Assembly: GCF_025397915.1 (NCBI RefSeq)
Contig: NZ_JALIDZ010000008.1
Span: forward strand, 124,001-188,000
From: Microbaculum marinisediminis
GTDB lineage: Bacteria; Pseudomonadota; Alphaproteobacteria; Rhizobiales; Tepidamorphaceae
Direction of reading: 5' to 3'
DNA: 64,000 nt
A program made the position numbers and the translations under genes. The notes beneath the pieces were generated by a model that was not told where the DNA came from, searched no databases, and was given only the letters and a program-made list of their open reading frames with translations. Positions 1-64,000 of this stretch are shown in pieces. Position 1 is the stretch's first letter. Each line of letters starts with the position of its first letter.

Positions 1-202
1 CGAAATGATCGGAGATCAGCACCACCTTCGAGCGGTCGAACAACCCCACGCCGAGCCGCTTGAGGATCGGCTCGACGCGACGCGGGCCGCCCGAATCGTG
101 GATCATCGCGAGATCCACCCTGGCGGTCACGATCTCGCCGGGGCTGACCGCGGACCGGCCCGAGGCGCGAGCGATGATCTTTTCGGCGAGCGTCATCGGC
201 AT
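1..202 (-). CDS. LeuC-like hydratase large subunit (partial)
   Basis: The first 67 codons of an aconitase-superfamily protein run off the left edge. The N-terminus reads MPMTLAEKIIARASGR, then SPGEIVTARVDLAMIHD, the usual opening of 3-isopropylmalate dehydratase (LeuC) and related maleate, methylmaleate or dimethylmaleate hydratase large subunits. The Fe-S cysteines lie further in and are not visible. It begins 3 bases after the livF stop, so it is probably the last visible gene of the GntR-liv operon. Its place beside a transporter and amidohydrolases, not leucine genes, suggests (inference) a catabolic dicarboxylate hydratase. A LeuD-like small subunit would be expected just outside the window. 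Confidence 0.75.
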   Translation of the reverse strand, partial: MPMTLAEKIIARASGRSAVSPGEIVTARVDLAMIHDSGGPRRVEPILKRLGVGLFDRSKVVLISDHF

Positions 203-205
203 GGT

Positions 206-907
206 TCAGATTCCCAGATACGAGCGCTGCAGCTGCGGATCGCGCATCAGGTCGTCGGCCGGGCCGGACAGGCCGATCGCGCCGTTCTCCATGACGAAGG
301 CCCGCGTCGCGATGTCCAGCGACTGGCGCACGTTCTGCTCGACCAGCAGGATCGTCAGGCCTTCCTCGTTCAGTTTGCCGATCAGCGCGAACATCTCTTC
401 CACCAGCATCGGAGACAGGCCGAGCGACGGCTCGTCGAGAACGAGCAGTTTGGGCTCCGACATCATGCCGCGTCCGATGGCGAGCATCTGCTGCTCGCCA
501 CCCGATAGCGTGCCCGCCTTCTGCGCCATGCGCTCCCGCAGGCGCGGGAAGATCGTCAGCACGCGCTCGATATTGTGGCTGCGCCGTTCGCGCCCGCGGC
601 GGTAGCCGCCGAGTTCGAGGTTTTCCTTGACCGACAGGTTGGGAAAGACATGGCGCCCTTCCGGGACCTGGACAAGGCCGGCCTTGACGATCGTCGCCGG
701 ATCGGACCCGGCGATGTCGGCGCCGTCGAAGCGGATCCGCCCGGCCGACGGGCGAATGAGGCCGGACAGGACGGCATTGAAGGTGGTCTTGCCGGCGCCG
801 TTCGATCCCAAAAGGGCGACGATTTCGGAGTCCGCGATCGCCAGGTCGATGCCGCGCAGGATCTCGGTCTCGCCATAGCCGGCACGCAGCCCCGCAACCT
901 CAAGCAT
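206..907 (-). CDS. livF: Branched-chain amino acid-type ABC transporter ATPase LivF
   Basis: This 233-residue cytoplasmic ATPase subunit belongs to the hydrophobic amino acid/amide uptake (HAAT) ABC family. The Walker A motif is GSNGAGKTT near residue 34, the signature is LSGGEQQML near 135, and Walker B is LLVLDEPSLGL near 155. Its length and the short C-terminus (ending RSYLGI) are typical of LivF rather than LivG. Its start overlaps the end of livG by 8 bases, which indicates translational coupling. It should pair with LivG to drive the LivHM channel. The substrate is not shown by sequence; HAAT systems also carry amides, urea and aromatic acids. Confidence 0.93.
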   Translation of the reverse strand: MLEVAGLRAGYGETEILRGIDLAIADSEIVALLGSNGAGKTTFNAVLSGLIRPSAGRIRFDGADIAGSDPATIVKAGLVQVPEGRHVFPNLSVKENLELGGYRRGRERRSHNIERVLTIFPRLRERMAQKAGTLSGGEQQMLAIGRGMMSEPKLLVLDEPSLGLSPMLVEEMFALIGKLNEEGLTILLVEQNVRQSLDIATRAFVMENGAIGLSGPADDLMRDPQLQRSYLGI

Positions 908-1646
908 GGCCCGTCCCCTCGGCGATCCGGGCAGCCATGCCGTGCCCGAGATAGGCTTCGATGACCGCCGGGTCCCTGGCTATCTCGGCTGGCGGCCCAT
1001 TGGCGATGATCTCGCCCTGATTGAGCACCCACGAGTGCTCCGAGAGGCTCATCACCGCCTGCATAACGTGCTCGATCAGCACGATGGTAACGCCATTGTC
1101 GCGAATCCGCGTGATGATCGGGATGACATCGCGCACCTCGGTCGGATTGAGGCCGGCCATCACCTCGTCGAGCAGGATCAGTTTCGGATCGGTCGCCAGC
1201 GCCTTGGCGACCTCGAGCCGTTTGCGCCCGGCCACCGTCAGCGACGCGGCGTCCTGGTCGAGCCGGTCGGCGAGTCCGACCTGTCGCGCGACGTCTTCGG
1301 CCTTCGCCAGCGCCTCCCGTCGCGAGGCGCGGTGCAGATGCGCGCCGACGGCGATATTGTCGCGCACGGTCTGTCCGGCGAAGGGCTGTACGATCTGGAA
1401 GGTGCGCACCATGCCGAGCGTGGCGATCCGTTCCGGTGCCTCGCCGGTGATGTCGGCGCCGTTGAACAGGACGACGCCCGCATCGGGTTTGTGGAAGCCC
1501 GTGATCAGCGCGAACAGCGTCGTCTTGCCGGCCCCGTTCGGCCCGATCAGCGACACGATCCGGCCCTCTTCGACATCCAGGCTCGCGTCCCGCACCGCCT
1601 GAAGTCCGCCGAAGGATTTCGACACACCTTGGACCGACAGGATCAT
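900..1646 (-). CDS. livG: Branched-chain amino acid-type ABC transporter ATPase LivG
   Basis: This is the second ATPase of the importer, 248 residues, starting MILSVQGVSKSFGGLQAV. Walker A is GPNGAGKTT near residue 37, followed by the LivG-type insert with MVRTFQIVQPF, a degenerate signature (LTVAGRKRLEVAKAL instead of LSGGQ) and Walker B LILLDEVMAGLNPTE. The C-terminus ends with the LivG-type IEAYLGHG segment. The chosen ATG overlaps the livM stop as ATGA. The open frame extends far upstream of this ATG, but that part only mirrors livM. The noncanonical signature LTVAG is common in LivG proteins. Confidence 0.93.
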   Translation of the reverse strand: MILSVQGVSKSFGGLQAVRDASLDVEEGRIVSLIGPNGAGKTTLFALITGFHKPDAGVVLFNGADITGEAPERIATLGMVRTFQIVQPFAGQTVRDNIAVGAHLHRASRREALAKAEDVARQVGLADRLDQDAASLTVAGRKRLEVAKALATDPKLILLDEVMAGLNPTEVRDVIPIITRIRDNGVTIVLIEHVMQAVMSLSEHSWVLNQGEIIANGPPAEIARDPAVIEAYLGHGMAARIAEGTGHA

Positions 1647-2614
1647 GCGGCCCTCGCACGCAGGAGCTTGCGGACGGAGACGCGACCGAGACCGGCAAGG
1701 CCGCGCGGCAGGAACATCACGATGAAGACCAGCAGCGCGCCATAGATGACGAGCGAGATACCCGGCGCGTCGCCGACGAAGTCGCGGGTGATCTCCGACA
1801 GCGCGTGCAGGAAGACGGCGCCGAGCAGGGGCCCGAACAGCGTTCCCAGCCCGCCGACGATCGGCACCAGCAGCGACTCGACCGAGATGGCGGGGCCATA
1901 GGCGATGCTTGGATCGAGATAAAGGAAGTACTGGGCGTAGAACACGCCGGCGAGACCGGAGAAGCAACCCGACAGGACGATGCCGCCAAGCTTGACGCGC
2001 AGCGCCCCAACACCGAGCGCGCGCGCCGCGTCCTCGTTGTCGCGCACCGCCATCAGCCGCGCCCCGAAGCGCGAATTGCCGAGCCACCACGTCGCCAGGA
2101 ACGCGGCCAGAGTCATCGCCCAGATCATCCAGTAGTAGCCGCTCTTCTCGGTGAACTGCAGGCTGGCGACCCCGGGGTCGAGCGGTATCAGGATGCCGAC
2201 GCCCGCACCGGTGAACGGCACGGTGTTGGACAGGATGCGCAGCACCTCGGCGAACGCGAGCGTGACGAGCGCGAAATAGGAGCCGCGCAGGCCGTAGCGG
2301 AAACTGACCGCGCCGACGAAGGCCGCGACCAGCCCGGCCAGGATCGTTCCCGCGACGAGCCCGATCCACGGGTTCACACCGAGCTGCACCTGCAGCACCG
2401 CCACCGTATAGGCGCCAGTTCCGAAGAACGCGGCGTGGCCGAACGAGAACTGGCCGCCATAGCCGCCGAGAATGTTCCAGGCCTGGCCGAGCAGCGCGGC
2501 GTACAGCACCATGATCAGGCTGTTGAGCCAGACGTCGGAGCCGATGAAGTACGGCGCCGCGCCGAGGCCGGCGAAGACGACAACGAGGGCGGCCAGATTT
2601 CTCATTCCGCTCAT
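1643..2614 (-). CDS. livM: Branched-chain amino acid-type ABC permease LivM
   Basis: This 323-residue inner-membrane permease has about 8-9 hydrophobic segments and the LivM-type motifs GQAWNILGGYGGQFSFGHAA near residue 45 and RDNEDAARALGV near 190, which is the coupling-loop region. It overlaps livH upstream and livG downstream by ATGA junctions. With LivH it should form the heterodimeric channel. An alternative ATG three codons in (MRNLAAL) is equally plausible. Confidence 0.93.
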   Translation of the reverse strand: MSGMRNLAALVVVFAGLGAAPYFIGSDVWLNSLIMVLYAALLGQAWNILGGYGGQFSFGHAAFFGTGAYTVAVLQVQLGVNPWIGLVAGTILAGLVAAFVGAVSFRYGLRGSYFALVTLAFAEVLRILSNTVPFTGAGVGILIPLDPGVASLQFTEKSGYYWMIWAMTLAAFLATWWLGNSRFGARLMAVRDNEDAARALGVGALRVKLGGIVLSGCFSGLAGVFYAQYFLYLDPSIAYGPAISVESLLVPIVGGLGTLFGPLLGAVFLHALSEITRDFVGDAPGISLVIYGALLVFIVMFLPRGLAGLGRVSVRKLLRARAA

Positions 2615-3483
2615 ACCTTGTGCCCGAGCAGCCCGGTCGGGCGAAACAGGAGGATCAGGATGAAGATGGCGAAGATGCCGATCTGGCCGAGGCTTTCGCC
2701 GAGGAACAGGCCGCCGAGCGATTCCACCACGCCGATGATGAGCCCGCCGATCAGCGCGCCGACGAACGAGCCCATGCCGCCGAGCACGACGATGGTGAAG
2801 GCGATCAGCACGAACCCGTGGCCGACCTGCGGCGTGACGTAGTAGCTGGGCATCAGCAGACAGGCGGCGATGCCGAGGCAGGCGATGCCGATGCCGAAGC
2901 TCATGGCGAAGACATGGTCGACGTCGATGCCGACGAGGCGCGCGCCCTTGCGCTCCTTCGCCACCGCGCGGATCGCCTTGCCGAGATCCGTGCGCGTCAT
3001 CAGACCCCAGAGCGCGGCCGCCGTTAGCAGCGCGCCGAAGAACGCGATGACCTTCGGCAGGGGCAGGAAAGCGCCGAGGAACTCGACGGTTTCAAAAGAC
3101 CAGGGCGTGTCGACGATACGGGTGTCGGAACGGAACCAGTAGAGCGCCAGGTTCTCGATCACGATCGACAGGCCGAGCGTCACCAGCAGGATGTTCTCGT
3201 CGCGCTCGTGGCTCGCCTTGCCGATGACGTAGCGTTGCAGCAGGTAGCCGATCGCGAACATCGCGGCCGGCATGACGATCAATGCCTGATACGGCCCCAC
3301 CCCGAAGCCGACGGCCAGGAAATAGACGCCGTACAACGCCACCATCAACAGGCTGCCATGCGCGAAATTGATGATGTGCAGCACGCCGTAGATCAGCGTG
3401 AGCCCGAGTGCCACCAGCGCGTAGAGGGCGCCGGTGGTAATGCCGTTCAGCAGCGACGGCAGAAGGATCGAGAACTCGCTCAT
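2611..3483 (-). CDS. livH: Branched-chain amino acid-type ABC permease LivH
   Basis: This 290-residue inner-membrane permease begins LLPSLLNGITTGALYALVALGLTLIYGVLHIINFAHG, which contains the LivH hallmark GLTLIYGVLHIINFAHG. A second conserved stretch, MTRTDLGKAIRAVAKERKGARLVGID, is the coupling helix near residue 165. Multiple transmembrane segments cover the whole length. It lies 126 bases after livK on the same strand. This gap is longer than the other junctions and could hold an mRNA processing site, but I see no clear terminator. Confidence 0.93.
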   Translation of the reverse strand: MSEFSILLPSLLNGITTGALYALVALGLTLIYGVLHIINFAHGSLLMVALYGVYFLAVGFGVGPYQALIVMPAAMFAIGYLLQRYVIGKASHERDENILLVTLGLSIVIENLALYWFRSDTRIVDTPWSFETVEFLGAFLPLPKVIAFFGALLTAAALWGLMTRTDLGKAIRAVAKERKGARLVGIDVDHVFAMSFGIGIACLGIAACLLMPSYYVTPQVGHGFVLIAFTIVVLGGMGSFVGALIGGLIIGVVESLGGLFLGESLGQIGIFAIFILILLFRPTGLLGHKV

Positions 3484-3609
3484 TGGCTACATCGAGAACA
3501 GCGGCATCGAGGACAGCGGCGGAATAGACCGGTGCCGGAAAAGACCGGGGGCGGAGACGACTGGCGGGCAACCGTGCCCGCCAGCCGATCTGTGTGATGG
3601 CCCGTCGCC

Positions 3610-4857
3610 TTACGCCGGCATCGGGAAGACCGGGGCGGCCGAGGCGAACTCCTCCGGGAAGATCACCTGGATGTCGCCGTCGAGCACCTGCGTGTTGACC
3701 GGCTGTCCGCCCTCGTTCTGACCGCCGACGATCTTGGTCGGGCCGTAGGGCATGCCGTGCTTGTCCCAGGTCGAGTTGCCGAGCGCGGCGATCACAGCGT
3801 CCTTGTCGGTCGAGCCGGCCCGGTCGATGGCGTCGGCCAGGAACGCGACGGCGTTGTAGGCCAGGAACACCTCGTAGGTGTAGATGAGCCCCTTGGCCTC
3901 CGCGGCCGCCTTGCGCTGAAGCGCGATGTCCGACTTCGGGTTGAACCAGTGATTGCAGTCCATGATGTACTGGGCCGCTTCCGGGAACTCGTTGACGAAC
4001 TTGTAGCTGGATGCCGCGCCGCCCAGCACCGAGTAGATGCCCTTCGGCTGCACCTTCTGCTGGCGCATCGTGCGGGCGAGAAGAACGTACTCGTTGTAAT
4101 AGTTTGCCGGGATAACCAGGTCCGGATTCTTCGCCTTGATCTGCAGGGCGATGTTGGTGAAGTCACGCGTCGGATTGGCGTGCTTGATCACCTCGATGAC
4201 CTCGATGCCGATACCCGGCAGTTCCTTCTGCAGGAGGCCGGCGGAACCCGTTCCGAACAGCGACTCCTCGTGGATGATCATCGCGGTCTTGGCGGGCGAG
4301 CCGGCAGCCTTGTTGATCTTGTCGAGGTTGTCGACCGCGAACTTGGCGATCACGCCATAGCCCGGGCTGAACCGGAAGGTATTGGGCAGCCCGCGCTTGA
4401 TGATCTCGTCGGACACGCCGACGTCGACGACATGCGGCGTGTTGCTTTTCGCCGCTTCCTGGCTGGTCGCCAGCGAAATCGCCGAGGAATAGCCGGCGAC
4501 GATGCCGTCAATCCCTGCTTCGGCCATCTTCGCCACCTCGGCCGCGCCGATATCCGGCTTGCCCTGGCTGTCGGCCAGCACGGCTTCCAGCTTGGCGCCG
4601 CCCATCGACTTGATGCCGCCGGCGGCATTGATGTCCTCGATCGCCATCAGGGCGCCCTCGCGGCACTGGGTGCCCGAGAAGGCGATGAAGCCGCTCACCG
4701 GATGGATCAGTCCGATCTTCACATTCGCCGGCTGCGCGCGGAGCACCGCCGGGAATCCGCCCACGCCGGCCACCATCGCCGTCGCGCCGGCGGCCGCCAT
4801 GAAATCGCGTTTGCTCAGTCCGCTGGTCTTGCGTTTGTCAGCCATCGTTTTGTCCAC
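3610..4857 (-). CDS. Periplasmic substrate-binding protein of the Liv-type importer
   Basis: A 415-residue type I periplasmic binding protein (LivK/AmiC-like fold). The N-terminus has SKRDFMAAAGATAMVAGVGG, a Tat-like signal with KR in place of RR, followed by AVLRAQPANVKIGLIHPVSG where the mature protein starts. Family features include the early GxIxPxSG segment and FGTGSAGLLQKELPGIGIEV in the second lobe. Two N-terminal methionines (1 and 5) are possible starts. It sits 19 bases after the GntR gene and before livH, so regulator, receptor and permeases form one operon. The ligand cannot be read from the sequence; the neighbourhood suggests an amide-containing or carboxylate compound. Confidence 0.9.
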   Translation of the reverse strand: MDKTMADKRKTSGLSKRDFMAAAGATAMVAGVGGFPAVLRAQPANVKIGLIHPVSGFIAFSGTQCREGALMAIEDINAAGGIKSMGGAKLEAVLADSQGKPDIGAAEVAKMAEAGIDGIVAGYSSAISLATSQEAAKSNTPHVVDVGVSDEIIKRGLPNTFRFSPGYGVIAKFAVDNLDKINKAAGSPAKTAMIIHEESLFGTGSAGLLQKELPGIGIEVIEVIKHANPTRDFTNIALQIKAKNPDLVIPANYYNEYVLLARTMRQQKVQPKGIYSVLGGAASSYKFVNEFPEAAQYIMDCNHWFNPKSDIALQRKAAAEAKGLIYTYEVFLAYNAVAFLADAIDRAGSTDKDAVIAALGNSTWDKHGMPYGPTKIVGGQNEGGQPVNTQVLDGDIQVIFPEEFASAAPVFPMPA

Positions 4858-4876
4858 TCCCTTCTGGTTTAGTGCG

Positions 4877-5743
4877 TTACGCTTGCTTGTTGTTGATCAC
4901 GACCTCCGGCGCGGCGGTCGGCTGCGCCGTCCACCGCATGCCTTCGGCGCGATGAACCCGCTCCAGGTTCATCTCGAAACGATACCGGTCGGGTCGGTAC
5001 AGAACCCGGATGTACTCGACGGGCCGGTCGCTGGCGTCGAGCACCAGGCGGCGAACCTCGAGTAGCGGCGCCCCTGGATCTATACCGAGCGCCGCGGCCA
5101 CGGCCGGATCGGCCACCGTGGCGCTGACCGTCTGCCGGGCCGATGCCACGCGGATGCCGGCCCGCTCCAGCAGCGTGAGCAGGGCGTAGCGGCTGAGATC
5201 CTCGCGTTCGAAGCCGCGGCCGATGTCTTCGGGAAGCCAGGTGACGAGATACGACATCGTCTCGTCGTCGACGCTGCGTACCCGCACGGACCGCTGCACG
5301 AGGTCGCCGGTCGCGATCTTGAGCGCTCCGGCCACGTCCTCGTTGGCCGCGACGTAATCGAATTCCAGGACGCGCGCCTCGGTCGCGATGCCCATCAGCG
5401 AGATGTTTTCCAGCCATCCTTCGAAGGAGGCCGTCACCGGCGGCGCCGGCGGACGGTGCACGACCCGCGTGCCGCGGCCCCGCTCGCGTACGACGAGACC
5501 GGCGGCGGCCATCTCGTTCAGCGCCCGCTTCGCCGTGATGCGCGAGACGCCGAAGCTCTCGGCCAGTTCCTGTTCGCCGGGGACGAGTTCGCCGGCGCCA
5601 AGCTGGCCCGAATAGATGAGATTCCGCAGGACGACGTAGATCTGGTGATAGAGCGGAACGCGCGACTCGGGATCGACGGCGCTGGAGGCTCTAAGCCGTT
5701 TGCGCGGTGCTTTCGCTTGCCCCGAGACAGACGCCGTTGTCAC
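4877..5743 (-). CDS. GntR family regulator with UTRA domain (HutC subfamily)
   Basis: This 288-residue regulator has a winged helix at about residues 25-95 (YHQIYVVLRNLIYSGQLGAG, then ELAESFGVSRITAKRALNEM) and a C-terminal UTRA ligand-binding domain at about 115-260, with RRLVLDASDRPVEYIRVLYR near the end. It is the first gene of the minus-strand operon leading into livK, so it probably controls its own operon and the divergent tautomerase-SnoaL gene. An AT-rich palindrome at 5806-5827 in the divergent gap is the obvious operator candidate. The effector is unknown; HutC-type proteins usually bind the pathway substrate or an intermediate. Confidence 0.92.
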   Translation of the reverse strand: MTTASVSGQAKAPRKRLRASSAVDPESRVPLYHQIYVVLRNLIYSGQLGAGELVPGEQELAESFGVSRITAKRALNEMAAAGLVVRERGRGTRVVHRPPAPPVTASFEGWLENISLMGIATEARVLEFDYVAANEDVAGALKIATGDLVQRSVRVRSVDDETMSYLVTWLPEDIGRGFEREDLSRYALLTLLERAGIRVASARQTVSATVADPAVAAALGIDPGAPLLEVRRLVLDASDRPVEYIRVLYRPDRYRFEMNLERVHRAEGMRWTAQPTAAPEVVINNKQA

Positions 5744-5805
5744 CGTTTTCCGCTCTCCCGACTTTCCGCTCTCCCGACGGGTGATGCGTCGCCACCCGTT
5801 TTCTT

Positions 5806-5827
5806 AATGGTATATAGATATACTATT
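5806..5827. promoter_or_regulatory. Candidate operator of the GntR/UTRA regulator
   Basis: A 22-base inverted repeat with arms AATGGTATAT and ATATACTATT around a central AG (one mismatch). It lies between the divergent GntR gene and the tautomerase-SnoaL gene. It is the only strongly AT-rich palindrome in the gap. Operator function is inferred from position and from the GntR preference for short palindromes. Confidence 0.55.
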
Positions 5828-5881
5828 AGCTCATCGCGCGAGAGCGCAAGAGGGTACGCACAAGAAACGGAGGGCACGGGA

Positions 5882-6445
5882 ATGCCGGTAGTCGAACTGA
5901 CGTTGATCGAGGGATACGACGCCGAGACCAGGACGCGTCTGGGCGAGCGCCTGACGGATGCGGTTCGCACCGTCATCGCGGCGCCTCTCGACGGCGTGAC
6001 GGTTGCGATCCATGAGGTGAAGGCCGAAAGCTACATGCGCGGCCGGCAGCAGCGGCAGCCCGGCAAGCCGCTGGCCGATCCCGTCGACCTCGTCCGTGCC
6101 TTTCTCGCGGCGATGGAAGCGCGCGACCTGGACGGCGCCAGGGGCTTCCTGGCCGACGATTTCCGCATGTCCTTTCCCGGCGGCGCCGAATTCGGCCGGC
6201 TCGAGCAGCTGGTCGAATGGGCGCGGGAACGCTACCGCTTCGTGCGGAAGACCTATGACCGCTTCGACGTCACCGCCGACGCCGACGGCCCGGTCGTCTA
6301 TTGTTTCGGCACGTTGTCGGGCGAATGGCTGGACGGCGCCGCCTTCAGCGGCATCCGTTTCATCGACCGGTTCGCAATCCGCGACGGCCTGCTCGCCGAC
6401 CAGAAGGTATGGAACGATCTGGCCGAATCCGGTCGGCGAGAATAG
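5882..6445 (+). CDS. 4-oxalocrotonate tautomerase-like / SnoaL-like fusion protein
   Basis: A 187-residue two-domain protein. Residues 1-62 resemble a 4-oxalocrotonate tautomerase subunit: Pro2 (MPVVELTLIEGY) is in the catalytic position and the chain is the usual tautomerase length. Residues 65-187 form an NTF2/SnoaL-like domain starting VDLVRAFLAAMEARDLDGAR. The C-terminal domain clearly resembles the stand-alone SnoaL-like protein at 8623-9042, sharing AMEARDLD, FPGG and a GTLxGEW..AFxGIRF pattern. The ATG is chosen because it places Pro2 correctly; the open frame extends upstream only across the GntR shadow. It is transcribed divergently from the GntR-liv operon. The reaction is unknown; keto-enol isomerisation or cofactor-free decarboxylation is plausible. 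Confidence 0.85.
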   Translation: MPVVELTLIEGYDAETRTRLGERLTDAVRTVIAAPLDGVTVAIHEVKAESYMRGRQQRQPGKPLADPVDLVRAFLAAMEARDLDGARGFLADDFRMSFPGGAEFGRLEQLVEWARERYRFVRKTYDRFDVTADADGPVVYCFGTLSGEWLDGAAFSGIRFIDRFAIRDGLLADQKVWNDLAESGRRE

Positions 6446-6494
6446 TCGGCGCGGCGCTCTGCGGTTGCCGCGGGGTCGCGCCATTCCCTACGCT

Positions 6495-6532
6495 GGAACG
6501 GCCCGTCCATCCAGGGATGGACGGGCCGTTCC
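6495..6532. terminator. Strong perfect hairpin between convergent genes
   Basis: An 18-base perfect inverted repeat (arm starting GGAACGGCCCGTCCAT) with only AG between the arms lies between the ends of the tautomerase fusion gene (+) and the isochorismatase-like gene (-). There is no clear U-run, so it may act as a bidirectional barrier or mRNA-stabilising structure rather than a classic intrinsic terminator. Confidence 0.6.
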
Positions 6533-6540
6533 GGGCAATC

Positions 6541-7257
6541 CTATGCCGCCTCGCGCCCGTCGACCGTCTGGAGATAGTCGGCGACCTCGTCGACCGGAAT
6601 GACGTCGGCATATTTGCAGTTCAGGTCGAACAGGTTGATGGCGTGGCTCGCCTCGAACCGGTCGAAGGCGGTCTCCTCCGGGATGACGACCTTGAAGTTG
6701 TAGGAATAGGCGTCCACGGTCGTCGCACGCAGGCAGCCGGACGTCGTGCAGCCGGTCAGGATGAGCGTGTCGACGTCGAGAAAATTCAGGTGGCTCATGA
6801 ACAGCGTGCCGAAAAAGGCCGACGGCTTGCGCTTCCCGATCAGGATGTCCTGCGGCTCGGGGGCGATCGGCGCCACGGTCTGGGTGGCGTGGGTTCCCTC
6901 GATGCCCGTTTTCTCGCCGCCCCGGTGGTTCTTGCCGACCTGGACACCACTGTCGATCATGTCCGGGCGACGCTCCGACTGGGTGTAGAAGACCGGCAAG
7001 TTCTTCGCCCGTGCGAGCTTCAGCAGCCTCTCGATATGCGGCACGGCCTTCCACCCGGCCTCGCCGCAGTGGGTCCGGTACGTCTTGAGTCCGTCCTCGA
7101 CGTCTTCGCCCGGGGCATCGCCGCAGAAATTGTACTGCACGTCGATGATGAAGAGCGCAGGACGGGTTCCGAAGCCGCCGCGTTTTCCATAGCCGGCCAG
7201 TTGGTAGACCCGCTTGTCCTTGTCGGTGAGGAACTTATCCCAGACGCGTTCAGTCAT
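6541..7257 (-). CDS. Isochorismatase-like cysteine amidohydrolase
   Basis: A 238-residue hydrolase of the isochorismatase/N-carbamoylsarcosine amidase fold. The triad is recognisable: Asp39 in LFIIDVQYNF, a lysine in GKRKPSAFFGT (about 142-144), and Cys175 in TTSGCLRAT. The cis-peptide segment GCTTSGC is also present. Members of this group hydrolyse small amides such as maleamate, nicotinamide, N-carbamoylsarcosine or ureidoacrylate. It is the last gene of an operon aconitase, SnoaL, amidohydrolase, amidase, with 13 bases to the amidohydrolase. In context (inference) it should release ammonia from the half-amide made by that ring-opening enzyme, like maleamate amidohydrolase. The exact substrate is unproven. 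Confidence 0.88.
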   Translation of the reverse strand: MTERVWDKFLTDKDKRVYQLAGYGKRGGFGTRPALFIIDVQYNFCGDAPGEDVEDGLKTYRTHCGEAGWKAVPHIERLLKLARAKNLPVFYTQSERRPDMIDSGVQVGKNHRGGEKTGIEGTHATQTVAPIAPEPQDILIGKRKPSAFFGTLFMSHLNFLDVDTLILTGCTTSGCLRATTVDAYSYNFKVVIPEETAFDRFEASHAINLFDLNCKYADVIPVDEVADYLQTVDGREAA

Positions 7258-7270
7258 TGCGTTACCTTTC

Positions 7271-8626
7271 TTATCGCCTGTGGAGATAGCGGCCGGACGG
7301 GGCCTGCTCGTCGACCCACTGGCCGTTGTCGACCAGAACCGTTCCGCGAAGGACGGTGGCCTCGACCCGGCCGCGCAGCCGCTTTCCCTCGTAGGGTGAG
7401 TAATCCGAGTTGGACGGGTAATCGGACGCCTGCACCTGCGTCACGCCATCCAGATCGACGACGGCGAAATCGGCATCGTATCCCGGTGCGATACGGCCCT
7501 TCCTGGGAAGGCGGTAGAGCGCGGCGACATTGCTGCTGGTGGCGGCCGCCAGGGTCTCCAACGCGATCTCGCGCTTGAAGTACCCCTCTTCGATCATCAC
7601 GGGCAGGATCTGCGCGATGCCGGGAAACCCCGCGGTCGCCTCCCAGATACTGGGGCCCTTGGTCGATTTCTTGCGCGGCACGTGGTCGGACCCGATCGTC
7701 GAGATCGCGCCGTCGCGCACGCCTTCCCACAAGCCGTCGATATCGGCCTGCGACCGCAAGGGCGGATTGACCTTGCCGATCGCGCCGATCGGCTCGTCAT
7801 GCGACAGGCTCAGATAGTGGATGCAAGTCTCGACATGAATCGGCGGTCGGTTCGGATGGCGCATCCGGCGCACCAGGTCGAGGCTCTCGGCGCTCGACAT
7901 GTGCACGATATTGACCGGACAGCCCGCCTTCTCGCCAAAATAGGCCACGCGGAACACGTTTTCCGTTTCCAGGAAGCCCGGCGACTGTTCGTCCCAGGCG
8001 CGCAGGTCGTCGCGCCCCGCGCTTTTCAGAGGCTCGCGGAAAAAGGGGATGACCTCGGTGTTCTCGCAATGAACGCCGACCACGGCACCAGGAATACTCG
8101 CGCCCGTCGCCAATGCCGCATAGAGCAGCCCGTCGTCGACTTCGGTGAAGCCCTTGGCCGCCCCGGTCGCCCCCTTGTACATGAGGTAGACCTTGATCGA
8201 CAGCACCCCATGGGTGGCCATTGCCGACTTGAGCTCGGCCACGTGGGCGTGGGACGTGATGCCGAAATGGAACCCGAAATCCACGGCCGCGTGCTTGTCG
8301 GCTTCCGCACGCCAGGTCCCGGTCGACTGCAGCAGCTCATTGCCGCGCCAGAAGCTCATCAACCCGGTCACGCCGCCCAAGGCGGCCGTCCGGGTTTCGG
8401 TATCCCAGTCGTTTTCCTTGTCGCCGAAGCCGATATGGGTGTGCGGATCGATCAGGCCCGGAAAGACATGCTTGCCCCGGCAGTCCAGGACGCGCCGGGC
8501 GGCGGGCCTTTCGGACGCATCGAGAACCGCCGCGATACGCCCGTCGCGCACGGCCAGGGTGGCCTGCTCGACGCCTTGCCCGGGAAAGACGACCTCGCCG
8601 CCCTTCAGGACCAGGTCGTAGGTCAT
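7271..8626 (-). CDS. Hydantoinase/dihydroorotase-type amidohydrolase
   Basis: This 451-residue metal-dependent cyclic amidohydrolase has the full ligand set of the dihydropyrimidinase/allantoinase/dihydroorotase family: His62 and His64 in IDPHTHIG, a probable carboxylated Lys145 in SIKVYLMYKG, His186 in VGVHCENT, His242 in NIVHMSS and Asp314 in TIGSDHVPR. These enzymes open cyclic amides or imides (hydantoins, dihydropyrimidines, allantoin, cyclic imides). Its start overlaps the stop of the SnoaL-like gene as ATGA, so the genes are coupled. No carbamoyl-hydrolase or pyrimidine gene is nearby. With an amidase downstream and hydratases around, a cyclic imide is a reasonable guess. Confidence 0.9.
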   Translation of the reverse strand: MTYDLVLKGGEVVFPGQGVEQATLAVRDGRIAAVLDASERPAARRVLDCRGKHVFPGLIDPHTHIGFGDKENDWDTETRTAALGGVTGLMSFWRGNELLQSTGTWRAEADKHAAVDFGFHFGITSHAHVAELKSAMATHGVLSIKVYLMYKGATGAAKGFTEVDDGLLYAALATGASIPGAVVGVHCENTEVIPFFREPLKSAGRDDLRAWDEQSPGFLETENVFRVAYFGEKAGCPVNIVHMSSAESLDLVRRMRHPNRPPIHVETCIHYLSLSHDEPIGAIGKVNPPLRSQADIDGLWEGVRDGAISTIGSDHVPRKKSTKGPSIWEATAGFPGIAQILPVMIEEGYFKREIALETLAAATSSNVAALYRLPRKGRIAPGYDADFAVVDLDGVTQVQASDYPSNSDYSPYEGKRLRGRVEATVLRGTVLVDNGQWVDEQAPSGRYLHRR

Positions 8627-9042
8627 GAAACGCTCCCGAGATCTCCGGAATTCCGCTTGATGGCAAATTCCGCCGTTTCGTTGAGGACGTACTGGCCGGT
8701 GATCCGGCCATCCGCCAGGTCGAACAGATCCATGAACCGGATCCCATCGAACGCCTTACCATCCGCCCATTCGCCGTAGAGCGTTCCCGTCACGAGGACG
8801 GAAACGCCATCCGCCGTGGGCCAGGCTTCGCACCGATCGATGGTCTTGGCGACGTGGCGATAGCGCCGCGCCGACCCCGCGGCGACCTCGTGTACCGACG
8901 TCAGGCGCCGCCCACCCGGAAAGACGAGCACGGCACCGGCGGCGAGAAAGCCCTGCGCCACATCGAGGTCGCGGGCTTCCATCGCGCGCAGATAGTCGAG
9001 AACGGTGCGACAGGCGGTTTCGTTCGAAGCAGGAGTCAGCAT
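8623..9042 (-). CDS. SnoaL-like (NTF2-fold) protein
   Basis: A 139-residue small alpha+beta barrel protein, starting MLTPASNETACRTVLDYLRAMEARDLDVAQ. It resembles the C-terminal domain of the tautomerase fusion encoded 2.2 kb away. Conserved blocks are AMEARDLD, FPGG, RYRxVxKTxDR and GTLxGEWxDGxAFxGIRF. SnoaL-like proteins include cyclases, isomerases and non-catalytic binding proteins, so no reaction is assigned. The ATG overlaps the aconitase stop by 7 bases and the stop overlaps the amidohydrolase start, which puts it firmly in this operon. Confidence 0.85.
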   Translation of the reverse strand: MLTPASNETACRTVLDYLRAMEARDLDVAQGFLAAGAVLVFPGGRRLTSVHEVAAGSARRYRHVAKTIDRCEAWPTADGVSVLVTGTLYGEWADGKAFDGIRFMDLFDLADGRITGQYVLNETAEFAIKRNSGDLGSVS

Positions 9043-11792
9043 GCGTGTCTTTCCGAATCTGAAGTGCTGGCCGTATCTGAAATGCTGGCCGAATGCGGGG
9101 CGTCGGGCATCGAGGCGATGAGCTTGCGAAAAACCCCGCCCCCGAGCAGCAGGTCGCGCTCGTGCGCGCTCGCCACGTCGGCAACGGCCTCGAAGCGGAT
9201 TTCTTCACCGTTGCGATTGGCGGTGACGGTCACCGGCGTGCCGTCTTCGAGCGCCTTGCGGATGCCCGAAAACTCGAACGTCTCGAACCCGCTCAGGCCG
9301 AGCGTATCGGCGGTCTCGCCGGCTTTGAAGCAGAGCGGCAGGATGCCCAGGCTGATGAGGTTGGAGCGGTGAATTCGCTCGAACGAAACCGCCAGGACGA
9401 CCCGCACGCCGAGCAGCATCGGTCCCTTGGCGGCCCAGTCGCGGCTCGAGCCCATTCCGTAGCTGCGCCCGGCGATCACGATCGGCGTCTGCCGATCGTT
9501 CCTCATCGTCTCGGCGGCCTCGTAGATCGTGATCGGGTCACCTTGCGGCTCCAGGCGCGTCACGCCGCCCTCCTTGTCCGGGACCAGCAGATTGCGCATG
9601 CGCTGGTTGGCGAAGGTGATGCGCGCCATGAATTCGTGGTTGCCGCGCCGCTGGGTCACCGCATTGAAGTCCTTCGGCGCGACGCCGCTCTCGACCAGAT
9701 AGCGGCCGGCGAGGCTGTCGGCCAGGATTTCGCCGCTCGGTGTGACATGGTCGGTGGTCGTGAAGTCGCCGGCCATGACGAGGACCCTGCCATCACGGAT
9801 CCGGTCCGGCATCCCGTCGCCCTCCAGTTCGAAGAAGGGTGGCCGCTTGATATAGGTGGACTCCCGATCCCACGGGAACAGCACGCCGCCGGCCGACGGC
9901 AATTCGGTCCAGAACGGCGAGCCCTCGAAGACGCTGGCATAGCTGGACCGGAACCGGTCCGGGTTCTGGCTTCTGGAAACGCGGTCCTCGATTTCGCCGG
10001 GCGCCGGCCACAGGTCGTGCAGGAAGACGGGCTCTCCGTGGCGATCGTGGCCCAGCGGTTCGGTATCGAAGTCGATGTCGACCCGTCCGGCCAGCGCGAA
10101 CGCCACGACAAGCGGCGGCGAGGCCAGGTAGTTGGCGCGACAGCTCTTGTGGATACGCCCTTCGAAGTTGCGGTTGCCCGACAGGACCGAGGCCGCCACG
10201 AGGCCGCCATCCGCGACCGCTTCCATGATGGCGGGATCGATCGGGCCGGACTTGCCCGAGCACGTGGTGCAGCCGTAGCCGACCAGATGGAAGCCCAGAT
10301 CCTCGAGGGCCGGCATCAGGTCCAGTTCGGACAGGTAGTCGGTGACGAGCCGCGATCCGGGCGCCAGGGAGGTCTTGACCCACGGCGGCACCGTCAAGCC
10401 CCGCGCGACCGCGTTCCTGGCCAACAGGCCGGCCGCGATCATCACGGTCGGATTGGACGTGTTGGTGCAGGACGTGATCGCCGCCACGGTGACAGCACCG
10501 TGTCCGATCTCATGCCGGGTTCCGTGCAGGTCCAACGCGACGCGCTTCTGCGCCTCGTCCGCCGGCACGTCGAAACCGCCCTCGGCGCGCGGCGCCGTCA
10601 GGCTGTTGCGGAAGCTGTCCTTCAACCCGGCGAGCGGCACGAGGTCCTGTGGACGCCGCGGCCCGGCCACGGCGGGCGAAATAGCCGCAAGATCGATCTC
10701 GACGACTTCGCTGTACTCGGCATCCGGAGCGCCCGCCTCGCGGAACATCCCGGTCGCGCGCGCATGCGCCTCGACCAGGCGCACGTGATCGCCCGGCCGC
10801 CCGGACTGCCGGAGATAGGCGAGCGTGTGCGCGTCGATCGGAAAGAAGCCGACGGTGGCGCCGTATTCCGGTGCCATGTTGGCAATGGTCGCGCGGTCCG
10901 GCACGGGCAGATGGTCCAGCCCTTCCCCGAAAAATTCGACGAAGGCCCCGACGACATCGTGCTCGCGCAGCGTCTTGGTGATTGCGAGAACGAGATCGGT
11001 CGGCATGGCGCCGGTCGCGAGCCTGTTCTTCAGCCGGACACCCACGATGCGCGGTATCCGCACCGAGTAGGGTTGCCCGAGCGCGGCCATTTCCCCGTCG
11101 ATGCCACCCACGCCCCAGGCCAGCAGGCCGATGGCGTTGATCATCGTCGTGTGCGAGTCGCAGCCGATCACGAATTCGGCCTGTACGAGCTTGCCGGCCG
11201 GGCTGTCCCTTTCAACGATCAGTTCGGCGAGCTTTTCGAGATGGACCTGATGGATGATCCCCGAGCCGGGCGGAACGATCGTGAGGTTCCGGAATGCCTG
11301 CTCGGCCCACTTGAAGAACGCGTAGCGCTCGCGATTGCGCTCGAATTCGCGTCGCTCGTTTATGCGGATCGCATCGCGCCGGCCGTAACTGTCGACAATC
11401 AGTGAATGATCGATCACGAGTTGGACCGGGATCACCGGTTCGATCGCCGCAGGGTCGAGGCCCCGCTCCGCCGCATGGTCCCTGGCCGCGGCCAGATCGA
11501 GAAGCGCCGGCAATCCACTGCTGTCCGGGAACATCACCCGATTGGGCGCCAGCGTGACGACAAGTTCGCCATCGCCCGGAGACCAGCCGGCCACGGCGGC
11601 AAGCTCAGCCGCATTTCCGTCGTCGTTCAGCGACTGGACGACGATGTTTTCCAGAACGGGCAGAAGGCATCGCGGCAACGGTGTCGCTCGCGCCGATGTC
11701 AGCCCATCGAGGTCGACGCAATGAAGATCGTCCCGGCCATCCGCGGGCAGGCTCTTCACGACGTTTCGCGGTTTGGACGATTGGGTCATCAT
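9036..11792 (-). CDS. Aconitase family hydratase (AcnA-type, single chain)
   Basis: A 918-residue single-chain aconitase with the swivel domain at the C-terminus. The [4Fe-4S] cysteines are visible: Cys442 in AITSCTNTSNP and Cys508 and Cys511 in GYGCTTCSGKSGP. Substrate-side motifs GCDSHTTMINA (near 210) and a C-terminal GMGSSRDWAAKG arginine loop are present. The usual AcnA sequence after the last cysteine pair is IGNSGP; here it is SGKSGP, which suggests a divergent substrate site. It is the first gene of the operon with SnoaL, amidohydrolase and amidase, and an FCD-GntR-type palindrome lies about 28 bases upstream. It is therefore more likely a pathway hydratase for an unsaturated di- or tricarboxylate than the housekeeping aconitase. 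Confidence 0.87.
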   Translation of the reverse strand: MMTQSSKPRNVVKSLPADGRDDLHCVDLDGLTSARATPLPRCLLPVLENIVVQSLNDDGNAAELAAVAGWSPGDGELVVTLAPNRVMFPDSSGLPALLDLAAARDHAAERGLDPAAIEPVIPVQLVIDHSLIVDSYGRRDAIRINERREFERNRERYAFFKWAEQAFRNLTIVPPGSGIIHQVHLEKLAELIVERDSPAGKLVQAEFVIGCDSHTTMINAIGLLAWGVGGIDGEMAALGQPYSVRIPRIVGVRLKNRLATGAMPTDLVLAITKTLREHDVVGAFVEFFGEGLDHLPVPDRATIANMAPEYGATVGFFPIDAHTLAYLRQSGRPGDHVRLVEAHARATGMFREAGAPDAEYSEVVEIDLAAISPAVAGPRRPQDLVPLAGLKDSFRNSLTAPRAEGGFDVPADEAQKRVALDLHGTRHEIGHGAVTVAAITSCTNTSNPTVMIAAGLLARNAVARGLTVPPWVKTSLAPGSRLVTDYLSELDLMPALEDLGFHLVGYGCTTCSGKSGPIDPAIMEAVADGGLVAASVLSGNRNFEGRIHKSCRANYLASPPLVVAFALAGRVDIDFDTEPLGHDRHGEPVFLHDLWPAPGEIEDRVSRSQNPDRFRSSYASVFEGSPFWTELPSAGGVLFPWDRESTYIKRPPFFELEGDGMPDRIRDGRVLVMAGDFTTTDHVTPSGEILADSLAGRYLVESGVAPKDFNAVTQRRGNHEFMARITFANQRMRNLLVPDKEGGVTRLEPQGDPITIYEAAETMRNDRQTPIVIAGRSYGMGSSRDWAAKGPMLLGVRVVLAVSFERIHRSNLISLGILPLCFKAGETADTLGLSGFETFEFSGIRKALEDGTPVTVTANRNGEEIRFEAVADVASAHERDLLLGGGVFRKLIASMPDAPHSASISDTASTSDSERHAC

Positions 11793-11819
11793 TGCCGTTC
11801 ATTGTAGAGGCACGCCAAA

Positions 11820-11833
11820 AAGTGTCAACACTT
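11820..11833. promoter_or_regulatory. Operator-like palindrome (FCD-GntR site 1)
   Basis: AAGTGTCAACACTT, a perfect inverted repeat with 6-base arms around CA. It lies in the divergent gap between the aconitase operon and the FCD-type GntR gene. Thirteen of its bases recur exactly at 14599-14611 in front of the lyase/tct genes, which supports a shared regulator. Confidence 0.7.
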
Positions 11834-11904
11834 CGATCATTATCACGTCTGTTTGCGCGCATGATCGTTGAGAAATCCGGCGAATTGCGGTACTTCCAAC
11901 TTCA

Positions 11905-11916
11905 ATTGTTGACACA
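11905..11916. promoter_or_regulatory. Operator-like site (FCD-GntR site 2)
   Basis: The core TGTTGACA (11907-11914) matches the TGTYRACA core of the other sites. It lies 16 bases before the preferred start codon of the GntR regulator, consistent with autoregulation. It would be inside the coding region if the upstream ATG at 11861 were used. Confidence 0.5.
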
Positions 11917-11929
11917 CGACGAGGTCCGG

Positions 11930-12571
11930 ATGCTCGATCGCACGGCGCGCACCATTGTTGACGAGGTCTTCGAGACGCTGCTGTCGAAGATCCTCGAGGG
12001 AGATATCCCGCCGGGCGGTGCGGTCAACGAGCTCGGGCTCGCGGCGGAACTGGGCGTGAGCCGCGGGCCGGTGCGCGAGGCCGTCAAGCGGATGCAGGGC
12101 ACCGGCCTGATCGTCAAGGAACCGTACCTGAAGGCCCGCGTCATTTCCCTCACCGTGGAGGACATGGTGCAGGTGTTCCAGCTCCGCGAGGCCGTCGAGG
12201 CCATGTCCGTCCGCCTCGCGACCCTGAACATGTCCGACGAGGCGCTCGAGGCCTTGTTCGAGGAGTTCACCGGCACCAAGAACAAGAACCGGCACCCCGC
12301 GCTCGACATTCATGTAAGAATTGCGGAGGGGTGCGGCAACGAGCGGATCCGCTCGCTGCTGTGCGACGAGCTCTACTATCTGCTGCGCCTTTACCGCTCG
12401 CAGTCCGGACGCACACCGGGCCGTCGCGAGAACGCCTATGCCGAGCACTGGCAGATCCTCCGCGCCATGCGCGCGCGCGACGCCGATCTGGCCGCATCGC
12501 TGATGCAGGCGCATATCGCCCGCGCCACGGAGACGCTGCAGACGCTCCTCGATGAAGACAAGCAGGCGTGA
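11930..12571 (+). CDS. GntR family regulator, FCD subfamily
   Basis: A 213-residue regulator. The winged helix covers about residues 5-75 (ILEGDIPPGGAVNELGLAAE, then LGVSRGPVREAVKRM). The helical FCD ligand domain follows, with HVRIAEGCGNERI near 125 and EHWQILRAMRARDADLA near 170, the usual metal/carboxylate-binding helices. The ATG at 11930 is preferred because GAGG lies 5 bases upstream and because it leaves operator site 2 outside the gene; the ATG at 11861 has no ribosome-binding site. It is divergent from the aconitase operon. FCD regulators usually bind carboxylic acids, matching the Tct importer and lyase that share its likely operators. Confidence 0.9.
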   Translation: MLDRTARTIVDEVFETLLSKILEGDIPPGGAVNELGLAAELGVSRGPVREAVKRMQGTGLIVKEPYLKARVISLTVEDMVQVFQLREAVEAMSVRLATLNMSDEALEALFEEFTGTKNKNRHPALDIHVRIAEGCGNERIRSLLCDELYYLLRLYRSQSGRTPGRRENAYAEHWQILRAMRARDADLAASLMQAHIARATETLQTLLDEDKQA

Positions 12572-12573
12572 AA

Positions 12574-12598
12574 AAGCCCGCGCACCAGGCGCGGGCTT
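12574..12598. terminator. Bidirectional intrinsic terminator
   Basis: A 10-base perfect stem, AAGCCCGCGC and GCGCGGGCTT, with loop ACCAG, flanked by an A-run on the left and TTCTTC on the right. It sits directly between the convergent GntR gene (+) and tctC (-). Confidence 0.85.
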
Positions 12599-12616
12599 CT
12601 TCGTTGTCGAAAGGGC

Positions 12617-13573
12617 TTACTTCGAGAAGTCGATGGTCGAAAGAAGCTCCTCGTAGAAGGCGTCTTCCTTCGCCAGCATGGCATCGAAGTCCGCAGGGCC
12701 GGCGAACTGCAGCTCGCTGAGCGTATTCTTGCCGTATTCCTGCAGCTCATCACTGGTGATGACTTTCTCGACGGCCGCGGCAAAGGCGTCCACGACCTCG
12801 TCGGGCGTTCCCGCCGGGGCCCAGAAGCCGATGTTGACCGGCAGTTCGAGGTCGATGCCGCTCTCCTTGAGCGTCGGCACGTCGGGCAGCAGTTTGGCGC
12901 GACCTTCGCCGAGCTGCGCCAGCACGGTCACCTTGCCGGCTTCCGCTTGCGGCAGGATCGCGGACGCGAACCCGAGCACCAGATCGACTTCACCGGCCAC
13001 GGCCGCGGCGACCGCCGGCGTCACGCCCTGGAACGGGATGTGGAACAGCTCGACGTCGGCCGCACGCGCAACCGCCTCCGAGGCGATATGCGTCGCGCCG
13101 CCGGTTCCGGCACTGCCATAGCTCACCTCGCCCGGGTTTTCCTTGGCGTAGGCGACCATCTCTTCCATGGTCTTGAACGGCGCGTCCTTGCGTGCCGCCA
13201 TGACGTTCGGTCCGACCGAGACGCGCGCGACCCCGCGCAATGCGTCGAACCCGTAGGGCAGATCGCGCTGATGCGGGGCAACGGTCTGGACTGAGCTCAC
13301 GGCAAAGAGGAAGGTGTAGCCGTCCGGCTCGGCGTTCGCGACGAACGAGCCCCCGACCGTTCCGCCGGCGCCGGGCTTGTTCTCCACGACGACGGTCTGC
13401 CCGAGCTCATTGGAGAGCCCCTGGGCGATCGTGCGGGCGAGAGTGTCGGTGCCGCCCGGCGAATAGGGAACGATGACAGAGATGGAGCGGTTCGGATAAT
13501 CCTGCGCCGATGCAGCACCCGCCGCCGCCGTGAGGGCGATGGCCGCCGTAAGGGCCTTGAATACCTTGAACAT
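12617..13573 (-). CDS. tctC: Tripartite tricarboxylate transporter binding protein TctC (Bug family)
   Basis: A 318-residue periplasmic receptor. The signal peptide MFKVFKALTAAIALTAAAGAASA is followed by QDYPNRSISVIVPYSPGGTDTLAR, the Bug-family mature N-terminus with the ligand-binding PGGxxD loop, and GSAGTGGATHIA near 155 is the second binding loop. The ATG at 13573 is chosen because GGAGG lies 7 bases upstream; an earlier in-frame start would spoil the signal peptide. It follows the lyase gene by 30 bases in the same operon and is separated from its membrane partners tctBA, which are divergent. Bug proteins bind carboxylates such as citrate, aspartate or aromatic acids; the ligand here is unknown. 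Confidence 0.92.
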   Translation of the reverse strand: MFKVFKALTAAIALTAAAGAASAQDYPNRSISVIVPYSPGGTDTLARTIAQGLSNELGQTVVVENKPGAGGTVGGSFVANAEPDGYTFLFAVSSVQTVAPHQRDLPYGFDALRGVARVSVGPNVMAARKDAPFKTMEEMVAYAKENPGEVSYGSAGTGGATHIASEAVARAADVELFHIPFQGVTPAVAAAVAGEVDLVLGFASAILPQAEAGKVTVLAQLGEGRAKLLPDVPTLKESGIDLELPVNIGFWAPAGTPDEVVDAFAAAVEKVITSDELQEYGKNTLSELQFAGPADFDAMLAKEDAFYEELLSTIDFSK

Positions 13574-13603
13574 GCAGTTCCTCCGTTTGGTTGTGGTCAA
13601 ACC

Positions 13604-14536
13604 TCATTCGGCCGCGCTGGACGGGCGGCCGTACTTCGAGTCGAGGGACTCGAGCGTCAGAAGCCGGTCTTCGAGCGCGCGCGCGTCGCTGTAGCCCATC
13701 AGCTCCCAGATCTCGTCGATGCCCACGAGCATGTCGGTGCGGTTGACCGGCTCGCCGGTTTCCACGACCTCCTTCATCACCACGAGGGCGTTGCGCATGG
13801 CCATGATCGCGGCGGCGGGCAGCATGCGCGGCAGGCTGACCCGCCTGACCCCGAGCGCCTTCAGCCGCGGCAGCGGGATGAGCGGCGTGGTCGGCCGCTC
13901 GCGGATCCCGAAGCCCATGTTGACGGACACCGGGACGCCGGCCGCCTCGACGACCCGCTTGATGGTCTCCTCGCTGTCGACCGCGTCGGCGAAGATGACG
14001 TCGGCGCCCGCGCCCGCATAGGCCCTGATGCGCTCCAGGGTCGGCTCCAGGCCCTCCACGGCCAGGGCGTCGGTGCGGGCGATCACGACGAAGTCGTCGT
14101 CCCGGCGCGCCAGGCAGGCCGCGTCGATCTTCTTCACCATCTCGCCGCGCGAGACGACTTCCTTGCCCTTCATGTGGCCGCACCGCTTCGGGCTGACCTG
14201 GTCCTCGATATTGATGCCGGCCGCGCCGACCGCCTCGAACTCGCGAACCGTGTGATGCACGTTGAGCGGATTGCCGTAGCCGGTATCAGCGTCGCAGGTG
14301 ACCGGCAGCGCGACGGCGCGGACGATCGCACGGCACTGGTCGAGATTCTCGGCCAGCCCCATGTAGCCCATGTCGGGCAGCCCCAGGCGCGCATTGGCGA
14401 TCGCCGCGCCCGTGGTGGCCACGGTCTTGAAGCCGGCCTGCTCGATCAGCCGAGCGCTGTAGCCGTCATAGGCTCCGACCGAAACGACGAGGTCGTCGGA
14501 ATTCAGAAGTTCGCGAAATCGACGCGCTTTCGACAT
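13604..14536 (-). CDS. Isocitrate lyase/PEP mutase family lyase
   Basis: A 310-residue enzyme of the ICL/PEPM superfamily. Metal- and substrate-binding residues are visible: Asp82 and Asp84 in TCDADTGYG, Glu111 in NIEDQ, and the lyase loop KRCGH (117-121) with catalytic Cys119, followed by GKEVVSRGEM. The cysteine argues for a C-C lyase (methylisocitrate, 2,3-dimethylmalate or oxaloacetate-type) rather than a phosphonate mutase. GGAGG lies 8 bases before the ATG. It is co-transcribed with tctC and regulated with tctBA through palindromes at 14565-14611. With aconitase-type hydratases nearby, it probably cleaves the hydrated acid to pyruvate or glyoxylate plus a second acid. Confidence 0.88.
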   Translation of the reverse strand: MSKARRFRELLNSDDLVVSVGAYDGYSARLIEQAGFKTVATTGAAIANARLGLPDMGYMGLAENLDQCRAIVRAVALPVTCDADTGYGNPLNVHHTVREFEAVGAAGINIEDQVSPKRCGHMKGKEVVSRGEMVKKIDAACLARRDDDFVVIARTDALAVEGLEPTLERIRAYAGAGADVIFADAVDSEETIKRVVEAAGVPVSVNMGFGIRERPTTPLIPLPRLKALGVRRVSLPRMLPAAAIMAMRNALVVMKEVVETGEPVNRTDMLVGIDEIWELMGYSDARALEDRLLTLESLDSKYGRPSSAAE

Positions 14537-14564
14537 AGAGACGACCTCCGCCCTGCGTGATATT

Positions 14565-14584
14565 AAAAAGTGTCGACATTTTTA
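14565..14584. promoter_or_regulatory. Operator-like palindrome (FCD-GntR site 3)
   Basis: AAAAAGTGTCGACATTTTTA, a near-perfect palindrome around TGTCGACA. It starts 29 bases upstream of the lyase gene start. Confidence 0.65.
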
Positions 14585-14597
14585 GCCCATTCGACCT

Positions 14598-14611
14598 GAG
14601 TGTCAACACTT
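14598..14611. promoter_or_regulatory. Operator-like palindrome (FCD-GntR site 4)
   Basis: GAGTGTCAACACTT, with perfect arms AGTGT and ACACT. Thirteen consecutive bases are identical to site 1 near the regulator gene, almost 2.8 kb away. Confidence 0.7.
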
Positions 14612-14736
14612 GGCCGCGAATTTGACAGCCCCTTTCACGGCTCAATTCTCAAGAGTTTATGCGGAAACCCTGCATTCCAGTCGAATATCTGCAACGCGGC
14701 GCATGTTTGACGCTTGCCAGCGCGACCACGCAAATC

Positions 14737-14754
14737 TAAACTGTTGACAATTTA
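14737..14754. promoter_or_regulatory. Operator-like palindrome (FCD-GntR site 5)
   Basis: TAAACTGTTGACAATTTA, an inverted repeat TAAA-TGT-ACA-TTTA around TG. It lies 13 bases before the tctB ATG and overlaps the region of the ribosome-binding site, so a bound repressor could act as a roadblock for tctBA. Confidence 0.65.
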
Positions 14755-14766
14755 GGATGAGCAGCC

Positions 14767-15261
14767 ATGACCGAAATCCGCAAGGGCAGTACCGGTCCGA
14801 CGCCGCGATCCGGATGGATCGCACACGTGACCGGAAACAGGATGGTGGCCGGTGTTTTCGCGATCGCGGGCGTGGCCGCGGGCGTGAAGGCCTATGTCGA
14901 TTATCCGCTGGGTACGATTACGCGCATGGGCGCGGGCTTCGTGCCCCTGGCACTGTCCGTCGGACTGGTGCTTCTGGCCGTCATCGCCATGTTCATCGAG
15001 GACGACGAGACCGACGAGCCGGCAGAAGGCCTGCATCTGCGCGCGGCGGCCTTCATCCTCATGGGCATCGTGACATGGGCCTTGCTCATCGACACGGCGG
15101 GCTTCTTCGTCGCCACAGTGCCGATGGTCCTGCTCGCCGGCATGGCGCAGCCGGACAACACCTGGAAGCACGGCCTGATCGTCGCCGCCCTCACCGCGAT
15201 CGGAGGCTACGTCCTTTTCGTCACCCTCATCGGCATTCCGCTGACACCCTTCGGAAGGTAG
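14767..15261 (+). CDS. tctB: Tripartite tricarboxylate transporter small membrane subunit TctB
   Basis: A 164-residue inner-membrane protein with four hydrophobic segments (about 25-45, 58-77, 92-112 and 137-157), the TctB layout. AGGATGAG precedes the ATG. It is followed by tctA after 4 bases. It should form the transporter with TctA and the periplasmic receptor TctC encoded on the other strand. Its first visible control element is the palindrome at 14737-14754. Confidence 0.88.
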   Translation: MTEIRKGSTGPTPRSGWIAHVTGNRMVAGVFAIAGVAAGVKAYVDYPLGTITRMGAGFVPLALSVGLVLLAVIAMFIEDDETDEPAEGLHLRAAAFILMGIVTWALLIDTAGFFVATVPMVLLAGMAQPDNTWKHGLIVAALTAIGGYVLFVTLIGIPLTPFGR

Positions 15262-15265
15262 TACC

Positions 15266-16759
15266 TTGGATCTCATCTCCGGCCTCAGCCTTGGAATACA
15301 GACCGCGGTAACAACCGAAGGCCTGCTGTTCTGCCTGATCGGCGTCACGGTGGGCATGTTCATCGGCGTGTTGCCGGGCATCGGTCCCCTGGCCGCCGTC
15401 GCCATGCTCCTGCCCGTCACCTACCACCTGCAGCCGATGAGCGCCCTGATCATGCTGGCGGGCATCTTCTACGGCGCGCAGTACGGCGGATCGACCGCCT
15501 CCATCCTGCTCAACCTGCCCGGCACGTCGACGACGGCGGTCACCGCCATCGACGGCTATCCGATGACGAAGCAGGGGCGCGGCGGGGTTGCCCTTTTCAT
15601 CACCACGATCACCTCCTTCGTCGGCGGGTCCTTTGCGATCGTGCTGCTGATGAGCTTCGCGCCGAAGCTCGGGGAGATGGCGCTGGCCTTCTCCTCGGCC
15701 GAGTACTTTTCGATCATGCTGCTGGGCCTCGTCGCTGCGGCCACGATGTCGCTGGGCTCGCCGATCAAGGGCATCCTCGCGGTGGTGGCGGGCCTGCTGC
15801 TGTCCACGATCGGCATCGACAGCACGTCGGGCGAGGTGCGCTACACGTTCGGCGTGCTCCGCCTGCAGGACGGCATCAACCTGGTCGCCATGGCGATGGG
15901 GCTCTTCGGGGTCGCGGAGATTCTGAAGAACGCCGGAACGCCGGAGCGTCCGAAGAGCGCCGTTTCGAAGGTACGGTTGCGCGACCTGATACCGACGCGC
16001 GAGGATCTGCGGCTCGCCGTGAAGCCCACGGTGCGCGGGTCCATCGTCGGCTCGTTCATCGGCGTGCTGCCGGGCGCCGGACCGACCCTTGCCGCGTTTC
16101 TGGCCTACGCGATCGAGAAGCGCAGCTCGAAGACGCCGGAGCGGTTCGGGCGCGGCGCCATCGAGGGCATTTCGGCGCCCGAAGCCGCCAACAACGCCTC
16201 GACCCAGGCCGCGTTCATCCCGACCCTGGCGCTGGGCATTCCCGGCGACGCGACGATGGCCGTCCTCATGGGCGCGATGCTGATACACGGCATCGTTCCG
16301 CGACCGGAGCTCTTCACCACCAATCCGGATCTGTTCTGGGGGCTGGTCATCAGCTTCTGGATCGGAAACCTGTTTCTTCTCATCCTGAACATCCCGCTGA
16401 TCGGCGTCTGGGTGCGTATCCTCACCGTCCCCAAGCGGGTGCTCTTTCCGCTGATCATCTTTTTCATCTGCGTGGGCGTCTACAGCGTCAACAACAGCGC
16501 GTTCGACGTGTACGTCGTCATCGCGTTCGGCCTCATCGGCTATGTGATGAGCCAGTACGGCTATCCGCCCGCGCCCATGCTGATGGGGTTCATTCTCGGA
16601 CCGCTGCTGGAGCAGCACTTCCGTCGCGCGCTGCTGTTTTCGCGCGGAGACATGGCAACGTTCATCGAGCGGCCGATCAGCGCGACCTTCCTCGTGCTGA
16701 CGCTTCTGCTGATCGCATCGATTGCCTTGCCGCTTCTGCGCAAAAGACGGGCCGCATGA
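15266..16759 (+). CDS. tctA: Tripartite tricarboxylate transporter large membrane subunit TctA
   Basis: A 497-residue permease. The family motif GVLPGIGPLAAVAMLLP appears near residue 33 and a second, repeat-like GVLPGAGPTLAAFLAYA near 270, each followed by hydrophobic spans. IFYGAQYGGSTASILLNLPG is also typical. The start is TTG at 15266, with GGAAGG upstream, because MDLISGLSLGIQTA aligns with the usual TctA N-terminus and no ATG fits. It imports a carboxylate with a cation gradient. No gene follows on this strand; the next gene is convergent. Confidence 0.92.
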   Translation: MDLISGLSLGIQTAVTTEGLLFCLIGVTVGMFIGVLPGIGPLAAVAMLLPVTYHLQPMSALIMLAGIFYGAQYGGSTASILLNLPGTSTTAVTAIDGYPMTKQGRGGVALFITTITSFVGGSFAIVLLMSFAPKLGEMALAFSSAEYFSIMLLGLVAAATMSLGSPIKGILAVVAGLLLSTIGIDSTSGEVRYTFGVLRLQDGINLVAMAMGLFGVAEILKNAGTPERPKSAVSKVRLRDLIPTREDLRLAVKPTVRGSIVGSFIGVLPGAGPTLAAFLAYAIEKRSSKTPERFGRGAIEGISAPEAANNASTQAAFIPTLALGIPGDATMAVLMGAMLIHGIVPRPELFTTNPDLFWGLVISFWIGNLFLLILNIPLIGVWVRILTVPKRVLFPLIIFFICVGVYSVNNSAFDVYVVIAFGLIGYVMSQYGYPPAPMLMGFILGPLLEQHFRRALLFSRGDMATFIERPISATFLVLTLLLIASIALPLLRKRRAA

Positions 16760-16922
16760 TCGGCGCCCGGACGGCGTCTCGCCCCGGTGACCGACGGGCG
16801 CACGCCGGGCCGCCCCTGTCGCCCGGCCGGCCCCGTCTATCGCACTAACGCGGGATATCGGGTCCGGCAGTGCGCGCCCGCCGCCCGTCCGATGCGGCCT
16901 TTCGCTGCCTCCGGTCGGCTGA

Positions 16923-17423
16923 TCAGTCGTCCTGTAGCAAACGCTCTTCGAGTTTGGGGGCGACCGACTTCTTCAAGGCGCGGAGAAGCTCCGACAGCTG
17001 CAGCACTTGCGTTTGCGACATGTCGGCCAGGAGGTCTTCCACCCATTCGTGGTGGCTCTCGACGATCTCTTTGATGTAGTCCCGCCCTTCGGGGGTGATC
17101 GTGACGATCATGGAGCGGCGGTCCGTCAGCGCCGGCGCCATCTCGACAAGCCCGCTCTTCGACAGATCCTTCACGATGCCGCTGATATTGCCGTTGGTCA
17201 CGAAGAGTTCCGAAGACAGGCTCCCCATGCTCAGGCCCTCCGGATTCATATCCAGAGTATAAAGAATATCGAGCCGGACCAGCGTGGTGCCGAACTCCGT
17301 ATGCAGTCTTTTCTTCAGATGCTTGTCCACCATGCGATAGAGACTGGCCATACGAAGCCAGGTCCTGACACGGATGGATGCTGGCGGGGTGCCGGCTAAT
17401 TGTTTCGACTTTGCGCGCGCCAT
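16923..17423 (-). CDS. MarR family transcriptional regulator
   Basis: A 166-residue winged-helix regulator. The DNA-binding region covers about residues 60-125: LSMGSLSSELFVTNGNISGI (helix-turn-helix), then DLSKSGLVEMAPALTDRRSM, the MarR wing with the D-R-R signature. Flanking helices give the dimer interface. It lies 280 bases beyond the end of the crotonase/CoA-transferase operon on the same strand and probably has its own promoter. MarR proteins beside CoA-dependent degradation genes often respond to an acyl-CoA or aromatic acid; this is inference. Candidate targets are the AT-rich palindromes at 24.8-25.4 kb. Confidence 0.9.
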   Translation of the reverse strand: MARAKSKQLAGTPPASIRVRTWLRMASLYRMVDKHLKKRLHTEFGTTLVRLDILYTLDMNPEGLSMGSLSSELFVTNGNISGIVKDLSKSGLVEMAPALTDRRSMIVTITPEGRDYIKEIVESHHEWVEDLLADMSQTQVLQLSELLRALKKSVAPKLEERLLQDD

Positions 17424-17703
17424 TGTCTGCCTTTGGAAAAAATCGCTTCCCGTCTCCCGAAGTCTGCTGATGTAGTGTCCGGAAGCTTTCGGTCACGAAT
17501 CGAACAGCGAGTTTGGCACCTTCGGAGTTCGGCTTCCAATTCATTCGGCGGGCCCGGGGGAGGTCGGGTCCTGGCCCGCTGTCGAAGGACGACCGAACTG
17601 TTTCCCGCCCTTCGGCTATAGCGCGTGGAGGATGGCCGCTGTCGGCCATCCCCTTGTTCCGTATCCAGGCCGATCGGAAAATCGGCTCACCGCCGGACCG
17701 ATG

Positions 17704-18585
17704 TCATTCCTCGGCCTGCCGCTTAAAGCGACCGTCGCGCCAATCCAGGGCCGCCTTGAGCGATTCCGTCGTCGCCTTGCGGATGAACTCGGCAGTGAAC
17801 GGGCTCTGGTGCGAGATGGTATTGAGATCGGTGGTCGTGTCGACCGACGGTCCGTATCCCATATTGTCGACCCACCGGTTCACGACGTCCTTGTGCACCG
17901 TCAGCATGTCCAGGGGCAGCAGCGCGATGCGGCGGCAGTATTTCATGGCCTGCTTGTCGAGCTCGTCAGCCGGCACCGCCCGGTTGATGATCTGCCACTG
18001 CTGCGCCTCGGTCCCGCTGATGTTGTCGCCGGTGAAGAGCATTTCCTTCGTCTTCAGAGGACCGGCCTTGATGGGCAACAGGCCGATCGTCGTGGGCAGC
18101 CCCAGCGCGCGTGACGCGGGATGCCCGAACTGGGCGTCCTCGGCGGCGATGACCGTATCGCAGACGCCGATCAGGTCCAGGCCGCCGGCAAGACAGTACC
18201 CATGGACCTGGGCAACGATCGGCTTGCGGAACCGCCGGATTCGATGGAGCCAGACGGCCACCTGGCGCAGGTTGTCGCGATCCTGCGCGATGAACGACTC
18301 GCCGATCCGGCTTACTTCGTCCTCGGTTTCGACCGGCAATCGGGTCTGGCCCGACATGACGTCGTAGCCGCCCTCCAGATCATAGCCCGTCGAAAACGCC
18401 CGTCCCGCGCCCTTCAGCCGAACCACGCGAATGGCATCGCCGGGATTCAGAAGCTCCAGCACGCGAAGGAACTCTTCGCGCAGCGTCAGGCTGATGCTGT
18501 TGAGCTTTTCCGGCCGGTTGAGGGTGATCGTCGCAACAGGCCCGTCGACTTCGAGCAGAAGGGTTTCGAACTTGGGAATATCCAC
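17704..18585 (-). CDS. Enoyl-CoA hydratase/isomerase (crotonase) family protein
   Basis: A 293-residue crotonase-fold protein with the oxyanion-hole stretch AGRAFSTGYDLEGG near residue 65 and the second conserved region AQVHGYCLAGGLDLIGVCD near 130. The two glutamates of classic hydratases look replaced: GGLDL has Asp, and FGHPASRALGLP has Ala where FGxPE is usual. A hydratase role is therefore uncertain; isomerase, hydrolase or lyase activity is possible. The start is taken as GTG at 18585, with AAGG 9 bases upstream and a 23-base gap after the preceding CoA-transferase; an earlier GTG at 18636 would overlap that gene. It is the last gene of the six-gene operon. Confidence 0.82.
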   Translation of the reverse strand: MDIPKFETLLLEVDGPVATITLNRPEKLNSISLTLREEFLRVLELLNPGDAIRVVRLKGAGRAFSTGYDLEGGYDVMSGQTRLPVETEDEVSRIGESFIAQDRDNLRQVAVWLHRIRRFRKPIVAQVHGYCLAGGLDLIGVCDTVIAAEDAQFGHPASRALGLPTTIGLLPIKAGPLKTKEMLFTGDNISGTEAQQWQIINRAVPADELDKQAMKYCRRIALLPLDMLTVHKDVVNRWVDNMGYGPSVDTTTDLNTISHQSPFTAEFIRKATTESLKAALDWRDGRFKRQAEE

Positions 18586-18608
18586 GTTGATTTGCCTTTC
18601 GTCTGTTT

Positions 18609-19829
18609 TCAGAAAAATGCGCCGGCCTGCTGACACGAACGGATGACATCATCCGGAATCTGCAGGATTTCCTTGAGAACCATCGTCTGATGCTCGCCGA
18701 TATCAGGCCCCGCACCATGGGGCCGGCCCGGTGTCTCCGATAGCTGAATGCGGGTCGCCTCGACGTATGTCGACCCGCGCCGGGGATGCTCCACGGCGAC
18801 GAAATGATTGCGGTCCTTGAGCTGCGGATCGTGCGGCAATTCGCTTCCGTGCAGCGCCACGTAGGCCGGAATTCCCGCCGTCTGGAGCAGCTCTTCGACA
18901 CGCTCGGCTGGCTCGTCGGCCACCGCCTTGGCGATGGCCGCATCGATCCGCTCCCTGTGCGCCTTGCGCGCATCGACATCGGCATCGATCAGATCATCGA
19001 CACCCGATAACCGCAGCACATCGATCAGGGCCGTCCATTCGGCCTCGGTCCGGATCGAAATCGCGACATAGCGCTCGCGCCCATCGCCGGCGGCGCAGAC
19101 ATAGACCTCGTTCGGACACAGCGCGGGATCGGCGTTGCCCTGCCGTTCGGCAACGCTGCCACTCGTCGAGTACTCGAGGATTTCCGGAGCCATGTATTGC
19201 AGGCCGGCTTCCACCTGGGACAGATCGATATAGGCGCCCTCGCCGGTTCGCGCGCGCCGGTCGAGCGCGGCCAGCAGCCCCATCAGGCTGAACTTCGGCG
19301 CCACGAAATCGGTGTAGGGGCCGCAATAGCCGGTCGGCACCATATCGGGCCAGCCGGTGACATTGTGGATCCCCGACAGACAGGACCCGGCGCTGCCGAA
19401 GCCGGCGAGCTTGGAGAGCGGGCCGAAATTCCCCATCAGGGTCGTGCTCAGCATGATCAGGCCGGGGTTCGACTGGCGCAGCGAGTCGTAGTCCAGGCCC
19501 CAGGCCTTCATGGTCCCAGGGCTGAACGATTCCAGGACGATATCGGCCCAGTCGCACAGCGTGCGGGCGACCTCGCGGGCCTCGGGGATTGCCAGGTCGA
19601 GCGCCAGGCCGAGCTTGCCGGCATTGAGGTCGCTCGCCAGCGCCGAGTTGTCGGGCCGCGACTCGCCATTGGTGAACGGCGACAACGCGCGCGCCAGATC
19701 GACCCGCCGCGCCGACTCGACCCGCACCACCGTCGCGCCGTGGTCGGCGAGCGCCCTGCCCACCGTGGGGCCGGCCAGCACCCATGAGAAATCAGCGACC
19801 TTGACGCCCGCCAATGCTGCTTCGCGCAT
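18609..19829 (-). CDS. Class III CoA-transferase (CaiB/BaiF family), Asp-bearing subunit
   Basis: A 406-residue family III CoA-transferase, starting MREAALAGVKVADFSWVLAGPTVGRALADHG. Typical features are FTNGESRPDNSALASDLNAGKLGL (CoA site), SFSPGTMKAWGLDYDSL and RRARTGEGAYIDLSQVEA. By my alignment the catalytic aspartate falls in GPYTDFVAPKFSLMGL. Its ATG overlaps the stop of the preceding CoA-transferase gene by one base (TGATG). Adjacent overlapping genes, of which only one keeps the aspartate, resemble heteromeric enzymes such as BbsEF. It probably activates the imported acid by CoA transfer. Confidence 0.87.
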   Translation of the reverse strand: MREAALAGVKVADFSWVLAGPTVGRALADHGATVVRVESARRVDLARALSPFTNGESRPDNSALASDLNAGKLGLALDLAIPEAREVARTLCDWADIVLESFSPGTMKAWGLDYDSLRQSNPGLIMLSTTLMGNFGPLSKLAGFGSAGSCLSGIHNVTGWPDMVPTGYCGPYTDFVAPKFSLMGLLAALDRRARTGEGAYIDLSQVEAGLQYMAPEILEYSTSGSVAERQGNADPALCPNEVYVCAAGDGRERYVAISIRTEAEWTALIDVLRLSGVDDLIDADVDARKAHRERIDAAIAKAVADEPAERVEELLQTAGIPAYVALHGSELPHDPQLKDRNHFVAVEHPRRGSTYVEATRIQLSETPGRPHGAGPDIGEHQTMVLKEILQIPDDVIRSCQQAGAFF

Positions 19830-21112
19830 CAGATCACCCCGTTGGTCTGGAGGAGCGCTACGTCGGCGCCGGTCATCCCGAGCCATCCGCCATAGACATC
19901 GCCGTTGGCCGCGCCGGCCGCGCCGCTGCCGCCGTGATTGACGAAGGCTTCGGGCCGGATGCGCGCGAACGGCCCCGGCAGGCATGGGCCGGATGCATCG
20001 GCATCGCCCGTCGGAAACCAGGTGCCGCGGGCGTCGTGGTGGTCGTTGTCCATGATATCGGCGACCGAGAGGATCGGCGCCAGCAGCAGCCGCCGGTCGC
20101 GCGCCGTCGTCAGGATCTCGTCCGTGCCACGGGTGGAGAAGAACCGCGCGATGATCGCCTCGATCTGGGCCCGCTCGGCATCGCCCATGCCCTTCTCGGC
20201 GTATTTGTCTTTGGTCGCGCCGCTGGCCGAGAGGCCGGAGCCGGAGGTCTGCGGCAGGTCGCGCCAGTCGACGGCGGCCAGATGGTCCGGCAGCAGCCCG
20301 CTTTCGGCGACCCAGGCCATGAAGTTGTTGCTGAAATGGCCCGTGGCCGGTCCGCTCGTCAGCGTGAACTGGACGTAGCCGTCGCTGGTTTTCCAGACCG
20401 TCGGGAAGATCGTGACCCCGTCCTGGGGGCCGGCGGCCACGTCGTTGACCAGCGGATAGAGCCCCTGGCCCTGGTTGGCGGCGACCAGGGATTCCTGGAA
20501 GGAGATGTCGACCCCCTGCCCGCGCCCCGACCGGGCGCGCTCGGCCAGCGCCAGCAGGGCGCCGACGACGGCATCCGACGCGCCATGGAAATACGCCTGG
20601 TAGGACGTGCCGATGCGGACGGGCACGCGGCCGTCGACGCGGTTGCGTTCGAGCGCCCCCGAGGCCGCCCAGATGACGAGGTCGCTGTCGGCGTAGCCCG
20701 CCTTCGGCCCGGTCCGGCCGAACGGCGTCATCGTCACGTGGATCAGGCGGTCGTTGAGCGACCGCAGCGTGTCGGCATCGAGGCCGAGGGCGTCGACCTC
20801 CCGTCTTGTGCCGGAGACGAGCAGGAAATCCGCCGCCGCGCACAGGCGCAGTAGCAGCGCCCGGCCGTCCGCGCTGTGAATGTCGCAGGTCACGCTCTTC
20901 TTGTTGTGGGACAGGGCGGCCCAGAGGCGGGAGACCCCGGTTCCGCCCAGCAACGGCGGCGCGGTCCGCGCGGCGGCGCCGCCCGGCGGCTCGACCGCCA
21001 CCACCTCGGCGCCGAGATCAGCAAGCAGCCGTCCGGTCAGGAGCCCCCTGAAATCGGTGAGATCCACGACCCGGTAGCCGTTCAGATATCCCCTCCGGGA
21101 TGTCGTATCCAA
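19829..21112 (-). CDS. Class III CoA-transferase family protein, possibly non-catalytic subunit
   Basis: A 427-residue CaiB/BaiF-family protein: GYRVVDLTDFRGLLTGRLLADLGAEVVAVEPPGG at the N-terminus and RARSGRGQGVDISFQESLV near residue 200. In the stretch SYQAYFHGASDAVVGALLAL my alignment puts Tyr where the catalytic Asp normally stands, so it may be the inactive partner of the next gene. The start is taken as TTG at 21112 because AGGAGGAG lies just upstream and the protein then begins close to the conserved VVDL strand. A GTG at 21160 has no good ribosome-binding site. It is tightly coupled to the downstream CoA-transferase. Confidence 0.82.
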   Translation of the reverse strand: MDTTSRRGYLNGYRVVDLTDFRGLLTGRLLADLGAEVVAVEPPGGAAARTAPPLLGGTGVSRLWAALSHNKKSVTCDIHSADGRALLLRLCAAADFLLVSGTRREVDALGLDADTLRSLNDRLIHVTMTPFGRTGPKAGYADSDLVIWAASGALERNRVDGRVPVRIGTSYQAYFHGASDAVVGALLALAERARSGRGQGVDISFQESLVAANQGQGLYPLVNDVAAGPQDGVTIFPTVWKTSDGYVQFTLTSGPATGHFSNNFMAWVAESGLLPDHLAAVDWRDLPQTSGSGLSASGATKDKYAEKGMGDAERAQIEAIIARFFSTRGTDEILTTARDRRLLLAPILSVADIMDNDHHDARGTWFPTGDADASGPCLPGPFARIRPEAFVNHGGSGAAGAANGDVYGGWLGMTGADVALLQTNGVI

Positions 21113-21170
21113 GGTCAGCTCCTCCTGCCGCGCCGGCAAATGGTGCCGCCGCCCCTGCACGCGATCGTCG

Positions 21171-22280
21171 TCATCGGATGGCCCAGTCCTTCAGGAAATC
21201 GGCCGTGTCGGCCGGCCCGACCGCCGCGCCCGGGCGGATCGAAGCCGGCGTTGCGGACAGCCGCGGCACCGGCGCCGTCGTGAGCCTGCCATCGCGCTCG
21301 AGGAAGGCGCCGCGCGCCACGTTGTGGGGATGCCCGGCGGCCTCGTCCATGCTCAGCACCGGCGCGAAACAGACGTCGCTGCCCTCCAGCAGCGCGCACC
21401 ATTCGGCCCGGGTGCGCCGCGCGAAGATCTCGGACAGCCGGCCCCTCAGCGCCGGCCAGGCCGACCGATCGAACTGCCGGTCGAACAGCGGGTCCCGCAG
21501 GTCCAGCTTGTCCCGGAGCAACCGATAGAAGCGATCTTCGATCGCCCCGATCGCGATCCACGCGCCGTCGCGACACCGGTAGACATTGTAGAAAGGGGCA
21601 CCACCGTCGATGACGTTCACGGCGCGGCTGTCCCGCCACTCGGCCTCCGCGCGCTTCTGGTAGATCATGCTCATCAGGGAGATCGCCGCATCGCTCATGG
21701 CGCAGTCAACGACCTGGCCCGTGCCCGTGCGCCGGGCGTGATGCAGCGCCGCCAGGACCCCGGCCACCAGATGCATCGCGCCGCCGCCATAGTCTCCGAC
21801 CAGGTTCAGCGGGATCACCGGATGCTCGGCCGGCCCCGTGGCGTGCAGCGCCCCCGAGACGGCGATATAGTTGATGTCGTGGCCGGCGACGTCGCGATAG
21901 GGGCCGTCCTGCCCCCAGCCGGTCATGCGCCCGTAGACCAGCGCGGGATTGGCCGCAAGGACGGCCTCGGGACCGAGACCAAGTCGCTCCATCACGCCCG
22001 GACGGTACCCCTCGATCACGACGTCGGCCGCAGCGATCAGGTCGAGAGCCCGTGTCCTGCCCGCCTCTGACTTCAGGTCGAGCGCGAGCGCGGTACGGCC
22101 CCGATTTTCCGGCGCGTATCGGTCCATCGGGCCGGCCATACTGCGATCGATGCGCACGACACGCGCCCCGAGATCGGCCAGCATCATGCCGCAGAAGGGG
22201 ACGGGACCGATTGCGGCGAGTTCGACGACGCGAACGTCGGCGAGCGGCCCCGATATCGTCTCGTCCCTCATGCCACGCAT
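21171..22280 (-). CDS. Alpha-methylacyl-CoA racemase-like CaiB/BaiF family protein
   Basis: A 369-residue class III CoA-transferase-fold protein closest to alpha-methylacyl-CoA racemase. The racemase catalytic pair seems present: His in GQDGPYRDVAGHDINYIAVS and Asp in NLVGDYGGGAMHLVAG. RPGVMERLGLGPEAV and GGAPFYNVYRCRDG are also typical. Racemases invert the 2-methyl centre of branched acyl-CoAs before dehydrogenation, which fits the two dehydrogenases just upstream. The start could be Met1 or Met4. It could also be a true CoA-transferase; the racemase assignment rests on motif reading only. Confidence 0.83.
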   Translation of the reverse strand: MRGMRDETISGPLADVRVVELAAIGPVPFCGMMLADLGARVVRIDRSMAGPMDRYAPENRGRTALALDLKSEAGRTRALDLIAAADVVIEGYRPGVMERLGLGPEAVLAANPALVYGRMTGWGQDGPYRDVAGHDINYIAVSGALHATGPAEHPVIPLNLVGDYGGGAMHLVAGVLAALHHARRTGTGQVVDCAMSDAAISLMSMIYQKRAEAEWRDSRAVNVIDGGAPFYNVYRCRDGAWIAIGAIEDRFYRLLRDKLDLRDPLFDRQFDRSAWPALRGRLSEIFARRTRAEWCALLEGSDVCFAPVLSMDEAAGHPHNVARGAFLERDGRLTTAPVPRLSATPASIRPGAAVGPADTADFLKDWAIR

Positions 22281-22289
22281 GGCTCGGCG

Positions 22290-23531
22290 TTACCGTGTGG
22301 GCACGCGGGAGAAGGGAATGTCTTTGTCGACCCTGGGGTCGCCCGGCATCCCCAGCACGCGCTCGGCCAGGATCGACCGCTGGATCTCGTCGGAGCCGCC
22401 CTCGAGCCGCATTCCCGGCGCGCGCATGAGCATCGCCTGAAACCGCCCTTCGTCATGCGCGTCGGCGCCGATCCCCAGCCCGATATTGCCCTGCAGGTCC
22501 AGCGCGAACTTGGCCGCCTCCTGTCGCGTCGCCGCCGCCACGAGCTTCAGCACGGAGTTCTCGGGACCGGGCGTATTGCCCTGGGACAATTGCGAGATCG
22601 CGCGCATCGCGGTGTATTTGAGCCCGCTGGCGCGGACCGCCAGGGACGCCAGACGCCCCTTGACCAGGTCGTTCTCGACCGCCGGCCTGCCGTCGATCTG
22701 CCAGGTTCGGCAGAAGTCGAACAGCTCCTCGAACCCCGTCGTCATCGTTGTCGAGACGGACATGCGTTCGTTCATCAGCGTCGTCAGCGCGACGCGCCAG
22801 CCATCGTTGACGTCGCCGATGCGGTGCTCGTCCGGGATATGGACGTCGGTGAAGAACACCTCGTTGAAGCCGGATTGCTCGCTCATCTGACGAATCTGCC
22901 GCACCTCGATGCCGGGCGTGTCCATCCTGACGATGAACATCGTCAGCCCCTTGTGTTTCGGCAGCTCCGAATCCGTGCGCGTCAGTAGCAGGCCCCATTG
23001 CGAGTAGTGCGCGCCGCTGGTCCAGATCTTCTGTCCGTTGATGCGCCAGCCGTCGCCGGCCCGTTCCGCCCGCGTCCGGATTCCCGCCAGATCCGAGCCC
23101 GCGCCCGGCTCCGAAAAGAGCTGGCACCAGATATCGTCCGATCGCCCCATTCTGGGCAGCAAGGTCTTGTTGATATCCTCGCTGGCATGAACCATCAGCG
23201 TCGGCGCGCACATGCTGAGGCCGACGGTGAGGCGCTCGGTCAGTTTCGCGTAATGCCCCTCTTCCTGATGGAAGATGATGTTCTGAACGGGGTTCGCGTC
23301 GCGCCCGCCATAGGCCTCGGGCCAATGGATGCAGCCCCAGCCGGCATCGTATTTCTTTCGCTGCCAGTCGCGCCCCAGGGCCACCTTCTCGGCCTCGGTC
23401 GCGTCGATCTCCAGCAGGCCGAAACTGGAGCGCTTCAAGGCGCTCAGGTGCTCCACGGGGGCATTCGCCTCGATCCAGTCGCGCGCCTCGCGCCGGAATG
23501 CGGCTTCTTCGTGGGAATCGTTGAAATCCAC
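22290..23531 (-). CDS. Acyl-CoA dehydrogenase with catalytic Glu
   Basis: A 413-residue FAD-dependent acyl-CoA dehydrogenase. Features are HWPEAYGGRDANPVQ, the FAD/substrate motif CQLFSEPGAGSDLAGIRTRA, KIWTSGAHYSQWG, and the C-terminal RLEGGSDEIQRSILAERVLG with the glutamate in the usual catalytic position. GTG at 23531 is chosen because AAGGA lies about 9 bases upstream and the product then begins with the ACAD alpha-domain (DFNDSHEEAAFRREAR). It follows a second dehydrogenase gene by 26 bases. The pair resembles the two-subunit dehydrogenases of steroid side-chain and branched-acid pathways, with this protein carrying the base. Confidence 0.9.
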   Translation of the reverse strand: MDFNDSHEEAAFRREARDWIEANAPVEHLSALKRSSFGLLEIDATEAEKVALGRDWQRKKYDAGWGCIHWPEAYGGRDANPVQNIIFHQEEGHYAKLTERLTVGLSMCAPTLMVHASEDINKTLLPRMGRSDDIWCQLFSEPGAGSDLAGIRTRAERAGDGWRINGQKIWTSGAHYSQWGLLLTRTDSELPKHKGLTMFIVRMDTPGIEVRQIRQMSEQSGFNEVFFTDVHIPDEHRIGDVNDGWRVALTTLMNERMSVSTTMTTGFEELFDFCRTWQIDGRPAVENDLVKGRLASLAVRASGLKYTAMRAISQLSQGNTPGPENSVLKLVAAATRQEAAKFALDLQGNIGLGIGADAHDEGRFQAMLMRAPGMRLEGGSDEIQRSILAERVLGMPGDPRVDKDIPFSRVPTR

Positions 23532-23557
23532 TGTCTGGGTCCTTCTGTTCGGGATCT

Positions 23558-24658
23558 TCAGATCGAATGCGGACGCGCGGATAGTCTGTCGACGAGCGCG
23601 ATTTCCCAGTCGGAAAGGCCTCCCAATGCGATCGCGAGAAAGTTGGACCGTCTGTAGTAGAGGTGGCAGTCGATGTCCCAGGTGAATCCGATGCCGCCGT
23701 GCGCCTGGATGTTGTTCATCGCGCACTCCTGAAAGGCATAGGTCGCGCTGACACGGGCCGTCGCGGCGGCCACCGGCAATTCATCGGAGTCCGTTGCCAG
23801 GGCCCAGGCGCCGTAATACGCGTTGGAGCGGGCAAGCGTGGCCGTGATGAACATGTTGGCGAGCATGTGCTTGATCGCCTGGAACGAGCCGACCGGCCGC
23901 CCGAAGGCAAAGCGCTGGCGCGTGTAGTCCGTGGCCATGTCGATGCAGCGTTCCGCCCCCCCGACCTGCTCGAAGGCAAGAAGCACCGCTGTCGCGTCCC
24001 GGACGTGATCCAGAAGCCCGCTGACGGCCAGGGGCTCGGCCTCTGCCGAAGACAGCTCGAGGCGAACGCCCTTGTGCATCCGGTCGAATAACTGCACCTG
24101 CGTGCGGGTGACGCCGGGTGCCGTGAGGTTGACCAGGAACAAGCCGTCCTGGTCGGACCGCGTATCCAATGCCCTGACGATGGCCCAGCTCGCGCACCCG
24201 CCATCGACGACGATCGGAGACGCGCCCGACAGCCTGCCATTGGCGAACGACATCGGCGCGCCGCCGTGCCCTCGCCCGCCATCGAGTACGACCGTGCCGA
24301 CGAGCTGTCCGGCCGCCACCTGCGGAAGCAGATCCGACTTCTGCGTCTCCGTGCCGCCCTGCACAAGATATTCGGCGAACTGGTAGACGCTGCTGGCGAA
24401 CGGGACCGGCGCGAGCGCCCGGCCGAACTCCTCGGCGACAACGCAAAGCTCCAGATAGCCGAAGCCCGATCCGCCATAGGCTTCCGGGATGTTCGTCCCC
24501 ATGAGCCCGATGCCCGCCATCGTTTCCCACAAAGCCCAGTCGACGCCATCGTCCTTTTCCATCGCGGACCGGACGACGGAGACGGCGCAATTGTCGGCCA
24601 GCAGTCGATTGACGACGTGCTTGAGCTGTTTCTGGTCTTCCGAGAAGTCAAAATTCAT
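23558..24658 (-). CDS. Acyl-CoA dehydrogenase family protein lacking the usual catalytic Glu
   Basis: A 366-residue ACAD-fold protein, starting MNFDFSEDQKQLKHVVNRLL. It keeps the N-terminal helices, IPEAYGGSGFGYLELCVVAEEFGRALAP, TRQRFAFGRPVGSFQAIKH and QAHGGIGFTWDIDCHLYYRR. The C-terminus then ends LAIALGGLSDWEIALVDRL with no E-G-(T/S/G) motif, so the catalytic base seems missing. This matches the partner subunit of heteromeric dehydrogenases such as ChsE1-ChsE2. The ATG at 24658 fits the family N-terminus; the frame extends to 24745 without support. It is the first gene of the operon, which ends with the crotonase. Confidence 0.87.
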   Translation of the reverse strand: MNFDFSEDQKQLKHVVNRLLADNCAVSVVRSAMEKDDGVDWALWETMAGIGLMGTNIPEAYGGSGFGYLELCVVAEEFGRALAPVPFASSVYQFAEYLVQGGTETQKSDLLPQVAAGQLVGTVVLDGGRGHGGAPMSFANGRLSGASPIVVDGGCASWAIVRALDTRSDQDGLFLVNLTAPGVTRTQVQLFDRMHKGVRLELSSAEAEPLAVSGLLDHVRDATAVLLAFEQVGGAERCIDMATDYTRQRFAFGRPVGSFQAIKHMLANMFITATLARSNAYYGAWALATDSDELPVAAATARVSATYAFQECAMNNIQAHGGIGFTWDIDCHLYYRRSNFLAIALGGLSDWEIALVDRLSARPHSI

Positions 24659-24760
24659 CTGCGAGGTCTCTGCGGCTAGCGGTACTGCGGCTGGCGAGCA
24701 GGCTGAATCAGCCCGTGTCGGGAAAGATTGAACCATCGCGCCCAACGAGCGTCAACTTAT

Positions 24761-24772
24761 TTTATATATAAA
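24761..24772. promoter_or_regulatory. AT-rich palindrome upstream of the dehydrogenase operon
   Basis: TTTATATATAAA is a perfect 12-base palindrome about 100 bases before the first dehydrogenase gene. It could be a regulator site or a -10 region. Confidence 0.4.
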
Positions 24773-24824
24773 GGATATCGGGCGCACCGGTTGCGGTGCG
24801 AAAAGCCGCCTCGGAGAGAATGGC

Positions 24825-24852
24825 TTTTAACCTGAAATATATAGACTTTCAG
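24825..24852. promoter_or_regulatory. Candidate operator, copy A
   Basis: It contains TTTTAACCTGAAATAT and an inverted repeat CTGAAA-N9-TTTCAG. A similar string, TTTTATACCTAAAGATAT, recurs at 25424, which suggests a shared protein-binding site. MarR binding is a guess. Confidence 0.4.
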
Positions 24853-25165
24853 AGATATCCCGAGAATGCCCCGGCGCGCCGGGGCGGGAATGCGCGCCTC
24901 CTTATGGCGCCAACACCCGCTGCCCACGCCGGCGATCGACAGGCGGCGATTTCCTCGCAAGCCATTACGGTGGCGCACGCCGAGAAGCAGGCACCGTCGC
25001 CACCGGCGACAACGCCTGAGACCCCGCGCGGCGCGTGACAGCCTGACCTCAGCTCCGGCCTCTATCGCCCGCAAGTATGGATGCGCGGCCGACCGAAACA
25101 GCCCGGCGCACCGCCTCGAGCCATGGCCCACCCAAACCGGCTACCAGGACTCAAATATTCCATTG

Positions 25166-25183
25166 ATAATAAACGGATATTAT
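25166..25183. promoter_or_regulatory. AT-rich inverted repeat
   Basis: ATAATA-AACGGA-TATTAT, perfect 6-base arms, in the middle of the divergent control region. Confidence 0.3.
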
Positions 25184-25423
25184 AATCACCCCATTCTTTC
25201 CCGGCGATTTCCGGAATCGCGCCTTGCCCTATCTGGCGCGCGTTTAGGACACGGATGAGAGCATCGACAACGAGACGCCGAGCCTATCTGACCGCACGAT
25301 CGCCCCCGCCCGCCCGGGCGCCGTTTCGGTCAATCCACGCCCCGCGATCTAGCCGCCGGCACGCCGGCCCCGAGCGCATGGCGGACAAGGCTGTTGCATG
25401 CGGAAACCAATCCAACTATGATA

Positions 25424-25446
25424 TTTTATACCTAAAGATATTTAGG
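25424..25446. promoter_or_regulatory. Candidate operator, copy B
   Basis: TTTTATACCTAAAGATAT followed by TTTAGG gives the perfect inverted repeat CCTAAA-GATA-TTTAGG (25431-25446). It resembles copy A at 24825-24852. It lies about 450 bases before the TRAP binding-protein gene. Confidence 0.45.
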
Positions 25447-25891
25447 GGCCGCCGATACCGCCGGGTCGATACGAACTGAAGCCGGCGACATCGGCTAAAG
25501 CAAATGAAATCTGCTCCATTCGAGAGCAGGGGGGATATTCGTTCGATGGCAGCGCACGTTGCGACAGTGTGGGACGCCGCATTGCCCGGCGCCACGCTAC
25601 CCGCCCTGGCGAAACGGGACGCCTTCGGGCGCATAGCCACGCCGGTGAGCGCTCACACCTCCAAGACATTCACGCCGCTCGGAGCGACGCCACGCACGGG
25701 CCCGGCCGGAGGGTGCACGGCGCGCTTTGCCATCCGCGCAACGCGCGCCAGCAAGGAGCCGGTCGTCCCATCACCGCAGATGAAAGGGCGTCCGTTCCCG
25801 ACAACGACAAGATCCTAGTGGCGTTCACCTGGAAACAAGCCACGGCAGGTGGGCGGCAAGACGCAATGCATCATCGAGTGGAGGAAAAACC

Positions 25892-26935
25892 GTGATGGTC
25901 ATCAATACAGACGCCCGTTCGGCAAAGGCCTGGTGGAAGGCGAAGGCGACAACGTCTCTTCTGGCTTTGGGGTTGGCGTCCTTCGGTTCGCCCACATGGG
26001 CGCAGACAGTCGTCCGCTTCGCCACCACGCTGCCCGAGACGAGCCCTTTGATCGAAGAGGTCTACCGGCCCTGGGCCGAGGAGATCAACGAGGCCGCGGA
26101 CGGGGAATTCGAGATACAGATCCTCGGCCCGACCTTCGCCAACACGGCGAACGTCGTCGACAGGGTGGTCACCGGCGTCGCCGAAATGGGGATCTGGGTT
26201 CTGCCCGCCACCGGCCAGCCCTTCCCGCGCTCGACCGTGACCACGCTGCCGCTGGTCGGCGGCGACCCGGCGCGCGCCTCCCTGGCGCTGTGGAAACTTC
26301 AGGAGAAGGGCCTGCTTGGCGACGAATTCGCCGAGGGAAAGCTGCTGCTCTTCGGCGTGCTCGCCTCCAATACGCTTCGCGCGCGCGAACCGATCACGTC
26401 GCTGGAGTCGCTCGCCGGACTGAAGGTCCGGGTAAGCGACAAGAACACCGCCGATGCGATGTCCGCCCTCGGGGCTTCGCCCGCGTTCATTTCACCCACC
26501 GAGATGTATCAGGCGGCGAGCAGAGGCGTGGTCGATGCCGTCATCACCAGCCCCGACACGTTTCAATCGTTCCGTTTGACGGAGCTTCTGCACCAGCATC
26601 TGGTCAACGTGACCTTTGGTGGCGTTCCGACCGCGGTCGTGATCAACAAGTCCTTCTACGAAGGCCTCAGCCCCAAGGGCAGGGCCGTGCTGGACTCGTT
26701 CACCGGCGAAGACGGTACGCGCCGCCTGGGGCAGGCCTATGCCGATTTCATCGACGGGATCACGGCCAGCTCCGCCAACGAGCCTCAGTATTCCGCCAGT
26801 CGCTTCGATGAAGCGGAACTGGAGAAGGTCCGGGACCTGATATCGCCGGTTATCGAGTCGTGGATCGAACGCACCCCCGACGGCCAGACCGTCCTCGATG
26901 CCTTCAAGGCGGAGTACGCCGCCGCGTCGGACTGA
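25892..26935 (+). CDS. dctP: TRAP transporter substrate-binding protein (DctP family)
   Basis: A 347-residue periplasmic receptor. The signal peptide ends at about residue 37 (SLLALGLASFGSPTWA-QTVVRFATT). The mature part has the DctP fold with GVLASNTLRAREPITSLESLAGLKVRVSD, including the ligand-contacting arginine after LAGLKVR, and EMYQAASRGVVDAVITSPDTF. GGAGG lies upstream of both the GTG at 25892 and the ATG at 25895. It is followed by the fused membrane component. Together they should import the acid degraded by the divergent CoA-transferase/dehydrogenase operon. The ligand is unknown. Confidence 0.9.
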   Translation: MMVINTDARSAKAWWKAKATTSLLALGLASFGSPTWAQTVVRFATTLPETSPLIEEVYRPWAEEINEAADGEFEIQILGPTFANTANVVDRVVTGVAEMGIWVLPATGQPFPRSTVTTLPLVGGDPARASLALWKLQEKGLLGDEFAEGKLLLFGVLASNTLRAREPITSLESLAGLKVRVSDKNTADAMSALGASPAFISPTEMYQAASRGVVDAVITSPDTFQSFRLTELLHQHLVNVTFGGVPTAVVINKSFYEGLSPKGRAVLDSFTGEDGTRRLGQAYADFIDGITASSANEPQYSASRFDEAELEKVRDLISPVIESWIERTPDGQTVLDAFKAEYAAASD

Positions 26936-27069
26936 CGCGCCCCGGGCCATGCCCGTCGTCGGCGCGCGTCGCCGGAACCGTTTGGCCCTCCCCCTGGCCG
27001 GACGGTTCCTTCGGGCCGGCTCCCCTTTCGGATCGGTAATCCCGCATCGCTCCAGCAGGTCGAAAGCAA

Positions 27070-29037
27070 GTGGACGACGTTGAGCACATGGAACCGTCTT
27101 TGAACCACGCCGCGGACGGCGACGCCGATAGCGCCGACGCCGGGCAGCGCGACAGCCTGCTTCAGCGCATCGACACTGCGTTGCGGACCGCGAACCAGAA
27201 GATCGCCTCCTTCGGCGTCGTCATCATGCTGGCGATCGGCATCCTGAACCTGATCGACATCATCGTCTTTCGCTGGCTGCTCAACGCCCCGATCACCGGT
27301 TCCAACGAGCTGTTCTCGACCCTGTTCTCCGTGGCGATCGCCTCGGTGCTGGCCAGCGGGCTGTCGCAGCGGGCCAATCTCGAGGTGGATCTTCTGTCGG
27401 CGATCTTCTCCCAGCGCCAGCAGACGATCCTTCGGGCGATCGGCGCCTTCCTCTACCTGTTCCTGATCGTCTGCCTCGCGGTGGCCGTCTTCGACCAGCT
27501 GGTGCTGTCCTACGAGCGCGGCATGGAAACGCCGATCCGCCAGTGGAAGCTGTGGCCGTTCTACTCCTTCATCTTCGTCCTCTTCCTGCTTTGCATTCCC
27601 GCGCAGGCCGTCGCCGCCCTGGAGCTTGCCGGCAGGGTGGGACGCCCGGTCCGGTCCACGCTGGTGATCGGTGGCGGAACGCTGCTCGCCCTCGCCCTCG
27701 TCGTCGCCGCGATCTCGCTCCCCCGGCCGGCGTTCCAGTCCGACATGCTGACGGCCAGCGTGATCGTGATCGCGCTGGTCTGGGGCGCGCTGGTGTTCTA
27801 CGTCCCGCTGGCCGCCGTCCTCGGTGGCGCCGCCATGCTTGGCATCACCGCGACCTTCGGGCCGAACGCCGCCTTCAACATCGCCGGGTCCGAGACGCTG
27901 GGCCTGCTGCGCAGCAGCGATCTCGGCGTCATCCCCTATTTCCTGCTGATGGGCGGGTTCGCGATCGCCGGCGGCATGTCCAACGACATCTACCGCTTCG
28001 CCCACGCCCTGTTCGCCCCGTTCCGCGGCGGCCTGGCGCTGGCGACCATCGGCGGCTGCGCCGGATTCGGCGCGCTGACCGGCTCCTCCATGGCGACGAT
28101 CATCAGCATCGGATCGGCGGCCTATCCCGAGATGACCAGCCGCGGCTACGCCCGGACCCTGGTGTCCGGCGTCATCGCCGCCGGCGGCACGCTCGGACAG
28201 TTGATCCCGCCGTCGACGGTGGTGGTGATCTACGCCCTCTTGGTCGAGGAATCGATCGGCGCGCTGTACCTCGCGATCCTGGTGCCCGCCGCGATCACGA
28301 TCCTGTGCTACGCCGCGGTCGTGTTGATCTGGGTGAGCCTGGACAAGACCGCCGCGCCGGCCGGCGAACGCTGGGACCTCGAGGAACTGCGCGCCTCGGC
28401 GGTCGTTTGCCTGCCCGTGTTCCTGATGTTCGCCACGGTGATGGGATCGATCTTCTTCGGGGTGATGACGGCGACCGAGGCCGCATCGCTTGGCGCGGTG
28501 TTCGCCTTCGTCGTCGCCCTGTGGCGCAGGAAGCTCGCCAACGGCGCATTCTGGTCGATCGCCGCCGCCGCGACGCGCTCGACGTCGATGATCTACTTCA
28601 TGATCATCGGCGCCTTGATCATCACCTTCTTCCTGGCCTCCACCGCGTTGCTCCAGACGATCACCGATGCTGTCGTCGATCTGGGCCTGCCGACATGGGG
28701 CGTGCTCGGCCTGATGGTCGGCTTCTACATCCTCATCGGCGCCTTCATGGACAGCACGACGGTGATGATGATCACCGCCTCGACGTCCGCGGCGATCGTC
28801 CAGGCGCTGGGCTTCGACCTGCTGTGGTGGGGCGTGATCATGGTGCTGCTGGTCGAACTCGGCGTGCTGACCCCGCCCTTCGGGATCAACATCTTCATTC
28901 TGAAGAGCATCGCCGGCAACCTCCCGGTCGGCACGGCCTACCGGGGCGTCATCCCCTTCGTGCTGATCGACCTCGTCAAGATCATCGCCCTGATGGCGTT
29001 CCCCGCCCTGATCCTCTGGATACCGGGCCTGAGCTGA
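27070..29037 (+). CDS. TRAP transporter fused membrane protein DctQM
   Basis: A 655-residue inner-membrane protein joining both TRAP permease parts. Residues of about 30-195 form the small DctQ domain with four helices (GSNELFSTLFSVAIASVLASG is characteristic). About 200-655 form the large DctM domain with GCAGFGALTGSSMATIISIG, AAGGTLGQLIPPSTVVVIYALL and LLTPPFG-like GVLTPPFGINIFILKS. The start is GTG at 27070 or ATG at 27088; neither has a strong ribosome-binding site. The gap of 134 bases after dctP is unusual but the strand is the same. Fused DctQM is known in TRAP families. Confidence 0.92.
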   Translation: MDDVEHMEPSLNHAADGDADSADAGQRDSLLQRIDTALRTANQKIASFGVVIMLAIGILNLIDIIVFRWLLNAPITGSNELFSTLFSVAIASVLASGLSQRANLEVDLLSAIFSQRQQTILRAIGAFLYLFLIVCLAVAVFDQLVLSYERGMETPIRQWKLWPFYSFIFVLFLLCIPAQAVAALELAGRVGRPVRSTLVIGGGTLLALALVVAAISLPRPAFQSDMLTASVIVIALVWGALVFYVPLAAVLGGAAMLGITATFGPNAAFNIAGSETLGLLRSSDLGVIPYFLLMGGFAIAGGMSNDIYRFAHALFAPFRGGLALATIGGCAGFGALTGSSMATIISIGSAAYPEMTSRGYARTLVSGVIAAGGTLGQLIPPSTVVVIYALLVEESIGALYLAILVPAAITILCYAAVVLIWVSLDKTAAPAGERWDLEELRASAVVCLPVFLMFATVMGSIFFGVMTATEAASLGAVFAFVVALWRRKLANGAFWSIAAAATRSTSMIYFMIIGALIITFFLASTALLQTITDAVVDLGLPTWGVLGLMVGFYILIGAFMDSTTVMMITASTSAAIVQALGFDLLWWGVIMVLLVELGVLTPPFGINIFILKSIAGNLPVGTAYRGVIPFVLIDLVKIIALMAFPALILWIPGLS

Positions 29038-29084
29038 CCGACGGCGCCGGACCACGTGCAACCGACCTAAGCCATCGCGGGGCG

Positions 29085-29615
29085 CTAGTCGTGCGCCTCC
29101 TCGCGATCGTCGTCGTCCTCGTGGTGCTCGTCGTCTTCCTCCATGTGGTGCATCAGGTTCCGGATTCCCGACGGGATATCGGCATCCGAGAACCGTCGCT
29201 GCGCCTCGGCGTCGTGGACGAAGGCGATGATGTCGGCGAGCTCCGCGCCGTCGAGGACGATCGGCTCGCCCAGTTCCTCACGCTGCAGATAGACCATCGC
29301 CTCGGCGCCGCGCCACATCTTGGCGGCGAACTCGAACGGGTTCATCGGCACCGGCATCGTATCCGCGTCGAGCGCGGGCGCATCCTCGCCGCCGACCCCG
29401 TTGATCGCATGGCAGACGACGCATCCCTTGCTGGCGAACAGGTCCCGGCCGCGGACCGGGTCCATCTGCGGCATGGTCAGGCCGGGCGCGATGGCCTGTT
29501 CCTCCAGCGCGTCACCTGGATCACCATGGCTCTTGGCGAGCGCTCCGTCTCCGCCCCAGGCAACGAGGCCGACGGCGACGATGGCGGCGGCGATCCCTGT
29601 TGGACATTTCATCAC
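29085..29615 (-). CDS. Class I c-type cytochrome with His/acidic C-terminal tail
   Basis: A 176-residue exported protein. The signal peptide is about residues 1-27 (GIAAAIVAVGLVAWGGDGALA). One haem site, CVVCH at 65-69, is followed by PVPMNPFEFAAKMW, where a methionine may be the axial ligand. The last 22 residues, roughly HHMEEDDEHHEDDDDREEAH, are nearly all His, Asp and Glu, a possible metal-binding tail. The gene stands alone, convergent with the TRAP permease. The electron partner is not evident; no oxidase or dehydrogenase is adjacent. Confidence 0.85.
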   Translation of the reverse strand: MMKCPTGIAAAIVAVGLVAWGGDGALAKSHGDPGDALEEQAIAPGLTMPQMDPVRGRDLFASKGCVVCHAINGVGGEDAPALDADTMPVPMNPFEFAAKMWRGAEAMVYLQREELGEPIVLDGAELADIIAFVHDAEAQRRFSDADIPSGIRNLMHHMEEDDEHHEDDDDREEAHD

Positions 29616-29731
29616 GATCTCCCTCCCCTGATCTCCCGCTGGACAACCTGAAACGACACCCGCGCCGCGAGACCCGTACGGTCATGCCGGACGACACGGC
29701 CAGCGCCCGCGATACCACCGCGACCCTGCGG

Positions 29732-30430
29732 TCACTCGGCCCAGATCACCGCCCGGACCATTTGCGGCAGGACGCCGACATGATCCTCGACGCCCGTCAC
29801 GCCAGGTGTGCCTTCGGCGGCGACGCGCAGCGCCTGCTTTTCGGCATTAGTCTCCACCGCGCCCCAGAGCCGGACGACCCCGTCGTTCACGACGATATTG
29901 ATGAATTCCTTGCGAATGCCGGTTTCCGCGACCGCCTTGTCCAGCGCGTCGCGAAGCGCGCGATCGTCGAGCGAGGGCGCCTTGACCGGTCCGCGCGCGA
30001 CCAGACCGTGCAGCAGGTTCGCGCGGCTGACGATCCCGACGATTTTTCCGTCGCGAATGACAGGCACCCGCTTGATCCGATGCCCCTCCAGAAGCGTCGC
30101 CACGTCCTCCAGCGAGGCGTCCTCGGCGATGGTGACGACGTCGCGCGTCATGACGTCCCGGGCGCTGAGCCCGTGCGACTTCACATAGTCGCGTGCGCTG
30201 GTCTCCGGTTCGGCGAGCAGCCGCAGCCACCAGGACGGATGACGCTCGGCGCCGGTTTCGGGCCGCCGCATCAGGTCTCCTTCGCTGACGAGGCCCACGA
30301 GTTGACCGCCGTCATCCACCACGGGCACCGCGCTGATGCGAGACGTCACCAGCTGTCTCGCGATATCGCGGACCGAGGTCTCCGGCCCGACGGTGACGAC
30401 GTCGCGCGTCATGACATCCCTGGCGAGCAT
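29732..30430 (-). CDS. Double CBS domain protein with C-terminal BON domain
   Basis: A 232-residue cytoplasmic protein. Two CBS motifs are clear, each opening with ARDVMTRDVVT (near residues 3 and 91), with SRISAVPVVDDGGQLVGLVSEGDLM and HRIKRVPVIRDGKIVGIVSRANLL. A BON domain follows at about 155-225 (LDKAVAETGIRKEFINIVVNDGVVRLWGAVETNAEKQAL). ATG at 30430 is chosen since GGGAG lies 8 bases upstream; a TTG farther up is weaker. The start overlaps the stop of the AhpD-like gene by one base. CBS pairs usually sense adenosine nucleotides; the role is unknown. Confidence 0.9.
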   Translation of the reverse strand: MLARDVMTRDVVTVGPETSVRDIARQLVTSRISAVPVVDDGGQLVGLVSEGDLMRRPETGAERHPSWWLRLLAEPETSARDYVKSHGLSARDVMTRDVVTIAEDASLEDVATLLEGHRIKRVPVIRDGKIVGIVSRANLLHGLVARGPVKAPSLDDRALRDALDKAVAETGIRKEFINIVVNDGVVRLWGAVETNAEKQALRVAAEGTPGVTGVEDHVGVLPQMVRAVIWAE

Positions 30431-31065
30431 CAGATCTCTCCCGCGTTCTGTTCGCTTACCCAACGTGCGGTGTCCGAGGCCGCCTCGCCGTCGACGGTGC
30501 CAGTGGCGGCGGCAGTGGCGGTGGCGGGACGCTCGCAGAACCCCTGCGGCGGGACACCGAGGGCCGCATTGAACTTGCTCGACAGGTTCTGGAACGCGAT
30601 CAGCGCGGTCAGTTCGACGATCGCATCATCGGAAAAGTGATCGCGCAGCGCGTCCACGGTTTCGTCGCGGACGCCCGGCCCGGAGACCGTCATCTCCTCG
30701 GCGTAATCGAGGGCGCTCCGTTCCCGGTCGCTGTAGATCGGGCTGTCCCGCCAGTCGCGGAGAGACACGACCTTGTCCCACCCCGCGCCCCGCTTGAGCA
30801 GCGTCGCGGAGTTCAGATCGACGCAGAACGGGCAATGGTTGATCTGCGAGACCCGGACCGTGATCAGCGAGCGCAGCGACGGTTCGATCGGCGAGCCTCT
30901 CCGGTCGATGACCCCGTATAGGGTGGCGACGGCGACAAACAGCTTCGGCGATCGGGCCCAAAGACGCGCGGCATCCAGAACCTGTCCGTATTTGCGGCGC
31001 TGGTTCCAGAAGAAGGGCCGCAGATACCAGGACGTCTGCTGCTCGGGTCTCGGCTCGATGTGCAT
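30430..31065 (-). CDS. AhpD/carboxymuconolactone decarboxylase family protein
   Basis: A 211-residue protein with the AhpD-like core RVSQINHCPFCVDLNSATLL. Cys78 and Cys81 form a CxxC pair; the His of the AhpD CxxCxxxH motif is Asn85 here, as in many carboxymuconolactone decarboxylase-like peroxidase homologs. Residues past about 180 are Ala/Thr-rich and probably disordered. It is translationally coupled to the CBS-BON gene. A disulfide-based peroxidase role is plausible but not proven. Confidence 0.85.
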   Translation of the reverse strand: MHIEPRPEQQTSWYLRPFFWNQRRKYGQVLDAARLWARSPKLFVAVATLYGVIDRRGSPIEPSLRSLITVRVSQINHCPFCVDLNSATLLKRGAGWDKVVSLRDWRDSPIYSDRERSALDYAEEMTVSGPGVRDETVDALRDHFSDDAIVELTALIAFQNLSSKFNAALGVPPQGFCERPATATAAATGTVDGEAASDTARWVSEQNAGEI

Positions 31066-31252
31066 CGACTCCCCTCCACCGCGAAGCGAAACAACTGCCG
31101 CAGCAGGGCTTCTCGATTACCGCCACACGGGGAACATTTACCCGCTCCCGCGGCCCTCATTCTTTAACGCGCATCAATCAATTCGATCGCGCGGTGGGGC
31201 AAGGTCGCGACGGTTGATCGGCGCGGCGGCGCCGACGCGAACGACCCAATGG

Positions 31253-31747
31253 ATGCAAGCAGGGAGGTTCGCCATCGGTATCGCTGTGATCCTTTCGGTC
31301 TGCCTGGTCCTGGCGACAACCGGATTTCACTATTCGACCCTGCACTGGCTTTCGAGCGGGATGGCGCGTTTCGCGATGCGGCCGCGACGGCGCGTGCTGT
31401 CCATCGTCTTCATCACGCTGATGGCCCATATCGGCGAGATCGTGCTGTATGCCGCGGCCTATGCGGTCTCGGTCGACGTCCTGCGGCTGGGCGACTTCGG
31501 CGGCCGCCCGGTCTCAAGCGAACTCGACTACCTGTACTTCTCCATCGTCACCTACACGTCTCTCGGGCTCGGCGACGTGTTCCCCGGAGGCCATCTGCGT
31601 TTCATCGCCGGCATAGAGGCCCTGAACGGGCTGCTGCTGATTACCTGGTCCGGCTCCTTCATCTACCTGGCCATGGGCCGGCTGTGGCCGTGGGAACGCT
31701 GCGTCCAGCCGAAGCGACCGGACCGCATCCCCGGCGGCGCGGGCTAA
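31253..31747 (+). CDS. Two-TM ion channel family protein
   Basis: A membrane protein of about 164 residues with hydrophobic helices near 8-28, 50-72 and 115-135, and a pore loop SIVTYTSLGLGDVFPGGHLRF between the last two. The filter SLGLGD resembles, but is not identical to, the TVGYGD-type potassium filter. It belongs to the Ion_trans_2-like group common in proteobacteria. The start is uncertain: no convincing ribosome-binding site precedes the ATG at 31253, and the frame is open further upstream. It is transcribed divergently from the AhpD-like gene. Confidence 0.75.
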   Translation: MQAGRFAIGIAVILSVCLVLATTGFHYSTLHWLSSGMARFAMRPRRRVLSIVFITLMAHIGEIVLYAAAYAVSVDVLRLGDFGGRPVSSELDYLYFSIVTYTSLGLGDVFPGGHLRFIAGIEALNGLLLITWSGSFIYLAMGRLWPWERCVQPKRPDRIPGGAG

Positions 31748-31819
31748 CCGGGATTTTATTCGCGCCGGCATCGCCGGTTTCGTGCAATGCTGGTTTGCAG
31801 GCAGGCAAGCGAGACGATC

Positions 31820-32785
31820 GTGCGCAACATCCTGGTCACCGGCGCGCTCGGCCAGATAGGCAGCGAGCTCGTTCCCGCGCTGCGGGCCCACTACGGGGCG
31901 GAGCGCGTCATCGCCACCGACATCCGCATGCTGCAGCCCGGCAACGGCGGATCGGCGGGCCCTTACGAACATGTCGACTGCACGCGGCCACACCAGATCC
32001 ACGAGGTCATGCGCCGCCACGACATCGGCACGATCTATCACATGGCCGCCCTGCTCTCCGCGGTCGCCGAGGACAAGCCGCAGATCGCCTGGAGCGTCAA
32101 CATGGGCGGGCTCTACAACGTCCTCGAGGTCGCCCGCCAATACGAATGCGCGGTGTTCTTCCCCAGTTCCATCGGCGCCTTCGGCCCCTCGACGCCGCGC
32201 GATCACACGCCGCAGGTCACGGTACAGCGCCCGACCACCATGTATGGCGTCACCAAGGTGTCGGGCGAGCTTCTGGCCGATTACTACGCCCAGCGCTTCG
32301 GCGTCGACACGCGCGGCCTGAGGCTGCCCGGCCTGATCTCCTATTCCGCCCCGCCCGGCGGCGGCACCACCGACTATGCGGTGGAGATCTTCCATCAGGC
32401 GATCCGCTACCGCCACTACACCTGCTTTCTGAGCGCCGACACACGGCTCGACATGATGTACATGCCCGACGCCATACGCGCGATGATCGAGCTGATGCAG
32501 GCGGACGCCGCGCGGCTCAATCACCGCAACGCCTACAACGTCACGGCGATGACCATCACGCCGGCCGAGCTGGCGGCGGCGATCGAACGACAGATCCCCG
32601 GCTTCGTCATCGACTACGAGGTCGATCCGGTGCGCCAGGCGATCGCCGAGTCCTGGCCGCGATCGCTCGACGACAGCGCCGCGCGCACCGACTGGGGCTG
32701 GACGCCGCGCTACGACCTCGACGCCATGTGCGCGGACATGATCGAAAAGCTCGGCGCGCGACTGAAGCCCGCCAGCCGGGCCTGA
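31820..32785 (+). CDS. L-threonine 3-dehydrogenase, NAD-dependent epimerase-like type
   Basis: A 321-residue extended short-chain dehydrogenase. The NAD-binding GALGQIGSEL motif is at the N-terminus, and Tyr and Lys of the catalytic YxxxK lie in PTTMYGVTKVSGELLADYYA with the serine in FPSSIGAFGP. TRGLRLPGLISYSAPPGGGTTDYAVEIFHQA is characteristic of the epimerase-type threonine dehydrogenase. GTG at 31820 gives the usual N-terminus MRNILVTGALGQIG; an ATG at 31787 would add 11 residues. It makes 2-amino-3-oxobutyrate, the substrate of the next gene product. Confidence 0.88.
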   Translation: MRNILVTGALGQIGSELVPALRAHYGAERVIATDIRMLQPGNGGSAGPYEHVDCTRPHQIHEVMRRHDIGTIYHMAALLSAVAEDKPQIAWSVNMGGLYNVLEVARQYECAVFFPSSIGAFGPSTPRDHTPQVTVQRPTTMYGVTKVSGELLADYYAQRFGVDTRGLRLPGLISYSAPPGGGTTDYAVEIFHQAIRYRHYTCFLSADTRLDMMYMPDAIRAMIELMQADAARLNHRNAYNVTAMTITPAELAAAIERQIPGFVIDYEVDPVRQAIAESWPRSLDDSAARTDWGWTPRYDLDAMCADMIEKLGARLKPASRA

Positions 32786-32804
32786 GCGAACCGGGAGACA
32801 CGAC

Positions 32805-34031
32805 ATGCCCCATGACCGGCTGCTGGACCTGCTGAACGCCAAGGTGGACACGCTGACGACCGCGGGCACGCGCAAGGGCCTCGAGCGCGTGACCCGTGCG
32901 GTCGTTCCTCCCGCGGACGGGAAGGGCCCGCGCTTCCTGCTGGAAGGCCACGGCGACAGGCCGTTCCTGCGCATGAACGCCAACAGCTATCTCGGCCTGT
33001 CGTTCACCGCCGATCTGATCGCGGCGGAGGAGCAGGCCGTGCGCGCCTATGGCACCGGGCCGGGCGCGGTGCGCTTCATCTCGGGCACCTGGACGCCGCA
33101 TGTCGCGCTGGAACAACGGCTTGCCGCCTTCCACGGCCGCGAAGCGGCGATGATCTTTTCCTCCGCCTATGCCACGGTGATGGGGCTGTTGCCGCAGCTC
33201 ATCACACCGCAGACGGCGGTGATCAGCGACGCGCTGAACCACAATTGCATCATCAACGCCATCCGGCTTTCCGAGCCCGGCGAGAAGCGCATCTACGCCC
33301 ATCTGGCGATGGACGAGCTCGAGCGCCACCTTCGCGAGGCGAGCGGCGCGTGCAGGCGCGCGATCGTCGTCACCGACGGCATCTTCAGCATGCGCGGCGA
33401 CCACGCCCCGCTCGACCGGATCTTGGCTCTGGCGAAGAAATACGACCGCGACTATCCCGAGAACGTGCTCGTCGTCGTCGACGATTCCCACGGCGTCGGC
33501 GCCTTCGGCAAGACCGGCCGCGGCACCGAGGAAGTTACCGCCTCCGGCCCCTGCGACCTGCTGGTCGCCACGCTCGGCAAGGCGTTCGGCGTCAACGGCG
33601 GCTACGTTGCCGGAAACCGGACCTTCGTCGACTACCTGCGCGAGACCGCCCCATTCTACATCTATTCGAACCCGATCACACCCGGCGAGGCGGCCGCCGC
33701 CGTCAAGGCCGTCGACATCGTCGACAGCGCGCGCGGGCATGACATGCTTGCCCATCTGCGCGCCATGACCCGGCGTTTCGAGCAGGGGCTCGTCGATCTC
33801 GGCTGGGAAACCATCCCCGGCGAGCATCCCGTGGTGCCGCTGATGGTGCGCAACACGCCGAAGACGACGCAGCTGGTGGCGCATCTGTTCGAGAGCGGCG
33901 TGCTGGCAACCGGGCTGGGCTTTCCGGTGGTTCCGAAGGGCGACGAGGAGATCCGCTTCCAGATTTCCGCCGACCACACGCCGGCCGACATCGATGAGGC
34001 GCTCGCCGCGGTCCGCGCCTTCGCCGGCTAG
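32805..34031 (+). CDS. kbl: Glycine C-acetyltransferase (2-amino-3-ketobutyrate CoA ligase)
   Basis: A 408-residue PLP-dependent alpha-oxoamine synthase. The PLP lysine is in LVATLGKAFGVNGGYVAGN, with the usual DDSHGVGAFGKTGRG and DALNHNCIINAIRLS upstream and YGTGPGAVRFISGTWTPHVALEQRLA near residue 90. It follows the threonine dehydrogenase by 19 bases. Together they should convert threonine to glycine and acetyl-CoA. Related synthases (ALAS, KAPA synthase) share this fold, but the neighbouring dehydrogenase supports Kbl. Confidence 0.9.
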   Translation: MPHDRLLDLLNAKVDTLTTAGTRKGLERVTRAVVPPADGKGPRFLLEGHGDRPFLRMNANSYLGLSFTADLIAAEEQAVRAYGTGPGAVRFISGTWTPHVALEQRLAAFHGREAAMIFSSAYATVMGLLPQLITPQTAVISDALNHNCIINAIRLSEPGEKRIYAHLAMDELERHLREASGACRRAIVVTDGIFSMRGDHAPLDRILALAKKYDRDYPENVLVVVDDSHGVGAFGKTGRGTEEVTASGPCDLLVATLGKAFGVNGGYVAGNRTFVDYLRETAPFYIYSNPITPGEAAAAVKAVDIVDSARGHDMLAHLRAMTRRFEQGLVDLGWETIPGEHPVVPLMVRNTPKTTQLVAHLFESGVLATGLGFPVVPKGDEEIRFQISADHTPADIDEALAAVRAFAG

Positions 34032-34035
34032 GGCG

Positions 34036-35028
34036 ATGGCCGCCCCCATCAGGACACTGGCTTTTCTCGGCGATGTCATGCTCGGCCGGCTCGTCAGCGA
34101 CGAGATCGGCAGGCGGCCGCCGGCGTTCTTCTGGGGCGATGCCCTGTCCCTGCTGCACGGCGCCGATGCGGTGTTCGTCAACCTGGAATGCGCCGTCACC
34201 GGCAATCCCGAGCCGTGGCGACGCACCGAGAAGGTCTTTCACTTCAAGGCCGTGCCGAAGGCGATCGATGTGCTGAAGGCAGCCCGGGTCCGTTTCGCCT
34301 GTCTCGCCAACAACCACGTGCTCGATTTCGAGACCGAGGGGCTGCTCGAGACGCTGTCGCTGCTTGACTCGGCGGGCATTCCCCATGCCGGCGCCGGCCG
34401 GACGCGCGACGAGGCCGAGCGCGCCGCCTTCGTCGATGTCAAAGGCCTGCGCGTCGCGTTGTTCGCGGCGACGGACAACGAGCCGGACTTCGCAGCGACG
34501 GACGAGGCACCGGGGACGAAACATGTCGATCCGTACCGCGACGAACCGGTCTGGCCGACACCGCGCGACATCGAGGCGGCCCGCTCCGACGGCGCCGATC
34601 TCGTCGTCGCCAGCCTCCATCTCGGGCCCAACATGGTGCTGCAGCCCTCGCCGCCGCTCAGGGGCTACAAGCAGCGCCTGTGCGAGAGCGGCGTCGATAT
34701 CGTCCACGGCCACTCGGCGCATGTCTTCCAGGGCGTCGAGCGGCGCGGCAACGGCCTGATCCTGCACGACACCGGCGACTATCTGGACGACTATGCCGTC
34801 GATCCGCAGCTGCGCAACGACTGGTCGTTCGTCTTCGTCGTCGAGGCAGACGAGACCGGCCTGAAACGGCTGGTGCTGCATCCGGTGCGGCTGGAGTTCG
34901 CGACGACGCGGCGCGCCGACGGGCCGGAAGCCGCTGCGATTTGCGACCGGATGGAGGCGCTGTCCGAGCCCTTCGGCACGCGGTTCCGTCGGGTCGACGG
35001 CCGGCTCGAGCTGGATCTCGCGGATTGA
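34036..35028 (+). CDS. CapA/PgsA-like metallophosphatase family protein
   Basis: A 330-residue protein of the CapA family (calcineurin-like fold). Motifs are LAFLGDVMLGRLVSDE at the N-terminus, FVNLECAVTG, CLANNHVLDFETEGL, ASLHLGPN and VDIVHGHSAHVFQGV, giving the Asp, Asn and His ligands. No signal peptide or N-terminal membrane segment is seen, unlike membrane-bound CapA. It begins 4 bases after kbl, so it belongs to the threonine operon. Its job there is not obvious; relatives act in polyglutamate or capsule synthesis, and many are uncharacterised. Confidence 0.85.
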   Translation: MAAPIRTLAFLGDVMLGRLVSDEIGRRPPAFFWGDALSLLHGADAVFVNLECAVTGNPEPWRRTEKVFHFKAVPKAIDVLKAARVRFACLANNHVLDFETEGLLETLSLLDSAGIPHAGAGRTRDEAERAAFVDVKGLRVALFAATDNEPDFAATDEAPGTKHVDPYRDEPVWPTPRDIEAARSDGADLVVASLHLGPNMVLQPSPPLRGYKQRLCESGVDIVHGHSAHVFQGVERRGNGLILHDTGDYLDDYAVDPQLRNDWSFVFVVEADETGLKRLVLHPVRLEFATTRRADGPEAAAICDRMEALSEPFGTRFRRVDGRLELDLAD

Positions 35029-35104
35029 CCCCTATTGCTCGAGGCTCGATGCGCGGGAGTGAAGCGCGCTCGCGGCATGGTATGCGGCGGGACCGACCCG
35101 TGTC

Positions 35105-37813
35105 CTACTCGACGCCGGCGCGATACCTGGTCCGCCCGGTAAGGCTCAGGCGCACCTGCTTCTCCGCCTCGATGATCGCGAACAGCATGACGCCCGTCGC
35201 CACGATCAGCACGCCGTCGGACAGCGGCACCGCCTCGGTGGCGAAGACCCGCTGCAACGGCCCGATATAGGTGATCGCGAACTGCGCCGCGGTGACCGCG
35301 ATCACCGTGGCCCAGACCACCGGCGTCGCCCGCACCGCCTTCCACGTCAGCGAGGTGCCGTAGATGTTCCGGATGAAGAAGAGGTGGAATATCTCCATGA
35401 CCACCAGCGTGTTGAGCGCCATCGTGCGGGCCAGGTCGACCGAGTAGCCGCGATCGACGGCATAGGCGTAGATCCCGAAGACGCCGCCCAGGAACAGCAT
35501 CGACACGAACACGATGTGCCAGCCCAGCGTGCCGGTCAGCAGCGGCTCGTCGCGTGGCCGCGGCGGCCGGCGCATGGTGTTGTCCTCGGTCGGCTCGAAC
35601 GCCAGGGCGATGCCCAGCGTGACCGCGGTAATCAGGTTGACCCACAGGATCTGGACCGGCGTGATCGGCAGCGTCATGCCGAACAACAGCGCCACGACGA
35701 TGGTCATCGCCTCGCCCGCATTGGTCGGCAAGGTCCAGCTGATGACCTTCTTGATGTTGTCGTAGACCGTGCGGCCTTCGCGCACCGCCGCGACGATGGA
35801 CGCGAAATTGTCGTCGGCGAGAACCAGCTCCGCCGCCTCCTTGGCCGCCTCGCTGCCCTTCCGGCCCATGGCGATGCCGGCGTCGGCGCGCTTGAGCGCC
35901 GGCGCGTCGTTGACGCCGTCACCCGTCATCGCCACCGTGATGCCCAGCGACTGCAGGGCCATGACCAGCCGCAGCTTATGCTCGGGATTGGTGCGCGCGA
36001 AGATGTCGACCGTGGACACGGCCACGGCAAGTTCCGCGTCGTCCATCATGTCCAGATCGCGGCCGGTGAGCACCTTGCCGGTGCTCTCCAGGCCGATCAG
36101 CTTGCCGATCGCCGCGGCGGTTCCGGCATGGTCGCCGGTGATCATCTTGACGCGTATGCCCGCCCGGCGGCATTCGGCGACCGCCTCGATGGACTCCGCC
36201 CGCGGCGGATCGATCAGCCCGACCAGGCCGACAAGGACGAGCCCGCCCTCGACATCGTCGAAATCGATCGCGGTCTGGTCGCGCGCGACCTGCCGCGTCG
36301 CGATGGCCAGCACCCGCTGGCCCTGCGCGGCCATGCTGTCGGCACGGTCCGTCCAGAAGGCTTCGTCCAGCGGCGCGCTGTCGCCCGATGCGCCGCGCTG
36401 CTCGGCACACATCGCCAGGATCTGCTCCGGCGCGCCCTTGACGAAGATGTCGGCGTGGCCCGGACGGTCGTGGTGCAGGGTGGCCATGAACTTGTGGCGC
36501 GAGTCGAAGGGTATCTCGTCCGTGCGCGTGCGCGCCGACAGCTCCTGGCTGACATCGACGCCGACCTTCCCGGCGAGCGCCAGAAGCGCGCCCTCCATCG
36601 GATCGCCTTCAACGGTCCAGAATCCGTCGCGAAGATGCAGCGATGCGTCGTTGCAGGACGCCGCGGCCTGCGCCAGTTCGATCAGGTGCAGGTGGTCCAG
36701 CCCGTTGACCCGGCTGTCGGCGAGGAGAACGGCACCTTCGGGCTCGTACCCGGTCCCCTCGAACGAGAACAGATGCCCGGTCACCGCCACCGACGCCACC
36801 ATCATCTCGTTGCGCGTCAGCGTCCCGGTCTTGTCGGTGCAGATCACCGAGACCGAGCCCAGCGTCTCGATCGCCGGCAAGCGGCGCACGATCGCGTTGC
36901 GCCGCGCCATGGCCTGGACGCCCACGGCCAGCGTGATCGTCAGCACCGCCGGCAGGCCTTCGGGAATGGCGGCCACGGACAGGCCTACCACGGCCATGAA
37001 CATCTCGGTGAAGTCGTGGTGCTCGACGAAATAGCCGTAGACGAGCAGGACGGCGGCGATCAGCAGGATCAGGATCGTCAGCCATTTGGCGAACACGTTC
37101 ATCTGGCGCACGAGCGGCGTGGCGAGAACCTCGACCTCCGCCAGAAGGCCGCTGATGCGCCCGATCTCGGTATGCGCGCCGGTGGCAACGACGAGGCCGC
37201 GCCCCTGGCCGCTGGTCACCATCGTTCCGCTATAGGCCATCGAGGAACGATCCCCGAGCGCCGCGTCGCCCGCCACGGGCGCGGTGGCCTTCTCGACCGG
37301 GACGGATTCGCCGGTCAGGATCGCTTCCTGCACCTGAAGGCCGTGTGCCCGGATCAGCCTCAGATCGGCGGGAACCTTGTCGCCGGCCTCCAGCAACACG
37401 ACGTCGCCGGGCACCAGCTCCTCGGCCTGGATGCTGCGGCGTTCGCCGTCGCGCAGCACGGCCGCGTGGGGCGCGAGCATGCCGCGGATCGATTCCATCG
37501 CCCGTTCGGCCTTGCCCTCCTGAATGAAGCCGATCACCGCATTGGCGATCACGACGGCGAGGATGACGGCCGTGTCGGTGTAGTGCTGCAGCACCAGAGT
37601 GATCACGGCGGAGCCGAGCAGAACGTAGATCAGGATGTTGTGGAAGTGCGACAGGAACCGCAGGATCGCGGGCCGCTTCGGCGGTTGCGGAAGCCTGTTG
37701 GCGCCGTGCGTCTCCAGCCGCTGCGCGGCGTCCGAGGTCGAGAGCCCCCCTGCCGTCGCGCCGAGCGTGTCCAGACAGGCGTCGATCTCGGCGGCGTGAT
37801 AATCCCGCATCAT
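35105..37813 (-). CDS. P2-type cation-transporting ATPase
   Basis: A 902-residue P-type ATPase. The order is N-terminal cation-ATPase domain, actuator with ILTGESVPVEK, membrane motif AAIPEGLPAVLTI (M4), phosphorylation site CTDKTGTLTRNEM, HAD motif MTGDGVNDAPALKRADAGIAMG, and C-terminal membrane domain. PEGLP is typical of Ca2+/Mn2+ pumps, but M6 reads NLITAVTLGIALAF without the usual Asp, so the ion is uncertain. The start is Met at 37813 (MMRDYHAAEID) because GGAG lies 8 bases upstream; the open frame extends further. It is convergent with the threonine operon. Confidence 0.92.
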   Translation of the reverse strand: MMRDYHAAEIDACLDTLGATAGGLSTSDAAQRLETHGANRLPQPPKRPAILRFLSHFHNILIYVLLGSAVITLVLQHYTDTAVILAVVIANAVIGFIQEGKAERAMESIRGMLAPHAAVLRDGERRSIQAEELVPGDVVLLEAGDKVPADLRLIRAHGLQVQEAILTGESVPVEKATAPVAGDAALGDRSSMAYSGTMVTSGQGRGLVVATGAHTEIGRISGLLAEVEVLATPLVRQMNVFAKWLTILILLIAAVLLVYGYFVEHHDFTEMFMAVVGLSVAAIPEGLPAVLTITLAVGVQAMARRNAIVRRLPAIETLGSVSVICTDKTGTLTRNEMMVASVAVTGHLFSFEGTGYEPEGAVLLADSRVNGLDHLHLIELAQAAASCNDASLHLRDGFWTVEGDPMEGALLALAGKVGVDVSQELSARTRTDEIPFDSRHKFMATLHHDRPGHADIFVKGAPEQILAMCAEQRGASGDSAPLDEAFWTDRADSMAAQGQRVLAIATRQVARDQTAIDFDDVEGGLVLVGLVGLIDPPRAESIEAVAECRRAGIRVKMITGDHAGTAAAIGKLIGLESTGKVLTGRDLDMMDDAELAVAVSTVDIFARTNPEHKLRLVMALQSLGITVAMTGDGVNDAPALKRADAGIAMGRKGSEAAKEAAELVLADDNFASIVAAVREGRTVYDNIKKVISWTLPTNAGEAMTIVVALLFGMTLPITPVQILWVNLITAVTLGIALAFEPTEDNTMRRPPRPRDEPLLTGTLGWHIVFVSMLFLGGVFGIYAYAVDRGYSVDLARTMALNTLVVMEIFHLFFIRNIYGTSLTWKAVRATPVVWATVIAVTAAQFAITYIGPLQRVFATEAVPLSDGVLIVATGVMLFAIIEAEKQVRLSLTGRTRYRAGVE

Positions 37814-37985
37814 GTGGGCTGCTCCGCTCCTCTGGCTGCCCGGTGGCGTCGCGATGGTCGTGTTCCAGCCGCTCGGGCCAGCCTCGGTCTCGGGACCAGG
37901 CTGGCCGATCGGCAAGGTAAGCTGGCCGCTGCTCCGCCGACAAGCGGGGCTTCGGCTCCGCGCCCGCCACTCGACAGCGGCGGCC

Positions 37986-38405
37986 TCAGCGAATGACCAT
38001 CACCGAACAGGTCGCATGGCGGACGATGCGCGCCGCGTTCGATCCAAGCAGATACGTCGCCATCGCTGGGCGGTGAGACCCCATGACGATCAGATCGGCG
38101 CCAGCGTCTTCGGCTTCGGCCAGCACTTCGTGATAGACGGCACCTTCGCGCACGATCGCCGACGCGGCATCGCCAAGGCCGATCTCCGTAGCGAGCAGGT
38201 TCAGTCGCGTTCTCGCCTCATCGACGACCTGTCCGTGGATTTCGGGCGGAACATACTGCGAAACCGATGGCGGCACCGCGGAGACGACCGTCATCAATCG
38301 GATCTTGCAGTCGGACTGCCGGGCCATATCGGCGCCGACCTGAACCGCGCGCTGGTACAATTCGGGATCGGACAGGTCGATCGGAACCAGGATCAGCTTA
38401 AACAT
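37986..38405 (-). CDS. Universal stress protein (UspA family)
   Basis: A 139-residue single-domain Usp. It starts MFKLILVPIDLSDPELYQRAV and ends with GADLIVMGSHRPAMATYLLGSNAARIVRHATCSVMVIR, which holds the nucleotide-binding loop and the final beta strand. Loop glycines are partly changed (GSHRPA), so ATP binding is likely but not sure. It lies 172 bases upstream of the cation-ATPase on the same strand. Confidence 0.92.
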   Translation of the reverse strand: MFKLILVPIDLSDPELYQRAVQVGADMARQSDCKIRLMTVVSAVPPSVSQYVPPEIHGQVVDEARTRLNLLATEIGLGDAASAIVREGAVYHEVLAEAEDAGADLIVMGSHRPAMATYLLGSNAARIVRHATCSVMVIR

Positions 38406-38459
38406 CGGACGTCGATCTCCTCCCTTCGCGGTGTTCGGGAACGGGCCGGACGCCGCCTC

Positions 38460-39014
38460 TCAGTCTGCCATATGCCGGATCTTATCAAGATCGAGCCGCC
38501 CCGCAGCCCCCCATCCCTTCGCCCCGGATGGCACGTCCGGCCGGAAGTCCTCGTAGAGACGGTAGGCGTACTCGGCGAGGTCGGCCCCGCTCATGGACAG
38601 GGCCAGACCCATCATGGCTTCGCGGGCATCGTCGAGGGCATCACCGAACTTGCTCTCCAGGTACCGCTGAACGCTGTCCGGCTTGATCGGCCTGTCCTTG
38701 CCAAGGGCTCGAAGCCCGGCATCGGTCTGCGTTACGGGGACGGCCCGCCCCAGAAGATCGACCGTCAGGGCTTCGTGTTTCCGCAGCGATCTGCGCTTTT
38801 CCTTGATCTCGTGCGGTGTCGGCTGGAACAGGCCGATCGAGACTCCCTTGGAATAGGCTTTCAGGCCCGCGACCGCACGGCCGAGCGTCAGCGCTTCGTC
38901 GGGATCGAAGCCGAGACATTCGGCGACGACGCCGGCCCACAAGGTGAGAACCGGCGCACGATTGATCTCAAGCCAATGCCGTTTCTTCCGCTTCTGCGTG
39001 GCCTTGGCGCTCAT
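38460..39014 (-). CDS. Conserved-looking protein of unknown function
   Basis: I do not recognise this family with confidence. It has 184 residues: a basic N-terminus (SAKATQKRKKRHWLEINRAP), a mostly helical region (VLTLWAGVVAECLGFDPDEALTLGRAVAGL) and a middle basic stretch HEIKEKRRSLRKHE. No signal peptide or membrane segment is visible. Codon use matches its neighbours and it starts with a clear ATG, so it is probably a real gene. It lies 54 bases before uspA on the same strand. The basic, helical character would allow nucleic acid binding, but nothing specific supports that. Confidence 0.75.
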   Translation of the reverse strand: MSAKATQKRKKRHWLEINRAPVLTLWAGVVAECLGFDPDEALTLGRAVAGLKAYSKGVSIGLFQPTPHEIKEKRRSLRKHEALTVDLLGRAVPVTQTDAGLRALGKDRPIKPDSVQRYLESKFGDALDDAREAMMGLALSMSGADLAEYAYRLYEDFRPDVPSGAKGWGAAGRLDLDKIRHMAD

Positions 39015-39314
39015 GTCCCGCGTCTCCGACGCCTAGCGGCCGCGGCCTTCCCGTCCTCCGTGGACGGGCTCCGGCGCAACTTACCAGCCAAAGTATTTCG
39101 GGCAAAAAGGTAAATTGCCCGGCAGATCTTGCGAAATCAACGAGCAACGGATCGGTTCCGCCTCGGAAGTTAAACTTAACGATTAAACATTTCATGGAAT
39201 TCGATTAGTCGCCTTCGAAACAATGGTGTTAGTCGTTCGGTGAGGCCGCCAATTGGTTCCGGTTCACAACCGCCAAAAGCGGGAACCGTTCGTCGAAAGA
39301 GCGGAGAGGAAACT
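39015..39314. promoter_or_regulatory. AT-rich divergent promoter region
   Basis: This 300-base gap separates the unknown gene (-) from a LuxR-type regulator (+). Two inverted repeats are visible: GGGCAA-N9-TTGCCC (39100-39120) and GTTAA-AC-TTAAC (39169-39180). Their role is unknown; they are candidate regulator sites. No gene is seen here. Confidence 0.4.
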
Positions 39315-40058
39315 ATGAACGTCAGTAACGATGAACACCTGAAGGATAACGGCTCCGCCGCGCAGACCGAAAAGGATGTCCGCGCCGAGGCGCCGGTTCT
39401 ATTCGTGGAACCCAGAACGCTGCTGCGTCAGTGTTTCGAAGAGTGCTTCCGCCTTTCGGCGGCGGCAGCGCGGATCGTGGCGATCCCCGATATCGCCGAA
39501 TGGATTCGCATGGCCGACCGACAGTCGCTCCCCAGCGCCGTGTTTCTGTACGTTCCGGCCACGGCCAGCGTCCGCTCGGCAATCGAGACCGTGACCGAGG
39601 TCTTTTCGGACCACGACGCCGTACCGCCGATCATCATCGTCGCTGACAATGAAGATCCGGCCCATGTCCTCGACGCCCTCGATGTCGGCGCCAAGGGATA
39701 TGTCCCCTCCAGCGTGTCGCTCGAGGTGGCGGTCGAGGCCTTGCACCTGGTGTTGGCCGGCGGCACCTATGTCCCCGCGAGCGCCCTGATCGCCTCACGG
39801 CACATGGCGAAGGACGCGGCCGAGGCGAGCGAGCGCTCTCCGAACGCATTCTTCACGGACCGGCAACACGCGGTCATCGAGAAGCTGCGCGAAGGCAAGC
39901 CGAACAAGATCATCGCGTACGAACTGAACATGCGGGAAAGCACCGTCAAGGTGCATATCCGAAATCTCATGCGGAAGCTCAACGCGACCAACCGCACCCA
40001 GGTCGCCTATCTTTACCAGGCCATGCTGAGCGAGAATTCGACCGGCGTCGGCAACTAG
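39315..40058 (+). CDS. LuxR/NarL-type regulator with pseudo-receiver domain
   Basis: A 247-residue protein. The N-terminal half looks like a response regulator receiver but lacks key residues: the acidic pair is reduced to VEP in VLFVEPRTLL, and the phospho-Asp position is Tyr in SAVFLYVPAT. The conserved Lys remains in DVGAKGYVPSS. The C-terminal LuxR helix-turn-helix is complete: FFTDRQHAVIEKLREGKPNKIIAYELNMRESTVKVHIRNLMRKL. It is preceded by GAGAGGAAACT and ATG. No kinase is adjacent. It probably acts independently of phosphorylation. Confidence 0.88.
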   Translation: MNVSNDEHLKDNGSAAQTEKDVRAEAPVLFVEPRTLLRQCFEECFRLSAAAARIVAIPDIAEWIRMADRQSLPSAVFLYVPATASVRSAIETVTEVFSDHDAVPPIIIVADNEDPAHVLDALDVGAKGYVPSSVSLEVAVEALHLVLAGGTYVPASALIASRHMAKDAAEASERSPNAFFTDRQHAVIEKLREGKPNKIIAYELNMRESTVKVHIRNLMRKLNATNRTQVAYLYQAMLSENSTGVGN

Positions 40059-40433
40059 GTCGTACCGCCGGATACCACCACATCGAGGCGGCGGGACGTG
40101 CCTTGCTCGGGCAGGGCCCGTCGCCTTGATCTCGAAAGGGTCGCGCGCCGCGTGATCCGATCCCGCTCGAAGGTGAAGCGCGCACCCGGGTCGGATCAAA
40201 CAACGGGCCCGCGCCCGGCAGAAACCAGGCCGCAGCGCAAGTCGGCTCGCGAATATCGCACAGTCGCCAACGGCACCTGCAGGCAAGGCTGAAGATACCC
40301 GCGAACCTTTGCATTCCCGGAACGAAGCGACCAACCGGCGATCGGTTGACAGCCTTGCGACGGCTCGCTTAAGTCCCGACCAGAACTGGCCATTGGCACG
40401 TCTGACAAGCCGTCACGAGACAGCTCCACGACA
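40059..40433. other. Gene-free gap between two LuxR-type genes
   Basis: No plausible gene is seen. The right part holds a candidate sigma-70 promoter (separate entry). The left part is GC-rich without a clear terminator hairpin. Confidence 0.5.
40346..40374 (+). promoter_or_regulatory. Candidate sigma-70 promoter
   Basis: TTGACA at 40346-40351 is followed 17 bases later by TTAAGT, about 60 bases before the LuxR-type gene. The -35 box is perfect and the -10 box is weak. Confidence 0.4.
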
Positions 40434-41117
40434 ATGGATATTCTTTCCGCCAAGAACTACATACTCGACACGGCCCGCCTTATCGTGCCGGCCGAACGTA
40501 TTGTTTTGTACGAAGTCGATGATCGGCTTCAACCATTCGGCCACATAAGCAGCGCCACGAACGAGTACTGGGGCGGGCTCTATTCGAAGTTCGTCACACT
40601 GGACCCGTATCATCCGCGGTACTTCGCCCGGTTGAACGAAAGCGTTTTCGGAACAACGCCCGGCTTCGGCGTCGATGCGGAAAGCCAGGAATACGTGGAT
40701 GGCTTCCGCAAGGTTCTGGGCATCAAGCACAAAGCCGAGGTGTTCCTGCGCGATGCCGAAGGCAGCATCCGCGCCGGCCTCCGCTACGTGCGACTGAACG
40801 GAGAACGGGAATTCACGGCCGAGGAAATGGCCCGCCTGTCGAAGATGCAGCCGATGTTCGCCAACCTGTGGTGCACGGCGCTCGTGCACAACATAGAAGG
40901 CCGGATCCTCAATGGCCTGACCGGGCGCGAACGAGAGGTCCTCGATCTGCTGCTGTCCGGCTATCCCAACCAGGATATCTCACGCCTGCTGGCGATCGCC
41001 CTGCCCACGGTCAAGAACCACGTGAAGGCGATCCTCGCCAAGACCGGCTATGCGAACCGGTCCGAGCTTCTGGCCGCGCTGTATCGCGCGGGCCATGTCC
41101 TGCGCGGCTCGCGGTGA
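40434..41117 (+). CDS. LuxR-type transcriptional regulator with unassigned sensor domain
   Basis: A 227-residue protein. The C-terminal LuxR helix-turn-helix spans about residues 158-220: LTGREREVLDLLLSGYPNQDISRLLAIALPTVKNHVKAILAKTGYANR. The N-terminal 145 residues have a GAF-like or autoinducer-domain-like length but lack motifs that would prove it; the segment SATNEYWGGLYSKFVTLDPYHPRY is distinctive. No LuxI-type synthase is nearby. It may act with the pseudo-receiver LuxR gene just upstream, but the two have separate promoters. Confidence 0.83.
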   Translation: MDILSAKNYILDTARLIVPAERIVLYEVDDRLQPFGHISSATNEYWGGLYSKFVTLDPYHPRYFARLNESVFGTTPGFGVDAESQEYVDGFRKVLGIKHKAEVFLRDAEGSIRAGLRYVRLNGEREFTAEEMARLSKMQPMFANLWCTALVHNIEGRILNGLTGREREVLDLLLSGYPNQDISRLLAIALPTVKNHVKAILAKTGYANRSELLAALYRAGHVLRGSR

Positions 41118-41216
41118 GGTCCAGCAGACGGGATCCGGATTTCCGGTTTTAAGATACCCGGCAGACGGGCCCCGTGGCGCAATTCCATGCGTACGACGGG
41201 GCACGACCGACCGGTC

Positions 41217-42659
41217 TCATTCCAGTTCGTACTGGGCCTTCTTCAGCGCGATCGCCTGGCAAATCGTCTCGTGGGCCTGCGACGAGTAGGGCGGCCTGCC
41301 GCGCGCCAGCGCCGCTTCCGGCGCTTTCTGGTGCAGGACCGTCTTGCGGTTGCTGAAGGTGACGAACCCGGCCCTGCCGCGATAGCGCCCCATCCCGCTC
41401 TTGCCGACCCCGCCGAACGGCAGGGCCTCGTAGACGAGCTGGCATCTGACGTCGTTGATGACCACGCTTCCGGTCTGAATCGCGGCGGCGACGCGGGCCG
41501 CCTCCGCCTCGTCCTCGCCGAAGTAATAGGCGGACAGGGGGTGTTCGCCGGACGCGACCCGCTCCAGCGCGAGATCGACGGTCTCGTAGCCGACGATGGG
41601 CAACACGGGCCCGAATATCTCCTCCTGCATCACCGCCATGTCGTCGCTGACACCGGTGACCAGCACGAAGGGAAAGCGTCCTTCGGCGGGAAGGTCATCG
41701 AAGGTCACGTCGGCGGGAACGAAGTCGAGGCGCGCGCCCTTCTGCCGGGCCTCCTCCAGGAGGGCCTTCATGCGCGCATTGGCGCGGCCGTCGATCAGGC
41801 AGGTGTAGTCGGAGTTCCGCATCATCTGCGGGAAGATCTCTTCGGCCGCCCGCCGGCATTCGCCGACCAGGGCCTCGACCTTGCCCGCGGGCGCCAGCAC
41901 GTAGTCCGGCGACACGCAGACCTGGCCGGCTGACGCCAGCTTGCCCGCCACGAGCCTGTTGGCGATGGCCCCCAGGTCCGCGCTCTCGCCGATAATGACG
42001 GGGCTCTTACCGCCGAGTTCCAACGTGACCGGGACCAGGTTCTCCGCCGCCGCGCGCATGACCTTGCGGCCCGTCGCCGTCGAGCCGGTGAACAGCAGAT
42101 GGTCGAAGGGCTGGCTGGAGAACGCGGCCGCCACGGTGGCGTCCCCGTTGATCACGGCGAGTTCAGAGCGGTCGAAATACCGCGATATCGCGCGCGCGAA
42201 GGCCTCTCCCGTCGCAGGCGCCAGTTCCGACATTTTCAGCATGACGCGATTGCCGGCGGCCAAGCCGCCCATCGCGGCCAGACAGCCCATCAGCACGGGC
42301 CCGTTCCAGGGGATGATGGCGCCGAGCACGCCCAGCGGCTGATACTGCACTTCGGCGAAGGTGCCGTGCGCCTCGACCTCGGGCGACAGCGGCACGCGCT
42401 CGGCCGTCATCCAGCTTTCAAGGTTGTCAAGGTGATACTCGATCGCGGCGACGCTGCCGAGGATGTCGCCGGCTCGCGTCGCGAAGGGCGAGCGATTGGT
42501 GAAATCGGCCTGCAGCGCATCCACGAGCTCCGCTTCGCTGACGAGCACCGCGCGGGACAGCCGCGTCAGGCGATCGCGCCGGGTCTCCGCGGACGCGAAC
42601 CCCTCGGCCCGGAAGGCCGCGCGCTGCCCGGCCAGAATGTCTTCGATGATGACGCTCAT
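41217..42659 (-). CDS. Aldehyde dehydrogenase, coniferyl aldehyde dehydrogenase-like
   Basis: A 480-residue NAD(P)-dependent aldehyde dehydrogenase. IPWNGPVLMGCLAAMGGLAAGN and LLFTGSTATGRKVM form the cofactor site. The general base Glu is in PVTLELGGKSPVI and the nucleophile Cys in SAGQVCVSPDYVL. PFGGVGKSGMGRYRGRAGFVTFSNRKTV at the C-terminus resembles CalB-type enzymes. The ATG at 42659 is chosen by family length; upstream codons mirror the next gene. It follows the ThDP enzyme by 19 bases and probably oxidises the aldehyde that enzyme makes. Confidence 0.9.
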   Translation of the reverse strand: MSVIIEDILAGQRAAFRAEGFASAETRRDRLTRLSRAVLVSEAELVDALQADFTNRSPFATRAGDILGSVAAIEYHLDNLESWMTAERVPLSPEVEAHGTFAEVQYQPLGVLGAIIPWNGPVLMGCLAAMGGLAAGNRVMLKMSELAPATGEAFARAISRYFDRSELAVINGDATVAAAFSSQPFDHLLFTGSTATGRKVMRAAAENLVPVTLELGGKSPVIIGESADLGAIANRLVAGKLASAGQVCVSPDYVLAPAGKVEALVGECRRAAEEIFPQMMRNSDYTCLIDGRANARMKALLEEARQKGARLDFVPADVTFDDLPAEGRFPFVLVTGVSDDMAVMQEEIFGPVLPIVGYETVDLALERVASGEHPLSAYYFGEDEAEAARVAAAIQTGSVVINDVRCQLVYEALPFGGVGKSGMGRYRGRAGFVTFSNRKTVLHQKAPEAALARGRPPYSSQAHETICQAIALKKAQYELE

Positions 42660-42678
42660 CTTATGTCCCTTCACGACG

Positions 42679-44394
42679 TCAAACGCTGACGACGACGTTG
42701 ACGAGGGCGTGCCGGCCCTCGTCCTTGACCGCGCGCAACGCCGCCTCGAGTGTGGGAAGAAGCTCGGCCGGATCCTCGACCACGGCGCCAAAACCGCCGA
42801 AGGCCTCGGCGATCTTCTCGAAGCCGGCCCGGACGCCGAAGCGCGTCAGGGGAACCTCGTTCGCCTTCGACGCCCATCCCTGCGGATGGGTGCTGACGAC
42901 GCTCTTGCGGACCTCGTTCCAGCCACCGTTGTTGAAGACGACGACCAGCATCGGCAGGTCTTCCGCCGCCGCGATCTGATGGCAGGAGGCGGGCACGCAG
43001 TAATAGTACGATCCGTCCCCCAGCGTGCAGATGACCGTCTTGTCGGGCCGCGCGGCCTTGACGCCGAGGGCGGCTCCGAAGCCCCAGCCAAGCCCGCCGG
43101 CATGGGAGGGACCGAAATAGCTGCCGGCGGCGCCGGGCTGCACGATGCGCAGGTCGATCGGATATTCGTTCACGACGATGGTGTCGTTGTCGAGAAGCCG
43201 CGAGATGCAATGGTTGGCCCAAAGCGGCGTGATTTCGGACAGTTGTCCCTCGCGCGCGATCGCGTCCCGCAGCTGCGCCTGCTGGTCCTGGCGCCGGCTG
43301 CGATGGGCGGCGATCCGGCGGTCGCGCAGGTCGGCCGGAATGCGGCTCTCCAGCCTTGCGCCCAGCCCTTCCAGCGCGGGCTCCGCGTGCCCGATCAGGG
43401 GTACGTCGCACGGAAACCCGCGCATCGGCAGGCGCTGGTAGAACGGATCGATGCCGAGCTGGATGACCTTCGCGCTGTCCGGAACGGTGACGCGGGCGGT
43501 GAACCACGGCACATCGGACTCGATGACGAAGATGACATCGGCCTTTTCCAGGTCGGGGCTGACCTGGGACGCGAAGATATAGCCCAGGTGGCAGGGATGC
43601 TCGGGATCGAGATTGCTGTAGACCGGGCTGGCCTCCAGGACACCGAACCCGCCGACGTCGCAGAGACGCGCCAGCGCCGCGCGGCCGGCCGCGCTCTTGC
43701 CGAGCTCGGACGTCACGATGACGGGATTTTCGGCCGACGCCAGAAGGTCCGCCGCCTCATCGAGACGGGCCGGGTCGGGCATCATCCGCGCATCGGTGAT
43801 CCGCCGCGATGCCGCGCTCGCGCGGATCTCGTCCATGGCGGCCGCCTGCACGTCGCGCGGGATCGAGATGTAGACGGGCCCCTGGGGCTCGGCCATCGCG
43901 ACCTCGAACGCGCGATCGATCACGTCGGCGACCTGGTCCGCCCGGCGGATCTCGTAATCCCACTTGACGTACTCGCGCACCATCGCGGCCTGGTCGTAGC
44001 TTTCCTGCGACCACTGCACGTGGATGTCGCGCGCGCCGGCGACGCCCCTTTGCTCGGCGATCGGCGACCGCGCCGACAGAATGACCATGGGAACGCGCGC
44101 CCGCGCCGCGTTTATGATGCCGCCGACGCCGTTGGCAGTACCGACCGTGGAATAGAGATAGACCGCCTGGGGGCGACCGGTTGCCGCGAAATAGCCGTGC
44201 GCCATGGCCACGGCGGTCTGTTCATGCGGCGTGAGAATGGCCCGCGGCGCCGGCTTTCCCTGCGCCCTGTACTTCGCGAACGCCTCGATCATCGAGGTCG
44301 GCGCGCCGCCGATCACGGTGTCCACACCGCGAAGCTGCAGCATTTCGAGGATGGCCTCGCCCACGGTTTCGACGGAGCGGATGACTTCGGGCAT
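42679..44394 (-). CDS. ThDP-dependent decarboxylase/ligase-like enzyme
   Basis: A 571-residue thiamine diphosphate enzyme of the acetolactate synthase/benzoylformate decarboxylase family. The activating Glu is Glu58 in LTPHEQTAVAMAHG. The ThDP/Mg2+ motif is LGDGSYYYCVPASC with NNGGW 30 residues later. In benzoylformate decarboxylase a catalytic His lies 23 residues after this Glu; here that place holds Tyr81 (YLYSTVGTANG). A plain benzoylformate decarboxylase is therefore doubtful. CAGGAG precedes the ATG at 44394. It sits between a TRAP transporter and an aldehyde dehydrogenase, so decarboxylation of an imported 2-keto acid remains likely. Confidence 0.87.
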   Translation of the reverse strand: MPEVIRSVETVGEAILEMLQLRGVDTVIGGAPTSMIEAFAKYRAQGKPAPRAILTPHEQTAVAMAHGYFAATGRPQAVYLYSTVGTANGVGGIINAARARVPMVILSARSPIAEQRGVAGARDIHVQWSQESYDQAAMVREYVKWDYEIRRADQVADVIDRAFEVAMAEPQGPVYISIPRDVQAAAMDEIRASAASRRITDARMMPDPARLDEAADLLASAENPVIVTSELGKSAAGRAALARLCDVGGFGVLEASPVYSNLDPEHPCHLGYIFASQVSPDLEKADVIFVIESDVPWFTARVTVPDSAKVIQLGIDPFYQRLPMRGFPCDVPLIGHAEPALEGLGARLESRIPADLRDRRIAAHRSRRQDQQAQLRDAIAREGQLSEITPLWANHCISRLLDNDTIVVNEYPIDLRIVQPGAAGSYFGPSHAGGLGWGFGAALGVKAARPDKTVICTLGDGSYYYCVPASCHQIAAAEDLPMLVVVFNNGGWNEVRKSVVSTHPQGWASKANEVPLTRFGVRAGFEKIAEAFGGFGAVVEDPAELLPTLEAALRAVKDEGRHALVNVVVSV

Positions 44395-44423
44395 GGAAAA
44401 CTCCTGGATGCGGTTCGTGAGCG

Positions 44424-45710
44424 TCACATCTGGGACGGCAGGAAAAGGACGAGCGCCGGAAACAGCGCGAGCAGCGCGACTCGAATGAAGTCGGCGACGA
44501 TGAAGGGGATCAGCGCCCTGAAGACGGGTCCGGGGGCGATGTTCCGGAACACCGACGTCAGCACGAAGACGTTCATTCCGAAGGGCGGGGTCAGGAGACC
44601 GATCTCGATGGTCACCACGACGATGATGCCGAACCAGATCAGGTCGAAACCCGCCGCGTCGATCAGCGGCAGAATGATCGGCATCGTGATGAACAGCGTC
44701 GAGAAGCTCTCGAAGAAGAAGCCGAGGAACAGGTAGAGCAGCACGACAATGAACAGCAGCATCGCCGGATGCGGGTCGATGTCGCCGATCCAGTCGGCGA
44801 GCGTTTCGGGCGCGCCGGTCATGGCGATGAAGTTCCCCAGGATCGTCGAACCGAGCAGGATGGGGAACAGGGCGCCGGTCGTGCGCACGGCGCCGAGGAA
44901 CGCATCCCGCAACACCGCCAGGGTCATCGCCCCCCGGATCCACGTGAGAAGCAGTGCGCCGGACGCCCCGATGCCGGCACCTTCCGTGGCCGTGAAAACG
45001 CCGCCGTAGAGCCCGCCCATGACCAGCACGAACAGGGCGATCACGCCCCAGACCTCGCGCAGGGCGCGCCACTTCTCGGACCAGGGAACGTACTCGCCGC
45101 GCGGCCCCGCATCCCGGTCGCGCGCGACGACGAAGCCCACCGCCAGGGTGTAGAGAACCATGCCCAACAGACCGGGCACGATGCCGGCCAGGAAGAGCTT
45201 GGCGATATTCTGCTCCGCCAGGATCCCGTAGATGATGAGCACGACGCTCGGGGGAATGAGGATTCCCAGGGTTCCGCCGGCGGCGATCGTGGCCAGCGAG
45301 AAGGACTCCGAATAGCCGAACGAGCGCATCGGCGGATAGGACACCTTCGCCATCGTGGCGGCGGACGCCACGCTGGACCCGGAAATCGCCGCGAATCCGC
45401 CCGACGCGAGAATGGCCGAGATCGCCAGCCCGCCGGGCATCCTGCCGATGAAGGCATAGGCCGCACGGAACAGGTCGCGGCCGAGCCCGCTGGAGGCAAC
45501 GAAATTGCCCATCAGCACGAACAGCGGAATGACGGTCAGCATGTAGCTGCCCAGCTCGAAAGCCGAGCCCGCCACCATCTTGCTGGAGACGGAGAAGCCC
45601 ATGTAGTGGGCGTAGCCGACAAACCCGATGATCCCCATCGCCAGCGCGACGGGGATCCGGATCAGGATGAAGCCGACAAGGGCAACGAGGCCGATGACGA
45701 ACTCAGTCAT
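44424..45710 (-). CDS. dctM: TRAP transporter large permease DctM
   Basis: A 428-residue inner-membrane protein with about 12 helices. Signature stretches are SGGFAAISGSSVASAATMAKVSYPPM, IAAGGTLGILIPPSVVLIIYG and EIGLLTPPFGMNVFVL. The ATG at 45710 overlaps the dctQ gene by 8 bases. It is followed 29 bases later by the ThDP enzyme gene, so transport and metabolism are in one operon. Confidence 0.93.
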   Translation of the reverse strand: MTEFVIGLVALVGFILIRIPVALAMGIIGFVGYAHYMGFSVSSKMVAGSAFELGSYMLTVIPLFVLMGNFVASSGLGRDLFRAAYAFIGRMPGGLAISAILASGGFAAISGSSVASAATMAKVSYPPMRSFGYSESFSLATIAAGGTLGILIPPSVVLIIYGILAEQNIAKLFLAGIVPGLLGMVLYTLAVGFVVARDRDAGPRGEYVPWSEKWRALREVWGVIALFVLVMGGLYGGVFTATEGAGIGASGALLLTWIRGAMTLAVLRDAFLGAVRTTGALFPILLGSTILGNFIAMTGAPETLADWIGDIDPHPAMLLFIVVLLYLFLGFFFESFSTLFITMPIILPLIDAAGFDLIWFGIIVVVTIEIGLLTPPFGMNVFVLTSVFRNIAPGPVFRALIPFIVADFIRVALLALFPALVLFLPSQM

Positions 45711-46215
45711 CCTCGGCCTCGTCGTCGGTGGGACCGGCCACGACGGCATAGGCCGCCAGGGCCGCCGAAAGGATCAGGGTCAGGGCGATCGTCCAGGCCA
45801 CGGCCGCGACCGGCAGTCCCAGCACGAGGGTGACCTCGCCGGACTTGCCGGCGGCCAGCCCGATCATGGCGATGCCCATTCCCGCGAGTGCCATCGCGAT
45901 CGCCACGCCCGACACACCGTCGATCGTTCGCTTGAGCCATGACACCCGCTTCAGGACCGGGTCGATAAGGGTGACCCTTATGTGATCGTTGCTGGCAACG
46001 GCGACCGCGATGCAGAGATAGATCATCACCTGCATGGCCATCTCGGTGACCTCGAAGCCGGCGGCGATCGGCCGCTGGAACGCGTACCGTGCCCCGACAT
46101 CGACTACGGTCAGCAGCATGATCCCCGCGAGGATGAGCGCCGCCGCATATTCGAGTGCCTGCACGACACGTCGCCATACCAGCCGGATCCGGCCGGATTG
46201 CTTCGTTGAAGTCAC
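45703..46215 (-). CDS. dctQ: TRAP transporter small permease DctQ
   Basis: A 170-residue inner-membrane protein with four hydrophobic helices (about 22-42, 60-78, 100-120 and 135-155) and the DctQ-type stretch RYAFQRPIAAGFEVTEMAMQVMIYLCIAVAVASNDHI. It has an acidic C-terminal end (DDEAEDD). It is placed between dctP and dctM, overlapping dctM. Confidence 0.9.
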   Translation of the reverse strand: MTSTKQSGRIRLVWRRVVQALEYAAALILAGIMLLTVVDVGARYAFQRPIAAGFEVTEMAMQVMIYLCIAVAVASNDHIRVTLIDPVLKRVSWLKRTIDGVSGVAIAMALAGMGIAMIGLAAGKSGEVTLVLGLPVAAVAWTIALTLILSAALAAYAVVAGPTDDEAEDD

Positions 46216-46245
46216 GCTGGGTCGCCCTGCGATCGCGATGAACCC

Positions 46246-47280
46246 CTATTCGGCGTTCATCTTCTCGATCTCGGCGCGGAGGTCAGCCAGAGCGGCGGCG
46301 GCGTCGATCTTGGTATCTTCGACCGACTTTGCCCAATCCGCTTCGAGCGGGCTGATCGAGGCGCGGATTTCCTCCACGAACGCGTCCGGGGCCTGATGCA
46401 CCTCGCCGCCCTTCTCCTCGTAGATCTTCCAGCCGCGGGCATCGGCCTCGTCGGATGCACGGCCGGCGATCCGCGAGAAGGTCTCGCCGGTCACCTTGGC
46501 CAAAGCCGCCTTTTCCTCGTCGGTGAGGGCGTTGTACTTGTCCTCGTTCATGACCAGGGCGAAGCTGGCGTTGTAGAAGCCGCCGGGAGCCGAAACGACG
46601 TTCTGGATCAGGTCCTCCAGCCGCCAGCCGCCGAAGACGTCGGCCGGCATGAAGGCACCATCGACGATCCCGCCGTTCAGCAGCTCGTACAGCTCCGAGG
46701 CCGGACGGGACACCGGAGCCGCACCGAGGACGGTGGCGAGCTCGAACGCCATGCCGCCGGGCGCGCGCAGCTTCTGGCCCTGCAGCGAGGCCTTGTCCAG
46801 ATAGGCGGTCTTCGGCGACATCAGATGGCCCGGGCCCGGCGTGAACATCGCAAGCGGCACGACGCCGTCATGTTCGTTGGCATCGGCCAGGCTGCGCTCG
46901 AAGACGCGCTGATAGGCCACCGAAAGCGTCTCGGCATCGTTCGCGAGCAGCGGGAATTCGGCGATCTTGGTCAGCCGGAAACGACCAGCGTTGTTGCCGT
47001 GGGAGATGAAGCTGATGTCGACCAGGCCATCGCGCACGCCGTCGAACGTCTGGGCGGCGCCCATGGGCGCCTTGGGCAAATAGCGGATCTTCAGCAGGCC
47101 GCCGGATTCACGCTCGACCATCTCGGCCCAGTCGTTCTGCATGAGTTGCGTGAAGTGATGCTTGGGCGGCGTCCAGCCCGACACGGTCAGCACCGTCTGG
47201 GCCGCGGCCGAACCGGACACGCAGACCGTCAGGAAAGCGGCCGCCGCGGCAACCGATATGGTCTCAAACAAAGATTTCAT
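46246..47280 (-). CDS. dctP: TRAP transporter substrate-binding protein (DctP family)
   Basis: A 344-residue periplasmic receptor with signal peptide MKSLFETISVAAAAAFLTVCVSGSAAA before QTVLTVSGW. TPPKHHFTQLMQNDWAEMVERESGG and LQGQKLRAPGGMAFELATVLGAAPVSRPASELYELLNGGIVDG are typical of the family. It is the first gene of the operon dctP-dctQ-dctM-ThDP enzyme-aldehyde dehydrogenase. The ligand may be a 2-keto acid or aromatic acid (inference). It is different from the receptor at 25.9 kb. Confidence 0.9.
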   Translation of the reverse strand: MKSLFETISVAAAAAFLTVCVSGSAAAQTVLTVSGWTPPKHHFTQLMQNDWAEMVERESGGLLKIRYLPKAPMGAAQTFDGVRDGLVDISFISHGNNAGRFRLTKIAEFPLLANDAETLSVAYQRVFERSLADANEHDGVVPLAMFTPGPGHLMSPKTAYLDKASLQGQKLRAPGGMAFELATVLGAAPVSRPASELYELLNGGIVDGAFMPADVFGGWRLEDLIQNVVSAPGGFYNASFALVMNEDKYNALTDEEKAALAKVTGETFSRIAGRASDEADARGWKIYEEKGGEVHQAPDAFVEEIRASISPLEADWAKSVEDTKIDAAAALADLRAEIEKMNAE

Positions 47281-47352
47281 GGTCTTCCTCCTTTACGATT
47301 GGATCGCGCAAGGCAACCGTGATCCGCGGCTTGCCCTTGCGTTGTTTCGTCT

Positions 47353-48225
47353 CTATCCGCACGCGCCGACGGACCTGCCGGACCGACCGGCAAGATCCCG
47401 AAAGGCCCGGTACCAGTCGTCATTGCGGCTGTTCAGCCGCAAATGCGTGTCGAAGTGCCCCGCACCCGGCTCGATAGTGCTGGTGATGGGCTGGCCGGCG
47501 TCGCGCAAGGCGTCGCACATCCGCGCGTTCGAATCGCGGATATGGTCGAAATCGTTCTCGCCCCACATGAGGTGAAACGGCGTTCGATTGCCGGCGAGCG
47601 CGCATATCGGGCTCGCGCCGGCATCGTCTTGCGCCGCGCGGAACAGAAATCGGTACACCCGCCCCTTGCCGGTGTCGGACGCGACCCCGCCGTAGCGCAG
47701 ATCCATCGGAGCGCTGACCGGCATGCACGCGTGGACCGGCGCGGCCTGCCGGGACAGAACGGTCATGGCAGCGATCTGGCCGCCCGCCGAATGCCCGCCC
47801 AGCACGATGCGATCGGGATCGCCGCCATAATCGGAGATCCGCGCCTGGATCGACCGCAATGCGCCGATCCCGTCTTCCAGCTGGCTGGGCCATTTGTGAT
47901 CGGGGGCCAGACGATAGGTGACGGCGGCGAATATCGCGGGCTGCGCGACGACGGCCTCGGCCATGAACCGCAGCCATTCGAACCCGCCGGCAATCCAGGC
48001 GCCGCCATGCAGGAACACGAGAACGGGCAGATCGTCGCCGCGGGCAGCACCGGCCGGCACATAGAGCTCGACCGCCTCGGCCGGGTCGTCGCCGTAGCGC
48101 AGCACCGCCTCGGGCGTCAGCGTCGACGCGTCGGACAGCGCGCGCGCCCGACGATCGTAGGCCATCGCGTCATCCGTCCCCGAAAAGGCCGGCTCTGCGG
48201 CGCACGGCACGTCTTTACCCGACAC
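47353..48225 (-). CDS. Alpha/beta hydrolase (HSL/kynurenine formamidase-like)
   Basis: A 290-residue hydrolase. The oxyanion motif is VLVFLHGGAW (HGG), the nucleophile elbow is GGHSAGGQIAA with Ser about 144, the acid is Asp in WGENDFDHIRD and the His is in GAGHFDTHLRL. No signal peptide is seen. The layout YDRRARALSDAST...LYVPAGA resembles kynurenine formamidase-type esterases. It is 72 bases upstream of the TRAP operon on the same strand and may share its regulation. The substrate is unknown. Confidence 0.85.
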   Translation of the reverse strand: MSGKDVPCAAEPAFSGTDDAMAYDRRARALSDASTLTPEAVLRYGDDPAEAVELYVPAGAARGDDLPVLVFLHGGAWIAGGFEWLRFMAEAVVAQPAIFAAVTYRLAPDHKWPSQLEDGIGALRSIQARISDYGGDPDRIVLGGHSAGGQIAAMTVLSRQAAPVHACMPVSAPMDLRYGGVASDTGKGRVYRFLFRAAQDDAGASPICALAGNRTPFHLMWGENDFDHIRDSNARMCDALRDAGQPITSTIEPGAGHFDTHLRLNSRNDDWYRAFRDLAGRSGRSVGACG

Positions 48226-48407
48226 GGGATCCTCCAGCGATCAACGATCGATGGACTTATGCGTGCGGGCCCGTCGGCCGTAAATCATCCCTGGGGATCA
48301 TAGGCTGCGGTTATCACGACGAGGCGTGGAACGGCTCACGTCGCCGCGCGGCGGACCGAAGAGGCCGCGGCCGTCAGACAGGCGATCGCTACGACAATCA
48401 GGCGCTA

Positions 48408-50453
48408 TCACGCCTTGCGGTCCGGGCCGAAACGGACGACGCGGAGCGTCCGCCCGCCACCGACGCGCGGAAGGGCCGGTTTCGGCGGAGGAACGAAGTT
48501 GCCGTCCTCGGCTGCGCCCCACGCGTTGACCGCCACCCGGTCGCCGCTCTGGCCGGCGGCGAGCCTTCCGGCGATCCATCGCGCCGCCTGCGGCGCGGCG
48601 ACGCTCGTCCCGTTCAGCGCCACGAAGGAGCCGCTGCGCGATCCGGCGCTGAGCACGCCGCGCAACACCGGGGTATCGTCGCTGACCGCCGCGGCGTCGG
48701 GTCCGGTCCGGTTCGGGTTCACTTCGTTGAACGCTGCCGTGATCGGGCCGGCGGCGGAATAGTCCGCCAGCTCACCGGTCGCTTCGACGAAGCCGGCGAG
48801 CACCGAAGGCCGTTCGCCGCAGGCGAACCCGCTCAGCGTCGCGCTCCGCTTGACCGGGCAGGTGGATCCTGGCGGGTCCGTCGGCAGGGGCGCGCCGAAA
48901 GCATCGAACCGGACATAGCAATCGTTGTCGAAATACGACTGGCGGCCGAAATGGGGGAAGCCGGGCAGCGTCTCGTCGCGACGGATCCAGACCCGGACAG
49001 GCTCCGTCTCGGTCAGCGAGCGGTTCTTGATCTCGATTTTCCAGACTCCGGCCGGCGCGACGGTCGCCGGATCGTCGTGGCTATAGGTCGGCAGGGCGCT
49101 GACGGTCACGAGGCCGCGTCGCGTCGGGTGCGGCTGAAAGGCATACCAGAGCCGGCCGACAATGCTGTTCTGGCCCGACAGCAGATCATGGGCCGACCCG
49201 GGGGAGGTGACGACGGGATCGCTCCGCGGCCCGCCGGCCGGCGTGACCCGCACCTCCACCATATCCGCCGGATTGTCCCGGTACGGCAGCCAGATCTCGA
49301 CGTAGCTCGCCGACAGGTCGTCGGGCTGGATACGCCAGTCGAGCTCCGCCACGTCCCCTTCGTTCCGGAACCGGATCTCGGCGTGGGCCCGGGCCAAATT
49401 GCCGTTTCCCGCCGGCAGCGTCACCTGCCGCTCGTAGGGGGCATTCGGCCGGAGCTTCTTGTCGATCATGCGCTCCACCACGCCGGTACCGTCGTGGGGG
49501 CCCGCGAAATTGCCGTAGCTGAAATTGACGACGAGCGGGACCCGCCGGCCCGGATCGCCGGGGAAGCGGAAGCGCCGCACCTGCTTCTTGATGAACTGGA
49601 TCGCCAGCCCGAGGAGCGGCGACAGATCCGCGCCGGTGACGTCCATCGTCACCTCCGTGGGTAGCTGCACGCACACGATCGGCCGCGTCTCGTCTATCTG
49701 GCCGGGAACATATCCCGCGGCGATCCCCATGACATGGGTTCCGTGCGAGACGCGCAGGGCGGCGGGCTTGAAGCCCGGAACGGCATAGTCGATCAATCCG
49801 GCGTCCCGGTAGAACCGATCCTCGTCCAGCAGGCCGGCCATCATGTTGGTGGCCAGCATCCCGTCGATCTCCCCGCCGGTCAGCGCGCGGCCCTGCGGCA
49901 CCGCAAGCGCCAGGGCGGGGTCCGGCGGCGCGTCCATGATCCAGCACGCCGCAACACGCGATTTGTCGAGCTGCGACGTGCGAAACAGCTCATGCGCGAA
50001 GGCGATACCGTTGTCGATGACGGCCGTAACAACGGTTCCGTCCGGCACCTCGATCTCGGGCAGGCCGGCGGCCAGGGTCTCGGCCCCGAAGTCGATCACG
50101 CCCGGCGGAGCGATCGTTCCCAGCACGATCCGGTTCACGCCGAGTTCGTTGTTGCGGTCGTTGGCCTCGCGGATCAAGACCTCCTTCGCATAGACGGTCG
50201 GATACTGGAGCCGGGGAGTCGCCTCCCGGTCTTCCTTTCCGTAGAGGCTGGGAACGAACAACGATCCCTTGAGGTCCTCCCTGGCATCGACCGCCCTGAT
50301 CAGATCGTCCAGCGAGGTGTCCTCGAGTTCGAAGAGGACGCTCCACCAGGGGTCCTTGAGGCCCGGCTTGAGCTGGGTCGCCAATGTCAGGCGGAAATCC
50401 GCGATCGGATTGACGATGTCCTCGGGCTTCTTCTCGTTGTGCCAGCGCAACAT
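48408..50453 (-). CDS. Subtilisin-like serine protease (S8), no signal peptide
   Basis: A 681-residue S8 family protease. The triad is Asp147 in VVTAVIDNGIAFAH, His237 in RVSHGTHVMGIAAGY and Ser617 in VALNGTSVAAPQAARWIAG; the oxyanion Asn is in LPAGNGN. Large extra segments separate the His and Ser regions. There is a long N-terminal extension of about 135 residues without secretion signal or membrane helix, so it is probably cytoplasmic or released by another route. It lies 33 bases after the GGF-PAP2 gene and ends the three-gene set with the cyclase. Its target is unknown. Confidence 0.88.
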   Translation of the reverse strand: MLRWHNEKKPEDIVNPIADFRLTLATQLKPGLKDPWWSVLFELEDTSLDDLIRAVDAREDLKGSLFVPSLYGKEDREATPRLQYPTVYAKEVLIREANDRNNELGVNRIVLGTIAPPGVIDFGAETLAAGLPEIEVPDGTVVTAVIDNGIAFAHELFRTSQLDKSRVAACWIMDAPPDPALALAVPQGRALTGGEIDGMLATNMMAGLLDEDRFYRDAGLIDYAVPGFKPAALRVSHGTHVMGIAAGYVPGQIDETRPIVCVQLPTEVTMDVTGADLSPLLGLAIQFIKKQVRRFRFPGDPGRRVPLVVNFSYGNFAGPHDGTGVVERMIDKKLRPNAPYERQVTLPAGNGNLARAHAEIRFRNEGDVAELDWRIQPDDLSASYVEIWLPYRDNPADMVEVRVTPAGGPRSDPVVTSPGSAHDLLSGQNSIVGRLWYAFQPHPTRRGLVTVSALPTYSHDDPATVAPAGVWKIEIKNRSLTETEPVRVWIRRDETLPGFPHFGRQSYFDNDCYVRFDAFGAPLPTDPPGSTCPVKRSATLSGFACGERPSVLAGFVEATGELADYSAAGPITAAFNEVNPNRTGPDAAAVSDDTPVLRGVLSAGSRSGSFVALNGTSVAAPQAARWIAGRLAAGQSGDRVAVNAWGAAEDGNFVPPPKPALPRVGGGRTLRVVRFGPDRKA

Positions 50454-50486
50454 GGCAACGCCCTCCCTTCAGCGATCCGCCCCGCC

Positions 50487-51716
50487 TCAGGCCCCCTCGT
50501 CCACGAGATCGAGCCACTCCTGCTTCGCGTGGTGCCAAAGCCACGCGAGCGGCGCGGAGCGAAGATCGTTGGCATCCAGTGCCGAGGTCGTTTCGGTGGC
50601 CCAGTCGTCCTGGCCGGTCTGGGTTTCGGTGGCCGTGTTGTAGAGCAGCGTCCAATCGAAATCGGCGGTGGCGGGATATTCGGTCCCGTTGAAGGTCCAT
50701 CCCTTCAGCGCATTGCCGAGACTGGTGCACCGGCCGGCGAAATAGACACCGAGCGTGAGTCCCAGGATCGCGCCGGCAACGCTGTCGACGGGGAAGTGTA
50801 CGCCGGCGACGGTGCGGTTGATCGCGATCCGCGCGGCCTGCCGCATTAGCATGACGGACCAGATGGTGTCGTCGTAGGGCACGACGCCTGCGTCCCGGAG
50901 CAGCAGCAGGAGAGTGCGCGCGAGCGTGAACGACTCCGTGGCGTGACCGCTGGGCAGCGACCCGTGGGTCGGCGTCAGGATCATCGGCTGGATCTGCGGC
51001 GAGAACTCGATCGGCCGCTTGCAGGCAAGTGCGTACTTGAACCGCATCTCGACGAGGTTGGCGAGCCCCTGCGCCACCGACAGAAGCTCTATCGTGTAGG
51101 GGGTCCGGGATGGATTGATATACGCGATCGACCGCAGGAACTCGGTCGGCGTAGCGAGTTGCGAGATGACCTCCGCGGCGCGATCCGGCCGCAGGTCGGC
51201 GTAGTTGGCGATCAGGTTCAGCTGAGCCTTGAAGGTCGCCATCGTGGGACGGATCAGCGTCGCGAGCGGTTTGTACGCCGCGTCGGGCGGCACCAGCCCG
51301 GTCCCGCCCTGCGTCAACTGCAGGTGCCAGACATGGGCCGCGCCGGTGTCGGCGCCTGTCGGCTCGAAGGTATAGCCGAGCCGCGAGGCCAGTTCGAACA
51401 TGAACAGACTGCCGCGCACGGCCGGCGAGAGTCGACCGAGATACGCGTCGTACTCCTGTTCGTTCTCCTGGATGGCGGCGGTGACCGGTATCCAGGTGCC
51501 GGCGATGCCGTCGCGATTGGTGATCAGGGCATTGACGACGAGCGGCGAGTCGAAGGCCGGCGCGCCACCGAATCCGCCAAATCCCCCGAAGCCACCGAAC
51601 CCACCAAATCCGCCAAAACCGCCGAAGCCGCCAAAGCCTCCGAAACCACCAAATCCCCCGAAGCCTCCAAAGCCCCCAAACCCACCTTCCGGCGATGCGG
51701 ATTCCGGACCAGTCAT
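50487..51716 (-). CDS. PAP2/vanadium haloperoxidase-fold protein with (GGF)13 tract
   Basis: A 409-residue protein. Residues 11-49 are thirteen GGF repeats after MTGPESASPE. The rest is a PAP2/vanadium-dependent haloperoxidase-type domain: motif 1 KYALACKRP (Lys227, Arg234), motif 2 LPSGHATES (255-261) and motif 3 NRTVAGVHFPVD (Arg301, His307, Asp311). These residues bind phosphate or vanadate. There is no signal peptide and no run of membrane helices, so it looks like a soluble haloperoxidase-like or phosphatase enzyme. It is between the cyclase (50-base gap) and the protease (33-base gap). Enzyme activity and the role of the tract are unknown. Confidence 0.87.
   Translation of the reverse strand: MTGPESASPEGGFGGFGGFGGFGGFGGFGGFGGFGGFGGFGGFGGFGGFGGAPAFDSPLVVNALITNRDGIAGTWIPVTAAIQENEQEYDAYLGRLSPAVRGSLFMFELASRLGYTFEPTGADTGAAHVWHLQLTQGGTGLVPPDAAYKPLATLIRPTMATFKAQLNLIANYADLRPDRAAEVISQLATPTEFLRSIAYINPSRTPYTIELLSVAQGLANLVEMRFKYALACKRPIEFSPQIQPMILTPTHGSLPSGHATESFTLARTLLLLLRDAGVVPYDDTIWSVMLMRQAARIAINRTVAGVHFPVDSVAGAILGLTLGVYFAGRCTSLGNALKGWTFNGTEYPATADFDWTLLYNTATETQTGQDDWATETTSALDANDLRSAPLAWLWHHAKQEWLDLVDEGA
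51570..51686 (-). repeat. Thirteen 9-base units encoding GGF
   Basis: The pattern GGN GGN TTY is repeated 13 times in frame within the PAP2-like gene. The units differ at nearly all third codon positions, so the DNA is less regular than the protein. This argues for selection on the peptide rather than very recent slippage. Low-complexity Gly/Phe tracts resemble FG-rich or adhesive sequences. Confidence 0.95.
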
Positions 51717-51766
51717 GGCGCCCTCCCTTGGCTCTATCCTCGGCCTGTCTATGCCGCCGTGTCTGC

Positions 51767-53587
51767 CTACGGCGGCAGACCGGCCTGCTTCAGCGTTTCG
51801 GCGAACTCGCGCCCGATCTTGAATGACGCGCTCGGTGAGGTCTCAAGCCACCGATGGACCGTCAGATCGGGTTGTCGCGTGAGAAGTTCCTGGACCGTCA
51901 GCTTCGCTTCCGGGGCCTTGCCGAGGCGCATCTCGGCGACCGCCTTGACGCGCAGCGTCGACGTATGGGCCCGGTTCGAGCGTAGCGACAGTTTCGAAAG
52001 TTCGAGCGCGCGCTCGTAGTTCTCCGCGGCGACGGCGGCCGACGCGGCAAGCGACAGGTAGAAATACCTGTGCGGGTCGATCGGCGACAGGTGCAGGGCC
52101 AGCTCCGTGTCGCTCATCGCCGCCTCGCCCTGCCCCTTGAACGCGTAGAGCGTGCCCCGCAACAGCCGCCCCATCGCGTCGTTCGGGTTGTAGTCGAGCG
52201 CCATGTCGTACCGGTGCTCGGCCTCGTCGAGCCGATGCGCCAGATTGGTCAGGGCGAAGCCCTCGGCGACCAGCGCGGGAACGTTCGTGGGATCGTAGTC
52301 CAGGGCGTTTTGCGTGCACTGAAGGGCCAGGGCCGTCTCGCGGGCCGGCGAGTCCGTCCAGCCCTGCTGCACGGAAAGAACGTGCCACTTGGCCTTCCAC
52401 GCCAGGGCGGTCGCCGGCTGGCTGGACGACCGCTGTATCAGTTCCTCCAGCAGTTCGCCGGCATAGCCGAAATGGCGTCGTGACAGCCTGTGGATCAGGC
52501 CGACGGCGCTCATCAGCAGCGAATAGGCTTCCAGCGTCTGCATCGGGCTGGACAGGGCAAGCTGCATCTCGGTGCGAAGGATCGCGTTCTGGCAATCCTT
52601 GGCGATCTGATAGATGGCGGCCGCGTCCTTCAGCAGGTCGGGCACGCTCTCGCTGATCCGGCTCGACCAGATCACCCGGCCGCTCTTCACCTCGGCAAGC
52701 TCGATATCGAGAACGACGTGATCGCGATCGCCGCTATAGGTGCCGGACAGGACGAAGTCGGCCTTCAGGGTTTGTCCGATCTGGGCCAGCGGACTTTCTC
52801 GCATCCGGAAACCGGTCGTCGACAGGCGGGAAATAACGTTCAGTTCCGACGAGCGCGACAGGGCGACGATCAGCTCCTCGGCAAGCACCTCGCCGAGCGT
52901 ATAGTGGTCCCGCGACCGGCTGCGCGGCGCGAACGGAATGACGGCGACGGTGGGGAGAAGGTCCTCGTACCGAAGCAGCGGTACAACGCTGGGATGCGTT
53001 CCTATCGGGTGAACCCGGAATGCGCGCACCGGATGAGCGACGTTCTTAAGATGACACTCGCCGATATCCTCGAATTCTGCATCGAGTTCGTTCGACAGCG
53101 CATCGCGCACTTCGGCGGTCGCGACGATCTCACCCGGGCGGGCGACGGACATCAGGCGCGCGGCGATGTTGACGTGCTGACCGTAGAGGTCGTTGTCCTG
53201 GGTGGTGAGCACATCACCCACATCGATACCGACGCGCAGATGCATCTTGCGGCCGGAGGGAAGCGAGGCGTTCACGTGGTCGAGTTCGACGGTGATCGCG
53301 AACGCGAAGCGCACCGCGTCGGCAACCTCTTGGAACTCCGCGAAAATTCCGTCGCCCAGGTTCTTGACCAGCCGGCCGCGATGCTCGGGCAGAAGGTCCG
53401 CCTGCACACGCTCGAGGAGAGTCAGCCAGGAGCGAATGGCATCGTCGTCGTCTGTCTTGAACAGCCGCGCCGACCCGACGACATCGGCGAAGAGCACGGC
53501 CTTCGCCCTGCTTTCCATCTTGTCGAAGAGACCGTCGATTTTCGAGTTCTCAGGGGCTGCTCGCATCGCACAACTCGCTACGGGCAC
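51767..53587 (-). CDS. Class III adenylate/guanylate cyclase with TolB-like and TPR regions
   Basis: A 606-residue protein. The cyclase domain covers about 28-200. Metal-binding Asp35 (LFADVVGSARLF) and Asp79 (NLGDGIFAEF), the base-contacting Lys75 and Asp133 (DLYGQHVN), and transition-state Asn140 and Arg144 (NIAARL) are all present, so it should be active. Residues of about 215-330 (TVAVIPFAPRSR, then VLSGTYSGDRDHVVLDIELA) resemble a TolB/FlgO-like region. About 370-590 are TPR-like repeats (ALDYDPTNVPALVAEGFALTNL, ALDYNPNDAMGRLLRGTLYA). No transmembrane segment is visible. Alternative starts are Met8 and Met24. It heads the set with the GGF-PAP2 protein and the S8 protease. Confidence 0.9.
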   Translation of the reverse strand: MPVASCAMRAAPENSKIDGLFDKMESRAKAVLFADVVGSARLFKTDDDDAIRSWLTLLERVQADLLPEHRGRLVKNLGDGIFAEFQEVADAVRFAFAITVELDHVNASLPSGRKMHLRVGIDVGDVLTTQDNDLYGQHVNIAARLMSVARPGEIVATAEVRDALSNELDAEFEDIGECHLKNVAHPVRAFRVHPIGTHPSVVPLLRYEDLLPTVAVIPFAPRSRSRDHYTLGEVLAEELIVALSRSSELNVISRLSTTGFRMRESPLAQIGQTLKADFVLSGTYSGDRDHVVLDIELAEVKSGRVIWSSRISESVPDLLKDAAAIYQIAKDCQNAILRTEMQLALSSPMQTLEAYSLLMSAVGLIHRLSRRHFGYAGELLEELIQRSSSQPATALAWKAKWHVLSVQQGWTDSPARETALALQCTQNALDYDPTNVPALVAEGFALTNLAHRLDEAEHRYDMALDYNPNDAMGRLLRGTLYAFKGQGEAAMSDTELALHLSPIDPHRYFYLSLAASAAVAAENYERALELSKLSLRSNRAHTSTLRVKAVAEMRLGKAPEAKLTVQELLTRQPDLTVHRWLETSPSASFKIGREFAETLKQAGLPP

Positions 53588-55892
<2,305 letters not shown>

Positions 55893-55896
<4 letters not shown>

Positions 55897-56183
55897 GCGA
55901 GACCGACGGCCCGAACGAATCCGGCAAGCTGGCGGAAGCCGCCCGGCGGGCCGCCGCACGCACGCAAGGGGCGCGCGAGGATCCCGAACCCTCGCTCGGA
56001 ATGCGGTTCGGGCAGATCGGTATCCTCGGCTGGACCATCGTCGTACCGACGCTGGTCGGCCTCTTTGCCGGGCGATGGCTCGATCGGGTATTCGAGACCG
56101 GCGTGTTCTTTTCCGCGCCCTTGCTGATGCTGGGGGCGGCTTTCGGTTTCTGGTCCGCATGGAGATGGATGCACAGGCAATGA
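55893..56183 (+). CDS. atpQ: N-type ATPase membrane subunit AtpQ
   Basis: A 96-residue protein. The N-terminal half is hydrophilic and Ala/Arg-rich; two membrane helices follow (about 44-60 and 68-90): ILGWTIVVPTLVGLFAGRWL and FFSAPLLMLGAAFGFWSAW. This is the AtpQ pattern, related to AtpI-type proteins. The GTG start overlaps the atpC stop. It is characteristic of N-ATPase operons. Confidence 0.85.
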
Positions 56184-56464
56184 GCGCATCGACCATGTCC
56201 CTGATCGCCCAGTCCGGCCTCGGGCTGCTCGTCGGCCTCGGCGTCGGCGCCGTGCACTTCGGGTCGCTGTGGTGGAACACGCAAATCTTCGCGCGATCAG
56301 GGTCCATGGTCATGGCGCTCGCCATCCAGTTCGGCCGGTTTGGCCTGCTGGCCGCGGTCTTCGTCCTCCTGTCGCGGCTGGGCGCGCTGCCGCTGCTGGC
56401 CGGCGCACTGGGACTGCTCGTTGCCCGTCAGGCCGTCATCAAGCGCGTGGGACCCGTCGGATGA
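56180..56464 (+). CDS. atpR: N-type ATPase membrane subunit AtpR
   Basis: A 94-residue hydrophobic protein with three predicted helices: LIAQSGLGLLVGLGVGAVHF, MVMALAIQFGRFGLLAAVFVLL and LPLLAGALGLLVARQAV. Its position between atpQ and atpB is the hallmark of AtpR. The ATG overlaps the atpQ stop (ATGA); an earlier in-frame ATG at 56159 is possible but less likely. Confidence 0.85.
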   Translation: MSASTMSLIAQSGLGLLVGLGVGAVHFGSLWWNTQIFARSGSMVMALAIQFGRFGLLAAVFVLLSRLGALPLLAGALGLLVARQAVIKRVGPVG

Positions 56465-57168
56465 CCGCATCTCCCTTCGTCCTCGAACCGGTCTTCCACA
56501 TCGGCCCGATGCCGATCACCGCACCGGTGCTCGTGACCTGGGCGATCATGGTGCTGCTGGTCGCCTTCTCTTTCATCGCCACACGCCACCTGTCGCTTCG
56601 CCCCTCCAGGGCCCAGGCGGCGCTGGAGCTTCTCGTCGACGCCATAGACGGCCAGATCCGCGACACGATGCAGGTCGCCCCCGCCCCCTATCGGGCACTC
56701 ATCGGCACCATCTTCGTCTATGTGCTCATCGCCAACTGGTCCTCGCTGGTGCCGGGGGTGGAACCGCCGACGGCGCATCTGGAGACGGACGCGGCCCTTG
56801 CCCTGATCGTGCTGGGCGCGACCGTCTATTTCGGCATCCGCACCCGCGGTCCCGCCGGCTATTTCAAGACGTTCGCCGAACCGACATGGGTGATGATCCC
56901 GCTCAACGTCGTCGAGCAGTTCACCCGCACCTTCTCCCTCATCGTGCGTCTGTTCGGAAACATCATGAGCGGCGTCTTCATCATCGGGATCATCCTGTCG
57001 CTCGCCGGCCTGCTCGTACCCATTCCGCTGATGGCGCTCGATCTGCTGACCGGCACCGTGCAAGCCTATATTTTCGCGGTCCTGGCGACGGTTTTCATCG
57101 GCGCGGCGGTGAGCGAGACGCAATCCGGCCGATCCGACGGCGACGACCAACCACGAGGCAAGTCATGA
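56461..57168 (+). CDS. atpB: N-type ATPase Fo a subunit
   Basis: A 235-residue membrane protein. The essential arginine is in TFSLIVRLFGNIMSGVFIIG, the strongest mark of subunit a. GTIFVYVLIANWSSLVPGVEPPTA lies near the middle. Overlaps with atpR (ATGA) and atpE at both ends show translational coupling. Confidence 0.93.
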   Translation: MTASPFVLEPVFHIGPMPITAPVLVTWAIMVLLVAFSFIATRHLSLRPSRAQAALELLVDAIDGQIRDTMQVAPAPYRALIGTIFVYVLIANWSSLVPGVEPPTAHLETDAALALIVLGATVYFGIRTRGPAGYFKTFAEPTWVMIPLNVVEQFTRTFSLIVRLFGNIMSGVFIIGIILSLAGLLVPIPLMALDLLTGTVQAYIFAVLATVFIGAAVSETQSGRSDGDDQPRGKS

Positions 57169-57410
57169 ACTGGATCGAGATAGTCAGCATCCTCGCGGCC
57201 GCGATCGCCGTGTCGTTCGGCGCGATCGGGCCGGCCCTGGCCGAAGGGCGCGCGGTGGCCGCGGCGATGGACGCGATCGCGCGCCAGCCGGAGGCCGCCG
57301 GGACGCTGTCGCGCACCCTGTTCGTCGGCCTCGCGATGATCGAGACGATGGCGATCTACTGCCTTGTCATCGCCTTGCTCGTGCTGTTCGCCAACCCGTT
57401 CGTCCAGTAG
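57165..57410 (+). CDS. atpE: N-type ATPase Fo c subunit
   Basis: An 81-residue hairpin membrane protein. The loop ARQPEA (39-44) joins two helices. In helix 1 Glu27 (GPALAEGRA) stands where Na+-type c subunits have Gln; in helix 2 the sequence is MIETMAIY with Glu60, Thr61 and Tyr65. This set (carboxylate in helix 1, ET and Tyr in helix 2) is expected for Na+ coupling. Ion choice is predicted, not shown. Confidence 0.93.
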   Translation: MNWIEIVSILAAAIAVSFGAIGPALAEGRAVAAAMDAIARQPEAAGTLSRTLFVGLAMIETMAIYCLVIALLVLFANPFVQ

Positions 57411-57423
57411 CGGCGGTCGGGAC

Positions 57424-58153
57424 ATGCGGATCGACTGGTGGACGCTCGGGCTCCAGGCGATCAACGCGCTGGTCCTCGTCTGGCTGCTGAGCCGGTTCCT
57501 GTTCAAGCCGGTCGCCGATATCCTCGCCAGGCGACAGGCCGCCGCGGACCGGATCGTCGATCAGGCCGAGGCCGCGAAGGCGGCCGCGGAAGACGAAAAG
57601 GCGAAGGCGCAGGCCGAAGCCGCCAGGCTCGCCGCAAGCCGCGGTGACGCCCTGAAGCAGGCCGGCGAGGAAGCCGAGAAGCGGAAGGCGGCCCTGATCG
57701 CGACGGCGCGCGAGGAGGCCGACAAGATCCGCTCGGAAGCGGAGAAGGACATCGAGCGCGCGCAGGCCGCCGGTCAGCACAAGGTCGCAGAGAAGGCCGG
57801 CAGCCTGGCCGTCGACATCGCCGCCCGGCTGCTCGACCGCCTTCCCGACCAGGCGCGCGTCGCCGGCTTTGTCGATGGCCTGGCGGACGGCGTCGCCGCC
57901 TTGCCGGACGACATCCGTGCCGATCTCGGCGCCGACGGGACGCCGTTGCAGATCGCCGCGGCGCGACCGATGACCGACCGCGAGCGATCCGATTGCCGGG
58001 ACGCGTTGAAGAAGGCGCTGGACCGGGATGTCGAGATCGCCGTGTCCGTCGATCCGAAGCTGATTGCCGGCCTGGAGCTGCGCGGGCCGCACGCCGAGGT
58101 TCGCAACAGTTTCCGGGCGGACCTCGACCGTCTGCTAGCCGACCTGAACCGCC

Positions 58154-58173
<20 letters not shown>
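57424..58173 (+). CDS. atpF: N-type ATPase b subunit, long form
   Basis: A 249-residue protein with one N-terminal membrane helix ([23 protein letters not shown]) and a long Ala/Lys/Glu coiled coil (about 35-130). The C-terminal 110 residues ([20 protein letters not shown] onward) are extra compared with ordinary b subunits of about 160. As no delta gene exists in this operon, this part may replace delta; that is inference. It overlaps atpA by 20 bases. Confidence 0.9.
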
Positions 58174-59700
<1,527 letters not shown>

Positions 59701-59704
<4 letters not shown>

Positions 59705-60576
59705 CCGAACGGCTGAACGACGTCGAACAGCGCATGGGCAGCGTCCATCAGCTTGAACTGGTGATCACGGCCATGCGCGGCATCGCCGCCTCCCGGTCGC
59801 GCGAAGCCCGGGCGCGGCTTGCCGGCATTCGCGCCTATGCGGACACGGTCGGCAACGCAATCGGCGAAGCACTCGCCCTTCTGCCCGCCTCCGCGACTGC
59901 CGCCGAACCCCGACACGGTACCGGGGGCCGCATCGTCATCGCCCTGTGCTCCGAGCAGGGCTTCGCCGGAACCTTCAACGAGCGGGTGCTCGCCGCCGTC
60001 GAGCGCCATACGCAGGCTGCGGACGGCGCGCCGACCGACCTGCTCCTGGCAGGTGATCGCGGGCTCATGGTTGCCGCGGAACGTGGGCTGTCGGTCGGTT
60101 GGTCGGCACCCATGGCGGCCCATGCCGACGAAGTGCCGTCGCTCGCCAATCGATTGGCCGACGCCGTCTATGAGAGGCTGTCGGCAGGGGCGACCCGCGC
60201 CGACATCGTTCACGCCACCCCGGCCTCGGGTGGAGCAATCGAGATCGTGGACCGGGCTCTGGTTCCGCTCGATTTCGGCCGCTTTCCCGTCTCGCCTCGC
60301 CTGGTGCCACCGCTGGTCACGCAGGAACCCGGGACGCTTGTCGCGCAACTGGCCGAAGAGTACCTGTTCGCCGAACTGTGCGAGGCGATCATGGTGTCGT
60401 TCGCGGCCGAGAACGACGCGCGGATGCATGCCATGATCGCCGCCCGCGACAACGTCGACGAGAAGCTGGACGAGCTGACCGCCGTCTACCGCCGCCTGCG
60501 CCAGGAAGAAATCACCAACGAGATCGTCGAACTGGCCGCCGGCGCCACCGCCGAACAGGAGTCCGGCCTCCGTTGA
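59701..60576 (+). CDS. atpG: N-type ATPase F1 gamma subunit
   Basis: A 291-residue protein with the N-terminal rotor helix ([20 protein letters not shown]) and the long C-terminal helix ([24 protein letters not shown], then [26 protein letters not shown]). The central [19 protein letters not shown] is typical. It is the last gene of the operon. Confidence 0.92.
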
Positions 60577-60859
60577 GCCCGCTTGCGACGATGGAGCGGC
60601 CGGTTTTCCACAATCACGGAATTCGGTGCGTCACGACACGCCAAATTTACGGGTCGTTATCCACGACCGACGCAGGATGCAGAGACGGATGGCTGCCGTA
60701 CGGTGTGCGGCGGGCGACCGTATTCGTGTGCGGCGCAGCAGACCGCTGTAATGCCGCAGCTTCATTGATCATGGATAACAAGGCCAGAAGGGTCAGATTG
60801 CGAAGTGCGGCAGCGTTCGCCGCGGGGCTATCGAGGCTGGAGGCGGAGGCCAGTCGAGC

Positions 60860-61438
60860 ATGACGAATCATCCCTACACATGGGTTCAGACGGCGCGCGG
60901 CGGCGCCTTCGACCTGCTCGAGCCGACTCCCGAGCAGGTACATCCCGCCGACCTGGCCGAGCACCTCGCCAAGATCCCCCGGTTCGCCGGCGCCACGCCG
61001 AATATCGTGATTTCGGTCGCCCAGCATTCGGTGTTCGTCGCCGAGGCGCTGCCACGCGACCTTCGCGCCTACGGTCTCCTGAACGACGGCCACGAAGCGT
61101 ATCTCGGCGACGACCAGGGCCCGAAAGTGAACGCGATGACCGTGCTCGCACCGATGGCACTGGCCGCTGTTCGTCAGCTGCGGTTGCGCGCCGCCGCCGC
61201 CATCCACACCCGCTTCGGCCTCGCCTGGCCTCCGCCGGTCGAGGTCGCCGCCGCCGTCAATCGGGTCGATGCCCGCGCGCTCGCTGCGCAGAAGCTTCAC
61301 TTCATGGCGCCGGAGCCGCGGCCATGGATTTCCCTGCCCGAGCCGCTGCCGGATGTCGGCAGCCCCTGGTCCTGGACCGAGGCGGCCGAGCGGTATTACG
61401 AGACGCTCAAGCGTTATGCGCCCGAGTGGCCGTCATGA
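60860..61438 (+). CDS. HD-superfamily phosphohydrolase-like protein with altered HD motif
   Basis: A 192-residue protein similar to small HD-type hydrolases (YfbR-like and phage homologs). His56 (VAQHSVFVAEAL) is the first metal ligand and LLNDGHEAYLGD follows at 73-84. The motif usually reads LLHDxxEAYLGD; here His is Asn75 while Asp76, Glu79 and Asp84 remain. A ligand is therefore lost and activity is uncertain. SLPEPLPDVGSPWSWTEAAERYYET near the end is also typical. It stands alone between the ATPase operon and the flavin monooxygenase. Confidence 0.78.
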   Translation: MTNHPYTWVQTARGGAFDLLEPTPEQVHPADLAEHLAKIPRFAGATPNIVISVAQHSVFVAEALPRDLRAYGLLNDGHEAYLGDDQGPKVNAMTVLAPMALAAVRQLRLRAAAAIHTRFGLAWPPPVEVAAAVNRVDARALAAQKLHFMAPEPRPWISLPEPLPDVGSPWSWTEAAERYYETLKRYAPEWPS

Positions 61439-61740
61439 CCGTTCCCGCCGTTTCGGCGGATTTTGGCGACGACCGGCATATTGGGAAAAGCGCGAGCGGG
61501 CGGACGATCGGTGCTCTTCGGAGACAGCACCGTCGTCGGGCCAAGGTCGGGGCATCCCGGCGGGTGCGCGCCACGGCTAGGACCGCGGTTCGAACCGCGG
61601 CAATAATTGGCTGGGATCACTTGTTCGCGCTGGCTCCGGCGAGCCGCGGCGTCGACGAGGACGGCCGTTCGACCGGCCGCGCCTCACCGACAATGGAATC
61701 TTTCAGCGCCGGCGGCTGACGGCTACCGCCGGCAAGGCCA
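61439..61740. other. Gene-free gap with one long palindrome
   Basis: No plausible gene. It holds CCGCGGTTCGAACCGCGG, an 18-base perfect palindrome at 61583-61600 that could be a terminator-like stem between convergent genes. No U-run follows. Confidence 0.4.
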
Positions 61741-63048
61741 TTACAGCCCCCGTTTCGGCAGGCCGAGATTGTCGCGCAGGCTGGTACCGTCATACTCGGT
61801 TCGCACAAGCCCGCGCCGCTGCAGCTCGGGAATGACGAGGGTGCCGAAATCGTCGAGCGCCTCGGGCAGATGGGTCGGGATGATGTTGAAGCCGTCGGCG
61901 GCGCGCCCTTCCTGCCATTCCTGCATGGCGTCGGCGACGTCCTCGGCGGTACCGATCACCACGCGGTGGCCCCGGCCGGATGCCAGCGCCATGTAGAGCT
62001 GGCGGATAGTGTAGCCTTCCTTCTGCGCCAGCTTGTAGATCACCTCTGCGCGGCTGCGGAATGCCGGGTCTTTCGGCTCGGGCACCGGGCCATCGAGATC
62101 GTAGTCGGACAGATCGCCGAGTCGGTCGTAGAGCGAGGCCAGACCGATCAGCGGGTCAATGAGGTTTTGCAGCGCCTCGTGCTTCGCCTCGGCCTCCTCG
62201 CGCGTGCGCCCGACGATCGGCATCAGCCCGGGCATGATCAGCAGCTCGTCCTCGGTGCGACCGTTCGCGGCCAGGCGGCCCTTGACGGAAGCATAGAAGG
62301 CCTGGGCGTCCTCAAGGGTCTGCTTGGCGGTAAAGACCACGTCCGCGGCCCTGGCCGCCACATCGCGGCCGGCCTCCGAGTCGCCGGCGAAAAAGATGAC
62401 CGGCTCGCCCTGCGGCGAGCGCGCCATGTGCAGCGGGCCGCGAACGTTGAAATGGTCGCCCTTATGATCGAGGACGTGCATTTTCTGAGGGTCAAAGAAC
62501 AGGCCGGACTCCTTGTCGCGCAGGAAGGCGTCCGCGTCCCAGCTGTTCCAAAGGCCGCGCACCACGTCGACGAACTCGGAGGCACGCTCGTAGCGCAGGT
62601 TGTAGTCGGGCGCGGCCAGATGGCCGAAGTTCAGCGCGTCTTCCTTGCCCCAGGACGTGACGACGTTCCAGCCGGCACGGCCGTTGCTCAGATGATCGAG
62701 CGACAGAAACTGGCGGGCGGTGTTGTAAGGCTCGGCGTAGGTGGTCGACCCGGTCGACACCAGACCCACATGCTGCGTCAGCGCGGCGAGAGCCGACAGC
62801 AGGGTGATCGGCTCCAGCTCGGCGACATGGCTGCCGCGGCTGCGCGCGCCCTCGGGATTGTCCTCGCCGCGAATGGCCAGCTCGTCCGGCATGAAGATGA
62901 GGTCGAAGCGGTAACGCTCGGCGGCTTGCGCGACCGCCTTGAAATGGCTCAGATCCATGGAGCCGTCGGGTTGCACGCTGGGATGCCGCCAGGCGGCGAT
63001 GTGATAGCCCATGCGCCAGGCCGACAGTCCGAGTTTGATCTGTTTCAT
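61741..63048 (-). CDS. Flavin-dependent monooxygenase (NtaA/SnaA/DszA family, LLM class)
   Basis: A 435-residue FMNH2-dependent monooxygenase. Conserved runs are SGRAGWNVVTSW-type LSNGRAGWNVVTSWGKEDALNFG, ARSPQGEPVIFFAGDSEAGRDVAARAADVVFTAKQT and IIPTHLPEALDDFGTLVIPELQRRGL. These mark the nitrilotriacetate/pristinamycin/DBT-sulfone group. It needs reduced FMN, presumably from the reductase encoded 100 bases upstream. The substrate could be a chelator, organosulfur compound or other small molecule. Confidence 0.92.
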   Translation of the reverse strand: MKQIKLGLSAWRMGYHIAAWRHPSVQPDGSMDLSHFKAVAQAAERYRFDLIFMPDELAIRGEDNPEGARSRGSHVAELEPITLLSALAALTQHVGLVSTGSTTYAEPYNTARQFLSLDHLSNGRAGWNVVTSWGKEDALNFGHLAAPDYNLRYERASEFVDVVRGLWNSWDADAFLRDKESGLFFDPQKMHVLDHKGDHFNVRGPLHMARSPQGEPVIFFAGDSEAGRDVAARAADVVFTAKQTLEDAQAFYASVKGRLAANGRTEDELLIMPGLMPIVGRTREEAEAKHEALQNLIDPLIGLASLYDRLGDLSDYDLDGPVPEPKDPAFRSRAEVIYKLAQKEGYTIRQLYMALASGRGHRVVIGTAEDVADAMQEWQEGRAADGFNIIPTHLPEALDDFGTLVIPELQRRGLVRTEYDGTSLRDNLGLPKRGL

Positions 63049-63148
63049 GACAGCTCCTGTCTTCGAAAGTGATGAGCCGAAAAAGGCACAGCCGGCCGGC
63101 TGTACCGGCGACGGCGGATTCGGGATGGAAAGAGGGGCCGAGCGCCGC

Positions 63149-63703
63149 TCAGCAGGCGACCTGCAGGATCGGCTGGCGCGCCATCATGGCGAAATCCGCG
63201 ACCGCCTGATCGATCCGGTCGTTGAGATCGGGGGCCGCCACCGCGCCGTCGCGGAAATCGCTGTCGCCGGCATAGATGGCCACCGGTGCGGTGCGCGCGC
63301 AGAAGAAGGAGAAGAGCGGACGAAGCTGGTGTTCGACGACGAGGGCGTGACGATGCCCCCCGCCGGTCGCGCAGATCAGCACCGGCTTGTTGTGGAGCTT
63401 GATCGGATCGACGAGATCGAAGACATGCTTGAAGATGCCGGAATAGGACCCCTTGTAGACCGGCGAGCCGACGACCAGCAGGTCGGCCTGCTCGATCCCG
63501 TCCAGGATCGTTCGTCCCGCCTCGCAAAGGCGACCACGGTCGTAGGTCAACGGCTCGCTCATGAAGCTGCCGCAATCCTCGATGCGGGCGTCGATGTCGG
63601 CATGGCGCCCCAGGCGTTCGACCACGGTCTCCACCAGCGCGCGCGTCTTGGACGGGCGGCTGGCGCTGCCGCTGAAGGCGAATACACTCTGTCGAATCGG
63701 CAT
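63149..63703 (-). CDS. NADPH-dependent FMN reductase family protein
   Basis: A 184-residue flavodoxin-like reductase. The FMN phosphate loop is FAFSGSASRPSKTRALVE and VVGSPVYKGSYSGIFKHVFDLVDP is the family motif; CATGGGHRHALVVEHQLRPLFSFF follows. It resembles MsuE/SsuE-type reductases that feed LLM monooxygenases. The ATG at 63703 is chosen for the family N-terminus. It is divergent from a GntR gene. Confidence 0.9.
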   Translation of the reverse strand: MPIRQSVFAFSGSASRPSKTRALVETVVERLGRHADIDARIEDCGSFMSEPLTYDRGRLCEAGRTILDGIEQADLLVVGSPVYKGSYSGIFKHVFDLVDPIKLHNKPVLICATGGGHRHALVVEHQLRPLFSFFCARTAPVAIYAGDSDFRDGAVAAPDLNDRIDQAVADFAMMARQPILQVAC

Positions 63704-63797
63704 GATGGGTTTCTCCTCCTGCTGCCGGCGCCCCCTGACACACGCGGGAGCTCCGGTGCGCCCGAAACGCATGTCGGTTGGCCTTGTTTGTGGTATT

Positions 63798-63816
63798 ACT
63801 ATATAGTTTATATAAA
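63798..63816. promoter_or_regulatory. AT-rich palindromes between reductase and GntR genes
   Basis: ACTATATAGT and TTTATATAAA stand side by side in the divergent gap. They recall the GTATAT-rich operator candidate at 5806-5827 in front of another GntR gene. Confidence 0.4.
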
Positions 63817-63833
63817 TAAGGGATGCAAGCCGA

Positions 63834-64000
63834 ATGTCCGCCTCTGACGACGCCAAGCCCGCGACGGGTCGCGATGCGCCCTGGCCCACGCCCGCCGCGG
63901 CGCACAGCATGCCGCTGTACGAGGTCGTCAAGCGCCAGATCACCGAAGCCATCCTGTCCGGGCGCTGGCCGGCCGGCACGGTGCTGCCCAGCGAGATCGC
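63834..64000 (+). CDS. GntR family regulator (partial)
   Basis: The first 55 codons reach the right edge. After a short polar leader the winged helix begins: MPLYEVVKRQITEAILSGRW, then PAGTVLPSEI. This wording is typical of HutC-type GntR proteins. It is divergent from the FMN reductase and monooxygenase and probably controls them. The ligand domain is outside the window. Confidence 0.85.
   Translation, partial: MSASDDAKPATGRDAPWPTPAAAHSMPLYEVVKRQITEAILSGRWPAGTVLPSEI

What the first reader, a model, noticed from the sequence alone, without database searches (positions are those of the whole stretch)
48408..53587. Unusual three-gene set: nucleotide cyclase, GGF-tailed PAP2/haloperoxidase and cytoplasmic subtilase
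The genes are on one strand with gaps of 50 and 33 bases. The cyclase has a complete active site plus TolB-like and TPR parts. The middle protein has all PAP2 motifs and a (GGF)13 tract. The protease has a complete triad but no secretion signal. A signal maker, a modifying enzyme with a potentially condensing tail and a protease in one transcript suggest a regulated response, perhaps to stress or infection. No such system is known to me; the idea is inference.
Basis: partly seen in the sequence, partly recalled or inferred. Interest (0 to 1): 0.75.

Follow-up and report, generated by a model that had tools for sequence, protein, structure and literature searches.

The report
Repeat-tailed phosphatase, protease and matched regulator
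A conserved bacterial gene set makes a regulator, a phosphatase-like enzyme whose N-terminus is one short peptide repeated perfectly many times, and a protease; across about 200 bacteria the peptide changes freely but the regulator's peptide-binding groove changes with it, which points to a self-matched recognition code not described in the literature searched.

Summary
The three genes are real and form a conserved module. A relative of the middle protein (PAP2) was found in 18/297 genomes of the same order and 87/395 Rhodobacteraceae. A protease sits beside nearly every copy, and upstream is a TolB-TPR regulator with a swappable output domain (cyclase here; winged-helix or SARP-type elsewhere). 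The main discovery is the repeat. 196 of 201 distinct PAP2 homologues carry a perfect short tandem peptide at the N-terminus, with 100 different units. Among repeat copies synonymous sites are saturated (pS 0.81) while amino acids are frozen (pN 0.021; 29 of 1853 copies imperfect). It is therefore selected protein sequence, not recent slippage. In 116 loci the TPR domain covaries with the unit, whereas the protease and the PAP2 core do not. Regulator residue 444 is Phe when unit position 1 is Gly (63/69), almost never otherwise (2/44), and tracks the unit in 29/29 close-relative pairs. In a sister family the protease slot is filled by unrelated proteases (eqolisin, papain-like, classical subtilase, putative HExxH). 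Best model: the repeat is the ligand of its own regulator, and the protease gates it. Contact, proteolysis and the biological trigger are inferred. No link to phage defence was found.

The parts
51767..53587 (-). regulator: class III nucleotide cyclase - TolB/FlgO-like - TPR protein (606 aa)
   Evidence: homologues in the same slot in most loci
53042..53500 (-). cyclase catalytic domain (residues 30-182); replaced by OmpR-type winged helix or SARP-type N-terminus in other loci
52661..52951 (-). FlgO/TolB-like domain (residues 213-309)
51878..52390 (-). TPR domain (about residues 400-570)
52028..52270 (-). TPR helices (residues 440-520) holding the columns that covary with the repeat unit: 444, 448, 450, 475, 479, 482, 512, 516
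52256..52258 (-). codon of Phe444, which tracks Gly at unit position 1
50487..51716 (-). array-PAP2: soluble PAP2-superfamily enzyme (409 aa) with N-terminal repeat
51564..51686 (-). (GGF)13.7 array, residues 11-51; 12 of 13 DNA units distinct; predicted disordered
50742..51077 (-). PAP2 catalytic domain (residues 214-325)
48408..50453 (-). Csp-like S8 subtilase (681 aa), no signal peptide seen; D147, H237, N350, S617
50109..50453 (-). N-terminal alpha/beta domain (residues 1-115), prodomain-like in position and secondary structure (inference)

Best explanation
This is a self-matched regulator/ligand/protease module. The N-terminal array of the PAP2 protein is a disordered, multivalent ligand that lies in the groove of the TPR superhelix of its own regulator. 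Each TPR repeat reads the same tripeptide, so all copies must be identical. The unit can be almost any short peptide as long as the groove changes with it. Binding, or loss of the array through the neighbouring protease (S8 here; unrelated proteases in the sister family), switches the regulator's output domain: cAMP synthesis here, DNA binding elsewhere. That output would control the PAP2 enzyme and the protease. Shown: gene set, arrays, purifying selection on uniformity, unit turnover, TPR-unit covariation, obligate protease of changing class. Inferred: direct binding, cleavage of the array, direction of control, PAP2 substrate, biological trigger.
For: Arrays: 196/201 PAP2 homologues, 100 units, periods 2-6. 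1853 copies with 29 imperfect, pS 0.81 vs pN 0.021. At least 60 unit changes on a 104-row core tree; 85-91% identical cores can carry wholly different arrays. Array disordered in the model. Regulator: partial correlation of unit similarity with TPR identity, given S8 and PAP2 identity, 0.28-0.30 (0/500 permutations reach it); S8 -0.01 and PAP2 -0.11 as negative controls. Top columns lie in TPR helices, with 448/482/516 spaced 34 apart, i.e. equivalent sites of consecutive TPRs. On a PAP2+S8 tree, column 444 scores 11.3 independent same-way pairs (11.4 vs 0.1); all 320 TPR columns average 1.3 (sd 1.2) and the best of 410 S8 columns is 4.3. F444 vs Gly1: 63/69 against 2/44; pos2=Ser goes with A512/G516 in 8/9; pos2=Ala with A/S475 in 20/26, pos2=Gly with L475 in 70/78. 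29/29 relatives that differ at position 1 follow the rule. Protease slot: S8 beside 195/201; in the sister family eqolisin 22, papain-like 7, classical S8 9, putative HExxH 8.
Against: In 56 loci whose regulator is divergently transcribed and SARP-type, the covariation is absent (partial -0.12). That set is very divergent (median 28% identity, nearly all units unique), so power is low, but it may mean the rule holds only for co-transcribed regulators. S8 pocket columns do not covary with the unit, so specific cleavage of the unit is not supported by coevolution. No structure of a complex could be computed. Covariation shows matching, not contact. Simple units such as (GQ)n, (SG)n or poly-Gly are hard to see as specific ligands.
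Confidence: 0.6

Rival explanations
1. Peptide-pheromone polyprotein: the protease cuts the array into many identical short peptides, which are the signal read by the TPR regulator, as in RRNPP systems.
For: Identical copies with species-specific units are typical of repeat-peptide precursors; RRNPP propeptides can hold tandem pheromones matured by extracellular proteases (PMC11343458); a protease of any class is always beside the array; the TPR receptor covaries with the unit.
Against: Copy number 3-20 with no spacer; di- and tripeptides such as GQ, SG, MG or poly-Gly; fusion to an enzyme; no signal peptide seen and no conserved transporter neighbour; no S8 pocket covariation.
Confidence: 0.15
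2. Docking only: the array tethers the PAP2 enzyme to the regulator so that the enzyme acts on the regulator or its product; the protease is a co-regulated passenger or housekeeper.
For: TPR-unit covariation needs only binding; no S8 pocket covariation.
Against: Replacement of the protease by unrelated proteases in the same slot suggests proteolysis is part of the function.
Confidence: 0.12
3. The array is a self-association or condensing tail.
For: Disordered, glycine-rich (about 40% Gly over units), silk- or elastin-like units in many loci; SGS-type interruptions mid-array.
Against: Physically dissimilar units (HEG, GKM, NSQ, GRA, ENW, DF, MG) fill the same position; does not explain covariation with the regulator.
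Confidence: 0.05
4. Anti-phage or stress-defence operon (Pycsar-like).
For: Cyclase matches PycC models (3.8e-10); patchy distribution, also on plasmids.
Against: The PycC match covers only the generic cyclase domain; neighbours match no defence system beyond cNMP-binding domains; regulators without a cyclase are common; no phage homologue of PAP2.
Confidence: 0.05
5. Neutral DNA slippage in a linker.
For: Excess of identical units two apart (62 vs 35 +/- 5.7), so 18-base duplications do occur.
Against: pS 0.81 vs pN 0.021 within arrays; near universality; covariation with the regulator.
Confidence: 0.01

Closest known systems
RRNPP/RRNPPA peptide-TPR signalling (Rap-Phr, PlcR-PapR, NprR-NprX; PMC10075063, PMC11343458)
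   Same: TPR receptor with swappable output domain next to the gene of its peptide ligand; proteases of several families mature the ligand; ligand and receptor diversify together; tandem copies occur in some propeptides.
   Different: The ligand here is a perfect 2-6 residue repeat fused to an enzyme and not seen to be secreted; the regulator is 606 aa with a TolB domain; the protease is in the locus; Proteobacteria, not Bacillota.
Class III adenylate cyclases with TolB-TPR C-terminus, and OmpR-type wHTH-TolB-TPR regulators
   Same: Regulator architecture.
   Different: A cognate repeat ligand encoded by the next gene has not been described in the papers searched.
Csp germination subtilases (CspB, CspA/CspC; 4i0w, 9pr8)
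   Same: Subtilase with inserted beta domain; nearest fold and sequence.
   Different: No spore context; full catalytic triad; beside array-PAP2.
Class A non-specific acid phosphatases (7f17, 1d2t)
   Same: PAP2 fold and motifs.
   Different: Intracellular as far as seen, extra N-terminal region and repeat array.
Vanadium haloperoxidases
   Same: Shared PAP2 active-site motif; genuine bromoperoxidases are neighbours in some loci.
   Different: Weak structural match (TM about 0.3).

Membership tests
RRNPP systems | receptor with peptide-binding TPRs | tested here: met
   TPR models; TPR columns covary with the unit
RRNPP systems | receptor of 250-500 aa (criterion of PMC10075063) | tested here: not met
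   606 aa
RRNPP systems | small (10-100 aa) secreted propeptide | tested here: not met
   409-aa enzyme that starts directly with the array; no signal peptide by inspection
RRNPP systems | receptor and ligand genes adjacent | tested here: met
   50-base gap; same order in most co-transcribed loci
class III nucleotide cyclase | catalytic domain with metal, base-selecting and transition-state residues | tested here: met
   PF00211 1.8e-14; residues by inspection
PAP2 superfamily | KX6RP / PSGH / RX5HX3D | tested here: met
   K227, R234, P255, H258, R301, H307, D311 invariant in 81 homologues
vanadium haloperoxidase | haloperoxidase fold and vanadate-dependent activity | tested here: inconclusive
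   Fold nearer to acid phosphatase; activity not testable here
S8 subtilase, Csp-like | D/H/S triad, subtilase fold with inserted beta domain | tested here: met
   D147, H237, S617 invariant in 73 homologues; CspB best match, TMt 0.76
Pycsar anti-phage system | PycC cyclase beside a cyclic-nucleotide-gated effector | tested here: not met
   Only the generic cyclase domain matches; no effector in the window set or recurrently nearby

The most novel reading that the evidence does not exclude
The arrays and TPR grooves form a large natural recognition code (more than 100 units) in Proteobacteria: each locus encodes its own orthogonal repeat ligand and matched receptor, with proteolysis of the repeat by an interchangeable protease as the switch. 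In its strongest form the released identical peptides are species-specific signals, a Gram-negative counterpart of RRNPP pheromones.
Probability: 0.4. Interest if true: 0.95.

Novelty: categorically new. Interest (0 to 1): 0.88.

Why it matters
A perfect tandem repeat kept by selection, whose sequence is free to change while its repetitiveness is not, is very unusual, and a matched receptor explains it. If binding is confirmed, the roughly 100 natural unit/groove pairs would give a readable code for peptide recognition by TPR proteins, a source of orthogonal binding pairs, and a function for a family of cyclases and regulators common in rhizobia and marine Rhodobacteraceae. Specificity, cleavage and output are all directly testable with purified domains.

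Tried and rejected
Unit versus S8 specificity pocket: no covariation. Partner proteins with the same array elsewhere in the genome: none in G000, G160 or G285. Different units in paralogues of one genome as evidence for orthogonality: 0 of 20 pairs share a unit, but chance is 1.8%, so uninformative. Codon memory between arrays of close relatives, to tell point-by-point change from re-expansion: inconclusive. Selection against identical adjacent DNA units: not seen. A fourth conserved gene: none universal; haem peroxidase, bromoperoxidase and a 257-aa protein recur in subsets. Replication of the TPR code in divergently transcribed regulators: failed. Literature searches gave no description of the set.

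Full report
1. The three minus-strand genes are at the stated places with gaps of 50 and 33 bases. The regulator is a class III cyclase with TolB/FlgO-like and TPR parts, the middle protein a PAP2-superfamily enzyme, the third an S8 subtilase. The (GGF)13.7 tract is N-terminal. Terminator-like sites in the region are no more frequent than in shuffles and none lies between the genes; no known RNA family was found.

2. The set is conserved. The PAP2 occurs in 18 of 297 sampled genomes of the window's order, 7 of 385 of the class and 87 of 395 of a family that holds the Rhodobacteraceae loci. A scan of genome contigs gave more than 500 relatives, and the 80 kept are mostly Alphaproteobacteria and Burkholderiales; plasmids carry it too. 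In the order, S8 and PAP2 share 17 genomes out of 19 and 18 (Fisher 1.6e-24). Of 201 distinct PAP2 homologues, 195 have the S8 adjacent, 163 on the same strand and 32 on the opposite strand. Upstream is a TolB-TPR regulator with a cyclase, OmpR-type winged-helix or SARP-type N-terminus; in a further clade a SARP-like regulator is divergently transcribed in about 55 loci. The cyclase is thus one of several outputs.

3. The repeat is the unusual part. 196 of the 201 PAP2 proteins start with a perfect array, with 100 different units of 2-6 residues (GGF, GGA, SAY, NAY, NSQ, HEG, GKM, GQ, SG, GGGA and so on), median length 28 residues. The five without an array include fragments and a degenerate repeat. 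About 1370 neighbours, 221 S8 and 144 TPR proteins of the same loci hold about four comparable arrays between them. Inside arrays the synonymous sites are saturated while amino acids are fixed: 29 imperfect of 1853 copies, pS 0.81, pN 0.021. This excludes recent slippage as the reason for uniformity, although some 18-base duplication occurs. Between species the unit changes often: at least 60 changes on a tree of 104 cores, and cores 89-91% identical carry (SGF)11 against (SGL)11 or (GGV)12 against (GGI)12. In the AlphaFold model the array is disordered and the core is confident.

4. The regulator reads the unit. For 116 loci with the regulator, unit similarity was compared with the identity of each protein, controlling for the other two. 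The TPR protein tracks the unit (0.296; cyclase type alone 0.463), S8 (0.016) and PAP2 (-0.13) do not. After removing near duplicates it is 0.28 with 0 of 500 permutations as high. The strongest columns are 444, 450, 482, 475, 448, 479, 512 and 516 of the window regulator, all in TPR helices; 448, 482 and 516 are 34 residues apart, the TPR period. On a tree built from PAP2 and S8 only, column 444 gains 11.4 independent same-way pairs and 0.1 opposite for Gly at unit position 1; the mean over 320 TPR columns is 1.3 (sd 1.2) and the best S8 column reaches 4.3. F444 occurs in 63 of 69 loci with Gly1 and 2 of 44 without. Ser at position 2 goes with Ala512/Gly516 (8 of 9), in cyclase, winged-helix and SARP-type regulators. 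Ala at position 2 goes with Ala/Ser475 (20 of 26), Gly with Leu475 (70 of 78). In all 29 pairs of relatives (at least 55% identical; pairs overlap, so they are not independent) that differ at position 1, residue 444 follows. F444 predicts Gly1 better (0.93) than the nearest relative by PAP2 and S8 does (0.69-0.86). A physical reading: Phe packs over the side-chain-free Gly and gives way when the repeat has a side chain there. The unit register was assigned by a rule for period-3 arrays; other periods were left out. The effect was not found in 56 divergently transcribed SARP-type loci, and this limits the claim.

5. The protease slot. One PAP2-bearing genome without the S8 (G035) has an eqolisin (Peptidase_A4) in its place. 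Its relatives in one genus (66 of 196 genomes) were read at 52 loci, of which 5 are of the window's type. All but three have arrays (AGN, TGN, GGY, poly-Gly, DGGG, EGGG, GGNWF, DF, ADG, MG), and 51 have a protease next to PAP2: eqolisin 22, papain-like C70/C39 7, another S8 type 9, a putative HExxH metallopeptidase 8 (convergent; motif only, no family match), and the window's S8 type 5. Exchange of unrelated proteases in one slot argues that proteolysis itself is needed. The S8 model is closest to Csp proteases.

6. Mechanism. The simplest account of all this is that the array is the ligand of the TPR domain and the protease changes the state of that ligand. Whether it frees the regulator, makes peptides, or trims excess is open. 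The PAP2 core resembles soluble acid phosphatases; its substrate is unknown. In the window the output would be cAMP; three of 55 sampled neighbours have cNMP-binding domains.

7. Comparison with the known. The logic resembles RRNPP signalling, whose criteria are only partly met: TPRs and adjacency yes; a small secreted propeptide and a 250-500 aa receptor no. RRNPP propeptides with up to four copies are known (PMC11343458), but perfect arrays of 2-6 residue units fused to an enzyme were not found described. Defence is unsupported. Searches of an open full-text library found no description, which is not proof of absence.

Noticed in passing
L283-L329, L048, L049: Sister family of shorter array-PAP2 proteins in a genus sampled from the window's order, after a cyclase or winged-helix TolB-TPR regulator and beside proteases of four classes.
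   Followed up: yes
L041:5117-7339 and 13 other loci: A genuine vanadium bromoperoxidase (E 7e-103 to PDB 5lpc) lies near the array-PAP2/S8 pair in 14 loci.
   Followed up: partly
L044:1113-2639 and 11 other loci: Animal-type haem peroxidase (PF03098) recurs near the pair in 12 loci.
   Followed up: partly
L033:12910-13683 and 18 other loci: A 257-aa protein without Pfam match recurs upstream of the regulator in 19 loci.
   Followed up: no
L050-L055, L086, L094, L202: Arrays are often interrupted once by SGS, NGS or TGS between two perfect half-arrays, as if by a turn.
   Followed up: no
L022 (Parasedimentitalea plasmid pW43B): The set appears to be decaying: PAP2 and S8 are split into several ORFs and no array was found.
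   Followed up: no
window 53930-60863 (+): An ATP synthase type operon (beta subunit at 53930-55432) lies divergently upstream of the regulator.
   Followed up: no
window 44424-48225 (-): TRAP-transporter-like genes and an alpha/beta hydrolase lie downstream on the same strand.
   Followed up: no
L126 (record titled Oceanobacillus sp. HTM 045): The locus looks alphaproteobacterial and matches a contig of the same length in a genome of the Rhodobacteraceae-type family (G680:C942); the title is probably wrong or the assembly mixed.
   Followed up: no
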